From contig JAUXWO010000050.1 of the NCBI GenBank assembly GCA_030680175.1, positions 1 through 64,000 of the forward strand: a stretch of 64,000 bases of DNA, written 5' to 3'. The notes below the pieces were generated by a model that was not told where the DNA came from, made no database searches, and saw only the letters and a program-made list of their open reading frames with translations. This document shows positions 1 through 64,000 of the stretch, piece by piece (position 1 is the stretch's first letter; each line of letters starts with the position of its first letter). The translations under genes and the position numbers were made by a program. Source of the stretch: Vicinamibacterales bacterium. GTDB taxonomy: Bacteria > Acidobacteriota > Vicinamibacteria > Vicinamibacterales > UBA2999.

Positions 1-486
1 TGCGCGCTCCGCCACCGCCGCCGCATCGGCCGGCACGTCCGCGGGCCGGCGGCCGGCCAGCACCGCGAAGGCGGCCGCCGCCTGACGCCGGACATCCGCG
101 TGCAGGTCCCCCATCGCCGCGGCCAGGTGCCCGAAGGCCGCGGGCGGGACCGCCACCACGGGGGCGAACCCCGCGTCGAACGCCGCCAGCGCCCCGCTGA
201 AGTCGTCGACTTCTCCCGAAAGGCGCGCGCCGACGAGCAGGCGCAGCGTGGCGCCGATGGCTTCGGTCTGGATGCCGTCTTCGGGATCGCGCGCCAGCGC
301 CGAGACGGCCTCGGCGGCCTCCGGGTAGCCGGAGACATCGAGTTGCCGCAGCGCACGCACACGCACGGCGGGGTCCTGGCTCTGAAGGTCGGCGACCACC
401 GCGTCGAACGGCGCCTGCCGGACCTCGTCCCCCGCGGCCGGGCTGCCGGTCATCACGAGCAGCAGGCAGGCAAGGGCGCGGCGCAT
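1..486 (-). CDS. HEAT-repeat-like secreted protein, 3' end cut by window edge
   Basis: Reverse-strand reading from ATG at 486 gives MRRALACLLLVMTGSPAAGDEVRQAPFDAVVADLQSQDPAVRVRALRQL..., a signal peptide plus HEAT-like repeats, open to the window edge. The + strand ORF 100..543 is its antisense. Confidence 0.7.
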   Translation of the reverse strand, partial: MRRALACLLLVMTGSPAAGDEVRQAPFDAVVADLQSQDPAVRVRALRQLDVSGYPEAAEAVSALARDPEDGIQTEAIGATLRLLVGARLSGEVDDFSGALAAFDAGFAPVVAVPPAAFGHLAAAMGDLHADVRRQAAAAFAVLAGRRPADVPADAAAVAERA

Positions 487-488
487 CG

Positions 489-3500
<3,012 letters not shown>

Positions 3501-3553
3501 GGTACCTCAGACGGGACGGGGGGCCAAATCGGGGGCTTCGCTGGTCGCCGTTA

Positions 3554-3616
3554 GCTTTTCGCTGTTCGCTGTTCGCTGTTCGCTTTTCGCTTTTCGCTGT
3601 TCGCCGTTCGCGGTTC
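3554..3616. repeat. Heptameric tandem array, unit GCTKTTC, about 9 copies
   Basis: GCTTTTC GCTGTTC GCTGTTC GCTGTTC GCTTTTC GCTTTTC GCTGTTC GCCGTTC GCGGTTC read directly. Confidence 0.9.
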
Positions 3617-3644
3617 GCTTCTGCCCTTCGCGTTTTGCTCCTTT

Positions 3645-3688
3645 CAATCTGCTCAATCTGCAATCTGCAATCTGCAATCTGCAATCTG
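3645..3688. repeat. Heptameric tandem array, unit CAATCTG, 6 copies
   Basis: CAATCTG CT then five consecutive CAATCTG units. Confidence 0.92.
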
Positions 3689-3743
3689 CCATCTCATCCC
3701 CCCTCCCTTGTGCCGCCTCGTGGTCCCACAGTACGATTTGCGC

Positions 3744-4532
3744 ATGGAAGTCCGGTTGTTTCCGAACCCCGTCCGCCCGGGCGTGGGGCTGAAGCCGCGG
3801 CGGGAGAGCCAGCGGCCGTTTCTCCCGCAGCATGCGCGGCACTGCCCGGTGCTCGAGGCCGGCAGCGGCCTCGGCTATCTCGTGTACCCCGCGCTCGAGG
3901 CGCACGAGGCCTTTCACATCGAGTTCCAGGGGGACGGGCGCTTCGAGTTCCGCTACTTCCTCATGGGCGCGGACACGAAGTGGGTGCCGCTCTTCGCCTT
4001 GACGGTGACGCTGCCGGTCGGCAGCGTGGGCATGATCAAGAAGGAGGTCGCGTTCCTCGTCGCCAACCCGCCCATCTCGGAGGAGGGCGCCATCAAGGTG
4101 GCCCAGACCTTCATCGTCCTCGAGGATCTCGGGACGCCGCCGGGCGCGGTGACGCTGCGCGGGTCGACGAACTTCCGGACGCCGCCGGGCTGGGACACGG
4201 TGTACCTGCCCGTGCTGAACATGATCGAGCGGCCGATTGCACCGATGCTGGTGGTGCGGGTCGAGACGGACTGGTATCCGCAGGAGAGCGAGTTCCGCTA
4301 CGTGCTCGCGCCGGGCGAGGGCCTGCCGGGCTCGCGCACGCTGCCGATCGGCCAGGTGTGCTTCGTCCCGCGCGAGGAGGTCACGCTGCGCGACTGCACC
4401 GACGCCGAGATCGAGCAGATCAAGCAGGAGAAGGCCACCTTCATGCAGGAGAAGTCGGCGGCGAAGCGCACCACGAACTACGGGCTGGAGTACAGCCCGC
4501 ATTACTCGCAGAAGAGCAAAGCGAAGAAATAG
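3744..4532 (+). CDS. Conserved hypothetical protein
   Basis: [29 protein letters not shown]...[12 protein letters not shown]. The upstream 3708 start is less likely. Confidence 0.7.
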
Positions 4533-4745
4533 GTGCACGGGGTGCACGGGGTGCACGGGGTGCCCAGGGTGCACGAGGTGCCCAGGGTGCACGGGGTGCC
4601 CAGGGTGCACGGGGTGCCCAGGGTGCACGGAGTGCCCAGGGTGCACGGAGTGCCCAGGGTGCACGGGGTGCCCAGGGTGCACGGGGTGCCCAGGGTGCAC
4701 GGAGTGCCCAGGGTGCACGGAGTGCCCAGGGTGCACGGAGTGCCC
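4530..4745. repeat. 9-bp tandem array (GGGGTGCCC/AGGGTGCAC alternating), about 24 units
   Basis: Direct reading: TAGGTGCAC GGGGTGCAC GGGGTGCAC GGGGTGCCC AGGGTGCAC ... The first unit overlaps the TAG stop. Followed by an 8-bp (GTGCCGAA-like) array to about 4785. Confidence 0.95.
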
Positions 4746-4832
4746 AGGTGCCGGGGTGCCGAAGTGCCGAAGTGCCGAAGTGCCGAAGGGCCCGGGTGCC
4801 TTGGGGGGCGGGGTCAGTGAAGGGGATAGTCG

Positions 4833-5018
4833 ATGAAGGATGAGCGGAAGGAGACGCTGGTGCTGGGGTCCGACAAGGTGGTCTTCCTCGAGGAGATGGC
4901 CAAGGCGTACGACCTGCCGGACATCGGCAAGGCCGTGCGTTGCCTGATCGACTGGGCGCGCGAGCATCCCGAGCAGCACAAGGACATCTTCGACGAGCAG
5001 CGCTGCCTGGATTGCTAG
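4833..5018 (+). CDS. Small conserved hypothetical protein (61 aa)
   Basis: [61 protein letters not shown]; compact acidic/helical ORF. Confidence 0.6.
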
Positions 5019-5165
5019 TCCCCTGGGAAGCGTGGCGCGTCCGCACTAGTCCCGGGCGGTGGCCTCAACGGCTGCCGGTTGCCGTGATTCGGCCGGGCTG
5101 GTATGATGGGAGCTTCGCGCGAAGGGACGGCCTCCGACAGGCCCCCACCGCGCACCCTCCGCCTG

Positions 5166-5241
5166 GCCGGCATAGCTCAGTTGGTAGAGCAGCTGATTCG
5201 TAATCAGCAGGTCGTCGGTTCGAGTCCGACTGCCGGCTCCA
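5166..5241 (+). tRNA. tRNA-Thr(CGT)
   Basis: Cloverleaf: GCCGGCA / GCTC-GAGC D-arm / GCTGA-TTCGTAA-TCAGC anticodon arm / GTCGG-TTCGAGT-CCGAC T-arm / TGCCGGC T CCA. Confidence 0.96.
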
Positions 5242-5531
5242 GAATTCCTGGACATCCCTTCCCCGCCAGCAGCGCGCACTCCGCGTGCATGCGCCACGCC
5301 GGCACTGCAGATTATTCACTCACCCCGTGGCCTCCGTGGCCCGAACCGTGACCAACCCCTGGTCAGCCTATCGCGCCGACGCCTGCCCACTGGCCCTGCC
5401 CCATCGCTTGCAGTAGGATGCGCCGAAAGGACTTAGGCCGTCCGCTCGAACCCCGAACCGTGACCAAGTCTTGCGAAGCCTCGCAAGGATCGGCCTGGAG
5501 GGGGTCCGCAGGGCCTGCAGTCTAATTACAG

Positions 5532-5538
5532 GTTAGGC
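5532..5538 (+). other. Integron core site GTTAGGC (5' boundary of first visible cassette; attI or remnant attC)
   Basis: ...attacagGTTAGGCcgacg... No clear R''/L'' partner upstream. Confidence 0.5.
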
Positions 5539-5611
5539 CGACGACACACATTCCACAGTCGGGCAGCCTTGAGCCGTCTCCCGGACATCAGATAAGGATA
5601 AGTGACCATCC

Positions 5612-6001
5612 ATGCTCGCCAATCTCGTCGCATTAGCTGTTGCGTCAGCAATCGCCCTTAGTGCTTCGCAAGCGTTCCCTGTCATCGGAGCCACCTACCA
5701 GCTGGACCGGGCCAAGTACCCAGGCCGCGTGGCAGTGTGCACGACCGAAGCTGCGATGAGCGCTTACGCAGAGGCAGAGGCAAGGCGCGATCAAGCCGCC
5801 ATGAAGCGGATGGTGATGAATGTCTCAACGATGGCCGACCTCAACGCAATGAAGAAGGCCGAAGCGTGCACGATGGTGAGCAGTTCGTCCCAGGCCAAGA
5901 TCATCGAGAAGGGTATCGAAGCCCACAAGGCCGAGTTCGCAGCGTTCGCGTTGACACCGATGTGGGGGCATTACTTGTACTTCGGCGGCCGGGTCAGGTA
6001 G
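5612..6001 (+). CDS. Putative secreted cassette-encoded hypothetical protein
   Basis: MLANLVALAVASAIALSASQAFPVIG signal-like N-terminus; the ORF lies between GTTAGGC (5532) and attC1. Confidence 0.65.
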   Translation: MLANLVALAVASAIALSASQAFPVIGATYQLDRAKYPGRVAVCTTEAAMSAYAEAEARRDQAAMKRMVMNVSTMADLNAMKKAEACTMVSSSSQAKIIEKGIEAHKAEFAAFALTPMWGHYLYFGGRVR

Positions 6002-6101
6002 CCCCGCGTGTGCGCACCGTCGCCGGTGGGAGGGTGTCGAGGCGGCGACGGCGCCGTATGCATCGCACTCCGCTGCACCCGCGTCGGCTCGCCGAAGAGC
6101 G

Positions 6102-6168
6102 GCCTAACAAGCGGTTGCAGCCGTCGGCGGCGATCATGGGCCGCCGCGGCTGAACCGCCACGTTAGGC
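6102..6168 (+). other. attC1 (integron cassette recombination site)
   Basis: GCCTAAC...gcggttGcagccg...cggctgaaccgc...GTTAGGC; arms pair with one extrahelical G. Confidence 0.9.
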
Positions 6169-6177
6169 AGACCACGC

Positions 6178-6843
6178 ATGCTGACCGTCTCAGAGCTACT
6201 CTTCGAGCGGTTCTGCCAAAGCCGCCACATTGTTCACAGGCAAGTGCCTGCCGGACCGAGGCAGACGCCAGACTATGAGCTTGATGTCGGTAGCGTGACG
6301 ATCGTGGTCGAAGTCAAACAGCTCGAGCCGAATAACGGAGATCGTGAATTGGCTCACGATGCAGTCGAAGGCGGTTCCGCATCGTGCTGGGTCGATATGG
6401 GCCGGGCACGCCAGAGCATTCTTGACGGCGTGAAGCAACTGCGCGCTCACGCCAAGGGTCGGCACCCGGCCCTGGTCGTTCTCTACGAGGTCGTGGACTT
6501 GCTCGACTATCTCGGAGCTGACAGCATCGCTCAGTGCATGTACGGACCTGAGCGAGTTCATGTCGCCGTGCCTCATGCGCCGGACGCTGAGCCATGGGTG
6601 CTCGGCGCAAGCTACGGCGGTGGCCGAGTTGTCACCGCGTCGCACAACACGACCCTCAGTGCGGTGGCTGTCCTGCGGCGCGCGGGTGATGCGGAAACGC
6701 TATCAGTGTTTCACAACGCTTACGCCGCGATTCCACTGAACCCCGATCAGTTTCAGCTGGATGGGGTGCGCCACTTCGTGTGGCAAGCCCGAGATGACCG
6801 TCATCTTCCGTACTGGGTCGAGGTGACATCACCGGCTGCCTAA
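6178..6843 (+). CDS. Cassette protein with PD-(D/E)XK nuclease-like motif
   Basis: ORF starts 10 bp after the attC1 core and ends in attC2. Motif TPDYELDVGSVTIVVEVKQ fits PD-x(n)-ExK. Confidence 0.65.
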   Translation: MLTVSELLFERFCQSRHIVHRQVPAGPRQTPDYELDVGSVTIVVEVKQLEPNNGDRELAHDAVEGGSASCWVDMGRARQSILDGVKQLRAHAKGRHPALVVLYEVVDLLDYLGADSIAQCMYGPERVHVAVPHAPDAEPWVLGASYGGGRVVTASHNTTLSAVAVLRRAGDAETLSVFHNAYAAIPLNPDQFQLDGVRHFVWQARDDRHLPYWVEVTSPAA

Positions 6844-6912
6844 CCAGCGGTTGCAGCCGGCGGCGCGCTGGTGCAGCCTGAGCGCGCCGCGGCTGAACCG
6901 CGGACGTTCGGC
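6838..6912 (+). other. attC2
   Basis: GCCTAAC cagcggttGcagccgg...gcggctgaaccgcgga GTTCGGC; same arm pairing as attC1. Confidence 0.85.
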
Positions 6913-6948
6913 CACGGAGGAAATGCAAGTGAATGGGGTGCCGTTGTC

Positions 6949-8295
6949 GTGAGAGGGCCGTTCTTCAAGTACTGGAATCGCGTTCGTTCCGGTTTCTGGT
7001 TTGTCCCGGCGGTCATGGCCGGCGTGGCCGTGGCGTTGGCCCTCGTGAGCGTCACCGTGGACGAGCCGTTAACGGAATGGTTGGCGCTCAACTTGGGCTG
7101 GACGTTCACCGGTGGTGCGGAAGGAGCGAGCGCCCTGCTGGGGATCGTCGCCGGATCGATGATTACCATCGCCGGGGTGGTGTTCTCGATGACGTTGGTC
7201 ACCCTCTCGCTGGCCTCGTCTCAGCTGGGACCCCGTTTGCTGCGCAGTTTCATGCGCGATTCCAGCACACAAGTAGTACTCGGCACGTTCATCGCCACCT
7301 TCCTGTACTGCCTGCTCGTCCTCCGCACGATTCGACGCGCGGAGGAGGTCGCTTTCGTCCCGCATCTGTCGGTCACGCTCGGCGTTCTACTCGCGATGGC
7401 GAGCGTGGCGGTGCTGATCTACTTCATCCATCACGTTTCCGTATCCATCCAGGCCAACGAGATCGCAGCGCGGATCGGCAAGGAACTGATCGAGAGGATC
7501 GACCATCTGTTCCCGGGACACATCGGACAGGGAGCGTCACGGATTCCGGCGGAGCCACCTGACGCGAGCTTCTTCGAGGCGTTCGACCAGGAGGCTCGGC
7601 CGGTCGGCGCGGACGGGGACGGCTACCTTCAGTTCGTCGACGCGGAGGCCTTGCTGGCGCTGGCGATGGAAGAGGATCTGGTGGTCCGACTGGAGCGAAG
7701 GCCTGGAGACTACGTCGTCGCCAGCTGTCCACTGGCGCTGGTCTGGCCAGGAAGCCGAGTGACCGACCGACTCACCGAGCAGGTCCAGTCCCTCTTGGTC
7801 CTGGGCCACCAGCGGACTTCTGACCAGGACATCGAGTTCGGGGTGAACCAGCTGGTGGAGATTGCGGTCCGGGCCCTGTCCCCTGGGCTGAATGACCCGT
7901 TCACGGCGATGACGTGTGTGGACCACTTGGGATCCGCTTTGTGTCGTTTGGCTACACGAGACATGCCATCGCCTTATCGCCATGACCGCCGGAATCAGCT
8001 TCGGGTGATTGCACGTGGTAATACGTTCCCGGAGGTCGTGGATGCGGCGTTCAACCAGATCCGGCAATCTTGCCGCTCCAGCGCCTCGGTGACGATCCGC
8101 CTGCTGGAAACGATCGCCGTGGTCGCGACCTTCGTGCATCAGCCACAGGACCACGCCACCCTCTTGCAGCACGCTGAAATGATCGCCCGAGGGGCAAGCG
8201 AGGGGCTGCCCGAAGAAAAGGACCGCCGGGCAGTGGAAGAGCGCCGCCAGGCGGTAAGCCGGTTATGCAGCGAACCGGCAGGCGCTGGCCGCTGA
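6949..8295 (+). CDS. DUF2254 domain-containing membrane protein
   Basis: ...SMITIAGVVFSMTLVTLSLASSQLGPRLLRSFMRDSSTQVVLGTFIATFLYCLLVL... DUF2254 hallmark. GTG start chosen downstream of attC2. Confidence 0.85.
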   Translation: MRGPFFKYWNRVRSGFWFVPAVMAGVAVALALVSVTVDEPLTEWLALNLGWTFTGGAEGASALLGIVAGSMITIAGVVFSMTLVTLSLASSQLGPRLLRSFMRDSSTQVVLGTFIATFLYCLLVLRTIRRAEEVAFVPHLSVTLGVLLAMASVAVLIYFIHHVSVSIQANEIAARIGKELIERIDHLFPGHIGQGASRIPAEPPDASFFEAFDQEARPVGADGDGYLQFVDAEALLALAMEEDLVVRLERRPGDYVVASCPLALVWPGSRVTDRLTEQVQSLLVLGHQRTSDQDIEFGVNQLVEIAVRALSPGLNDPFTAMTCVDHLGSALCRLATRDMPSPYRHDRRNQLRVIARGNTFPEVVDAAFNQIRQSCRSSASVTIRLLETIAVVATFVHQPQDHATLLQHAEMIARGASEGLPEEKDRRAVEERRQAVSRLCSEPAGAGR

Positions 8296-8379
8296 AACGC
8301 GCGTACGCCCGGGCAGTACACTCTGAGGCGAGGGGTTGGGATCTTGGGCCGGGCGCCCATGGCGGTCAGCAAAGAGACC

Positions 8380-8439
8380 GCCGAACAACAGCATGCAGCG
8401 GACGGCGCTGCGCGCCGCCGCTGATGCTGAGCGCTAGGC
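8380..8439 (+). other. attC3
   Basis: GCCGAAC aacagcatGcagcgg ... ccgctgatgctg agc GCTAGGC; R' core has a one-base deviation from GTTAGGC. Confidence 0.75.
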
Positions 8440-8464
8440 AGACAGGTTGGCGGAGCGCCGAGTG

Positions 8465-8989
8465 ATGAAACGAATCCGATTCAGCGCTGCGGTGAGTCTC
8501 GATGGCTACATCGCGGGCCCGAACGGCGAGGCCGATTGGATCGTGCCCGACCCGGAAAGGGACTTCCCCACACTGATCGCACAGTTCGATACGCTACTCG
8601 TTGGTCGACGGACGTTCGAGACGATGGTTCGCAGGAAGCGAACGACCATGCTTGGCATGCGCACCGTCGTCCTGTCGACCACGTTGCGGCAAGTCGACCA
8701 TCCGGAGGTGACAATCGTTAGCGAGGGAGTGGACGCTGCCGTGAGAAGGCTGCGCGCCAACTCGCAGAAGGACGTCTGGCTCTTCGGGGGCGGCGAGGTG
8801 TTCGGACGCCTCCTGGCGTGCGGCCTCGTAGACGGCGTAGAACTCGCCGTCCAACCGGTTCTTCTCGGCGGCGGGATTCCGCTTCTGCGCGAGACCCTGC
8901 ATCGACACCGGTTGCACCTCGCCGCGCATCGAGTGTCGCAGGTAGGAGTGGTCCATCTCGAATACGCGGCCCAGCACTCGGCTGCCTAA
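8465..8989 (+). CDS. Dihydrofolate reductase / RibD C-terminal family protein
   Basis: MKRIRFSAAVSLDGYIAGPNGEADWI...LLVGRRTFETM...WLFGGGEVFGRLL...VQPVLLGGGIPLL, typical of the DHFR-like RibD_C fold. Confidence 0.85.
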   Translation: MKRIRFSAAVSLDGYIAGPNGEADWIVPDPERDFPTLIAQFDTLLVGRRTFETMVRRKRTTMLGMRTVVLSTTLRQVDHPEVTIVSEGVDAAVRRLRANSQKDVWLFGGGEVFGRLLACGLVDGVELAVQPVLLGGGIPLLRETLHRHRLHLAAHRVSQVGVVHLEYAAQHSAA

Positions 8990-9010
8990 CCAGCGGTTGC
9001 AGCCGACGGC
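8984..9010 (+). other. attC4, left half (interrupted by IS)
   Basis: GCCTAACCAGCGGTTGCAGCCGACGGC, then IS left end. Confidence 0.85.
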
Positions 9011-9062
9011 TGATCTTCCCTCGATAAAGTAGACACTTCCCTCTAACGATCGGAGGTGTCCG

Positions 9063-9428
9063 ATGGCACGAGCAGGCCCGAAGAAGGTGCGCCGCTATAG
9101 CCTCGAGTTCAAGCTCAAGGCGGTGAAGCTGACGCAGCTCGCCGGCGTGCAGGTCCAGGACGTGGCGGAGGCCCTGGAGATCCATCCGTTCATGCTGTCG
9201 AAGTGGCGCAAGGAGGCCCGCGAGGGGACCTTGCGCGGCCGGGCCGAGCTGTCGGCGGCAGTGAAGACGCCAACGCCGCGCGAGGTGACCCGCTACCACG
9301 CCCTGAGGCGGGCGCACGCGCTGCTGCAGGAGGAGCATGCCCTCCTAAAAAAAGCCATCCGGTTCTGTTCCGCACGAAGGCCGACGTCTTCGCCTTCATC
9401 GAGCAAGAGCGGGCGACGTTCGGGGTGA
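9063..9428 (+). CDS. IS3-family transposase OrfA (HTH)
   Basis: MARAGPKKVRRYSLEFKLKAVKLTQLAGVQVQDVAEALEIHPFMLSKWRKEAREG; A7 slippery run at 9347-9353. Confidence 0.9.
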   Translation: MARAGPKKVRRYSLEFKLKAVKLTQLAGVQVQDVAEALEIHPFMLSKWRKEAREGTLRGRAELSAAVKTPTPREVTRYHALRRAHALLQEEHALLKKAIRFCSARRPTSSPSSSKSGRRSG

Positions 9429-10234
9429 CGCGGCTGTGTCGGTGCTACGGGGTCACGCGGGCCGGGTTCTACGCGTGGCGTCGCCGCCCCGAGAGCCGTC
9501 ACCAGGCGCAGGACCGGGCCCTCTCGACCGCAATCGCGGCGATCTTCGCGGCCAGTCGAGGCACGTATGGCAGCCCGCGTGTCCATCAGGCGCTGCGCCA
9601 CGCCGGGCACCGGGTGAGTCGGCGCCGTGTCGAGCGCCTGATGCGGTACGCCGGCCTCCGCGGACGCGTCGCGCGTCTGTATCGGCGCAAGGCGGGCACC
9701 GCACGCTGGTTCGGCCAGCATCCGAATCACGTGCGCTGGACGCGCGCCACGGGCCCGAATCAGATCTGGATCGGGGACCTGACGTATCTCCGCGTCGGGA
9801 CGCGGTGGTGGTACATGGCAACCGTGCTCGACCAGTACTCGCGGCGCGTGCTGGCGTGGCGCCTCGGGACGATTCGCGACGCGCGATTGACGGGGGCGGT
9901 GATCCGGGCGGCCCTGCGGCGGCGCCGCCCCGCCCTCGGGCTGGTCTTTCACAGCGACCGCGACAGTGAGTTCCTCGGCGCCGCCGTGCGCCATGGCCTG
10001 GCGGCCCACGGCGTGCGCCAGAGTATGACGCGAGGGGGCGCCCCAGGAGAGAACCCTCACATCGAGTCGTTCTTTCACTCCTGTAAGGCGGACGCCATCC
10101 ACGGACGGGACTTTCGCAGCATCGACGAGCTGAGGCGCACGCTCCGGTGGTACCTGCCGTTCTACAACCACCGGCGTCTGCACTCCGCGCTGGGGTATCA
10201 GTCTCCCGTTGACTATGAGCGCCGAGCCGCGTAG
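9354..10234 (+). CDS. IS3-family transposase OrfB (DDE integrase core), made by -1 frameshift from OrfA
   Basis: GTYGSPRVHQAL, IGDLTYLRV, FHSDRDSEF, ENPHIESFFHSCK, FYNHRRLHSALGYQSPVDYE. Frame is -1 relative to OrfA and open since 9203. Confidence 0.93.
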
Positions 10235-10267
10235 AACACTCGTGTCTACAGAAGCGAGGGAAGATCC

Positions 10268-10318
10268 CGGCGGCCGGTGCGATCCTGAGCCGCCGCGGCT
10301 GAACCGCAGTCGTTAGCC
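10268..10318 (+). other. attC4, right half
   Basis: cggcggccggtgcgatcctgagccgccgcggctgaaccgcagtcGTTAGCC, complementary to the left half. Confidence 0.85.
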
Positions 10319-10366
10319 GGACGAGACCAAGGTGCGACCCCGATTTAAGTTGCCGGCACAGGAGGT

Positions 10367-11053
10367 ATGGTGTTTGCCATCAATCATGCTGCGACCGCTC
10401 TCTTCATCCGTCGACGGTACCCAGATGTTGCGTTCATTCCGATCCTGCTCTCCGTTCAAGTCATGGAGTTGCTGTGGGTCACACTGAATTACCTGGGCCT
10501 CGAACGAACCACGACGGAGCCTGTGGTGCGCTACGTCGGCGACATCCACCTCGAGTTCATGCCGTACTCGCACTCCGTCACCACCATGCTCGCTGTTGCA
10601 GGATTGTCATGGGCCGCAGGCGCGGCGTTCCGAAGACCGCAGCTGGGGGCCGCGTTCGGCATCGGTGTGCTGTCGCATCTTCTACTGGATCTGGCTACTC
10701 ACAACGGAGACATTGCTCTGGCTCCATTCACTGGGAGTGAGGGGTACGGGACGTATCTCTATGGCAGGCTGCCAGCTCTCGCCTTCGTCGTCGAGCTCGG
10801 CTTTGGCGTCCTCTGCTGGTGGGTGTACCGTGGGGGCCGGGCGCTGTTGGCCGTCATCGTAGGCTTTAACCTGGCCAACCTGTCTCTGTTCTTCCCAGCA
10901 GTGCCGGGCCTTGAAGGAATGCTGGCGGGCCGGTCACAGCTACTTGTGACCGTGATTCTCGTTCAAATTGGCGTCACGCTTTGGGCCATTTGGTGGGCTG
11001 CGAACCACCGCGGCCCCCGAGAATCGCCGCCTACCGCGACCCACGCCGGCTAA
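10367..11053 (+). CDS. Cassette-encoded integral membrane protein, YdjM/metal-dependent-hydrolase-like
   Basis: INHAATALF..., PYSHSVTT, GVLSHLLLDLATHNGD plus multiple TMs; aggaggt RBS just upstream. Confidence 0.65.
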   Translation: MVFAINHAATALFIRRRYPDVAFIPILLSVQVMELLWVTLNYLGLERTTTEPVVRYVGDIHLEFMPYSHSVTTMLAVAGLSWAAGAAFRRPQLGAAFGIGVLSHLLLDLATHNGDIALAPFTGSEGYGTYLYGRLPALAFVVELGFGVLCWWVYRGGRALLAVIVGFNLANLSLFFPAVPGLEGMLAGRSQLLVTVILVQIGVTLWAIWWAANHRGPRESPPTATHAG

Positions 11054-11135
11054 CAATCGCGTGAAGCCGCGGGCGCCCGGCAGTTCGTGGCAGAATCCCG
11101 GCAGGCAGCCGCCGCGGCTCACGCGCCGGTTAGAC
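11048..11135 (+). other. attC5
   Basis: GGCTAAC aatcgcgtgAagccgcgg ... ccgcggctcacgcgccg GTTAGAC; extrahelical A. Confidence 0.85.
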
Positions 11136-11182
11136 CGCACGAATGCCATCGGTGCGGTATGGTATCGTCATATACATCGACC

Positions 11183-11524
11183 ATGGGCGAGCTCGACGAT
11201 CTGGTGGCCGGGCTCGAGGGCTTCGAGTGGGACGACGGCAACTCGGCCAAGAACTGGCTGCGCCACGAAGTCCAGCAGGCCGAGGCCGAGCAGGCGCTGC
11301 TCAACACCCCGCTCGTCGTGGCTGTCACCCTCAAGCACGGGGCGGGCGAACCGCGCTACGTGGCCCTGGGGCAGACAGATACGGGGCGTCTCTTGACGGT
11401 GGTCTTCACCGTCCGCGGCACCAAGGTCCGTGTCATCTCGGCACGCGCGATGAGCAAACCGGAGCGGAAGGTTTATGGCGAAGTCCAAGCGAACTCCGAA
11501 GGCCGTCCCGGCGTTCAAGACTGA
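11183..11524 (+). CDS. brnT: BrnT family toxin
   Basis: GLEGFEWDDGNSAKNWLRHEVQQAEAEQALLNTPLVV...GRLLTVVFTVRGTKVRVISARAMSKPERKVYGE, a BrnT signature. Confidence 0.9.
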   Translation: MGELDDLVAGLEGFEWDDGNSAKNWLRHEVQQAEAEQALLNTPLVVAVTLKHGAGEPRYVALGQTDTGRLLTVVFTVRGTKVRVISARAMSKPERKVYGEVQANSEGRPGVQD

Positions 11525-11858
11525 GGCGGAAGAGCGGCGGTTCTGGGAAACGCACGACACCACGGCCTACGTCGACTGGTCGGCGGCGAAGCCCGCGCGC
11601 TTTCCCAATCTGAAGCCATCGACGGAGACGATCTCCCTTCGGCTCCCGGCCGGCCTGCTGGCCGACTTGAAGGCACTCGCGAACAAGCAGGATGTGCCCT
11701 ATCAGTCGTTGCTCAAAGTGTTCCTCGCCGACCGGGTGGCTCGAGAGTGGCGCGCGTCGCGCGTCTCCGGCGCGCGGTCGAACAAAGCGGTGCAGCCGAC
11801 GAGCCGCGCTCGGAAGGGTGCCAAGTCGCCAAGGCGTACCCGCGCGGCTCGCGGCTGA
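11475..11858 (+). CDS. brnA: BrnA family antitoxin
   Basis: PAFKTEAEERRFWETHDTTAYVDWSAAKPARFPNLKPSTETISLRLPAGLLADLKALANKQDVPYQSLLKVFLADRV; overlaps the 3' end of brnT and reads into attC6. Confidence 0.9.
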   Translation: MAKSKRTPKAVPAFKTEAEERRFWETHDTTAYVDWSAAKPARFPNLKPSTETISLRLPAGLLADLKALANKQDVPYQSLLKVFLADRVAREWRASRVSGARSNKAVQPTSRARKGAKSPRRTRAARG

Positions 11859-11874
11859 CCGCTGGTCGTTGGGC
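11777..11874 (+). other. attC6
   Basis: GTCGAAC aaagcggtGcagccgacgagccgcg ... cgcggctcgcggctgaccgct ggtc GTTGGGC; arms pair with extrahelical G. Confidence 0.8.
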
Positions 11875-11989
11875 GGACACGAATCGACGAACACGACGAA
11901 TACGAACGGACGCCGCGGCACAGTCACTCGCCCGGCGCGCCCGCGTCGCGAGCGGTTGTGCTTCTGTGTCCGGGTGTCAGCCGGGACGA

Positions 11990-12410
11990 CCGATGGGGGC
12001 AGAGAACGTCGGATATTAGACCGGTCTTCTTCGCGATGCGAGCGAGCATGCGAGGCCCAATCTCCTCGTCATCGTGAAAGGCAAAGAACGAAGTCTGGCC
12101 AGCCATCGCGACTGAGCGTCCGATGCGAGCCGGACACCCGTGTGACCTGCCAGTCAATCCGGATCACGGACTTCGGTGTCGTCTGCGTCTTCTGGCTGAA
12201 CACATCCGGGACCACGGCGGCATCATCGGCCACGTGGTGCACGATCCGCCACGACTGGTCGCGGTCGTTGATGCGAAGGTCGTGACACTGCTTGCCGATG
12301 TCCGGGATCGGTCGCGACTGCGGCAGGGCAAGCGTCGCTCCTTGTTGCAGCCGGCGGAGCAGGAACCCCGCTTCGATGCGCGCCTCGGGGCTGAGCGGAG
12401 GCGACTTCAC
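11990..12410 (-). pseudogene. Chimeric/decayed toxin: HigB-like (Gp49) N-terminus joined to a frameshifted HicA-like segment
   Basis: VKSPPLSPEARIEAGFLLRRLQ...CHDLRINDRDQSWRIVHHV...QKTQTTPKSVI then RIDWQVTRVSGSHRTLSRDGWPDF; FAFHDDEEIGPRMLARIAKKTGL continues in another frame after a one-base T excess. Confidence 0.6.
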
Positions 12411-12505
12411 CTCTCATTTGCGCCAGACAAGGGGCGTGTCAGGAGGCCGCGGCACTGCCAGGCCATGTCGAATCCGACAAACCGTCGCGAAAAAGGCAGC
12501 TCGCA

Positions 12506-12587
12506 GCCTCACCACCGGGTGGAGCCGACGGCTCCTGTGGCAGAATCCCGGCAGGCGGACGCCGCGGCTCACCCGGAGGCGCCAGGC
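12506..12587 (+). other. attC7 (degenerate core sites)
   Basis: GCCTCAC caccgggtgGagccg...cggctcacccgg aggc GCCAGGC; L arms intact with extrahelical G but core AAC/GTT decayed. Confidence 0.55.
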
Positions 12588-12615
12588 CGCAGAGACACCA
12601 ACGAGGATCACGCCA

Positions 12616-13044
12616 ATGATCGCTTCAGTGTTCCCACTGCTCTTCTTAATCGCCGCGATCGTCGTGCTTGGCGTAACAGGGAACCTGTTTGCCACGTCAC
12701 CTCTCGTCATTGCGGCTCAGGTCGCGGCGGTCGGGGTCAGCGTCTGGGCCCGGCGCTCTTTCCAGAGAGGCACGTTTCGCGTGACGGCGACACCTGGCAG
12801 CAGTTCGATCATCAGAGACGGTCCATATCGTCTTGTTCGGCACCCGATGTACTCAGCGGCGCTACTCATGGTGTGGACGGGAGTGGTCAGTCATCTGGCG
12901 GTGATGACCCTCGCGATCGGGATCGCGGTCACCGCAGTGGTGATCACCAGAGTCGTCGCCGAGGAACGGTTGCTTCGCGCGCGATATTCCGAGTACGACG
13001 ACTACACCCGCTCGACGAAGGCGCTGGTGCCGTACGTGTTCTGA
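12616..13044 (+). CDS. Isoprenylcysteine carboxyl methyltransferase / PEMT-family membrane protein
   Basis: SSSIIRDGPYRLVRHPMYSAALL...VAEERLLRARYSEYDDYTRSTKALVPYVF. Confidence 0.82.
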   Translation: MIASVFPLLFLIAAIVVLGVTGNLFATSPLVIAAQVAAVGVSVWARRSFQRGTFRVTATPGSSSIIRDGPYRLVRHPMYSAALLMVWTGVVSHLAVMTLAIGIAVTAVVITRVVAEERLLRARYSEYDDYTRSTKALVPYVF

Positions 13045-13106
13045 CGAGGATCACGTCCGCGGGCACCGAGTGAGACCCCTTCGGCACCAGGCTGGCATGG
13101 CTTCGC

Positions 13107-13970
13107 ATGACCTCACAGAAGCGCCCCCACACCGCGAGAACGCGAGCGATGCCCGCCCTCGTGCCGTATCTCCTGGTGACCTTCGGATGGACGTGGACGA
13201 TCTGGTGGACCGCCGTGTTCGCCGGGCGCGCGTCGGTCGAGGTGCCATTGTCGCTCCTCTTCGTGCTGGGCGGCCTGGGTCCCGCGGCCGGATCGGTCTT
13301 CGTGCTCCGCAGTGCCGATCCGGCGTATCGACGGGAGTTCGTCCGAAGGCTGTGGGATCCGACACGGATCTCTGGCGTGTGGTGGCTCGCCCTGGCGGCC
13401 GTGGCCGTCGTCCCCGCCCTCGCCGGCTACCTGGCGGCGGCTGCCGTCGGTCATCCTCCGATCGCCGCGACCACGGTCACGCTTGGAGCCGTCGCCTTCA
13501 ATGCCGGGTTCGGCCTCGCCGCGGGAGCGGTCGAGGAGCCGGGGTGGCGGGGCGTCGCGCTGGATCTCCTGCGGAGCCGGATGCCCCCCGCTGCGGCGGC
13601 GATCCTCATCGGGATCCCGTGGGCCCTGTGGCATCTCCCGCTGTTCTTCCTGGAGGGCACCTATCAGCACGCCCTTGGGTTCGGGTCAGCGCGGTTCTGG
13701 CTGTTCAATGCCTTCCTGCTGTTGCTGAGCGTTCTCTACGTGTGGCTATGCAGCGGATCTCGCGGGAGCCTCCTGATCGCTGTCCTCGCCCACGCCGGCA
13801 CCAACGTTGCCGGAAGCCTGATTCCGCAGGATACTCTGTCGGACTCATTCAGGATTGTGTTCACCCTGCTCGCCGTTGTCGTCGTCTGGCTCACCCGCGG
13901 ACATCTCAACGTTCGCGACGACGTGGGCCGGCCTGCTGTGCCCGGACTCGATGCACGCTCTCGCGGATAG
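13107..13970 (+). CDS. CPBP-family intramembrane glutamic endopeptidase
   Basis: EEPGWRGVALDLL, GIPWALWHLPLFF, LAHAGTNVAGS motifs. Confidence 0.88.
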   Translation: MTSQKRPHTARTRAMPALVPYLLVTFGWTWTIWWTAVFAGRASVEVPLSLLFVLGGLGPAAGSVFVLRSADPAYRREFVRRLWDPTRISGVWWLALAAVAVVPALAGYLAAAAVGHPPIAATTVTLGAVAFNAGFGLAAGAVEEPGWRGVALDLLRSRMPPAAAAILIGIPWALWHLPLFFLEGTYQHALGFGSARFWLFNAFLLLLSVLYVWLCSGSRGSLLIAVLAHAGTNVAGSLIPQDTLSDSFRIVFTLLAVVVVWLTRGHLNVRDDVGRPAVPGLDARSRG

Positions 13971-14013
13971 CTGGGCATCCACACGAATCGACCCCCACGA
14001 ACTCGGACATCGC

Positions 14014-14415
14014 ATGAGTAACCCCACCACGTTCGCCCGCCGCGTGTTCTTCTGGTCCGGTGTGTACGGCATTCTGGTCCTGCTGCCGCAGTACCTCATC
14101 GAACTGGGCGTCGGTCCTCCCCTGGCCGCCCCGATCACGAGGCCGGAGCACTTCTACGGCTTCGTCGGCGTCGCCCTGGCATGGCAGGTCGTGTTCCTCG
14201 TCATTGCACGGGACGTGCGACGCTATCGCCTCATGATGCTCCCCTCGATTCTCGAGAAGCTGGCGTTTGGACTGCCCGTGCTGCTGCTCTTCGCGACGGG
14301 TCGCGTGGGGAGCGACGTGCTGCTGTTCGGTTGCCTTGACCTTGTGCTCGGCACGTTGTTCCTGGTCTCATTCGTCAAGACACGCGACGTCCAGGCCGGC
14401 GGCGCGACACGCTAG
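14014..14415 (+). CDS. Small multi-pass membrane hypothetical protein
   Basis: MSNPTTFARRVFFWSGVYGILVLLPQYLIELGVGPP... hydrophobic segments. Confidence 0.6.
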   Translation: MSNPTTFARRVFFWSGVYGILVLLPQYLIELGVGPPLAAPITRPEHFYGFVGVALAWQVVFLVIARDVRRYRLMMLPSILEKLAFGLPVLLLFATGRVGSDVLLFGCLDLVLGTLFLVSFVKTRDVQAGGATR

Positions 14416-14504
14416 CCGTTTCAGGCGGAACCCGTCCTCCCTCACCGCTCCGGCACCCGCCACAGGTGCACGGGGCGGAGTATGATGGCCGGCGGGAAGA
14501 GGCC

Positions 14505-14546
14505 CTCGGCTCTCGGCTTTCGGCTTCCGGCTATCAGCTTTCGGCG
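14505..14546. repeat. Heptameric array CTCGGCT-type (6 units) in the 5' UTR of the TPR gene
   Basis: CTCGGCT CTCGGCT TTCGGCT TCCGGCT ATCAGCT TTCGGCG. Confidence 0.8.
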
Positions 14547-14566
14547 CAAAAGGAGAGGGAGACACC

Positions 14567-16192
14567 ATGGGTTCGCGTCTGATGATGACGGTGGTCGTGG
14601 GGTTGCTGCTGGCGCTGCCGGTGACGGCGGCGGCGCAGCATGACGCACACGGCGGCGCCCCGGCGCCCGCGAGCCCGGCGGGCGAACTGCCCGACTACGT
14701 GGCCACACCGATCGCACTCCACCCGAAGGCCCTCGGTCCGTTCACGCGGCCCATCTCGTCGACCAATGCCGAGGCGCAGGCCTTCTTCGATCAGGGCATG
14801 CAGATGATGTACGCCTTCGCGCGCCTCGACGCCATCCGGTCGTTCCGCGAGGCGTGGAAGCGCGACCCGGACTGCGCCATCTGCTACTGGGGCGAAGGCT
14901 GGGCCTGGGGGTCGTACCTGAACGGGCCCATGACCGCCGACCAGTCGCCCTTCGCCTACGCCGCCACGCAGAAGGCCCTCGCGCTGCGGGCGAAGGCGAC
15001 GCCGAACGAACAGGCGTTCATCGATGCGCTCGCCGTCCGCTACGTCAAGGACTTCAACGCCGACACGCGCGTGGAGCAGGACCGCGCCTACGCCGAGGCG
15101 ATGCGGACGGTCGCCGAGCGCTACCCCGACGACCTCGACGCCGGCACGCTCTACGCCGATGCGCTCTTCCTGCTCGAGCCGCGCCGCGGCCGCCGCGACA
15201 TCAACGCAGACAGCATCAAGCGGCTGCACGGCGAACTCGAACGCGTCCTCGCCATGGACATCCGCCACCCCGGCGCGTGCCATCTCTACGTGCACGCGAC
15301 CGAGTCGACGGTGCGCCCCGAGAAGGCCGCCGCGTGCGCCGAGCTCCTCGAGGACTCCATTCCCGGCGCGAGCCACATCAACCACATGCCGTCGCACACG
15401 TTCAACGTGATGGGGCGGTGGGCCGACTCGGTGCGCGGCAACACCAAGGCCTGGCACTCGGACCTGAAGGCGGAGATCGGGGAAGGCTTCGCCATCTACC
15501 CGTCGCACAACCTGCACATGCTGCTCTTCGCCGCCTCGATGGACGGCCAGGGCGCCGTGGCCATCCAGGCGGGCAAGGACTACGCGAAGCTCACCGACGA
15601 CACGATGTACCACGTGCTGACGCTCGTGCGCTTCGGCCGCTTCGACGAGGTCCCGGCCGTGACGGCACGGCCCGAGCGCGACATCCCGGCCGGCATGTGG
15701 GACTTCGCGCAGGGGTACGCGAAGCTGCGTGAGGGCGACGTCACGTTTGCCCGCGCCTACCTCGCGCGCGTGACGAAGGCCGCCGAGACGTCCACGCAGA
15801 ACTTCCGCGCCCATCCGGCGCGCGTCCTCCTCGGCATCGTCGGGGGCATCCTCGAGGGCGAGATCCTGCGCCAGGAGGGCGACCTGCCCGGCGCGATCGC
15901 CGTGTTCGAACGGGCGGTGTCGCTCTTCGATGAGTTGGAGTACGACGAGCCCGAGCCGCTGCCCTTCGCCGCACGCCACTGGCTGGGCGCGGCGCTGCTG
16001 GAGGCCGAACGCTTCGCGGACGCCGAGCGCGTCTACCGCGACAGCCTCACGGCGCATCCGCACAACGGCTGGTCGCTCTACGGGCTGCAGCGCGCGCTGG
16101 CCGCGCAGGGCAAGCCGACGGCCGAGGTCGACGCCGATCTCGAAAAGGCGTGGGCACGGTCCGATACCTGGCTGCGCGGCTCTCGCTTCTGA
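14567..16192 (+). CDS. TPR-repeat secreted protein
   Basis: Signal peptide; EAQAFFDQGMQMMYAFARLDAIRSFREAWKRDPDCAICYWGEG...; aaggag RBS. Confidence 0.85.
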   Translation: MGSRLMMTVVVGLLLALPVTAAAQHDAHGGAPAPASPAGELPDYVATPIALHPKALGPFTRPISSTNAEAQAFFDQGMQMMYAFARLDAIRSFREAWKRDPDCAICYWGEGWAWGSYLNGPMTADQSPFAYAATQKALALRAKATPNEQAFIDALAVRYVKDFNADTRVEQDRAYAEAMRTVAERYPDDLDAGTLYADALFLLEPRRGRRDINADSIKRLHGELERVLAMDIRHPGACHLYVHATESTVRPEKAAACAELLEDSIPGASHINHMPSHTFNVMGRWADSVRGNTKAWHSDLKAEIGEGFAIYPSHNLHMLLFAASMDGQGAVAIQAGKDYAKLTDDTMYHVLTLVRFGRFDEVPAVTARPERDIPAGMWDFAQGYAKLREGDVTFARAYLARVTKAAETSTQNFRAHPARVLLGIVGGILEGEILRQEGDLPGAIAVFERAVSLFDELEYDEPEPLPFAARHWLGAALLEAERFADAERVYRDSLTAHPHNGWSLYGLQRALAAQGKPTAEVDADLEKAWARSDTWLRGSRF

Positions 16193-16197
16193 GATTC

Positions 16198-16228
16198 GGG
16201 GTCGGGGTGGTCGTCGCCCCGACCCCTC
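16198..16228. terminator. GC hairpin between convergent genes
   Basis: ggggtcgggg...ccccgacccc. Confidence 0.55.
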
Positions 16229-16243
16229 CCCCCCCGCCCCCGG

Positions 16244-17545
16244 CTACTGCTTGCGGACCACGCCGCCCTGCATGACGAAGCTGACCTTCATCATCGCGCG
16301 GATGTCGGTGAGCGGGTCGCCGGGGACGGCCACGAGGTCGGCGATCTTGCCGGCCTCGACCGTGCCGAGCTCGTCCTCCATGTCGATCAGCCGCGCGGCC
16401 TCGAGCGTCGCCGACTGAATCGCCTTCATCGCCGGCATCCCCGCTTCGACCATGTAGGCGAACTCCAGCGCGTTGGCGCCGTGCGGCGCCACGCCCTGGT
16501 CGGTGCCGAACGCGATCTTCACGCCCGCCTTCCAGGCGCGGGCGAACGTGTCCTGGATCTGGGGCCCGATCGCCGCCGCCTTCGGCCGCACGATCTCGGG
16601 GAAGTACCCGTCGATCTGCGCCATCTCGGCGACGAACTTCCCGGCGCTGATCGTCGGCACGTAGTAGGTGCCGCGCGTCTTCATCTCCTCCATGATCTCC
16701 GGCGTCATGTAGGTGCCGTGGTCGATCGAGTGGACCCCGGCGCGGACCGCGCGCATCATGCCCTCGGCGCCGTGCGCGTGCGCGGCCACCTTCATGCCGT
16801 AGTCGCGCGCCGTCTCGACGACCGCGGCCAGCTCCGCCTCCGTGAAGAGCGGCGCGTCGCCGCTCTTCGCGAGGCTTAGCACGCCGCCGGTCGACGCAAT
16901 CTTGATGAGGTCGGCGCCGTCCTTGTAGCGCTGGCGGACCGCCGCCCGCATCGCATCGGGGCCATCCGCGATCCCGGGCAGGATGGGCCGCAGCGCCTCC
17001 TGCAGCTCGCTGGCGAGGCCGTTGGTCCCATCCCCGTGCCCGCCCGTCGTCGTCACGCCCCCGGCGCCGATGATGCGCGGCCCCGTGATCCAGCCCTTGG
17101 TGACGGCATCGCGCAGCGCGAGATTCAGCTTCTGGCCGGCCCCCAGGTCGCGGACCGTGGTGAACCCCGCCATCAGCGTGCGCTCCATGTAGGTCGTGGC
17201 GCGCAGCGCCGTGTCGGCCGGATTCATGAAGAACCCTTCCGCGTAGCTCGCCGGCGACGACTGGCTCGTGATGTGGACGTGCATGTCCATGAGCCCCGGC
17301 ATCAGCGTCGCATTGCGCAGGTCGATGACGGTGTCGCCCGCGGCGGGCGCGGCGTAGCCGTCCACGACCCGCGCGATGCGGGTGCCGTCCACCACGACGG
17401 TCACCGCGGTCCGCACCGTGTCCGCGCGCCCGTCAATCAGCCGGCCCGCATGAATCAGGATGTCGGCCGCGGCCGTCGCCGGCACCGCCACCGCCAGCAG
17501 CCCCGCCGCCGCCGTTGCCCACACCCGCCTCGTCACTCCACGCAT
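16244..17545 (-). CDS. Amidohydrolase family protein (Xaa-Pro dipeptidase/imidazolonepropionase-like)
   Basis: [38 protein letters not shown]..., [31 protein letters not shown]. Confidence 0.9.
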
Positions 17546-17577
17546 GCGCTGTCCTCCATCCCGAATGTCACCTGGCG

Positions 17578-17631
17578 AAGTGGCTCGACCGACGAGGCAC
17601 TCCCAGCGCATCATCAACAACGCTCCCCTAG
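17578..17631 (-). repeat. Internally deleted copy (D) of the ~103 bp CTAG element
   Basis: tggctcgaccgacgaggcactcccagcgc + atcatcaacaacgctcccctag matches both ends of the 34196/36803 element. Confidence 0.55.
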
Positions 17632-18872
17632 CCGGCCGTCGATGGACGCCCGGCGCTCAGCACGTCGACGACGCGGTCGATATCCTCGTCAGTGTTGAAC
17701 ACGGATACCGACAAACGCAACCGGCTCTCGTTGCCGACCACGGTCGCGGTGACCCTGCCCGCCTGCAGCGCCTTCGCCGTGGCCGCGGCGTCCCTCAGGC
17801 CAAACGCCACGATCGGCGTCGCCGTGCCGGCGGGCGTGAGCGGCGTGTAGCCGAGCGGCGGCAGCTCGCGCTGCAGGCGATCGGTCAGGCGCTGTGCGTG
17901 CGTCCGGATCCGCTCGACGCCAAGCGCCTGCACGTAGTCGATGCCCGACGACACCATCGACGCCAGCAGCACGGCGATCCCGCCGGCCTCGTACATCGCC
18001 GCGCCCGGCAACGCTTCCCACGTCATCTCGGCCCGGTTGAAGTTCGTGATCTGGCGGTGCCCATACCGGGTCGTCGGCAGCACCGTGCCCTGCAGGTCCT
18101 CGCGCACGTAGAGGAACCCGAAGCCGCGCTCCCCCATCAGCCACTTGTAGGTGCCGGCCGAGGCGAAGTCGATGCCCATCTCGCGCACGTCGACCGGCAC
18201 GGCGCCGACCGCCTGGATGATGTCGGCGAACACGAGCGCGCCGCGGTCGTGCGCGATCCGGCTGATGGCCCGGCAGTCGTGCAGGTAGCCGTTGACGTTC
18301 GACACGAGCGCCAGCGACACGAGGCGCGTCTCACGGTCGATCGCGCGGTCCATGTCGTTGACGTCGATCTTCCAGTCGCGGTGCTTGACGATGCGGAGTT
18401 CGACGCCCTGCTTCTCGAGTTCCTTGAAGAGGTAGAACGACGAGGTGAAGTGCAGCTCGTCGATGACGACGTTGCCGCCCTTCGCCGGCAGGTCGAGGCC
18501 GAGGATGACGATGTTCTCGCCGTCGGAGGTGCTCGAGACGAAGGCGATCTCGTTGGCGGTGGCGCCGATGAGCGCCCCGTACTTCGCCTTCAACTCCGTC
18601 TGACGGGCCACGTTGAAGTCCGCACGGCCCTCGCCCGGGCCGCGCAGCCGGTAGGCCAGCCCCTGCTCGACCGCGCGTGCGGCGAACGTCCCCACCGGGT
18701 GGAGCGCCGCGCTGTTCATGTACGTCTCGGCGCTCGCCAGCGGGAAATCGGCGCGCACCGACGCCGGGAAGACCGCCCCGGGCGCGGACTGCGCGACACC
18801 GGCCAGAAGCGGGCGGGCCGACAGGGCCAGCGCCCCCGTGCTTGCGAGAAACGCGCGGCGATCGAGCTTCAT
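17628..18872 (-). CDS. Aminotransferase class V (PLP-dependent), Tat-like signal
   Basis: [23 protein letters not shown]...; [46 protein letters not shown]...[11 protein letters not shown]. Confidence 0.9.
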
Positions 18873-18917
18873 GGGACCTCCGGGGATGGTGAGGGGATTA
18901 TAGGGGGATCTCAGAGG

Positions 18918-19022
18918 GTAGTGGGTAGTGGGTAGTGGGTAGTGGGTAGTGGGTGGTGGGTGGTGGGTGGTGGGTGGTGGGTGGTGAGTCGTGGGTCGTG
19001 GGTCGTGGGTGGTGGGTCGTGG
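18918..19022 (+). repeat. Heptameric array GTAGTGG/GTGGTGG/GTCGTGG, 15 units; repeated G3N4 (G-quadruplex-like)
   Basis: Fifteen consecutive 7-mers read directly, giving regularly spaced GGG tracts on the + strand in a divergent promoter region. Confidence 0.95.
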
Positions 19023-19052
19023 GCGTACCTGCCTTGTGGCACAATCGGCGGA

Positions 19053-19922
19053 ATGGAGAGCCGTTCCGCTTTGCTTCGCCTGCGATTCCTGCTTTTCGTG
19101 CTGGCAACGGTGCTGGGCGTGGCCGCGGCCACGCCTGCCTACGCACAACCTGACGAGGAGGGCTGCGCCGATCACCCGCTCTTCTCGCGGATGCCCGGCT
19201 TCTACCTGTCGTCGTGCGAGGACCAGGAGTTCAGCGCGCACACCTTCTATCTCGACGACGACGAACGCCGCGTGGAAGGACGGTACTGGCGTCTGGATTT
19301 CTGGATCAAGGACGGCCTGAAGGCGCCCGGACCGCTCCAGATCGGGCGCAACTACTGGAACCTGATGGCCGCGCGCGGCGGCACGCGCCTTCACGAGTCC
19401 CTGGAGGCGGGGGGCGGCACGCTCGTCGCCTCCATGCCCGGCCCGAACCGCACCGGCACCGTCTGGCTCGAAGTGTCGGTCTCGAACAGCGGCGAGGCCT
19501 ACACCCTGACGGTCGTGCAGGAAGCCGGCATGCGTCAGGACGTGACGCTGTCGGCCGCGGAACTGGCCGAGGCGCTCGCGCGCGACGGCACGATCACGCT
19601 GCGCAACATCCTGTTCGATACCGGCAAGGCGACGCTGACCGCCGGCTCCACGCAGGCGCTCGACGCCGTCGTCGAACTGCTGCGCCGTGACACGGCGCTG
19701 CGACTGCTCGTGCAGGGGCACACCGACAACGTCGGGAACCCCGCCGCGAACCTGACGCTGTCCGCCGACCGCGCCCGCGCGGTGAAGGCCTATCTCGTGT
19801 CCGCCGGCATCGATGCCGGGCGCCTGGATACGGCGGGCCTCGGGGACGCGCAGCCCGTCGCCGACAACGCCACCGAGGACGGCCGCGCGCAGAATCGCCG
19901 CGTCGTGCTGGTCAGGCAGTAG
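19053..19922 (+). CDS. OmpA-family outer membrane protein
   Basis: Signal peptide; C-terminal ILFDTGKATLTAGSTQALDAVVELL...LLVQGHTDNVGNPAANLTLSADRARAVKAYLVSAGI. Confidence 0.92.
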   Translation: MESRSALLRLRFLLFVLATVLGVAAATPAYAQPDEEGCADHPLFSRMPGFYLSSCEDQEFSAHTFYLDDDERRVEGRYWRLDFWIKDGLKAPGPLQIGRNYWNLMAARGGTRLHESLEAGGGTLVASMPGPNRTGTVWLEVSVSNSGEAYTLTVVQEAGMRQDVTLSAAELAEALARDGTITLRNILFDTGKATLTAGSTQALDAVVELLRRDTALRLLVQGHTDNVGNPAANLTLSADRARAVKAYLVSAGIDAGRLDTAGLGDAQPVADNATEDGRAQNRRVVLVRQ

Positions 19923-19925
19923 CCG

Positions 19926-20957
19926 TCACGGCGCCGCGGCCCGCGGCACAGGGCGATGCTCCGGCGCACGCCCGAAGACTTCCGCCAGAAGGGCGCGGGC
20001 ATCGACGCGGCGGTCGCGTGAGCGGTCGACCCACGCGACCGGCGGCTGCCCCCCGGTGAGGCGCACGCCCCAGACGGGTTCGTACGTCATCGCGCTTCCC
20101 GAGTAGCGCGCGTCGCCGAAGGTCGTCTCGCCCGTCAGCCCGGCCGCGACCCATCCGCCGGTGAAGTGCGCGAATCGCTCGAGGTCACGCGCGATGCGCG
20201 CATCCCCACCGGCGGCGGCGACCAGCGTCTTCGGCGGCGTGACCGCGTGCGCGTAGCCGGGGCTCCACGTCGGCTCGCCCCACCATGGGACGCGCAGGCG
20301 GTCGACGTGGACCTGGCCGCCGGCCTCGTAGAGCGAGCGCCACACGAGATTCGTGGTGAAGCCAGGCAGCACCGCCGCGCGCGCCGGCGCGTGTCCCCGT
20401 GCCGCCGCGAGCCGGGCCTGGACCTCGCTCGCGCGCGCGTGCTGGATCGCACCGATGCCGAGGTAGCCGGCGCAGAGCGCGAGCGCCACCGCCGCGGCCC
20501 CCGCGCGGTCACGCCGCACTGTCAGCACGACGCCGGCCAGCAGGATCAGCGTGAACAGCGGATCAACGATCGAGATCACGTTCCAGGCGACGCGCGCCTC
20601 GGTGAAGGGCCAGTACAACCGCGTGCCCCATGTGGTGCACGCATCGAGCACGCCGTGCGTCGCGTAGCCGGCCGTCGTCGCGAGAAGCCAGAGGCGCCAC
20701 TGCGGGCGGTGTCTTCGCTGCAGCAGCCATGGAAGCGCGGCGATGGCGCCGCCGATGGGGATGAAGGCCAGCGCGTGCGTGAAGTGGCGGTGGAACTCGG
20801 CATAGAGAAGCGGATCCGCACTGCTGCGGATGAGGGCATCCGCGTCGGGCAGCAGCGCGCCCACGGCGCCAGGCAGCAGCGCCGCGCGGCCGAGCGGACG
20901 CGCGGCGATGAGGCGCGCAGCGGCGGCGCCCGTAAGGGCGTGCGTGAAGGGATCCAC
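19926..20957 (-). CDS. YdjM/LexA-binding type inner-membrane metal-dependent hydrolase
   Basis: MDPFTHALTGAAAARLIA...PDADALIRSSADPLLYAEFHRHFTHALAFIPIGG...THGVLDACTTWGTRLYWPF; GTG start. Confidence 0.88.
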   Translation of the reverse strand: MDPFTHALTGAAAARLIAARPLGRAALLPGAVGALLPDADALIRSSADPLLYAEFHRHFTHALAFIPIGGAIAALPWLLQRRHRPQWRLWLLATTAGYATHGVLDACTTWGTRLYWPFTEARVAWNVISIVDPLFTLILLAGVVLTVRRDRAGAAAVALALCAGYLGIGAIQHARASEVQARLAAARGHAPARAAVLPGFTTNLVWRSLYEAGGQVHVDRLRVPWWGEPTWSPGYAHAVTPPKTLVAAAGGDARIARDLERFAHFTGGWVAAGLTGETTFGDARYSGSAMTYEPVWGVRLTGGQPPVAWVDRSRDRRVDARALLAEVFGRAPEHRPVPRAAAP

Positions 20958-20958
20958 T

Positions 20959-20979
20959 GGCTCTCGGCTCTTGGCTCCC
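20959..20979. repeat. Short heptameric array GGCTCTC (3 units), same family as 14505 and 31661
   Basis: GGCTCTC GGCTCTT GGCTCCC. Confidence 0.6.
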
Positions 20980-21026
20980 GATGATTGTAAAGCGACGCCG
21001 GCCTCGCCGTGCGCACCGCCGCCGTC

Positions 21027-22484
21027 TCACCGCACTGCGCTCTGCAGCAGCGCATCCAGGGCCGCGCGATCGAACCACCGGCCGCCCAGGACCACGCCCT
21101 CGATATGCTGCAGATTCCGGATGTCGGCACGCGGGTCCGCCGACAGCAGAACGGCGTCCGCGAGCTTTCCCACCTCGATCGTGCCCAGCGACGCGGCGGC
21201 GCCCGAGAATTCCGCCGACACCATCGTCGCGCTCGCCAGAGCCTCCATCGGGCTCATCCCGATATCGTCCACGAAGTACCGCAGTTCATCGCGGAGGCTG
21301 AAACCCGGATACATGAGCGCCACCGCCACATCCGTACCGGGCAGGAAGCGCACGCCCGCACGGTGCATGTCCCTCAGATCCTTCAGGACACCGCCGTACG
21401 CACGCGGCAGCAGCACCCGGCGCAGCAGGGCGTCCCGGACACCACCCCGTTCGTCGATCTGTTCCCGCCAATCGTCGAGGAGGTACCCGGAGATGTACCG
21501 GCGCCTCGGGTCGAGGCGTCCCCCGGCGTCCTCCACGGCGCGCCTGGCATCGCCGGGAGGCACCAGCATCCACTCGTAGTAGTTGATCATCGTCGGGACG
21601 ATCGCCACGCCGCCTGAGGCCAACCGCGCGATGAACCTCGCGCGCTCGGCGGTGCCGAGCCTGTCGAGGGAGGGATGGATGGCATGCTCGATGCTTTGCT
21701 GGCCGGCCCGCAGCATGACGTCCGGCGGCGCCACGTCACCGTGTCCCGCCAGCGCGAGCCCCGCGCCGGCCGCAGCGCGCGCGATCGCTTCGTAAGTCTC
21801 CTGAGACGCGACTGTGCGCACCTTCACGAAGTCCACACCCAGGTGGGCCAGTGCCTCGACGGCGCGGGCAGCCTCCCCGGGATCCGACACCGGGACGCGA
21901 AAGCGATCCACCGGCTCCACCGTGCCGCGCGCCTTCATCCGACGCACGCGATCGGCGCTCTCCAGCATCGGACCGGCCGTGCGAATCCGAGGCCCCACGA
22001 GGCGTCCCGCGGCCACGTCGGCGCGCCAGCCCCGCACGAGCTCGAAGTCGCCACCCATGTCGCGGACGCTGGTGACGCCGTTGGCGACAAACAACGCCAG
22101 GGAGTCGACGCCCGACTTGGCCAGGTGCACGTGCATGTCCCACAACCCAGGCACCAGGTACCTGCCACGACCGTCGACGAGGAGCGCATCAGCTGGTGGA
22201 GGCAGGCCGGCTGCCGGTTCGACGGCCGCAAACGCGCCGTCCCTGATGATGACAGTCATCGGCCGGCCGTCCATCCGGCTGGTACCGTCGACGACGGTGA
22301 CAGCGGTGATGGCTGTCGGCGACGGCATCTGGAAGGAATGCGCGGCCGGCCGCACCGACGCAGTGTCGGCGCCAATGCTCAGGGTGCCCAGGACAAGGAG
22401 CGCGGAGAGGACCGGCCTCCCGAGGAATGCGTGCCGGCCAAGTGTCACGCCGCGCAAGGAGACGTTGGTGGCAGGCTGCTGCAT
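21027..22484 (-). CDS. Amidohydrolase family protein
   Basis: ...GRYLVPGLWDMHVHLAKSGVDSLALFVANGVTSVRDMGG...; ORF upstream of the ATG at 22484 is spurious extension. Confidence 0.88.
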   Translation of the reverse strand: MQQPATNVSLRGVTLGRHAFLGRPVLSALLVLGTLSIGADTASVRPAAHSFQMPSPTAITAVTVVDGTSRMDGRPMTVIIRDGAFAAVEPAAGLPPPADALLVDGRGRYLVPGLWDMHVHLAKSGVDSLALFVANGVTSVRDMGGDFELVRGWRADVAAGRLVGPRIRTAGPMLESADRVRRMKARGTVEPVDRFRVPVSDPGEAARAVEALAHLGVDFVKVRTVASQETYEAIARAAAGAGLALAGHGDVAPPDVMLRAGQQSIEHAIHPSLDRLGTAERARFIARLASGGVAIVPTMINYYEWMLVPPGDARRAVEDAGGRLDPRRRYISGYLLDDWREQIDERGGVRDALLRRVLLPRAYGGVLKDLRDMHRAGVRFLPGTDVAVALMYPGFSLRDELRYFVDDIGMSPMEALASATMVSAEFSGAAASLGTIEVGKLADAVLLSADPRADIRNLQHIEGVVLGGRWFDRAALDALLQSAVR

Positions 22485-22658
22485 GGCCCCCCCGGGGGTC
22501 GGTCTGTACACAGCGATACGTGCTGAGAGGTCGGACGGTTCCGGACCGGCAGCCTGGCCGCCCGTCTCCCTCTGGGCACCCCGCCTCCCCTCACGATAGG
22601 ATGGCGCCACGCCGGACCCCGGAAACGCGACGGGTTCGCATACGGATGAGGAGGACCG

Positions 22659-23531
22659 ATGTCTGTCGAGGGTGCTGACGTTTCGGTGCAACGACGCCGC
22701 GCGCTCGCGTGCATGCTCGCGGCCGCCACGGGCGCCGCCCTGCCCGCGTGCGTGACGCGCCAGCGGCCCGCCGCTGGCGACCGACTGCACAATCCCCTTC
22801 TGTGGGCCGTGGCGTGGAAGCAGACCGCCGCGGAGTATCGCGCGCTCTGCTACCAGGCCTTCAACGTCGCCACGATGCGGCTCGACCTCGCAGTCGCCCG
22901 CCGCCAGCCGGGCGACCGCCCGCTGGCCATCATCACCGACGTGGACGACACCGTCCTCCATGCCCCGAGCTACTGGGGCCATCTGGTGGACCAGGGGCTG
23001 GATTTTTTTGACGATGCGATCTGGGATGCGTGGGTGCCGCAGAACCTGGTGACGGCCGCGCCCGGGGCCAGCGCATTCCTGCACTACGCCGCGAGCCAGG
23101 GCGTGGAGGTCTTCTACGTCACGAACCGCGATCAAGGCGAGGAGACCGCCGCCTACGCCCTCGCGCACCTGCGCCTGCTCGAATTCCCGTTTGCGGACGA
23201 AGCGCACCTGACGGTCCTGCGCGAGACGTCCGACAAGACCGCGGCGCGTGAGGCGGTCGCGGCGCGGTTCGACGTCGTGCTGCTGCTCGGCGACAACCTG
23301 AACGACTTCTCGCGCGACTACTACCTCACGGACGTGGACGCGCGGCTGGCACGCGCGGACGCCGACCGCGATCTCTACGGGGCCCGCTACATCGTGCTGC
23401 CGAACCCGACGGACGGGCACTGGGTGCGCGCGATCTTCGGCGACTCGGAGCCCGCGCCCACCGACGCCAATCGGGCCACGCTCAAGGCCGCCGCCACGCG
23501 ATCGGCCTGGGACGGCCGCCCGCGCCGCTAG
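22659..23531 (+). CDS. 5'-nucleotidase, lipoprotein e(P4)/HAD class acid phosphatase
   Basis: ACVTRQ lipobox; LAIITDVDDTVLHAPSYWGHLVDQG..., YVTNRDQGE, LLLGDNLNDFS. Confidence 0.9.
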   Translation: MSVEGADVSVQRRRALACMLAAATGAALPACVTRQRPAAGDRLHNPLLWAVAWKQTAAEYRALCYQAFNVATMRLDLAVARRQPGDRPLAIITDVDDTVLHAPSYWGHLVDQGLDFFDDAIWDAWVPQNLVTAAPGASAFLHYAASQGVEVFYVTNRDQGEETAAYALAHLRLLEFPFADEAHLTVLRETSDKTAAREAVAARFDVVLLLGDNLNDFSRDYYLTDVDARLARADADRDLYGARYIVLPNPTDGHWVRAIFGDSEPAPTDANRATLKAAATRSAWDGRPRR

Positions 23532-23546
23532 CGGAGCGAGGGCGCG

Positions 23547-25019
23547 TCACTGCGGCAACCGGAACGGCGTGGGCGGCGCCGCGCCCACGCACGACGTGTC
23601 GATCCCGTCGAGCCCGCCCGTGGCCACGAGCCGCGTAATCATCCGCCCGATGCATGGGCCGCCGACGCCGTGGCCGCCGTTCGGCACGACGACGTGGACG
23701 TGATGCGTCAGGTGCGCCGCGACCGCGTCCGCGCCTTCCGGCGGCGTGACGGGATCGCGGCTGCCCGACAGCAGCAGCGTCGGGACATCGCTCACGACGG
23801 GCGTGAAGTGCGACGCCGGCAGGGACGCGTGTGGCCAGGCGCGGCAGGCGGCACGGTAGCCGTCGATCAGGTGGCCGCCCATGAACGTGCCCGCGCCCTC
23901 CCGCGCCACCTCCTCGTCGGTCGTCGCCGCGATGTCCTCGGCGCAGAGCACCGAGAAGTGATACCCGGCGTAGCCATTGGCGCCGCCCACCCAGTTCGTG
24001 CGTTCGAGGTAGTACTCGGCCAGTGGCTCGAGCGGCCCCGAGGCCGCGGCCGCGATCATCCCCGGCAGCTCCGCGCCCCTCCCGTAAAGCAGTCCGCGCA
24101 GCGCGTAGCCGAGATCCCCGATGCCGAAGCGCACGGGCACGCCGTTCACGACCACCTGTTGCGGGCCGTCGGCGAACCGCGCAATCAGCCGCGCGAGGGA
24201 CGCGTCGAGGCCGGGGTAGGCCGCTCCGCAGCCGGCGCTGGCGCGGCACTCCTCGAGTAACCGATCGAGCGCACGCTGCAGGAGGCGCGCATGGGTCACG
24301 TAGGCCCGCCCGGCCACGGGGGCGACGCCGTTCATCACGGCGGTGCGGACGGCGTCGGGATAGCGCCGCATGTAGATCTGCGCGACGCGGGTGCCATACG
24401 ACCCGCCGATCAGGTTGTACGCGGAGTACCCGAGCCACCGCCGCAGTTCCTCGAGGTCGTCCACCGTGGACACGGTCGTGTAGCGGTCGAGCCTCGCCCG
24501 CTGCGCGAGAGCGTCGCGACAGGCCGAGACATGCTCAACAGGAAAGACCGCGCCGAAGCGTGATGGCAGTCCGCCGGGGTACGGCACGTCACAGGAGAGC
24601 GCCCCGGAGCGCCCCACCCCGCGCACGTCCACCAGCAGCACATCGCGATGGCGCCGCAGATCCGGGAACGCCGCCGACAGCGGGACGGCCGCCGGCGTGA
24701 AGGCCTCGCCCGGGCCTCCGGGCAGATGTATCAACGGATCGTCGACGCGTCCGGACGGCTCGAGCGCCTCGAGCACGATGAACGCGATGTCGATGGTACG
24801 GCTGCCCATCGCCTCCGCGTCGCGATCCTCGAGGACGCGAAACACGCCACACTGCGCCCGTCCGACGAGACCGGGGGCCGCGCATGGCGCGGTCACGCCC
24901 TCACCGGCCCTGGCATCGCCGGCCAGTGCCGGAAAGCTGAGGGACTGCGCGGCGGCGGCGGCCGGCAGGGCGGCCCCGCACGTCAGCACCAGCAGGAACA
25001 GTCGACAGGCAGCACTCAT
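23547..25019 (-). CDS. Alpha/beta hydrolase with TAP-like C-terminal domain
   Basis: DPLIHLPGGPGEAF, DVRGVGRSG, LIGGSYGTRVAQIYMRRYPDAVRTAVMNGV, LLLSGSRDPVTPPEGADAVAAHL. Confidence 0.9.
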   Translation of the reverse strand: MSAACRLFLLVLTCGAALPAAAAAQSLSFPALAGDARAGEGVTAPCAAPGLVGRAQCGVFRVLEDRDAEAMGSRTIDIAFIVLEALEPSGRVDDPLIHLPGGPGEAFTPAAVPLSAAFPDLRRHRDVLLVDVRGVGRSGALSCDVPYPGGLPSRFGAVFPVEHVSACRDALAQRARLDRYTTVSTVDDLEELRRWLGYSAYNLIGGSYGTRVAQIYMRRYPDAVRTAVMNGVAPVAGRAYVTHARLLQRALDRLLEECRASAGCGAAYPGLDASLARLIARFADGPQQVVVNGVPVRFGIGDLGYALRGLLYGRGAELPGMIAAAASGPLEPLAEYYLERTNWVGGANGYAGYHFSVLCAEDIAATTDEEVAREGAGTFMGGHLIDGYRAACRAWPHASLPASHFTPVVSDVPTLLLSGSRDPVTPPEGADAVAAHLTHHVHVVVPNGGHGVGGPCIGRMITRLVATGGLDGIDTSCVGAAPPTPFRLPQ

Positions 25020-25262
25020 CACGAAGTTCTCCCCTCCAGGCGCGGCCGGTCGTGGCCGCGCCTCGCAGGCGATGTGGCAATCCCGGTGCCACTCGGCCAG
25101 ACCACCCCCTTGTGACTCGTCACGCCCCGCTGCCATTCGTCACCAATTGGCGGAGGGCGGCTCCATCGAATCGGATCGCGATCCAATCGGGACGTGTATC
25201 ACGACAGGAGGGGTTCGAGGCTACACTCTCCGTTCGGTCCACATCGAGGGAGGAGCCCCCCC

Positions 25263-27116
25263 GTGATTGCCCAGCGTCCGCGTGTCCGTGTGCCCGCCTC
25301 CCTTCGGCTGCCCCCCCTGTGGGCCCTCGCCTTCGTGACGGTCCTGCTGGCCGGCTGCGGTGCGCCAGTCGATCCCGTGGAGGCTCCCCTGGAGGCCCCG
25401 CCGGAGCTGCCGTCCGGCTGGACCGACAAGACGACGCAGTACGCCGAGCGCGACATGGTGGCCGCCGCCAATCCGCTTGCCGTGGATGCCGGCGTCGCGA
25501 TCCTTGCGCAAGGCGGCAGCGCCGTGGATGCGGCGATCGCCGTGCAGATGATGCTGACGCTCGTCGAGCCGCAGTCCTCGGGCATCGGTGGCGGCGCGTT
25601 CCTGCTGCACTTCGACCCGGCCGCCAGCCGGCTCATCGCCTACGACGGCCGCGAGACGGCGCCGGCCGCCGCCACCCCTGACATGTTCCTCGGCCCGGAT
25701 GGCCGTCCGCTGCCGTTCACGCAGGCCGTCGATGGGGGCCTCTCCGTCGGGACGCCCGGCGTCATCCGGCTGCTCGAACACGTCCACCGCGAGCACGGCG
25801 TGCTGCCGTGGGCCGCGCTCTTCGCGCCGGCGATCGCGCTCGCGGAGGAAGGCTTTCCCGTCTCCGCGCGCCTCCACACGATGATCGCCGGCACGGCCGG
25901 GCGCCTGTGCGCGCAGCCGGCCGCCCGCGCCTACTTCCTCAAGCCGGACACGTGCGAGGCGCTCGACGAGGGCACCCTGCTGCGCAACCCCGAGCTCGCG
26001 GCCACGTTCCAGGCCATCGCCGATGGCGGATCGGCCGCGTTCTACACCGGCGCGATCGCCCAGGCGATCGTCGACGCCGTGCGCACGCATCCACGCAACC
26101 CCGGCCGGCTCTCGATGGCCGACCTCGCCGCGTACACGCCCGTCGTGCGCGAGCCGCTCTGCGGGACCTACCGCACGTTCCGGCTCTGCGGCATGCCGCC
26201 ACCCAGTTCCGGCACCATCGCCGTGCTGCAGACCCTCGGGATGCTCGAGCCGTTCGATGTGGCGGCGCTGGCGCCGGACTCCGCCGACGCCGTGCACCTC
26301 ATCTCCGAGGCGTACCGCCTCGCGTACGCCGACCGCGCCGTCTACGTGGGTGACGACGCGTTCGTGGACGTCCCGGTGGCGGGACTTCTCGACGGCGGCT
26401 ACCTGAAGTCGCGCGCCGCGCTCATCCGGATGGACCGCAGCCTCGGCGCCCCCGAGGCGGGGACACCGCCGGGCGCGGTGGCCGGCGGGCGCGACCAGTC
26501 ACTCGGCCTGCCCTCCACCAGTCACATCTCGATCGTCGACCGCGAGGGCCGCATGGTGAACATGACCACGACGATCGAGAACGGCTTCGGCAGCCTGCAG
26601 CTGGTGCGGGGGTTCCTGCTGAACAACGAACTCACCGACTTCTCGCTCGTGCCCACCGATGCCGCGGGCCGGCCCGTCGCCAACCGCGTCGAACCCCGCA
26701 AGCGCCCGCGCAGCTCCATGGCGCCCACCGTCGTCTTCAACGCGCGCGGCGAGGTGGAGGCGATCGTCGGGTCGCCCGGAGGGAGCGCCATCATCCAGTA
26801 CGTGACGAAGACGCTCGTCGGCCTGATCGACTGGCAGCTCGACATCCAGCAGGCCATCGACCTGCCGAACTTCGGGGCCCAGACGTCGGCCACCACGACG
26901 CTCGAGCGCGGGACGCGCCTGGCCGCCCTGCAGGCGGAACTCGAGGCCCGCGGGCACACCGTGACCGTGGACGACATCAACAGCGGGCTGCAGGGGATTG
27001 TGCTGAATGGCACACAGGCGCCGGGGGGCCCCGGCGCGTTTGCCCGGGCGCCGGGCCGTGGCCGCTGGGCTGGCGGCGCCGATCCCCGCCGCGAGGGGAC
27101 TGCGCGGGGACATTGA
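25263..27116 (+). CDS. ggt: Gamma-glutamyltransferase (lipoprotein)
   Basis: GTG start; LLAGCG lipobox; HISIVDREGRMVNMTTTIENGFGS, RPRSSMAPTVVF, SPGGSAIIQYV. Confidence 0.93.
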   Translation: MIAQRPRVRVPASLRLPPLWALAFVTVLLAGCGAPVDPVEAPLEAPPELPSGWTDKTTQYAERDMVAAANPLAVDAGVAILAQGGSAVDAAIAVQMMLTLVEPQSSGIGGGAFLLHFDPAASRLIAYDGRETAPAAATPDMFLGPDGRPLPFTQAVDGGLSVGTPGVIRLLEHVHREHGVLPWAALFAPAIALAEEGFPVSARLHTMIAGTAGRLCAQPAARAYFLKPDTCEALDEGTLLRNPELAATFQAIADGGSAAFYTGAIAQAIVDAVRTHPRNPGRLSMADLAAYTPVVREPLCGTYRTFRLCGMPPPSSGTIAVLQTLGMLEPFDVAALAPDSADAVHLISEAYRLAYADRAVYVGDDAFVDVPVAGLLDGGYLKSRAALIRMDRSLGAPEAGTPPGAVAGGRDQSLGLPSTSHISIVDREGRMVNMTTTIENGFGSLQLVRGFLLNNELTDFSLVPTDAAGRPVANRVEPRKRPRSSMAPTVVFNARGEVEAIVGSPGGSAIIQYVTKTLVGLIDWQLDIQQAIDLPNFGAQTSATTTLERGTRLAALQAELEARGHTVTVDDINSGLQGIVLNGTQAPGGPGAFARAPGRGRWAGGADPRREGTARGH

Positions 27117-27156
27117 TATAGGATGGGGGGTGACCCGGTCGGAATCGGTACCCTTG

Positions 27157-27807
27157 ATGATTCGATGGTTTCGCACGCAGACGGTGGCGCTGCTCACCGC
27201 ACTCAGCCGCCGGACGTCCGTGCGGGCGGTCGCCACGGCCAAGCTGCCGACGGAGTACGGCGAGTTCGAGATCCACGTCTTCGAGCACGCCTTTGGCGCC
27301 GAGACGCACGTGGCGCTCGTCCATGGCGCCCTCGGTGACGGCGAGAACGTCATCACGCGTGTCCACTCGTCCTGCCTGACCGGCGATATCTTCCACTCGG
27401 CGCGCTGTGACTGCGGCGCCCAGCTCGACGCGGCGCTCCGCCGCATCAGCGAGGACGGGCGCGGCATTCTGCTGTACCTGCACCAGGAGGGCCGCGGCAT
27501 CGGGCTCGCGAACAAGATCCGCGCGTATGCGCTGCAGGATGGCGGCTGCGACACCGTCGAGGCCAACGAGCGCCTCGGCTTCCCCGCCGACCTGCGCGAC
27601 TACCGCGTCGCGGTGCAGATGCTGCTGGCGCTCGGCGTGTCGTCGATCCGCCTGCTCAGCAACAACCCGAAGAAGCTGAGCGGCGTCACCGGCGAGGGCC
27701 TGTCAGTGAGCGAGCGCCTGCCGATCGAGATCCTGGCCACCGACGGCACGCGGCGCTATCTCACGACGAAGAAGGACAAGCTGGGCCACCTGCTGTCCTC
27801 GGTGTAG
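27157..27807 (+). CDS. ribA: GTP cyclohydrolase II
   Basis: RVHSSCLTGDIFHSARCDCGAQL, GRGILLYLHQEGRGIGLANKIRAYALQD, LSNNPKK. Confidence 0.95.
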   Translation: MIRWFRTQTVALLTALSRRTSVRAVATAKLPTEYGEFEIHVFEHAFGAETHVALVHGALGDGENVITRVHSSCLTGDIFHSARCDCGAQLDAALRRISEDGRGILLYLHQEGRGIGLANKIRAYALQDGGCDTVEANERLGFPADLRDYRVAVQMLLALGVSSIRLLSNNPKKLSGVTGEGLSVSERLPIEILATDGTRRYLTTKKDKLGHLLSSV

Positions 27808-27812
27808 CCGGG

Positions 27813-29456
27813 ATGACGGCGTCCCCCGCGCCCGCCCCTCCGCCCGGCCGCGCCGGGTGGCGCCTCTGGCCGCAGGCTCTCGCGGCCCTCCTCCTCCTGA
27901 ACGCGTCGCTCACCTTCACCAATGTCTGGCCCACGCCGAAGGTGCGCTGGTCCTGGGCGATCTCGCTGGAACTGGCGCTGGTCGTGCTCGCCATCACCCT
28001 CGCGCCACACGCCGCGCGGCGCCTCGCGCGCCGCGTGCTGCCCGCGCTGTGGCTCGTGCTGGCGTTCGGCCGCTACCTCGCGGTGACGGGCCCGGGACTC
28101 TACGGCCGCGAGTTCAACATCTACTGGGACGGCGAGCACCTCGGCAACGTGACGGCGATGCTGGCGCGCGCCGTCCCGCCCTGGCTGCTCGCCGCCGGAG
28201 GCCTCGCGACGCTGCTGCTGCTGGCCGGCGCCTGGCTCGTCGCGCGCACGGCCCTCATGTGGATGGCCTCGGCGGCCTCCGCGCGCGAGGTGCGCCCGGT
28301 GCTCGCCACGCTGGCCGCCATTGTGGTGACGGCGTTTGCCGTCCAGGCGGCGCCCACACGGCCGGAGGCCACGCTGCGATTCGCCGAGCCGGTCACGCCC
28401 GCCTATGCCCGCCAGGTGCGCAATGTCCTCGCCCTCGCCGGGCCAGGGCCCGTGCTCGGCGCGACCCCGGAGGCGCTCGACCTCCCCCTCGATGGCCTCG
28501 GCGGCGCGGACGTGCTCGTCGTATTCGTGGAGTCGTATGGCGCCATCACCTACGACGACCCGCGGTTCGCCGGGTCGCTCGCCGCGAGCCGCGGCGATCT
28601 CGCGGTCGCCGCAGAGGAGACGGGCCGCCACGTCCTGTCCGCGTTCGTCGCCCCACCGACGTTCGGCGCCTCCTCGTGGCTCTCGCATCTGAGCTTCCTG
28701 ACCGGGGTCAATGTCCGCGATCAGTACGCCTACACCGCCCTGATGGCGTCAGACCGCGACACCTTGCCCCGGGCGTTCCGGCGTCGCGGCTACCGCAGCG
28801 TGGCGCTGATGCCCGGCATGCGGCAGCTCTGGCCCGAGGGGGCGTTCTACGGCTTCGATGCAATCTACGGTCGCGCGGCCCTGGACTACCAGGGGCCGCA
28901 GTTCGGGTGGTGGAGCATCCCCGATCAGTACGCCCTCGCGAAGCTCGACGCGCTCGAGCGGCTGCGCGCGGACCGCGCACCGGTATTCGCCTTCTTCCCG
29001 ACGAGCACGACCCACGCGCCCTTCGGCCCGGTGCCGCCCTATCAGCCGGACTGGCCACGGATCCTCACCGCCGAGCCCTTCGACGCCGGCGAGGCGGCCG
29101 CCCGTCTGGCCGCGTGGCCCGACCTCACCAACCTCGCGCCGAGCTATCTGCAGGCGACCGCCTACGAGTTCGTCACCTTCGCGGGCTACCTGCGACAGCA
29201 CGCCGCCGACGATCTCGTGATGATCCTGATCGGCGACCACCAGCCGCCCGCCGCCGTGAGCGGGCCCGATGCGCCCTGGGAGGTCCCCATCCACGTGATT
29301 GCACGGCAGCCCGCGATCGTGGACCATCTGCTCGCGCACGGGTTCCGCCGCGGGATGACGCCCGAACGGCCGGCCATCGGCGCGCTCCACGCCCTCGTGC
29401 CCACCCTGATGGGCGCGTTCAGCACGCCGGCTACCGCCGCTCCCGCTGCACGCTGA
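27813..29456 (+). CDS. Membrane-anchored sulfatase / phosphoglycerol transferase-like protein
   Basis: N-terminal TMs; VLVVFVESYGAITYDDP, GASSWLSHLSFLTG, FAFFPTSTTHAPFGPVPPYQ, MILIGDHQPPA. Confidence 0.8.
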   Translation: MTASPAPAPPPGRAGWRLWPQALAALLLLNASLTFTNVWPTPKVRWSWAISLELALVVLAITLAPHAARRLARRVLPALWLVLAFGRYLAVTGPGLYGREFNIYWDGEHLGNVTAMLARAVPPWLLAAGGLATLLLLAGAWLVARTALMWMASAASAREVRPVLATLAAIVVTAFAVQAAPTRPEATLRFAEPVTPAYARQVRNVLALAGPGPVLGATPEALDLPLDGLGGADVLVVFVESYGAITYDDPRFAGSLAASRGDLAVAAEETGRHVLSAFVAPPTFGASSWLSHLSFLTGVNVRDQYAYTALMASDRDTLPRAFRRRGYRSVALMPGMRQLWPEGAFYGFDAIYGRAALDYQGPQFGWWSIPDQYALAKLDALERLRADRAPVFAFFPTSTTHAPFGPVPPYQPDWPRILTAEPFDAGEAAARLAAWPDLTNLAPSYLQATAYEFVTFAGYLRQHAADDLVMILIGDHQPPAAVSGPDAPWEVPIHVIARQPAIVDHLLAHGFRRGMTPERPAIGALHALVPTLMGAFSTPATAAPAAR

Positions 29457-29889
29457 ACGGCAGCCGGCCCTGATGCAGGGCGAGTGCGCACAGCCCGCCG
29501 AGCACCGGCAGGCCATACGGATTCGTCAGGTACGCGTACTTGAAGATCAGGTCGCTCGCGAAGTGGAAGTTCAGCACCATCACGAACATCACGGCCGCGG
29601 CAACGCGCACCTGCACGCCCAGGATCAGCGCGACGCCGATCGTCAGCTCGCCGATCGTCACCAGCCGCGCGAACACCGGCGCGCCGGGGATGGCCAGCGT
29701 CTCGAGATACCAGCGGACCATCGGCGGGGCCGCATCACGCCACTGCCCGAGCAGCGCCGTGAGCGGGGCGCTGTCGGTGATCCATCCGATCTTCCCGATC
29801 CCCATGAAGAGCACGAACACCCCGAGCGCGATCGACAACACGCGCATGCCCGCGCCCGCACTGCCCGTTCCGATCGTCCTGAACGCCAT
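29431..29889 (-). CDS. DoxX-family-like membrane protein
   Basis: VLSIALGVFVLFMGIGKIGWI...ARLVTIGELTIGVALILGVQVRVAAAVMFVMVLNFHFAS. Confidence 0.75.
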   Translation of the reverse strand: MAFRTIGTGSAGAGMRVLSIALGVFVLFMGIGKIGWITDSAPLTALLGQWRDAAPPMVRWYLETLAIPGAPVFARLVTIGELTIGVALILGVQVRVAAAVMFVMVLNFHFASDLIFKYAYLTNPYGLPVLGGLCALALHQGRLPFSVQRERR

Positions 29890-30608
29890 CACCCCTCCAC
29901 GCCACGCCGGCCGTAGAGCCAGCGGATGTCCACCGAGAACGACCACGCGAGCGCGCCGAGCACGAGGGCCGCGGCGGCGCCGCTGAACGGCACCGGCACG
30001 ATCGGGGCGAGCGCCACGACCAGCCCGACGATGAACGCGACGGCGACGGCCTTGCCGCGCAGGCTCGACCCGAGGGGGGCGGCCATCCACGGCCACCACC
30101 AGCCGGCCGCCACGAACCCATAGCGCATCACGCCGCCGGCCAGCACCCAGCCGCCGGCCTTGTCGTGCTGCCACACCAGCACCGTGAGCACGAGGATCAG
30201 GAACGCATCCGTCTCCATGTCGTAGGACGCGCCGAAGACGCTGGTGGTCCGGTCGCGACGCGCAAGCCAGCCATCCACGCCGTCGAACCCGACGATGACG
30301 GCCGTGACGGCGAGCGCCGCCCACGCCGCGTGCACCGTGGCCGGTTCGCCAACGAGCCCCGCGATGAGCGCCACGCCCATCACGCGGATCGTGGTGACGG
30401 CATTGGCGGCGCCGAGGACGCGATGCGGGTGCCACCGGGCGATCGCGGCACAGGCCACGGCCATCATGCCGGCGAAGACCGCGGCGGTCTTCCACGCATA
30501 CCACTGGCCAGCGCCGATCAGCGGCCCGGCAAGGGCCGCCACGGCGGCGATGCCGCCCCCGCCGAGGACGGCCATCGAAACGAGCGTCGCGAGCGGCGAG
30601 GAACGCAC
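29889..30608 (-). CDS. CDP-alcohol phosphatidyltransferase family protein
   Basis: GFDGVDGWLARRDRTTSVFGASYDMETD fits the CDP-AP motif. Confidence 0.88.
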   Translation of the reverse strand: MRSSPLATLVSMAVLGGGGIAAVAALAGPLIGAGQWYAWKTAAVFAGMMAVACAAIARWHPHRVLGAANAVTTIRVMGVALIAGLVGEPATVHAAWAALAVTAVIVGFDGVDGWLARRDRTTSVFGASYDMETDAFLILVLTVLVWQHDKAGGWVLAGGVMRYGFVAAGWWWPWMAAPLGSSLRGKAVAVAFIVGLVVALAPIVPVPFSGAAAALVLGALAWSFSVDIRWLYGRRGVEG

Positions 30609-30626
30609 GACGACCAGCGTACTGGA

Positions 30627-30661
30627 AACTTTGAACTTTGAAGTTTGAACTTTGAACTCCA
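30627..30661. repeat. Heptameric array AACTTTG (5 units) filling a divergent promoter gap
   Basis: AACTTTG AACTTTG AAGTTTG AACTTTG AACTCCA. Confidence 0.85.
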
Positions 30662-30673
30662 GAATGGAGCTTC

Positions 30674-31687
30674 ATGCCTGACGCCGCCGAGGCCTTCTGG
30701 ATCACCAGCCCTGGTCGTGGGGAGCTGCGCCGCGTGCCGCTGCCCCGGCCCGGCGCGGACGAGGTGGTCGTGCGCGCGCTGTACAGCGGGGTCAGCCGGG
30801 GCACGGAGGCGACCGTGTTCCTCGGGCGGGTGCCGCCGGGCGAGTGGGATCGGATGCGTGCCCCGTTCCAGGAGGGCGACTTCCCCGGGCCGGTGAAGTA
30901 CGGCTACGCGAACGTCGGCCTCGTCGAGCACGGGCCACCGGCGCTCGTCGGGCGTACCGTCTTCGCGCTCTATCCCCACCAGACGCGCTACATCGTCCCG
31001 GCGTCGGCGGTGCATGTGCTGCCGGATGACGTGCCCGCGGCACGTGCCATTCTCGCGGCGAACCTCGAGACCGCCGTCAACGGGATCTGGGACGCCGAGG
31101 CCTGCGCCGGCGACCGCATCACCGTGATCGGCGCGGGCGTGGTGGGATGCCTCGTCGCGTGGCTGGCCGGACGCCTCCCGGGATCCGATGTCGAACTCGT
31201 CGATCACAACCCCGCGCGAGAACCGATCGCACGAGCGCTCGGCGTCGGCTTCGCGTCACCGGAAACGGCGCGCGGGCACGCGGATCTCGTCATCCACGCG
31301 AGCGGCGCGCCCGAGGGCCTCGCGCGCGCCCTCGACCTCGCGGCCTTCGAGGCGACCATCCTCGAGATGAGCTGGTACGGCGACCGGGTGGTCCCGCTGC
31401 CGCTCGGCGGGGCGTTCCACTCGCAGCGGCTGACGATCCGGGCCTCTCAGGTCGGCCACGTCGCGCCATCGCACCGCGCGGGCTGGGACCACCGCCGCCG
31501 TCTCGCGCTGGCGCTGTCGCTCGCCAGCGACCCCGCCCTCGACATCCTCATCACCGGCGAGAGCCCCTTCGAGACGCTGCCCTCGGTGATGGCGCACCTC
31601 GCGGGGGCGCCGCCCGACACGCTCTGCCACCGGATTCGCTATCCGGACCCGCACGCCGACAGCCGGCAGCTGAGAGCCGAGAGCTGA
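30674..31687 (+). CDS. Zinc-type alcohol dehydrogenase-like protein
   Basis: [40 protein letters not shown]...[22 protein letters not shown]. Confidence 0.85.
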
Positions 31688-31709
31688 AAGCTGAAAGCCG
31701 ACAGCCGAC
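31661..31709. repeat. Heptameric array AGCYGAV (7 units) overlapping the 3' end of the dehydrogenase
   Basis: AGCCGGC AGCTGAG AGCCGAG AGCTGAA AGCTGAA AGCCGAC AGCCGAC. Confidence 0.9.
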
Positions 31710-31734
31710 AATTGAATCCAGGGAGGCCCCCACG

Positions 31735-32145
31735 ATGTACACCGTGACCGTCCGCGACCACATGATGATCGCGCACAGCTTTCAGGGCGAGGTCTTCGGC
31801 CCCGCCCGCCGCCTGCACGGCGCCACCTACGTCGTCGATCTCGAGTTCCGCCGTCCCGATCTCGACGCGGACGGCATCGTCGTGGACATCGGCCGCGCGG
31901 GCGAGGCGCTCAAGGCCGCCCTCGCGGATCTGAACTTCCGCAATCTCGACGAGGTGCCGGCGTTCGCCGGTCGCAATACGACGACGGAGTTTCTGGCGCG
32001 CGTGGTGTTCGACCGGATCCGCGAGGCGATTGGACGCGGCGAGCTCGGCCCGGGCGCACGGCAGGTCGTGTCGATGCGCGTGACGCTGCACGAGTCGCAC
32101 GTGGCCTCCGCCGGCTTCGAAGGCCCCGTCGGCGCCGGGGCGTAA
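31735..32145 (+). CDS. 6-pyruvoyl-tetrahydropterin synthase / 6-carboxytetrahydropterin synthase family (PTPS/QueD-like)
   Basis: [39 protein letters not shown]...LHESHVASA. Confidence 0.85.
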
Positions 32146-32147
32146 AC

Positions 32148-33203
32148 GTGCGTCCTGTCGCCCTCCTCGTCCCCGGCCGGATCGACACGCGCACGGGCGG
32201 CACGATCTACGACCGGCGGATGGCCGAGGGCCTCGGCCTGCTCGGATGGGCCGTCGAGGTCCATGCGCTCGACGCGAGCTTCCCGCGGCCCACCGCCGCC
32301 GCCCTCGCCCACGCCGGCGAGGTCGTGGATGCGCTGCCCGAAGGCGGGGTGGCGATCATCGACAGCCTCGCGGCCGGCGCCATGCCGGCGCTGGTGGAGC
32401 GCGCCCGGTCACGCGTCGCGGTCGTCGCGCTGATGCACCTGCCGCTCATCGCCGATCCCGCGATCGATGCGCAGGCCGCCGGCGCCTTCGCCGTCGATGA
32501 GGGCCGCGCCCTGGCCGCGGCGCACCATGTCGTGATCACCGGCGCGGCGGCGGTGGACCTGCTGGCGCCGTACCGGATCGCGCCGTCGCGCCTGACGATT
32601 GTCGAACCGGGTACCGACCCGGCGCCTCTGGCCCGCGGATCCGCCGATGGCCTCGTGCACCTGCTGTCGGTGGCGACGGTTCATCCCGGCAAGGGCCACG
32701 AGATGCTGCTCGGCGCGCTCGCCGACGCGGCGGTGCACGGCTGGCGCCTGACCTGCGCGGGCAGCCTGACGCGTGATGCGGCGACGGCCGCTCGCGTCGC
32801 GGACACCGCGCGGCGCCTGGGCCTCGAGGACCGGGTCCGGTTCGCCGGCGATCTCGCGCCCGAGGCGCTGGCCGCGTGCTACGACGCCGCGGATGTGTTC
32901 GTGCTCGCGACCAGGCGAGAAACCTACGGGATGGCCGTTGCCGAGGCGCTGGCGCGGGGACTGCCGGTCGTGGCGACGCGCACCGGCGCGATCCCCGCCC
33001 TCGTCGGCACGCGGGCGGGCCTGCTCGTCGATGTCGACGATCGTCGCGGCCTGGCAGAGGCGCTCGCGCGCGTAATCACGGACGCCTCGCTCCGCGAGAC
33101 GCTCAGAGCGGGGGCACAGGAGGCACGCGGGCAGCTGCCCGCGTGGGAGGAGGCCTGCCGGCGGATGGCGCAGGTCCTCGAGGCGCTGACACATGATGGA
33201 TGA
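32148..33203 (+). CDS. Glycosyltransferase family 4
   Basis: ...LLSVATVHPGKGHEMLLGAL...DVFVLATRRETYGMAVAEALARGLPVVATRTGAIPALV. Confidence 0.9.
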   Translation: MRPVALLVPGRIDTRTGGTIYDRRMAEGLGLLGWAVEVHALDASFPRPTAAALAHAGEVVDALPEGGVAIIDSLAAGAMPALVERARSRVAVVALMHLPLIADPAIDAQAAGAFAVDEGRALAAAHHVVITGAAAVDLLAPYRIAPSRLTIVEPGTDPAPLARGSADGLVHLLSVATVHPGKGHEMLLGALADAAVHGWRLTCAGSLTRDAATAARVADTARRLGLEDRVRFAGDLAPEALAACYDAADVFVLATRRETYGMAVAEALARGLPVVATRTGAIPALVGTRAGLLVDVDDRRGLAEALARVITDASLRETLRAGAQEARGQLPAWEEACRRMAQVLEALTHDG

Positions 33204-34068
33204 ATCACTTGCCGAATGGCTCCGGCTGCGGGAGGCCGCCGATCACCAGTCCCGATCGGAGACCGTGCTGGACGCGGTCCAGCGCCGAGTGCTTGCGGAC
33301 GGCCCCATCCGCGTGCTCGATCTGGCCACCGGCACGGGTTCGAATCTGCGCTACCTGATCCCGCGGCTGCCCCCCACGCAGCGGTGGCTCGTCGTCGATC
33401 GCAGCCCCGTGCTGCTCGCCCACCTGCGCACGCGGACGATCGAGTGGTCGCGCGCGCAGGGACTCGAGGCGCGCGAGACGGGCGAGGGCCTCGCGATCAC
33501 CGGGCCCGCGCTCGACTGCCACATCACCACGCGCGTGCAGGATCTGGACTCGGTGGACCTGCCGGACCTCTTCGACGGCCGGCACCTCGTCACGGCATCG
33601 GCGCTGCTCGACCTCGTCTCGGGGACGTGGCTCTCGACGCTGGCCGCGCGCTGCCGCGCGGCGCGGGCCGCTGCGCTCCTCACGCTCACCTACGATGGGC
33701 ACTCCACCTGCGAGCCGCGCGAGCCGGAAGACGCGATGGTCCGCGCCGCCTTCAACCGCCACCAGGCACGCGACAAGGGACTCGGCGGCCCCGCCGCCGG
33801 ACCCAACGCGGCCTCCACCGCCGTGCGCGCGTTCGCCGACCTCGGCTTCGAGGTGCGCAGCGAGACGAGCGACTGGCAGATCGAGCCCGACGCCCGGGCG
33901 TTCCAGACGTTGCTCATCGACGGCTGGGCGAGCGCCGCAACCGAAGAGACGCCGGAGGCGGCCGGGGTGTTCGCCGACTGGCGGGCGCGGCGCCTCGCGC
34001 ATGTGGCCGAGGGCCGATCGCGGCTCACGGTGGGCCACCGCGACGTGGGCGCGTGGCTCGAACGATGA
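33193..34068 (+). CDS. Class I SAM-dependent methyltransferase
   Basis: VLDLATGTGSNLRYLIPRLPPTQRWLVVDRSPVLLAHL; start overlaps the end of the GT4 gene. Confidence 0.85.
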   Translation: MMDESLAEWLRLREAADHQSRSETVLDAVQRRVLADGPIRVLDLATGTGSNLRYLIPRLPPTQRWLVVDRSPVLLAHLRTRTIEWSRAQGLEARETGEGLAITGPALDCHITTRVQDLDSVDLPDLFDGRHLVTASALLDLVSGTWLSTLAARCRAARAAALLTLTYDGHSTCEPREPEDAMVRAAFNRHQARDKGLGGPAAGPNAASTAVRAFADLGFEVRSETSDWQIEPDARAFQTLLIDGWASAATEETPEAAGVFADWRARRLAHVAEGRSRLTVGHRDVGAWLER

Positions 34069-34086
34069 CGAGCGGCCGGGCTCGTG

Positions 34087-34191
34087 GTGTGGATCGACCT
34101 AGGAGGTCCTCTCAGGGCCTCGGCTCGTGCGCGTGTCTGCGGGCCGCCCACCGGGCGGCCCGGCAGGCGACCATCAACGACACCCCCCTAG
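34087..34191 (+). repeat. Divergent copy A of the ~103 bp structured element
   Basis: gtgtggatcgac...ctgcgggccgcccaccgggcggcccgg...catcaacgacaccccccta; aligns with copy B over its length. Confidence 0.75.
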
Positions 34192-34195
34192 TGGC

Positions 34196-34298
34196 GTGTA
34201 TCGACTGAAGAGGTACTACCAGCGCCTCTGCTCAGCCGCGATCCTGCGGGCCGCCCAACGGGCGGCCCGGTAGTAAATCGTCAACGACACCCCACTAG
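34196..34298 (+). repeat. Copy B of the ~103 bp structured element
   Basis: gtgtatcgactgaagaggtactaccagcgcc...gggccgcccaacgggcggccc...cgtcaacgacaccccactag. Confidence 0.92.
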
Positions 34299-35239
34299 AG
34301 GATGCGCGCGACGGGCGCGGGGGGGGGCGCGGCCGATGGCGCGGACCGAAGATCGCAGTCGAACAGCAGATCGCCGCCCATGCGGAAGACCCGGTACGCG
34401 GGTCGCGGGCAGGCACCGAGCCGTACGGCGGGCGCCATCCGGATCCCCGGCCGGCCCTCTCCGATGAACATCGGCGCCACGGCGACCTGCAGGCGATCGA
34501 GCAGGGAGGCCTCGAGCAGCGTCGACACCGTCACGCCCCCGCCCTCGACGAAGATCCGCGCGCAGCCGCGCGCGCGAAGCGCCGCGATCACCTCGCGCAT
34601 CATCGCCGGGACCGAGTCCGCATCGAGCGCCAGCACCTGTGCCGCGCCCACATGCGTCTCCCCCGCCGCCAGCCGGCGTCGCGCGCAGGCGTACAGCGTC
34701 GGCGCAGTCGTTTCGGTGAAGACACGCGCCGCGGGGTCGAGCCGGCGTTCGGGATCGACCACGACACGGAGCGGGTGCGGGCCGGTGACCAGGCGGGTCG
34801 TCAACTGCGGGTCATCGGCCGCGACCGTGCCGGCGCCCACGACGACGGCGTCGGAGAGAGCGCGGAGGCGGTGCATGTGCACCATGTTCTCGGGCCCCGT
34901 CACGTACTGTGACTCCCCGGAGCTGGTGGCGATGAAGCCGTCGAGGCTCTGCCCGAGGTGCCCGAGCGTCATGGGGCGCACGGACGTCGCGCTGCAGAGC
35001 GGCAGGTAGAGGTCGAGCCCCGGGGACCGCGGATCGTCGTCAGGCACGTGCAGCCGCCAGCCCACGCCAGGCTGCCAGGACAGCACGCGCGTCGGCGCGC
35101 CCTCGGAGGCGCGATGGAGGCGGCCCTCGGCATCGGCGACAAACGACGCGGGCTCACCGTTGCGCTCGAGGGCGCCGGCCAGGGCGCCCGCCGCCAGGAC
35201 AAGCGGCCAGGCGGGATCCGCCACTGACCCGTGAGACAT
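34295..35239 (-). CDS. RibD C-terminal-type reductase (pyrimidine reductase family)
   Basis: MTLGHLGQSLDGFIATSSGESQYVTGPENMVHMHRLRALSDAVVVGAGTVAADDPQLTTRLVTGPHPLRVVVDPERRL...IFVEGGGVTVSTLLEASLLDRLQVAVAPMFIGEGRPGI. Confidence 0.9.
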   Translation of the reverse strand: MSHGSVADPAWPLVLAAGALAGALERNGEPASFVADAEGRLHRASEGAPTRVLSWQPGVGWRLHVPDDDPRSPGLDLYLPLCSATSVRPMTLGHLGQSLDGFIATSSGESQYVTGPENMVHMHRLRALSDAVVVGAGTVAADDPQLTTRLVTGPHPLRVVVDPERRLDPAARVFTETTAPTLYACARRRLAAGETHVGAAQVLALDADSVPAMMREVIAALRARGCARIFVEGGGVTVSTLLEASLLDRLQVAVAPMFIGEGRPGIRMAPAVRLGACPRPAYRVFRMGGDLLFDCDLRSAPSAAPPPAPVARIL

Positions 35240-35285
35240 GCCCCGCCACTATGCCATCGCGGTCGAGAAAATGCCAAGATGCGGC

Positions 35286-36131
35286 ATGCCGCGCTTCGCG
35301 CCTGACCTCGTCCAGCGTTTCTACGACCGCAGCACCCCCGGCTTCGCGCGCTTCGGACAGGGCGGCCGGACGGGCGCCATTCGCCGGGCCGTCTGGGGAC
35401 CGGGCGTGACCGACCGCGTGCAGGCGTTTCACTTCGTCGACCATGAGATCGCGGAACACGCCCGCGCGCTCGCGACCTCCGCCGCGCCGCTGCACCTCGT
35501 GGATCTCGGCTGCGGCGTCGGCGGCAGCCTCTGCTATCTGGCCGCGCGACTGCCGATGCGCGGCACCGGCATCACGCTGAGCCCCGTCCAGGCCGCCCAC
35601 GCCCGGGCCCGCATCCGCGCCGCGGGGCTCGCCGATCGTGTGACGTGCACGGTCGGCGACTACTGCGACCTGCCGTCCTCAATCGGCCAGGCCGACCTGG
35701 CCTATGCGATCGAGTCGTTCGTTCACGGCCCGGATCCGGTGCGCTTCTTCACCCAGTGCCGCGACCTCGTGCGGCCGGGCGGGCGTCTGATCCTTTGCGA
35801 CGACTTCCGCGGCGAGACATCCGATCCCGCGGCCGCCCGCGCGCTCGACCGGTTCCGTAGCGGCTGGCACGTGAACACGCTGCTCAACCTCGACGAAGTG
35901 CAGGCCATCGCCCGCCTGGCCGGATTCACGCTGCACACGGCCATGCCGCTGACGCCGATGCTGGAGCTCGGCCGTCCGCGCGACCAGCTCATCAAGACGT
36001 TCCTGGCCCTCTTCGGCTGGCTGCCGCTGCACCGGACACGGCTCGGCCACCTCGTCGGTGGAGATGCACTGCAGACCTGCCTGCGACGGGGATGGCTCCA
36101 TCACGATCTGCTGGTGTTCGCCCGGGACTGA
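35286..36131 (+). CDS. SAM-dependent methyltransferase (cyclopropane/geranyl-diphosphate-MT-like fold)
   Basis: LHLVDLGCGVGGSLCYLAARLPMRGTGITLSPVQAAHARARIRAAGL. Confidence 0.88.
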   Translation: MPRFAPDLVQRFYDRSTPGFARFGQGGRTGAIRRAVWGPGVTDRVQAFHFVDHEIAEHARALATSAAPLHLVDLGCGVGGSLCYLAARLPMRGTGITLSPVQAAHARARIRAAGLADRVTCTVGDYCDLPSSIGQADLAYAIESFVHGPDPVRFFTQCRDLVRPGGRLILCDDFRGETSDPAAARALDRFRSGWHVNTLLNLDEVQAIARLAGFTLHTAMPLTPMLELGRPRDQLIKTFLALFGWLPLHRTRLGHLVGGDALQTCLRRGWLHHDLLVFARD

Positions 36132-36269
36132 TCCGGGGACCGGCGACGTAACGAGCCGCGCCAGGGGAGCGTATGATGCTCGGGAGGGCCACCGGACCGC
36201 CGTGCCCGCCAGCTCATCGGCCGGCCTTGACGGCCGGACCACGACGTCACCAGACACGCAGGAGGATTG

Positions 36270-36806
36270 ATGCGCAAGTCCATGTTCACCGTGTTCGCCC
36301 TGATCGCCGCCGCCACGCTCGTCGTGAGCGCCCAGAAGGTGACCGAGATGCACCCCGGCAAGGGCGGCAGCCCGCACGTCCGCGCCGAATGGATGATCGA
36401 TGGCGCCGCCATCGCCATCGAGTACGGCCGTCCCTCGCTCAAGGGCCGCGAGGAGAGCCAGCTGATGCCCGCCGGCCGCGTGTGGCGCACGGGCGCGGAT
36501 GAGCAGACCACGCTCATCACCAATCGCACGCTGCGCTTCGGCTCGCTCGAAGTCCCCGCGGGCACCTACGGCATCCACACGCTGCCCGGCGAGACGTGGG
36601 AGCTCATCATCAGCAAGCGCGAGAAGGGCTGGGGCATCCCCTATCCGGAGGGTCAGGATCTCGGCCGCGTGCCGATGACCTCGGGCAAGACGGCGGCGGC
36701 GGTCGAGCAGCTCACCATCTCGATCGACGACACGGCCACGGGCGGCACGCTCAAGATCGAGTGGGGCACGACCAGCGTCAGCGTGCCGTTCACCGTTGGC
36801 AGCTAG
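36270..36806 (+). CDS. DUF2911 domain-containing protein
   Basis: AEWMIDGAAIAIEYGRPSLKGREESQLMPAGRVWRTGADEQTTLITNRTLRFGSLEVPAGTYGIHTLPGE. Confidence 0.92.
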   Translation: MRKSMFTVFALIAAATLVVSAQKVTEMHPGKGGSPHVRAEWMIDGAAIAIEYGRPSLKGREESQLMPAGRVWRTGADEQTTLITNRTLRFGSLEVPAGTYGIHTLPGETWELIISKREKGWGIPYPEGQDLGRVPMTSGKTAAAVEQLTISIDDTATGGTLKIEWGTTSVSVPFTVGS

Positions 36807-36905
36807 TGGGGTGTCGTTGACGGTTTACTACCGGGCCGCCCGTTGGGCGGCCCGCAGTATCGCGGCTGAGCAGAGGCGCTGGTAGTACCTCTTCAGTCGA
36901 TACAC
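36803..36905 (-). repeat. Copy C of the ~103 bp structured element (reverse orientation)
   Basis: Reverse complement matches copy B at 101 of 103 positions by eye (atcctg/atactg, aaatcg/aaaccg). CTAG at 36803-36806 includes the DUF2911 stop codon. Confidence 0.95.
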
Positions 36906-36927
36906 TCCACCGAGACCGATCACGCAG

Positions 36928-36955
36928 CACCGGCGGGTCGCGGGACCCGCCGGTG
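36928..36955. terminator. 12-bp perfect stem hairpin
   Basis: caccggcgggtc gcgg gacccgccggtg. Confidence 0.6.
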
Positions 36956-36983
36956 CCACCTACCTCTGCTACACTGATCCTCA

Positions 36984-37337
36984 GTGACCCGCGCCGCACG
37001 CGCCTCGTATGCCCTCGTCGTCGCGGGGCTTCTTTGCGCGCACCTGCCCTCCGCCCCCTCGCCTCACGCGACATCCCGCACGGCTCCGGCGGCGGACCTG
37101 AGGTTCAACGCCGATCTGGCGGAGTCGCCGATCGGGATCCTCACCGGCGATCGCGCCCGCGAGAGCCGGACCTTCACCCGTACCACGCTCGACGGCCACC
37201 TGCCCACCCAGGCGTCGCTGCCCGCGCTGACCCGCGCGGGGCACGCACCTCGCGGAGTCGACGTCAGCCCCGCGGCCAGCGCCACGGCCTCCGCCGCGCC
37301 GCGCGGCCCGCCCGCCTCCACGCCCCTGCACTCCTGA
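36984..37337 (+). CDS. Hypothetical secreted protein (low support)
   Basis: GTG start, TRAARASYALVVAGLLCAHLPS signal-like; rest is low complexity. Confidence 0.35.
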   Translation: MTRAARASYALVVAGLLCAHLPSAPSPHATSRTAPAADLRFNADLAESPIGILTGDRARESRTFTRTTLDGHLPTQASLPALTRAGHAPRGVDVSPAASATASAAPRGPPASTPLHS

Positions 37338-37460
37338 CAGGTCGCGGTCGCCTCCGCAGGTGACCGCCTGGTGTTCGTGCCACCGGCACGCCGGCAGTCC
37401 CGGCGTGACGAGACGCGCTCGCGCGTCCGCGCCGGTGGCCTTGGCGGTGAGAGGTTCGAT

Positions 37461-37619
37461 ATGGGCGGTGACGATATCTTCGTGCTGATCCTCGTGGTGG
37501 GTTTTGCGGTGGTCAGCGTCGTTGCGCTGCGGGGCAGCCGTGGGGTGTCCCAGCCCCCGTCTGTCGACGCAGCTGGCAGGACGGCTGAGGACAAAGACGC
37601 GCCGCGAGGCCGGCGATGA
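37461..37619 (+). CDS. Small single-TM hypothetical protein (52 aa)
   Basis: MGGDDIFVLILVVGFAVVSVVALRGSRG...; weak RBS. Confidence 0.35.
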   Translation: MGGDDIFVLILVVGFAVVSVVALRGSRGVSQPPSVDAAGRTAEDKDAPRGRR

Positions 37620-37710
37620 GTGGTGTGATCTGCTGATCGGGAGGGTGCGGCGCGCGCTGGACGACTACTGGAGCCGGTACCGCGCCGGGGCGTTCGGGTA
37701 GGCGCGACCG

Positions 37711-37745
37711 GACGCCGGCAGGCCCCCAAAGGGCCTGCCGGCGTC
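37711..37745. terminator. 15-bp perfect stem hairpin
   Basis: gacgccggcaggccc ccaaa gggcctgccggcgtc just beyond the cytochrome c stop. Confidence 0.7.
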
Positions 37746-37750
37746 CCGCC

Positions 37751-38131
37751 TTACTTCTTCTTCAACGTCGCAAGGTAGTCGACGAGCGCCGTCAGGTCAT
37801 CGGCCGAGATCTTCGCGAAGCTCGGCTTCTTCACCTTGGCGTTCATCTCCGACGGCGTCAGGATCCACTTCCGGATGTCGTCCTTGCTCAGCTTGTCGCC
37901 GACGCCGTCGAGGGGCGCACGCTTGCTGCCCACCCCGTCGATCATGTGGCACATCTGGCACTTGTTGGCCGCGTACACTTCCTTGCCGCGGTCAGCGGCC
38001 TGGGCGGCCTCGGCCTCCGCGACGGGCGCGGCGGCGACGGGCTCGCGGGCGTCAACGCCGGCCAGCGCCACCGTCACGAGGCACGCGGCGAACGACAGGG
38101 TCAGCATCCAGGAACGACTCATCGGAATCAT
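37751..38131 (-). CDS. c-type cytochrome
   Basis: GKEVYAANKCQMCHMIDGVGSKRAPLDGVG...ILTPSEMNAKVKKPSF. Confidence 0.92.
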   Translation of the reverse strand: MIPMSRSWMLTLSFAACLVTVALAGVDAREPVAAAPVAEAEAAQAADRGKEVYAANKCQMCHMIDGVGSKRAPLDGVGDKLSKDDIRKWILTPSEMNAKVKKPSFAKISADDLTALVDYLATLKKK

Positions 38132-38272
38132 GGCACTCCTCCGTCTCTAGACTAAGCAACAGGCGCGCCAGCCGCTCGGCAAGGAAAGGACGGCAAGAAC
38201 CGGCAGTACGGCGGCTGGCGCCGTCCTCACCGCCGGAAATGCCACAGCGCCAGCGTCGAACTGTGGCGCGCT

Positions 38273-38716
38273 CTACTTCTGGGTGAAGCTGAGCTTCAGC
38301 GGCTTGAGCTTCGCCATGTCGGCCTCGAGCGGCGCGGCGCCGGCGGGGAACTTGTTGACGCTCAGGACATACGCGATGATGTCGATGCGCTCCTGGTCGG
38401 AGACCGTCTTCTCCTCGCCGGGCGGCATCATCACCGTCCCCGCGTAGAGTTCGGCCACGGTGCGGCCTTCCCACGTCTTGTTGAAGAACCGGCCGGCCAG
38501 CGACGGCGCCATGCCATCACCGCCGCCCGACAGGTCATCCACGTGGCAGACGGAGCACTTGTCGTCGTACACGCTCTTGCCGCGCGCCGCCTGCTCGGTC
38601 GTGTAGACCCCATCCGCCAACGACGCCGCCTGTCCCGCCGTCGCCGCCACCGGCGCCAGATAGACCGCCACGCCGAACGCCATCGTCGCCATCGCCACCG
38701 CAATCTTGGCCGTCAT
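38273..38716 (-). CDS. c-type cytochrome
   Basis: ARGKSVYDDKCSVCHVDDLSGGGDGMAPSLAG...MMPPGEEKTVSDQERIDIIAYVL. Confidence 0.92.
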   Translation of the reverse strand: MTAKIAVAMATMAFGVAVYLAPVAATAGQAASLADGVYTTEQAARGKSVYDDKCSVCHVDDLSGGGDGMAPSLAGRFFNKTWEGRTVAELYAGTVMMPPGEEKTVSDQERIDIIAYVLSVNKFPAGAAPLEADMAKLKPLKLSFTQK

Positions 38717-38816
38717 ACCACCTCACGAAAGGGAAGGCCCGCCCGAGCGACGGGGCCACCCGCAACTGTAGCACGGCCGGCGTGCGCTACACTGGAACGG
38801 GCGTCGACAGGAACTG

Positions 38817-41648
38817 ATGCCTCGCCCTCCCCAGCGCGGCTCCGCACGCGCGCGCCTCCCCCGTACCCGCTTCAGGTGCCCCGATATGTCTGCCGACGAA
38901 CAGGCGAGCGACACGACGACCACCAGACCAGGCGAGGCCGGGGGCGCGCACGCGCCCGCCTGGCATGCCCTCACTCCGGATGAGGTGGGCGCACGGCTCG
39001 AGACGCGTCTCACGGGGTTGACCGACGAAGAGGTCGAGCGCCGGCGCGCCGAACACGGTCCGAACGCCCTCGAAGAGGTGCCGCCCACCAGCGTTCTGGT
39101 GGTGCTGCTGCACCAGTTCACCAGCCCACTCATCTACATCCTGGTGGCCGCCGCGGCCGTCACCCTGCTCCTCGAGGAGTACATCGACTCGGCGGTCATC
39201 ACGGCAGTCCTCGTGCTGAACGCCGTCATCGGCTTCACGCAAGAGCGCAAGGCCGAGCAGTCGGTGCGCGCACTGACGCGGCTGGTGAGCCCGCAGGCCC
39301 GAGTGGTCCGAGGCGGCCGCGGACACACGATCGAGAGTCGGGATCTCGTGCCTGGCGACCTCGTCCTGCTCGAGTCAGGCGCCCGTGTGCCCGCGGACCT
39401 GCGGCTCATCTCGACGACGGCCTTGATGGTCGACGAGTCGCTGCTCACGGGCGAGTCGGTCCCGGTGGCCAAGCAGGCCCAGGCGCAGGTGGACGCACGG
39501 GCCCCCGTGGCCGACCGGCCCACGATGGCGTTCACGGGCGCCGTCGTCACGAGCGGGCGCGGGCGAGGCTATGTCATCGCGACCGGCACGCGCACCGAGC
39601 TCGGCGCCATCGCCTTGCTGGTGCGCGCCGAAGGCGAGGCACACACGCCGCTACAGCAGCGCATGGCGCGCTTCGCGCAGACGATCGGTGTGGCGGTGGC
39701 CGGCGCCGCGGTGGTCGCGTTCGCCATCGGCATCTGGATGGGCGAGAGCGCCTCGACCATGTTCACGGTGGCCGTCGCGCTCGCCGTGGCGGTGATCCCC
39801 GAGGGCCTGCCCGTCGTGTTCACAATCACGCTGGCCATCGGCGTGAATCGGATGGCGAAGCGGAACGCCATCATCCGGCGGCTGCCGGCGGTCGAGACGC
39901 TCGGCAGCACCACCGTCATCGGTTCCGACAAGACCGGCACGCTCACCGAGAACCGGATGACGGTCATCCAGGTGTGGGCCGCCGGGCGCATCCATGCCGT
40001 CGACACCGGGGCACGGCCGCCCGCGCCCCGGGCACCCGGCGCCACGCTTCCCGCCGATCCCGTGGACCAGACCCTCCTCTGCGGCGCCCTTACCAACGAG
40101 GCCGAACTGGACGAGGCCGGGGAGCATCAGCGGCTGCATGGCGACCCGACCGAGGCCGCCCTGCTCGTCTCCGCGCGGTCCCACGGGTGGCAGCCCGAGG
40201 CGCTCCGAGCGGCCTGGCCTGTGACCGCCGACCTCCCGTTCGAGTCCGACCGGAAGTACTCAGCCACCGTGCGGAATGTCGGCGAGGGTGCGTGGCTCTT
40301 CGTGAAGGGCGCCCCCGAGCAGGTGCTCGCCATGTGCACGACCATGCTGGGCGATCAGGGACCCGTCCCGCTGGACGAGCCGGCCGTGCACGCCGCCGCA
40401 GGTGACATGGGCTCGCGGGGGCTGCGGGTGCTCGGCATGGCCGGCCGGCGCGCCGCCGTCCCGGTCACGCCCGAGCTGCTCAACGCGCCGCACGACCTTG
40501 TCTTCGTCGGGCTTCAAGGGCTGATGGACCCGCCGCGCCCGGAGGTGCACGCGTCCATTGCGGCATGTCAACGGGCCGGTATTCGCGTGGTGATGATCAC
40601 CGGGGATCACGCGCACACCGCAGACGCCATCGGACGCCAGCTCGGCCTCGAACACGACGGGACGGGTGTGATCACCGGCCCCGAACTGACCCTGCTGTCC
40701 GACGAGGCGTTGACCCGGCGCCTGGACGAGGTGGCGATCTATGCGCGCGTCGCGCCCGACCAGAAGCTCCGGGTGGTACGGGCCTTCCAGGCACGTGGCG
40801 AGGTCGTCGCGGTGACGGGAGACGGCGTCAATGATGCCCCTGCGCTCAAGGCCGCCGACATCGGTGTCGCCATGGGGCGCGCCGGCACGGACGTGGCGCG
40901 CGAGGCGTCGGACATGGTGCTGGCCGACGATAACTTCGTCAGCATCGTCGGCGCGGTGGAGGAGGGCCGAATCGCCTTTGACAACCTCCGAAAGGTGACG
41001 TTCTTCCTGCTCTCAACCGGGGCGGCGGCCGTGGTGATGTTCCTGACGGCGCTGGTCGCCGGCTGGCCGATCCCGATGGTGGCTGCGCAGATCCTGTGGC
41101 TCAATCTGGTGACCAACGGCCTGCAGGACGTGGCGCTGGCCTTCGAACCCGGGGATCCAGACGTGCTGGAGCATGCGCCGCGCGACCGTCACGAAGGCGT
41201 CATGTCGCGGTTGCTCTGGGAACGCACGGCGGTCGCCGGCGTGGTCATGGCGGCGGGGACGCTCACCATGTTTCTGTGGGAACTGGACCGTAGTGGATCG
41301 CTCGTCCGCGCCCAGACCGTCGCGCTGACAACGATGGTGCTGTTTCAGATGTTCCACGTCGGCAACTGCCGCTCGGAGCACACCTCGGCGTTCGGGAAGA
41401 GTCCGTTCTCGAACCCGTTTCTGCTGGTCGCCACCGCGACCGCCTTGCTCGTCCACGTCGCGGCGCTCCATGTCCCAGCGACCCAGTTCGTGCTGCGGGT
41501 CGAACCGCTGGACCTGGACGCGTGGGTGCGGCTCACGGCGGTCGCGATGACGATCGTCGCCGCCATGGAGATCCACAAGCGCGTGAGACGGCCGAATCGA
41601 CCGGTCTCCCGGGGCACGCGTGAGCGCAGCCCCGGGAAGACCGGTTGA
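38817..41648 (+). CDS. Cation-transporting P-type ATPase (P2-like)
   Basis: [47 protein letters not shown]. True start probably near MSADEQASD (38886). Confidence 0.95.
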
Positions 41649-41657
41649 CAATCGGGG

Positions 41658-41861
41658 TTAGGCGAGCCGGACGTCTTCGGCGCGCGGCCCCTTCGGGCCC
41701 TGGCCCTTCTCGAAGGTCACGGCCTGACCCTCACGCAGCTCATCGAAGCTGACGCCATTGCACGCCGACTGGTGGAAGAAGTACTCCGCACCGCCCGCCT
41801 CGGCGATGAAGCCAAAGCCCTTGTCGCCCACCAACCGCTTGATCGTTCCGTTCGTCGCCAT
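41658..41861 (-). CDS. Cold-shock domain protein
   Basis: MATNGTIKRLVGDKGFGFIAEAGGAEYFFHQSACNGVSFDELREGQAVTFEKGQGPKGPRAEDVRLA. Confidence 0.95.
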   Translation of the reverse strand: MATNGTIKRLVGDKGFGFIAEAGGAEYFFHQSACNGVSFDELREGQAVTFEKGQGPKGPRAEDVRLA

Positions 41862-42097
41862 ATCTGCTCCTGTCGATCGTTTGTCGAATGCGTCGAGTCC
41901 CACCCTGCGTGCGATCACGCCGGGCTGCCAGCCCTCGGGCCACGTCCAATTGCACTGAATTGTGATGGATTGGTCGAGAAGGGAAGATCTTGGAGTCGCT
42001 ATCCGGCCACACGGCCGGACGCGAGCATTGGCTGGTTCATACTCGAAGCAAGGCCCATCCTACACGGCCCGGCGGGCAAAAGCTACAAAAAAAGACA

Positions 42098-42117
42098 AGG
42101 GGCCCTACTGGGCCCCT
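42098..42117 (-). terminator. Rho-independent terminator of the prolyl oligopeptidase gene
   Basis: aggggccc tact gggcccct, followed on the minus strand by a T-rich tract (gtcttttttt). Confidence 0.8.
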
Positions 42118-44267
42118 CCCGCCGGGGTCACGCCCAGGTGGTACAGGACGAACGCGTAGATGTCGGCCGTGGTCTCGATCTGCTTGGCCGTGCTGCTGGC
42201 CCCATGGCCGGAGGCGGTCTCGATGCGGATGAGCGCCGGGCGCCCGGGGTCGGCCGCCGCCTGCAGGGTGGCCGCGTACTTGAACGAATGCGCCGGCACG
42301 ACGCGGTCGTCGTGATCGGCGGTCGTGATGAGGGTGGCGGGATAGGTGACGCCCTGACGGATGTTGTGCAACGGGGAGTAGGCGTGGAGCGCCGTGAACT
42401 CCCCGGGGGTGTCGCTCGATCCGTAGTCCGCGATCCAGTTCCAGCCGATCGTGAACTTGTGGAAGCGCAGCATGTCCATGACGCCCACCTGCGGGATGGC
42501 CACGCGGAACAGCTCGGGGCGCTGGTTCATCACGGCGCCCACCAGCAGGCCGCCGTTCGAGCCGCCCTGGATCGCCAGCTTCTCCGATGACGTGTACCGC
42601 TCCGCGATCAGCCACTCGGCCGCGGCGATGAAGTCATCGAAGACGTTCTGCTTCTTCAGCTTCGTCCCCGCCTCGTGCCAGGCCTCCCCGTATTCCCCGC
42701 CGCCGCGCATGTTCACACTCGCGTAGACGACCCCCTGCTCGAGCAGCGCGAGGCGAAGCGGGTTGAACGCGGGCGCCGTCGTGATGTTGAAGCCGCCGTA
42801 GCCGTACATCAGCGTGGGGTTCTGCCCGTTGAGGGTCAGCCCTTTCCGGTGCACCAGGAACATCGGGATCTGCGTGCCGTCCTTGCTCGGGAAGAAGACC
42901 TGCGTCGTCTCGAACCGGTCCGGGTCGAAGCCGGGGATCTCCGCCTGGCGGAAGGGGGCGCTCCCGCGCGTCGCCAGGTCGTAGCGGTAGATCGCCGGCG
43001 GCGCGGTGAACGAGGTGAACGTGTAGAACACGAACGTGTCGTCGCGGTTGCCGTCGAAGCCGCCGACGGTGCCGAGGCCGGGCAGCGCCACCTCGTGCTC
43101 GAGCGTGCCGTCGAACCGGTGGACGAACACGCGGCCCGTCACATCCTTCAGGTACGTGGCAAACAGCCGGCCGCCCGCGGAGGTCACGCGGTCGAGCGGC
43201 TCGGGGCGCTCGGCGAGCACCGTGACCCACGCGCTCTCCTCCGGGCGCGCCGGGTCGATGCGGACGACGCGGCCGTTGGGCGCCTGGCGGTTGGTGTAGA
43301 CGAGCAGCGCATCGCCGTCGTTGTCGATTACGTCGAACGTGTCGTCCGTGATCTCGCCGATGAGCGGCGTGAACGCGGTGGCGCCCCGTGCGAGGTTGCG
43401 CACGTGCACGGAGTTGCCCTTGCGGCCGGTACCGCGATCGGAAATCGTCAGGATGGCAAATCGCTCGTCGTCGGTCGTGCGCACCCCGTGAAAGCGCTGC
43501 GGGTTCGCGGCGTCGCGGTAGACCAGCTCGTCGTCGGCCTGTGACGTCCCCAGGCGGTGGTAGTAGACCTGATGGTCCTCGTTGGCCGACGACAGCTCGC
43601 GACCCGCCTCCGGCACGGGGTACCGGCTGTAGAAGAAGCCGTCGCCGAACCACGCGGGGCTCGACACCTTGATCCATTCGATCGTGTCGGGACGCGGCGT
43701 CTTCGTCGCGATCTCGAGCACGTTGTACTCCTGCCAGTCGGAGCCGCTGCGCGAGACGCCGTAGACCGCGTGACGGCCATCGGCCGACAGCTCGAACGCG
43801 GTCAACCGGACGGTGCCATCCTCGGACCACGTGTTCGGATCCAGCAGCACCTCGGGCTCGCCGTCGAGCCCGCGCTGGATGTAGAGCACGCTCTGGTTCT
43901 GCAGGCCGTCGTTCTTCGAGAAGATGAAGTGGTCGCCCTTCCGCGACGGCGCCGAGTAGCGCTCGTAGTCGTAGAGCCGCTCGAGCCGCGCCTTCAGCGT
44001 CTGGCGGAAGGGAATCTGCTCGAGGTGCGCGAACGTCACGGCGTTCTGCGCCTGCACCCAGGCCGCCGTCTCGTCCGACGTGTCGTCCTCGAGCCAGCGG
44101 TAGGGATCCGGCACCGCGGTCCCGTGATAGGTGTCGACATGGTCCGTCGCACGGGTGGCGGGGTACTCGAAGACCGGCGCGGACGACCCACACCCGGCCA
44201 CGAACGCCACCAGGCCGGCAAGGGCCACCGGTCGAGCCAGACACGTGAAGGCAGAAGGCATCGTCAT
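42105..44267 (-). CDS. Prolyl oligopeptidase family serine peptidase (S9A), lipoprotein
   Basis: VAGCGSS lipobox; DPYRWLEDD; AIQGGSNGGLLVGAVMNQRPELF; catalytic D/H region TTADHDDRVVPAHSFKYAATL. Confidence 0.95.
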   Translation of the reverse strand: MTMPSAFTCLARPVALAGLVAFVAGCGSSAPVFEYPATRATDHVDTYHGTAVPDPYRWLEDDTSDETAAWVQAQNAVTFAHLEQIPFRQTLKARLERLYDYERYSAPSRKGDHFIFSKNDGLQNQSVLYIQRGLDGEPEVLLDPNTWSEDGTVRLTAFELSADGRHAVYGVSRSGSDWQEYNVLEIATKTPRPDTIEWIKVSSPAWFGDGFFYSRYPVPEAGRELSSANEDHQVYYHRLGTSQADDELVYRDAANPQRFHGVRTTDDERFAILTISDRGTGRKGNSVHVRNLARGATAFTPLIGEITDDTFDVIDNDGDALLVYTNRQAPNGRVVRIDPARPEESAWVTVLAERPEPLDRVTSAGGRLFATYLKDVTGRVFVHRFDGTLEHEVALPGLGTVGGFDGNRDDTFVFYTFTSFTAPPAIYRYDLATRGSAPFRQAEIPGFDPDRFETTQVFFPSKDGTQIPMFLVHRKGLTLNGQNPTLMYGYGGFNITTAPAFNPLRLALLEQGVVYASVNMRGGGEYGEAWHEAGTKLKKQNVFDDFIAAAEWLIAERYTSSEKLAIQGGSNGGLLVGAVMNQRPELFRVAIPQVGVMDMLRFHKFTIGWNWIADYGSSDTPGEFTALHAYSPLHNIRQGVTYPATLITTADHDDRVVPAHSFKYAATLQAAADPGRPALIRIETASGHGASSTAKQIETTADIYAFVLYHLGVTPAGGAQ

Positions 44268-44298
44268 CTCCCGTGAGCACCGTGGGACGGTCGCCGCA

Positions 44299-45372
44299 TT
44301 ATGCCACTTCGGGGCGCCCGGCCAGGTTCGTCCGCATGATCACGGCGTGCGGGCCGCCGGCCACCCGTTCGAGCGCGTAGACATCCCCGGCCGGGCCGGG
44401 CGCCTCGCGCTGCAGGGCGGCCACGGCCTCGCGATCGGCGGCGTCGAGGTCGAGGCCGGCGACCTCCTGGAGGGCCGCCAGGTGTGCCGCATTGCGCGCG
44501 CCGACGATCACCCCGGCCACCTGCGGCTCATCGAGCACGAGCCGGGCCGCCACGCTCGACAGGCGCACCCCGTGCCGCCCGGCCACGCCGTGCAGCACCC
44601 GCAGCAGCGTCTGAAACCGGTCCCAGCCGCCCCACTCGTCGATGATCAGCCGGTACTTGGTGAGCGATCGGTGTTCGAGCGGCTCGGACGGCGCGGGCTG
44701 GTCCAGCCAGCGTTCGCTGACGAATCCGCCGCCCATCGCGCCGTAGCACAGCAACTGGATGCCGTGCGCGCGGCAGAGGTCGCGCATCGCGCCAAGCGCA
44801 CGCCGGTCCATGACCGACGCCTGCACCTGATGCGCCACGATCGGCACGCCGGCGGCGAGGATCTCGCCGAGCCGCGGCACGTCCATGTTCGTCACGCCGA
44901 GGTGGCGGATCTTGCCGGCCTGCCGCAGCGCCTCGAGCCACCCGGCCACGTCCACGTACCGCGGCACCTCGTAATCCCACCAGTGGAACTGCACGAGGTC
45001 CAGATGCGGCACGCCCAGCCGCATGAGCGATCGATCGATCGCACGGCCCACGTCCTCGCGCGTCACCACCGGCAGCGACACGAGGTCGGGGACGTACTTC
45101 GTGTGGATCTGCACGCGCTCGGCCGCGGCGGCGCCATGCCGGGCCCGCCACTCCGCGAGAAAGGCGCCGATGAGCGCCTCGACGCCGGTGTAGATGTCCG
45201 CGCAATCGAACGTCGTCACGCCCGCCTCGACAAACGCCGCCATGTCGGCGATCGCCTCGCGGGGGTCGACCCTGCCGTGCCCCCCGGCCAGCTGCCACCC
45301 GCCCTTGATCAGGCGCGAGATGTCGTAGCCCGGTGCGAGCGGTGTGCGCGGTACGCCGCCGGTCTCGGTCAT
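44299..45372 (-). CDS. Aldo/keto reductase
   Basis: GGWQLAGGHG...TTFDCADIYTGVEALIGAFL..., DLVQFHWWDY, GKIRHLGVTNMD. The 928-aa ORF extension upstream is spurious. Confidence 0.93.
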   Translation of the reverse strand: MTETGGVPRTPLAPGYDISRLIKGGWQLAGGHGRVDPREAIADMAAFVEAGVTTFDCADIYTGVEALIGAFLAEWRARHGAAAAERVQIHTKYVPDLVSLPVVTREDVGRAIDRSLMRLGVPHLDLVQFHWWDYEVPRYVDVAGWLEALRQAGKIRHLGVTNMDVPRLGEILAAGVPIVAHQVQASVMDRRALGAMRDLCRAHGIQLLCYGAMGGGFVSERWLDQPAPSEPLEHRSLTKYRLIIDEWGGWDRFQTLLRVLHGVAGRHGVRLSSVAARLVLDEPQVAGVIVGARNAAHLAALQEVAGLDLDAADREAVAALQREAPGPAGDVYALERVAGGPHAVIMRTNLAGRPEVA

Positions 45373-45761
45373 CGCGTCCGTCCGCGCGACGATGAGGCCC
45401 GCGTCTGGCGCCGCGGCACCGGCGGCAGCGGCACGGCGGTCACCTCGCTGTGCCGGAACGTCCGTGTGCCGACGCGCGTGATGCGGAACCGGGCGCCGCA
45501 GTGCGGGTCGGGACAGGCGATCTCGGCGTCGGTCGTCATCCAGTCGGTGGCCGCCGTGGGCCGCTGCTTCGCGGGCAGCAGCGGCAGCAGCGCCGCCAGC
45601 GCGTAGATCGAGAAGGCCTGTCCCGGCGGCAGCGTCAGGTTCTCGCCGCGCACCTCGAACCAGTCGCCCACGCGGTGGCCGCACACCATGGGCCGGTCGC
45701 CCGCGACGACCTCCACGCGGAGGTCGTACAACTCGAATCGATCGTCTCGTGGCCTCGCCAT
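45369..45761 (-). CDS. TIGR04076 family protein
   Basis: YDLRVEVVAGDRPMVCGHRVGDWFEVRGENL...FSIYALAALLPLLPAKQRPTAATDWMTTDAEIACPDPHCGARFRI; ATGA overlap with the AKR start. Confidence 0.88.
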   Translation of the reverse strand: MARPRDDRFELYDLRVEVVAGDRPMVCGHRVGDWFEVRGENLTLPPGQAFSIYALAALLPLLPAKQRPTAATDWMTTDAEIACPDPHCGARFRITRVGTRTFRHSEVTAVPLPPVPRRQTRASSSRGRTR

Positions 45762-45786
45762 GCCGTGTACTATAGCCGCGCCCCCG

Positions 45787-47178
45787 ATGCCTTCCACACC
45801 GGCTCCCCTGGCGTTTCGCGGCGGCGCCGCCGGCGCCCTGCTCCCCTTCGCCGTGTTCCTCACCGGCGTAGGCTGGCTCGCGTTGTCGGGCGCCCCCGAC
45901 GAGCGTGGCTTCTGGCCCATGCTGCTGGCCGCGCTCGCGGCCGGGCTGCTCCTCGCGCGCGACCGGCACCGCTACGCCGAGGCGCTGATCGCGGGGATGG
46001 CGCAGCCGCTCGTGCTGTTGATGATCACGGCCTGGCTGCTCGCCGGCGTTCTGAGCACGCTGCTCGCGGCCAGCGGCTTCGTCGATGCGCTCGTCTGGTC
46101 GGCGTCCCGCCTGGGCCTGCACGGCGGCGCCTACGTCGCCGCGGCCTTTCTCGTGTGCGGCCTCGTGGCCACCTCCACCGGCACGAGCTTCGGCACGCTC
46201 ATCATCTGCGGCCCGCTGCTCTATCCGGCGGGCGCGGCCGCGGGCGCCGATCCCGCATGGCTGATCGGCGCCATCCTCGGCGGCGCCACCTTCGGCGACA
46301 GCATCTCGCCGGTCTCCGACACGACGATCGCCTCGGCCGGGACACAGAACGCCGACATCGGCGGCACCGTCAGGGCGCGACTCAAGTACGTGCTCCCGGC
46401 GGGCGCCGTGGCGCTCGTGGCCGCCTTCCTGCTCGGGGACGGCGAGCCCACGGGCGGCGCACAGGCGGCGGTGGCCGCGGCCTCGGCCGCGGGCCTGCCG
46501 ATGGCGCTCGTGCCGCTGCTTGTGATCGGCCTGCTGCTGGCCCGCCGCCACCTCGTCGAGGCCCTGCTCGGCGGCGTCATGGCCGCGGTGGGACTCGGCC
46601 TCGTCCTCGGCGTCATCGCCCCCGAGCAACTGCTCCGCATCGACGCAGAGAGCTTCACCGCCCGCAGCCTGCTCATCGACGGACTCGAACGCGGCGTCGG
46701 CGTCTCGATCTTCACCCTGCTGCTCGTGGCCCTGGTGGGCGCGCTCAACGAGAGCGGCACCCTCGTCCGCCTCGTCACCCTCGCGCGCGCCGGCCGGCGC
46801 GGCCCCCGCGCCACCGAAATCCACATCGTCGGCATGGTGACGGCCGCGGTGCTCCTGACGACGCACAGCGTGGTCGCGATTCTGACGGTGGGCGGCTTCA
46901 CCCGTGACGCGGGCCGCGAGGCGGGAATCAGCCCCTACCGCCGCGCCAACCTGCTCGACGTCACCGTCTGCACCTGGCCCTTCCTCCTGCCCTACTTCCT
47001 GCCGACGATCCTGGCCGCCAACGCCACCGTGTCCGGCGTGGCGGCCGGCTACCCCCGGCTCGCCCCCCTGACGGCGGGCCTGCACAACGTGTACTCTTGG
47101 GCGTTGCTCGGGGTCCTGCTGGTGGCCGTCGCCGCCGGCCTCGGCCGCACCGAAGGCCCCGCCGACTCGAGACTGTGA
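45787..47178 (+). CDS. Na+/H+ antiporter NhaC family
   Basis: STGTSFGTLIICGPLLYPAG...GAILGGATFGDSISPVSDTTIASAGTQNADIGG. Confidence 0.88.
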   Translation: MPSTPAPLAFRGGAAGALLPFAVFLTGVGWLALSGAPDERGFWPMLLAALAAGLLLARDRHRYAEALIAGMAQPLVLLMITAWLLAGVLSTLLAASGFVDALVWSASRLGLHGGAYVAAAFLVCGLVATSTGTSFGTLIICGPLLYPAGAAAGADPAWLIGAILGGATFGDSISPVSDTTIASAGTQNADIGGTVRARLKYVLPAGAVALVAAFLLGDGEPTGGAQAAVAAASAAGLPMALVPLLVIGLLLARRHLVEALLGGVMAAVGLGLVLGVIAPEQLLRIDAESFTARSLLIDGLERGVGVSIFTLLLVALVGALNESGTLVRLVTLARAGRRGPRATEIHIVGMVTAAVLLTTHSVVAILTVGGFTRDAGREAGISPYRRANLLDVTVCTWPFLLPYFLPTILAANATVSGVAAGYPRLAPLTAGLHNVYSWALLGVLLVAVAAGLGRTEGPADSRL

Positions 47179-47211
47179 AACGGTGAACGCTGCACTTCCA
47201 AGGAGCCTGCC

Positions 47212-48969
<1,758 letters not shown>

Positions 48970-48993
48970 GACAAGACGACGACGTACGACGTC

Positions 48994-49127
48994 GACGTAC
49001 AAACACGAAGGACACGAAGGCCACGAAGGCGAGACGACAACCACTTAGCGGATCCAGCGGCGAACCGGATCCCAAGAAGTTGCCATCTCGTCTTCGTGGC
49101 CTTCGTGTCCTTCGTGTTTTGTACGTC
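48994..49127. terminator. Long near-perfect inverted repeat (40/41-bp arms) between convergent genes
   Basis: gacgtacaaacacgaaggacacgaaggccacgaaggcgag (48994-49033) versus ctcgtcttcgtggccttcgtgtccttcgtgttttgtacgtc (49087-49127). Confidence 0.7.
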
Positions 49128-49146
49128 CGTTGTGACTGGCGACGTT

Positions 49147-50712
<1,566 letters not shown>

Positions 50713-50817
50713 GGGTCACCTCATCCCGAGCCGCCCTCCGCGGCTGTCGGAGACAGCCAACGGGCTGGGGCGGCTCAGCGGGCGAACCGTACCACGTTTC
50801 GTCGGGAAAGCCCACAA

Positions 50818-50836
50818 AACGCCCCCTCGGGGCGTT
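50818..50836 (-). terminator. Hairpin plus short T-tract downstream of small ORF
   Basis: aacgcccc ctc ggggcgtt; minus strand continues with tttgtggg. Confidence 0.6.
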
Positions 50837-50857
50837 CAGGCGGGCGCCTGAGGCGCC

Positions 50858-51055
50858 TCAGACGCCGTGGCCGTAGCCGGATTCGTCGTGAAGGGTGCGG
50901 ACCGTGCGGACCACCGACACCTGGTCGGCCGGCTCGCCGTGATCACCGTCGCCTTGCGGCACGGGGCTCTGAATACGCACAGAAACGGACATCCAATGCG
51001 GGGCCTCCGAGGCGGGGAACGTCTGAGGTGCCCCCGGAGGGAACTGGCGGGTCAT
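50858..51055 (-). CDS. Small orphan ORF (65 aa) with strong Shine-Dalgarno
   Basis: MTRQFPPGAPQTFPASEAPHWMSVSVRIQSP...YGHGV; ataaggagatcgcATG on the minus strand; own terminator. Confidence 0.55.
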   Translation of the reverse strand: MTRQFPPGAPQTFPASEAPHWMSVSVRIQSPVPQGDGDHGEPADQVSVVRTVRTLHDESGYGHGV

Positions 51056-51142
51056 GCGATCTCCTTATCAAACTGACTCGTACATTCTATCGTTCCTTTC
51101 TCGTGAAAGCAAAAGGGCTGCCGTCCGGCTACAATCCCCGGC

Positions 51143-52138
51143 ATGAAATCCCTCACCTTCGCGACGGTCCTGACCCTGATGGCCGCCAGCTCAGCGGTGG
51201 CTCAGACGGTCACGTTCACCCCCACCAGCGGGGTGCCCAGCTTCGCGGTGCGCGAGCCCGTGCTCCGCATCACGCCCGGCACCATTGTCGAGACGCAGAC
51301 GTTCTCGCATCCGAAGGACTACTACGACCCGGACCAGGCGGGGCCGTGGCCAGGGGATGTCGGTCCCTTCTACATCGAGGGGGCGGCGCCCGGCGACACG
51401 CTCGTCGTGCGCATCCTCAAGCTGACGCCGAACCGCGACATCGCCGTGTCGAACATCACGCCGGCCAGCATCAGCGCCGTCGCCACGGATGCGCGCACGC
51501 GGCTGCTGAACCCGCCCCTGCCCTCGCGACGCTTCGTGTGGCGGCTGGACCGCACGCGCATGGTCGCCACGCTCGACCTGCCCAACTCGGCGAGCAAGCA
51601 GATCGAACTGCCGCTCGAACCGATGCTCGGCCGGGTCGCCGTGGCGCCCGCGGGGACGGAGGTGTTCGGCGGGCTCTGGCCGGGAGACTTCGGCGGCAAC
51701 ATGGACGCGGCCGACGTGCGCGAGGGCGCCACGGTCTACCTGCCGGTGTTTCACGAGGGCGCCTACGCCTACTTCGGCGACTTCCACGCAAAGCAGGGCG
51801 ACGGCGAGATCGCGGGCTCGGGCCTCGAGTCCACCGCCGATGTCACGCTGCAGTTCGATCTGATCAAGGGCCAGCGCATCCGCTGGCCGCGCATCGAGGA
51901 CGACACGCACATCATGGTCGCCGGCAGCGTCCGCCCGCTCGACGGGGCACTGCGGATCGCCTACGTCGAACTGATCGAGTGGCTCGTGGACGATTACGGG
52001 TTCGACATGATGGAGGCGTACCAGGTCGTCTCGCAGGCGGGCACGGTGCGGGTCGCCAACATGGTGGACCCCAACTTCACGGTGGTGGCGCGCTTCCCCA
52101 AGGCGGCGCTGCCGCCGAAGGTGCGCCGGGCGCCGTAG
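51143..52138 (+). CDS. Acetamidase/formamidase family protein
   Basis: GDVGPFYIEGAAPGDTLVVRILKLTPNRD..., GGLWPGDFGGNMDAADVREGATVYLPVFHEGAYAYFGDFHAKQGDGEI. Confidence 0.92.
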   Translation: MKSLTFATVLTLMAASSAVAQTVTFTPTSGVPSFAVREPVLRITPGTIVETQTFSHPKDYYDPDQAGPWPGDVGPFYIEGAAPGDTLVVRILKLTPNRDIAVSNITPASISAVATDARTRLLNPPLPSRRFVWRLDRTRMVATLDLPNSASKQIELPLEPMLGRVAVAPAGTEVFGGLWPGDFGGNMDAADVREGATVYLPVFHEGAYAYFGDFHAKQGDGEIAGSGLESTADVTLQFDLIKGQRIRWPRIEDDTHIMVAGSVRPLDGALRIAYVELIEWLVDDYGFDMMEAYQVVSQAGTVRVANMVDPNFTVVARFPKAALPPKVRRAP

Positions 52139-52145
52139 CACCCCG

Positions 52146-52553
52146 TCAGATCAGGCGGGCGCGAATCTCCGGCGGCGGGACCTCGCACGCGTTCGAGGGA
52201 CCCGCCAGCCGGTGGCGGATGGCGGCCACGATGCGATAGACGCCGTCGCGCAGCGGCCGCGGCACCCACAGCAGGACGCCGGCCAGGCGCCAGGGCCAGC
52301 TGAGCCGCCGCGCGATCCGCAGCGACGCCGTGGACCGCAGGTACACCTGGCCGTCCTCGATCAGGACGAGGCTGCGTGCGCCCTCGCGCGTGAGGCCGTG
52401 CGCGGCCAGGAGCGAGGCGGCCTGGGGCGACTGCGACGCGCCGAAGCGGAAGTACGCCGCGTCGTCACGCATGGCGATGAACTTCACCGCGCCTTCGCAG
52501 AACGCGCAGGTCCCGTCGAACAGGACGATGCCGGTGGGCGTGGGGGCGGCCAT
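52146..52553 (-). CDS. DCC1-like thiol-disulfide oxidoreductase family protein
   Basis: GIVLFDGTCAFCEGAVKFIAMRDDAAYFRFGASQS. Confidence 0.92.
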   Translation of the reverse strand: MAAPTPTGIVLFDGTCAFCEGAVKFIAMRDDAAYFRFGASQSPQAASLLAAHGLTREGARSLVLIEDGQVYLRSTASLRIARRLSWPWRLAGVLLWVPRPLRDGVYRIVAAIRHRLAGPSNACEVPPPEIRARLI

Positions 52554-52631
52554 GCGCGGATCGTACCCCACTATCACGCCCTCCGTGATCCCGTGCGACG
52601 TCCGCCTCGGCCGTGCTAGCCTCGACGTGCA

Positions 52632-56856
<4,225 letters not shown>

Positions 56857-56913
56857 GCGGCGCCGCCGTCCCCGCGACGTCGGGGCGCCCGTCGTCCCGG
56901 GCGCCCCGTGATC

Positions 56914-59142
56914 TCAGGGCAGGAACACGCGGACGCCGGCCCGCGCGGTGCGCGGCCACCCGATGGTGCGCAGCGGCGTCCGGCCGACGTCGTACTCCGC
57001 ATCGAACAGGTTCTCGACGGCCATGAAGGCGTGCAGCCGTCCGCTGATCTCGCGGCTCAGCGAGAGGTCCACCACGGTGTAGGACGCCAGCTCGAACGCA
57101 TTCCGGTCATCGTCGAACTGCATGCCGCTGACGCGCACCTGGAGGGCGGCGGTCAGCAGGCGCGGATCCGCCCACGTCAGTCCCGCGCCGAGCTGGTAGG
57201 CCGGCACCTGCGGGACGCGGTTGCCCTCGATCGCGGGCGTGGCCACGGACCCGCGGAAGTGGCTGGCCGTGAACACGGCGAGGCCGTTCACGGTGAGCGT
57301 GGGATGCAGACGCACATCGGCTTCGAGTTCCACGCCGCGGGCGCGGACCCGATCGGAGTTCCGGCGTTCGCGCGTGATCAGCGCCGGCGTGCTGCTCAGT
57401 GTGATGTTGGCGATGGCGCCGTCCAGCTCGTTGATGAAGCCGGTCACGCGCGCCGAGACACGCGACGTCGTCAGCAGCAGGCCGCCCTCGGCGCCGGTGA
57501 GCTGCTCGGGCTCGAGCAGCGGGTTCGGCCGGGTGACGGCATTGCCGACGCGGAATCCCCGATGCAGTTCGTTGAGCGTGGGCGTGCGATGCGAGCGGTA
57601 CGCGGACGCCTGGAGGCCGACGGCCCCGGGGCGCCAGACCAGCGACGCGCGCGGGCTGAAGAAGGTGACGCTCTTCTCGTCGAGCGCGGGGTTGAGCGGC
57701 GTCGAGCGCCACCAGTCGACGCGCGCCCCGAGCCCGAGGCTCCACTGGTTGGCCAGCGCGATACGGGTCCGTCCGTAGACCGCCTGCGATCGCTCTTCGC
57801 CGCCGAACTGCGACGCCGTCGGCACGCCGGTCAGCGAGTAGGCCGTCTCGTTCACCGTGGCCTCGGTCGCGCGCGCCTCCGCGCCGACCACCACCCCGTG
57901 CGCCCCGATGTCGCGCATCCACTGGCCGCTGAACTGCGTGAAGTCGCTCGGCGTGCGCTGCTCGGTCGTGAGCCGTTCGGCGGCCCGGCCGGCGAGCACG
58001 GCCGTGAACGTCTGGTAGTAGGACTGGCGCCCGGCCGACGCATGCAGTTCCCAGGCGCCGCCGCCGGTCACGCCGCCAGCCTCGCCCGAGAGCTGCCGCC
58101 AGTTCGTATCGTTGACCTGGAGCGGGGTGCCGTTTCCGCGCGCCTCCTGGAAAGCGCTCAGCCGCACGCTCGCGCGCCACTGATCGGCCTGGCGGCCGAT
58201 GGAGACGAAGCCGTTCCGGTAGTCGCTGTCCGCCGGGATATCCACGGGACCGCGATCGGCCTCGGCCACCGTCGGCGTCCCGGCCGTGTCGACCATCTCG
58301 CCGGCCACGGTGGCCTGCCATCCGCGCGACGTCACCCCGCCGAAGACAGAGGCACGAACGGTGTCGTGCGCGCCGGCGTCGAGCGTGGCCCGCACGCGCG
58401 GACGCACGGGCGTGAACGTCAGCACCTGGACGACGCCGCCGAGGGCATCGGCGCCGTACAGGTCGCCTGCGCCCCCGCGCACGACCTCCACGCGTTCGAT
58501 GGCCGCCTGCGGGATGCGGTTCCAGTACACCCAGCTGCCAAACGGATCGTTGAGCGGCACGCCGTCCGCGAGCACGAGCGTGCGGCTGGCGCCGGATCCG
58601 GAGACCCCGCGCAGCGTCACGCCCTGCGTCGTCGGGTTGGCCACGCGTGACGAACTCCGCCGGAAGAGGCTGAAGCCCGGGGTGGCGCGGAGCAGGTCGT
58701 CGAGGGTGCCGGCGGCGGAGGTCAGCAACTCGGCCGCCGAAATCACCGTGGTGCTGGCCGGGCTGGGCAGCCGATCGGTGCCGCGCGAGGCCGTGACGAC
58801 GACCGTGTCGGCGAAGCTGGCCGGCATCAGCACGACCCGGAGGGTCGCCTGCGCGGGCGCGGGAGGCCAGGCGACGGTGGCCTCGGCGAAGCCCGGCGCG
58901 GAGACGCGCAGCCGGCCCGGCCCGCCCCGGTCGAGCACCGCGCTCCCATCGGCCGCCGCGACCGCCCCCGCCGACGTCGTGCCGTCACGCTCGACCGCCA
59001 GGGCCGCATCGGCCAGCGGCGCGCCCGACGCGTCGACGACCACCACGCGGACGGGGCCGTCCTGCCCGTATGCCACCGGCGCGACGGCCACAGCCATCAC
59101 CAGCGCCACCACCCACCGCATCCACCACGCTTGCATCGTCAT
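56914..59142 (-). CDS. TonB-dependent receptor with N-terminal carboxypeptidase-regulatory-like domain
   Basis: Plug region TVVISAAELLTSAAGTLDDLLRATPGFSLFRRSSSRVANPTTQGVTLRGVSGSGASRTLVLADGVPLNDPFGSW; beta-barrel ending in F. Confidence 0.93.
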   Translation of the reverse strand: MTMQAWWMRWVVALVMAVAVAPVAYGQDGPVRVVVVDASGAPLADAALAVERDGTTSAGAVAAADGSAVLDRGGPGRLRVSAPGFAEATVAWPPAPAQATLRVVLMPASFADTVVVTASRGTDRLPSPASTTVISAAELLTSAAGTLDDLLRATPGFSLFRRSSSRVANPTTQGVTLRGVSGSGASRTLVLADGVPLNDPFGSWVYWNRIPQAAIERVEVVRGGAGDLYGADALGGVVQVLTFTPVRPRVRATLDAGAHDTVRASVFGGVTSRGWQATVAGEMVDTAGTPTVAEADRGPVDIPADSDYRNGFVSIGRQADQWRASVRLSAFQEARGNGTPLQVNDTNWRQLSGEAGGVTGGGAWELHASAGRQSYYQTFTAVLAGRAAERLTTEQRTPSDFTQFSGQWMRDIGAHGVVVGAEARATEATVNETAYSLTGVPTASQFGGEERSQAVYGRTRIALANQWSLGLGARVDWWRSTPLNPALDEKSVTFFSPRASLVWRPGAVGLQASAYRSHRTPTLNELHRGFRVGNAVTRPNPLLEPEQLTGAEGGLLLTTSRVSARVTGFINELDGAIANITLSSTPALITRERRNSDRVRARGVELEADVRLHPTLTVNGLAVFTASHFRGSVATPAIEGNRVPQVPAYQLGAGLTWADPRLLTAALQVRVSGMQFDDDRNAFELASYTVVDLSLSREISGRLHAFMAVENLFDAEYDVGRTPLRTIGWPRTARAGVRVFLP

Positions 59143-59217
59143 GTCGACCTTTCGGAAACCGTGGACGGTATTCTACCGTCCCCGGCCGCCGGGACGGCCC
59201 TGGGATAGGATCAGGGG

Positions 59218-59979
59218 ATGTCTGCCCCACCGCCGCCGGACAACGGCGCCTCCGATCGCTACATGCTCGAGGGACCGCACTCCCGCCTCGACGAGCTGCT
59301 GATGCTCTTCCGGGCCGGGCGCGACTTCATCCGCGGATTCCGTGCCCTGCACTTCGTCGGCCCCTGCGTGACCGTGTTCGGGTCGGCGCGGTTCACCGAG
59401 GATCATCCGGAGTACGCGCGGGGCCGCGAGGTCGGGCGCGCGCTGGTCGGGCTGGGATTCACGGTGATGACCGGCGGGGGCCCCGGGGTGATGGAGGCGG
59501 CCAACCGCGGCGCCCGCGAGGCCGGCGGACACTCGGTCGGCTGCAACATCGAATTGCCGTTCGAGCAGTTCCCCAACCGCTACCTCGACCGCTGGGTGAA
59601 CTGCCGCTACTTCTTCGTCCGGAAGGTCCTGCTCTTCAAGTATTCGTATGCGTTCGTGGCGTTGCCGGGCGGACTCGGTACCCTCGACGAGCTGAACGAG
59701 GCGCTGACGCTCATCCAGACCGGGAAGATCGACCGCTTCCCCGTCGTGCTGATGGGGCGTGCCTACTGGGAGCCCTACCTCGAGATGCTGCAGCGCATGG
59801 TCGAGGCGCAGACGATTTCGGATCATGATCTCGATCTGATGCTGGTCACCGACTCGGTCGAGGAGGCGATGGCCCACATCGAGCAGCACGGCGTCGCGCG
59901 CTTCGGCCTGAAGCGCCGCCCGTGGCCGATCCCGTCACGACTGCTCGGCGAGTCGCGCTGGCCGACGGTCACACGCTGA
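59218..59979 (+). CDS. LOG family (TIGR00730 Rossmann-fold) protein
   Basis: VTVFGSARFTEDHPEY...VMTGGGPGVMEAANRGAREAGGHSVGCNIELPFEQ...FVALPGGLGTLDELNEALTLIQTGKI. Confidence 0.92.
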   Translation: MSAPPPPDNGASDRYMLEGPHSRLDELLMLFRAGRDFIRGFRALHFVGPCVTVFGSARFTEDHPEYARGREVGRALVGLGFTVMTGGGPGVMEAANRGAREAGGHSVGCNIELPFEQFPNRYLDRWVNCRYFFVRKVLLFKYSYAFVALPGGLGTLDELNEALTLIQTGKIDRFPVVLMGRAYWEPYLEMLQRMVEAQTISDHDLDLMLVTDSVEEAMAHIEQHGVARFGLKRRPWPIPSRLLGESRWPTVTR

Positions 59980-60085
59980 GCCGGCACCGAACAGGCGTTC
60001 AGCAGCCGCCGTGGCGCGGCTGTTACAATCTCCGGGCCTCCCGTCTCCAGCGGCGCGGATGTCGCGACCGATTCACAGGCAGTGC

Positions 60086-62260
60086 ATGCAGAAGTTCGTA
60101 ATCCTCTTGTTGTTCGTGTGCGCATGCGGCGCCTGGCCCGCCGCCGCCCAGACCGCCGACCCCGCCCCCCGCATGGCCGCCACGCGGATGGACGCGAACG
60201 AGCGCGTCGTGCTCGACGGCGTCCTCGACGAGGCGGTCTGGGCCCGCGCCGTGCCGGCGACCGACTTCCGCCAGCAGGAGCCCCTCGAGGGCGCGCCGGC
60301 CAGCGAGCCGACGGAGATCCGCATCGCCTACGACGCGAACAATCTGTACATCGGCGCCGAACTCTTCGACAGCGACCCCTCGGGCATCAAGGGCTTCCAG
60401 CGCCAGCGCGATGCGGGCCTCGGGTCCGACGACCGCTTCATGTGGATCCTCGACACGTTCCGCGACGGCCGCACGGCGTACTTCTTCGAGATCAATCCGG
60501 CGGGACTCCTCGGCGACGGCCTGCTGCGCATCGGCAGCGGCGGCAACATGAGCAAGTCCTGGGACGGCATCTGGGACGTGCGCGTCCGTCGGCACCAGCG
60601 CGGCTGGACGGCCGAGATCCGCATTCCCTTCCGCACCCTGAACTTCAACCCGCAGAGCGAGTCCTGGGGCATCAACTTCCAGCGCACGATCCGGCGCAAG
60701 AGCGAGGAGCTCGTGTGGAGCGGGTACCGCCGCAACCAGGGCCTGTTCCTGCCCATCAACGCGGGGGTGCTCACCGGGCTGCAGGGCATCTCCCAGGGCC
60801 TGGGCCTCGAAGCCAAGCCGTACATCGCCGCCAACCGGTCCACCATCGCCGGCGTCACGGACTCCGGGGCGGACATCGGCCTTGACCTCGGGTACAGCGT
60901 CACGCCGAGCCTGCGGCTCGCGATGACCGTCAACACCGACTTCGCCGAAACGGAGGTCGACGACCGCCAGGTGAACCTCACCCGGTTCCCCCTCTTCTTC
61001 CCCGAGCGCCGGCAGTTCTTCCTCGAAGGATCGAGCGTCTACAACTTCGCCGGCTCAAACGGCGTGAACCCGTTCTTCAGCCGCCGGATCGGGCTGGTCG
61101 GCGGCGAGCCCATTCCCGTGCAGTTCGGCGCGCGCCTCGGCGGCCAGGCCGGCGCCTGGGACGTGGGCCTGCTGCAGGTGCGCACCGGCGCCGAAGGCGC
61201 GGTGCCGACGGAGGACTTCTCGGTCGCGCGGCTTCGCCGCAATTTCTTCGCGCAGTCGTCGATCGGCGCCATCTACACGCGCCGCAGTGCCGATGACCTG
61301 GCCCTGCCCGATCACCACACCTACGGCGCCGACCTGGACATGTCGACGTCGACGTTCCTCGGCAACAGGAACCTGCAGTTCGAGGCGTTCTTCGCCGCGC
61401 ACACCGAGTCCACCCGCGACGATGGCACCACGATCGGTGACCGCTCCGCGCGCGGCATCCGCCTCAACTACCCGAACAACGTCTGGCAGGCGCATGTCTC
61501 GCTGCGCGAGTTCGGCGCCGCGTGGAATCCGGCGGCCGGCTTCGCGCCGCGCCGCGGGTTCCGCCGCCTTCAGCCCACGGTCTCCTGGAACCCCCGGCCC
61601 GCGCGGCTCGCGCAAGTGCGCGAGTTCCAGTTCCAGCTCTTCTTCGAACACCTGACGGATCTCGATGGCGTGCTCGAGACGCGACGTCTCGCGGCGCGGC
61701 CGCTCGGCATCCGCTTCACGCCGGGCGACCGCATCGAGGTCGAGGTCGCGAACCAGTACGAGTTCCTGGCCGGGGCGTTCCGGATCGCCGACGGCATCGT
61801 GCTCGCGCCCGGGGAGTACTCGTTCAGCGACATCACCGTGAATGGCTCGACCGCCAACCAGCGTGTCCTGTCCGTGCGAGGCGAGATGCAGTTCGGTCAG
61901 TTCTGGTCGGGCACGCGCCGCCGCACCGAGCTCGGCGCGACGGTGCGCCCGAACGGCAGCCTCAATCTGTCGGGGGTCATCGAACGGCAGGACGTCTCCC
62001 TGCCGGAAGGCGAGTTCGACACGACGCTGATGCGCGTGAACGCCAACTGGACGCCCACCCCGTTTGCGTCGCTCACCAACTCGCTGCAGTACGACGATGT
62101 CAGCCGCGGGCTGGGGCTGAACACGCGGCTGCGCTGGATCGTGCGGCCGGGCAGCGACTTCTACTTCGTCTACGCCCACAACTGGAGGGACGGAGATGGC
62201 CGCTTCATCACGCTGTCGCGCGGGGCGACGACGAAGCTGAACTATACGCACAGGTTCTAG
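60086..62260 (+). CDS. DUF5916 / carbohydrate-binding outer-membrane-like protein
   Basis: LDGVLDEAVWARAVPATDFRQQEPLEGAPASEPTEIRIAYDANNLYIGAELFDSDPSGI...PLFFPERRQFFLEGSSVYNF. Confidence 0.9.
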   Translation: MQKFVILLLFVCACGAWPAAAQTADPAPRMAATRMDANERVVLDGVLDEAVWARAVPATDFRQQEPLEGAPASEPTEIRIAYDANNLYIGAELFDSDPSGIKGFQRQRDAGLGSDDRFMWILDTFRDGRTAYFFEINPAGLLGDGLLRIGSGGNMSKSWDGIWDVRVRRHQRGWTAEIRIPFRTLNFNPQSESWGINFQRTIRRKSEELVWSGYRRNQGLFLPINAGVLTGLQGISQGLGLEAKPYIAANRSTIAGVTDSGADIGLDLGYSVTPSLRLAMTVNTDFAETEVDDRQVNLTRFPLFFPERRQFFLEGSSVYNFAGSNGVNPFFSRRIGLVGGEPIPVQFGARLGGQAGAWDVGLLQVRTGAEGAVPTEDFSVARLRRNFFAQSSIGAIYTRRSADDLALPDHHTYGADLDMSTSTFLGNRNLQFEAFFAAHTESTRDDGTTIGDRSARGIRLNYPNNVWQAHVSLREFGAAWNPAAGFAPRRGFRRLQPTVSWNPRPARLAQVREFQFQLFFEHLTDLDGVLETRRLAARPLGIRFTPGDRIEVEVANQYEFLAGAFRIADGIVLAPGEYSFSDITVNGSTANQRVLSVRGEMQFGQFWSGTRRRTELGATVRPNGSLNLSGVIERQDVSLPEGEFDTTLMRVNANWTPTPFASLTNSLQYDDVSRGLGLNTRLRWIVRPGSDFYFVYAHNWRDGDGRFITLSRGATTKLNYTHRF

Positions 62261-62470
62261 GGGGTGCCCGGGGTGCCCGGGGTGCCCGGGGTGCCCGAGG
62301 TGCACGGGGTGCCCGAGGTGCCCAGGGTGCTCAAGGTGCCCAGGGTGCTCGGGTGCCCGGGGTGCTCAAGGTGCCCGGGGTGCCCAAGGTGCCCAAGGTG
62401 CCCAAGGTGCCCAAGGTGCCCAAGGTGCCCAAGGTGCACGGGGTGCCGGGGTGCCCAGAGTGCGCGGGGG
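62261..62470. repeat. 9-bp tandem array (GGGGTGCCC/AAGGTGCCC), about 23 units, filling the intergenic gap
   Basis: Units read from the base after TAG (62258-62260) to within a few bases of the msrA stop (62473). Confidence 0.95.
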
Positions 62471-62472
62471 GC

Positions 62473-63111
62473 CTATGGGGGCACTACGCCGATCGGGCAG
62501 CTCACCCCCGTGCCGCCATGCCCGCAGTAGCCGCCGGGGTTCTTCGAGAGGTACTGCTGGTGGTAGCCCTCCGCGTAGTAGTACGGGGGCGCGGCGGCGA
62601 TCTCCGTCGTGATGGGGCCGTAGCCGGCCGCCGTCAGGCGGGCCTGGTACGCGTCGCGCGACCGGATTGCGGCCTCGAGCTGCGCGGGCGTCGAGGTGAA
62701 GAGCGCCGATCGGTACTGCGTGCCGGTGTCGTTGCCCTGGCGCATCCCCTGCGTCGGGTCGTGTCCTTCCCAGAACACCTTCAGCAGGACGTCCAGCGCC
62801 ACCTGCGATGGGTCGTAAACCACGCGCACGACCTCGGTGTGCCCGGTCATCCCCGAGCACACCTCTTCATACGTCGGGTTCGGCGTCAGGCCCCCCGCAT
62901 ACCCGACCGAGGTGCTGACCACGCCCGGTGTCTCCCAGAACATCCGCTCGGCGCCCCAGAAGCAGCCCATGCCAACGACGAGGTGCTCGAGACCCGGGTC
63001 GGCCGGATCGAGGGACCGGCCATGGACGTGGTGCGCCACGGGCACCCGCATCGCGTCCGGACGCCCCGGCAGCGCCTCATCTGGCCCCGGCATCGATCTC
63101 ACCATTCCCAT
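62473..63111 (-). CDS. msrA: Peptide-methionine (S)-S-oxide reductase MsrA
   Basis: [57 protein letters not shown]. Confidence 0.95.
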
Positions 63112-63134
63112 GATCGTAGGTCCTCACGTCCCTC

Positions 63135-63548
63135 TCAGGACATCCATGTCTTCGCCGCCTGCATCGACACGGCGGTCAGGGCGCACAGGCACGCGCCCCA
63201 GATCATATCCACGACCGTCATCCGCAGCGTGAAGCCGTTGATCACGGCGTAGCTCGTGAGATCGTACACGCCGTATCCGATGAAGCCAAACAGGGCGCCG
63301 AACCGTGCCGCATCCCACAGGCTTCCCTGTTGCACCCTGGGCAGGACGAAGACGGCGATGCCCAGCACGATCAGGGCGTAGAGCACCGCCGCCGGTGCGA
63401 GGCGCGGGTCGAAGTTCTCGCCCGAGCGGCGCGCGAGCGCGCCGAGCTCGCTCTTGTAGAAGCCGTTGGCGACGAGGCCGATCCAGACGAAGTCCACGAC
63501 GACGAACACCGGGAACCCGACCGCCATCAGCTTCAGTGTGTCCAGCAT
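63135..63548 (-). CDS. DUF2177 family membrane protein
   Basis: FVVVDFVWIGLVANGFYKSELGAL...FGALFGFIGYGVYDLTSYAVINGFTLRMTVVDMIWG. Confidence 0.9.
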   Translation of the reverse strand: MLDTLKLMAVGFPVFVVVDFVWIGLVANGFYKSELGALARRSGENFDPRLAPAAVLYALIVLGIAVFVLPRVQQGSLWDAARFGALFGFIGYGVYDLTSYAVINGFTLRMTVVDMIWGACLCALTAVSMQAAKTWMS

Positions 63549-63668
63549 GCGATCTCCTCGGGGCAGGCCCGCACGGCCGCGACGGGGCATCCGGCGCGCC
63601 GTGCCATCCTGTGTAGGACGCCCGCCTGCGGAAAGGGTTCCGGTTCGGCTAAGATCGATGGCACTGAG

Positions 63669-64000
63669 ATGAGGCTCGTCAAGCTCGCCGTCGCCAGCGT
63701 GAGTCCCACCGTGGGCGCCGTCACCTCCAATGTGGCGCGGGTGATCGACCTCGCGCGCCAGATGGCGGCCGACGACGTCACGCTGGGCGCCTTCCCCGAG
63801 CAGGTAATCGGCGGCTACCCGCCGGAGGATCTCGTCCAGTGGCGCGGCTTCCTCGCGGGGCAGCACCGCAGCCTGCGGCACTTCGCCGCCGAGACAGCAG
63901 ACCTGGCCACCGTCTTTGTCCTGGGGCTGGCGGTCGGCGTGGGCGGGCAGGTGTTCAACGCCGCCGCCGTCGTGCATCGCGGGCGCATCCTCGGGTACGT
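63669..64000 (+). CDS. nadE: Glutamine-dependent NAD(+) synthetase, N-terminal nitrilase-like domain (partial)
   Basis: MRLVKLAVASVSPTVGAVTSNVARVIDLARQMAADDVTLGAFPEQVIGGYPPEDLVQW...; runs off the window. Confidence 0.85.
   Translation, partial: MRLVKLAVASVSPTVGAVTSNVARVIDLARQMAADDVTLGAFPEQVIGGYPPEDLVQWRGFLAGQHRSLRHFAAETADLATVFVLGLAVGVGGQVFNAAAVVHRGRILGY

Follow-up and report, generated by a model that had tools for sequence, protein, structure and literature searches.

An integrase-less cassette array headed by a predicted attI site, one of three such sites in an Acidobacteriota genome

Clusters of attC sites without an integron integrase are known as CALINs (PMC8618304; PMC12444791). They are common. 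Off-target insertion of cassettes, loss of intI and rearrangement are debated as their origin (PMC8618304). Their mobilisation by IntI acting in trans is considered possible (PMC12444791). The attI site, into which cassettes are inserted in complete integrons, is poorly described outside class 1 and is not detected there by IntegronFinder (PMC9024848).

The array described here lies in a window (the whole stretch of DNA analysed, 64,000 bp) that comprises bases 1-64000 of contig C62 (193,686 bp). The genome of 4.98 Mb is assembled in 143 contigs and is 100% complete, with 2.12% contamination. An initial interpretation drawn from the letters of the window (the sequence-only reading) had proposed an integrase-less cassette array beside tRNA-Thr. 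This is supported by the tRNA gene predicted with ARAGORN, by attC sites scored with a covariance model, and by the lack of an intI match in the window.

attC sites and cassettes of the window

Rfam at the gathering threshold detected only the tRNA in the window, and we therefore built our own covariance models. Model R2 was derived from 15 attC sites, all located on contigs outside the window, and was run without filters. Its alignment was model-guided; MAFFT placed the R' boxes wrongly in short-loop attC sites. Six contiguous plus-strand sites scored 46-70 bits in the window, and the same six were recovered by the first model, R1. The best unrelated R2 match in the 64 kb had 24 bits (35477-35527, minus strand). 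The sequence-only reading had placed attC sites at all six positions and would have given them up if a covariance model scored none; both models scored all of them. Together with a further site split by an insertion sequence, they lie within 6.5 kb, where the CALIN definition asks for at least two clustered sites:

6102-6168, plus strand: attC1, GCCTAAC...GTTAGGC, R2 67.1 bits
6838-6912, plus strand: attC2, GCCTAAC...GTTCGGC, R2 69.7 bits
8380-8439, plus strand: attC3, GCCGAAC...GCTAGGC, R2 46.2 bits
8984-9010, plus strand: attC4, 5' half; joined with the 3' half it gives a canonical 74-nt attC
10268-10318, plus strand: attC4, 3' half, with GTTAGCC at 10312-10318
11048-11135, plus strand: attC5, GGCTAAC...GTTAGAC, R2 48.1 bits
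11777-11874, plus strand: attC6, GTCGAAC...GTTGGGC, R2 51.6 bits
12506-12587, plus strand: attC7, folded arms kept, both core boxes lost (CCTCACC, no GTT), R2 57.4 bits

A simple rule, which asks for core boxes, two paired arms, one extrahelical base and at least 12 arm pairs, found five sites within 5.8 kb, against 0.013 expected per 64 kb of first-order Markov sequence. Covariation was assessed in the 15 attC sites from outside the window. Double-change cells numbered 27 (8.9 in shuffles), both partners were altered in 10 of 23 pairs, and 92% of cells were paired, compared with 29-44% once the partners were slid.

Inverted core boxes of the type RYYYAAC/GTTRRRY occur in attC1-6 with no more than one deviation per box, much as first read; attC7 does not match. 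This last site had been called degenerate, which is right for its two lost core boxes but not for its arms, which fold well. The folded arms of the attC sites contain one extrahelical base in the 5' arm, mostly a G on the top strand (i.e. a C on the folded bottom strand), and the proposed pairing of the arms around a single such base is borne out by the folds and by covariation. In attC sites of class 1 and Vibrio integrons, the extrahelical G is on the bottom strand. Since the base in the window sites is mostly a top-strand G, their compatibility with IntI1 is uncertain.

The array consists of seven cassettes, the last one a remnant, with a cassette GC content of 62-67% versus 70%:

5533-6162, plus strand: cassette 1, ORF 5612-6001 of 129 aa with a signal-peptide-like start (exported-looking), no known family
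6163-6906, plus strand: cassette 2, ORF 6178-6843 of 221 aa with a PD-(D/E)XK-like motif (D32...E45-x-K47)
6907-8433, plus strand: cassette 3, ORF to 8295, DUF2254 membrane protein (PF10011, 447 bits)
8434-10312, plus strand: cassette 4, RibD_C/dihydrofolate-reductase-like protein at 8465-8989 (PF01872, 76 bits) plus the insertion sequence
9011-10267, plus strand: IS3-like insertion sequence of 1257 bp, orfA 9063-9428, orfB to 10234
10313-11129, plus strand: cassette 5, YdjM-like membrane protein at 10367-11053 (PF04307, 32 bits)
11130-11868, plus strand: cassette 6, BrnT/BrnA toxin-antitoxin pair at 11183-11524 and 11475-11858 (PF04365, PF12441)
11869-12581, no strand assigned: cassette 7 remnant, a hicA cassette fused by deletion to a Gp49/RelE-type toxin cassette, with a chimeric minus-strand ORF at 12069-12410

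A homologue of the cassette 2 gene in a member of another family of the same order (G091) is a cassette gene there too, its ORF being followed by an attC 54 bp on. The AlphaFold model of the cassette 2 product from a single sequence had a pLDDT of 34 and was unusable. The IS3-like element encodes HTH_Tnp_1 and rve domains, contains an A7 slippery run, ends in 25-nt terminal inverted repeats and is flanked by a CGGC target duplication (9007-9010/10268-10271). It cuts an otherwise normal attC4, which had been listed as a split site. The earlier statement that each attC lies at the 3' end of an ORF or ORF block does not apply to attC7, whose ORF is on the opposite strand.

attI copies and integrase genes of the genome

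A whole-genome search for the integron integrase (TIGR02249) gave no match in C62:1-64000, and no recombinase gene was found in the window, in agreement with the sequence-only reading. That reading had also pointed to the rest of the genome as a place for intI and for further attC clusters, and both are present there. An intact integron integrase gene is located on contig C36 (2452-3453; 446 bits with TIGR02249 versus a cut-off of 265). Its product can be aligned over its length with VchIntIA (2a3v) and retains the IntI-specific insertion as well as the catalytic R, K, HxxR, H and Y residues. Two attC sites occur on the opposite strand beyond the 5' end of this gene, past an attI. C36 carries a complete divergent integron with an array running off the contig. 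Searches of the genome's contigs also revealed attC sites on C23 (about 11), C61 (two), C14 (two) and C2 (one). The C23 array runs off the start of its contig and is perhaps the rest of the C36 array. In addition, a broken intI-like relic, a frameshifted and internally deleted pseudogene, is present at C62:192411-192850 (about 18.7-19.2 kb of locus L010), 180 kb from the array.

The head of the window array has the following features:

5166-5241, plus strand: tRNA-Thr (CGT), found with ARAGORN and Rfam
5259-5339, plus strand: probably what remains of a decayed intI-attI leader, collinear with and weakly similar to C36 2400-2316
5340-5538, plus strand: attI block, 199 bp paralogous to the intI-adjacent copy on C36, core GTTAGGC at 5532-5538

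The attI block is 88% identical to the region between intI and the cassettes on C36 and 89% identical to a third copy on C61, which likewise lacks intI and heads an array. All three copies are 199 bp long (87-89% identity), and their homology ends at the G^TTAGGC crossover, with unrelated cassettes beyond; such a pattern is as expected of recombination at a presumed attI. We conclude from the homology that 5340-5538 represents the attI of the window array. An attI at the array head, as in a complete integron, is thus recognised in the window by homology alone, and the intI that would adjoin it in a complete integron is absent; among the three copies, only that on C36 adjoins an intact intI. 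The array start had originally been set at 5532, which is the correct boundary, but its identity as the attI core had been missed.

The attI block had no real match in 161 other genomes of the order or among viral contigs. No match to a sigma-70 consensus Pc was found in the three attI copies by a search that covered sigma-70-type promoters. Four relatives that carry multiple arrays (G001, G025, G030, and G034) showed no attI copy without intI. The gene recA is present once in the genome, on C61, and this contig therefore belongs to the genome. Because an attI homologue heads the window array and an intact IntI is encoded elsewhere, the locus is one of three attI platforms and not a free-standing attC cluster. 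The original label, CALIN-like, is correct by definition but incomplete, as it leaves out the attI at the head, the intact IntI on C36 and the other two platforms.

The hicA and toxin/antitoxin cassettes are common to the window and C61 arrays; on C61 they are separate cassettes and their order is reversed. The occurrence of the same two cassettes in opposite order in both intI-less arrays indicates that cassettes were shuffled in the past, and we regard it as good evidence for exchange between these arrays. The C61 array also contains a fragment (L098, 10318-10551) with 92% identity to the insertion sequence that interrupts attC4. A repeated segment was seen within three arrays (L009, 1-141; L098, 10664-10804; L123, about 8.45-8.7 kb). 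It is 95% identical between C36 and C61, while the C23 stretch is similar by eye only. This repeat is probably one reason for assembly breaks at these places. Short tandem repeat strings, with readings of the GVHGVPR / GHPVHPGHP type, occur at gene ends both in the window (4533-4830) and on L009 (about 6760-7010).

Origin and possible mobility of the array

The explanation we favour, with a probability of roughly 0.7, is that the window array derives from an integron platform that lost its intI, kept its attI and seven cassettes, and may still be served in trans by the IntI encoded on C36. The three platforms would go back to a single ancestral platform that was duplicated or relocated, and in the window copy intI would have been deleted between tRNA-Thr and the attI leader. 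The C36 IntI would excise cassettes via attC x attC recombination, and all three attI copies could receive them. The window array would then form part of a distributed cassette pool. Such activity of the C36 IntI at the window array is inferred from the retained sites and the intact enzyme. The cassette GC content, the cassette 2 homologue in G091 and the lack of attC at the tRNA-Thr loci of relatives also count in favour of this explanation.

The similarity between the window and C36 extends for an extra 82 bp leftward of the attI block. This extension is weak but keeps the register of the block; the C61 copy has none. The C36 stretch involved (2400-2316) stops about 50 bp short of the intI start codon. 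The anchored alignment was reached in 1 of 300 shuffles and the local alignment in 33 of 1000. This similarity supports the view that intI was deleted from between the tRNA-Thr gene and the leader.

The array may alternatively be an inert relic, its cassettes fixed and immobile for lack of a local integrase and through damage to several attC sites; this is possible, though clearly less probable. The insertion sequence in attC4, the lost core boxes of attC7 and the deletion fusion of cassette 7 fit such a state. Against it, attC1-3, attC5, attC6 and the attI retain an intact form, and the genome encodes an intact IntI. Under the favoured explanation of an array served in trans, the damage to attC4 and attC7 suggests slow turnover at the distal end at present.

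Another view concerns the origin only and is compatible with service in trans by IntI. It holds that the attI block and its cassettes were mobile as a discrete unit and inserted beside tRNA genes. The insertion would have been the work of IntI, with the RYYYAAC-like left edge (GCCGAAC) as its site, or of another tyrosine recombinase with tRNA 3' ends as targets. The attI block starts 98 bp past the 3' end of tRNA-Thr and the C61 copy 145 bp past tRNA-Phe, so that both intI-less copies, two of the three in the genome, are located within 150 bp downstream of a tRNA; with 44 tRNA genes the chance of this is about 5e-6, for a pattern noticed post hoc. The left edge of the block is abrupt in C61. 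A sharp left edge as proof of a mobile unit is nevertheless weakened by the window copy, which seems to reach leftward into the intI leader. In relatives, about 20 further array loci are without a tRNA, and so are 15 loci with intI. This contrast adds to the case for a mobile unit, and it led us to reject tRNA adjacency as a general rule; in this genome the association of attI with tRNA is real, but it does not hold generally. No convincing attC was detected at the same tRNA loci in relatives (29 tRNA-Thr(CGT) and 25 tRNA-Phe genes) within about 1.5 kb, or less where contigs end; one 19-bit match occurred in L206. No duplicated 3' end of tRNA-Thr was found in the window or of tRNA-Phe on C61, the far part of C62 being only sampled. 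A duplicated tRNA 3' fragment and an integrase of its own mark a tRNA-targeted genomic island; the former was not found in the sequence searched, and no integron-integrase-like or other recombinase gene was found in the window. We consider this origin unlikely. The combined proposition that one IntI serves three separate attI platforms and that attI and cassettes relocate as a unit beside tRNA genes is equally doubtful; under it, a single genome would run a distributed, multi-locus cassette system in place of one integron. Fragments of 47-49 bp from the 3' part of tRNA-Phe, as integrative elements leave, were observed in a relative (G030 C142:77-123 and C61:592-640), and this family may have an integration hot spot at tRNA-Phe.

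A classical CALIN, in which IntI in trans placed cassettes at a chance attG-like site beside tRNA-Thr without an attI of its own, is very improbable. The window does lack intI, and off-target insertion is among the proposed origins of CALINs (PMC8618304; for attG, doi 10.1038/s41564-023-01548-y as cited in PMC12901181), but at the head of the array stands a 199-bp paralogue of the attI that adjoins intI, and its homology ends at the crossover. Least probable of all is an artefact of assembly or binning (one complete integron broken up among contigs, or the admixture of contigs from a second population): the fragmentation and contamination given above, the ends of C36 and C23 inside arrays and the false CALINs that split contigs can produce (PMC9024848) are outweighed by the internal position of the window array with uvrA upstream as in relatives, by the single recA on C61 and by the similar composition of C36 and C61. 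The neighbourhood of uvrA and tRNA-Thr is kept in several relatives according to protein searches, which were used in place of a tblastx comparison that yielded noise for this GC-rich window.

The genome offers a case in which service of several docking sites by one IntI can be tested. An integrase-less array with a paralogue of its genome's own attI provides direct evidence, at the sequence level, for an origin of CALINs by loss or duplication, and screening of CALIN heads for copies of the host attI could, this suggests, reclassify part of the CALINs.

Integrons in related genomes and comparison with described systems

Among 59 related genomes, attC sites were present in 46 and intI matches in 33. 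Integrons are common in this order; they are widespread and not exceptional in at least this order of Acidobacteriota, and the novelty therefore lies in the multi-attI layout. The initial statement that cassette integrons are little described in the phylum is only partly true in view of these numbers, of the existing Acidobacteria attC models (PMC8352920) and of the listing of Acidobacteriota among integron-bearing phyla (PMC8618304). Two layouts occur within the order, as seen in a comparison of L009, L014, L161-L163, L165, and L166. The intI gene is divergent from the cassettes in this genome (C36, L009), G034, G029, and G025 C79, and has the same direction as the cassettes in G012, G001, G021, G003, G010, and G049. 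G030 (C133 and C66; L235 and L236) has intI twice, each copy complete and with its leader, at 83% identity across 1331 bp. Duplication of integron platforms does occur in this family.

Like a CALIN, the window array has several attC-bounded cassettes and no intI nearby; it differs in retaining an attI paralogous to that beside the genome's intact intI. In the searchable literature we found no CALIN reported to have a paralogue of its own genome's attI at the head. With sedentary chromosomal integrons, such as that on C36 (two cassettes, possibly continued on C23), the window array shares similar attC arms, an attI at the head, and cassettes that mostly encode unknown, membrane or toxin-antitoxin proteins. 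It differs in the absence of an adjacent intI and in the presence of several attI platforms per genome. The Xanthomonas CALINs outside ilvD are alike in that the genome has intI at a single locus and arrays without integrase elsewhere, but the available text of PMC12444791 mentions no attI for them, whereas two of the three attI loci described here adjoin tRNA genes. Finally, attI-type cassettes of mobile integrons (PMC12901181) also carry attI away from intI, where it can still recombine. In those cassettes an attI variant replaces attC inside an array, whereas here the attI copies head separate chromosomal arrays.
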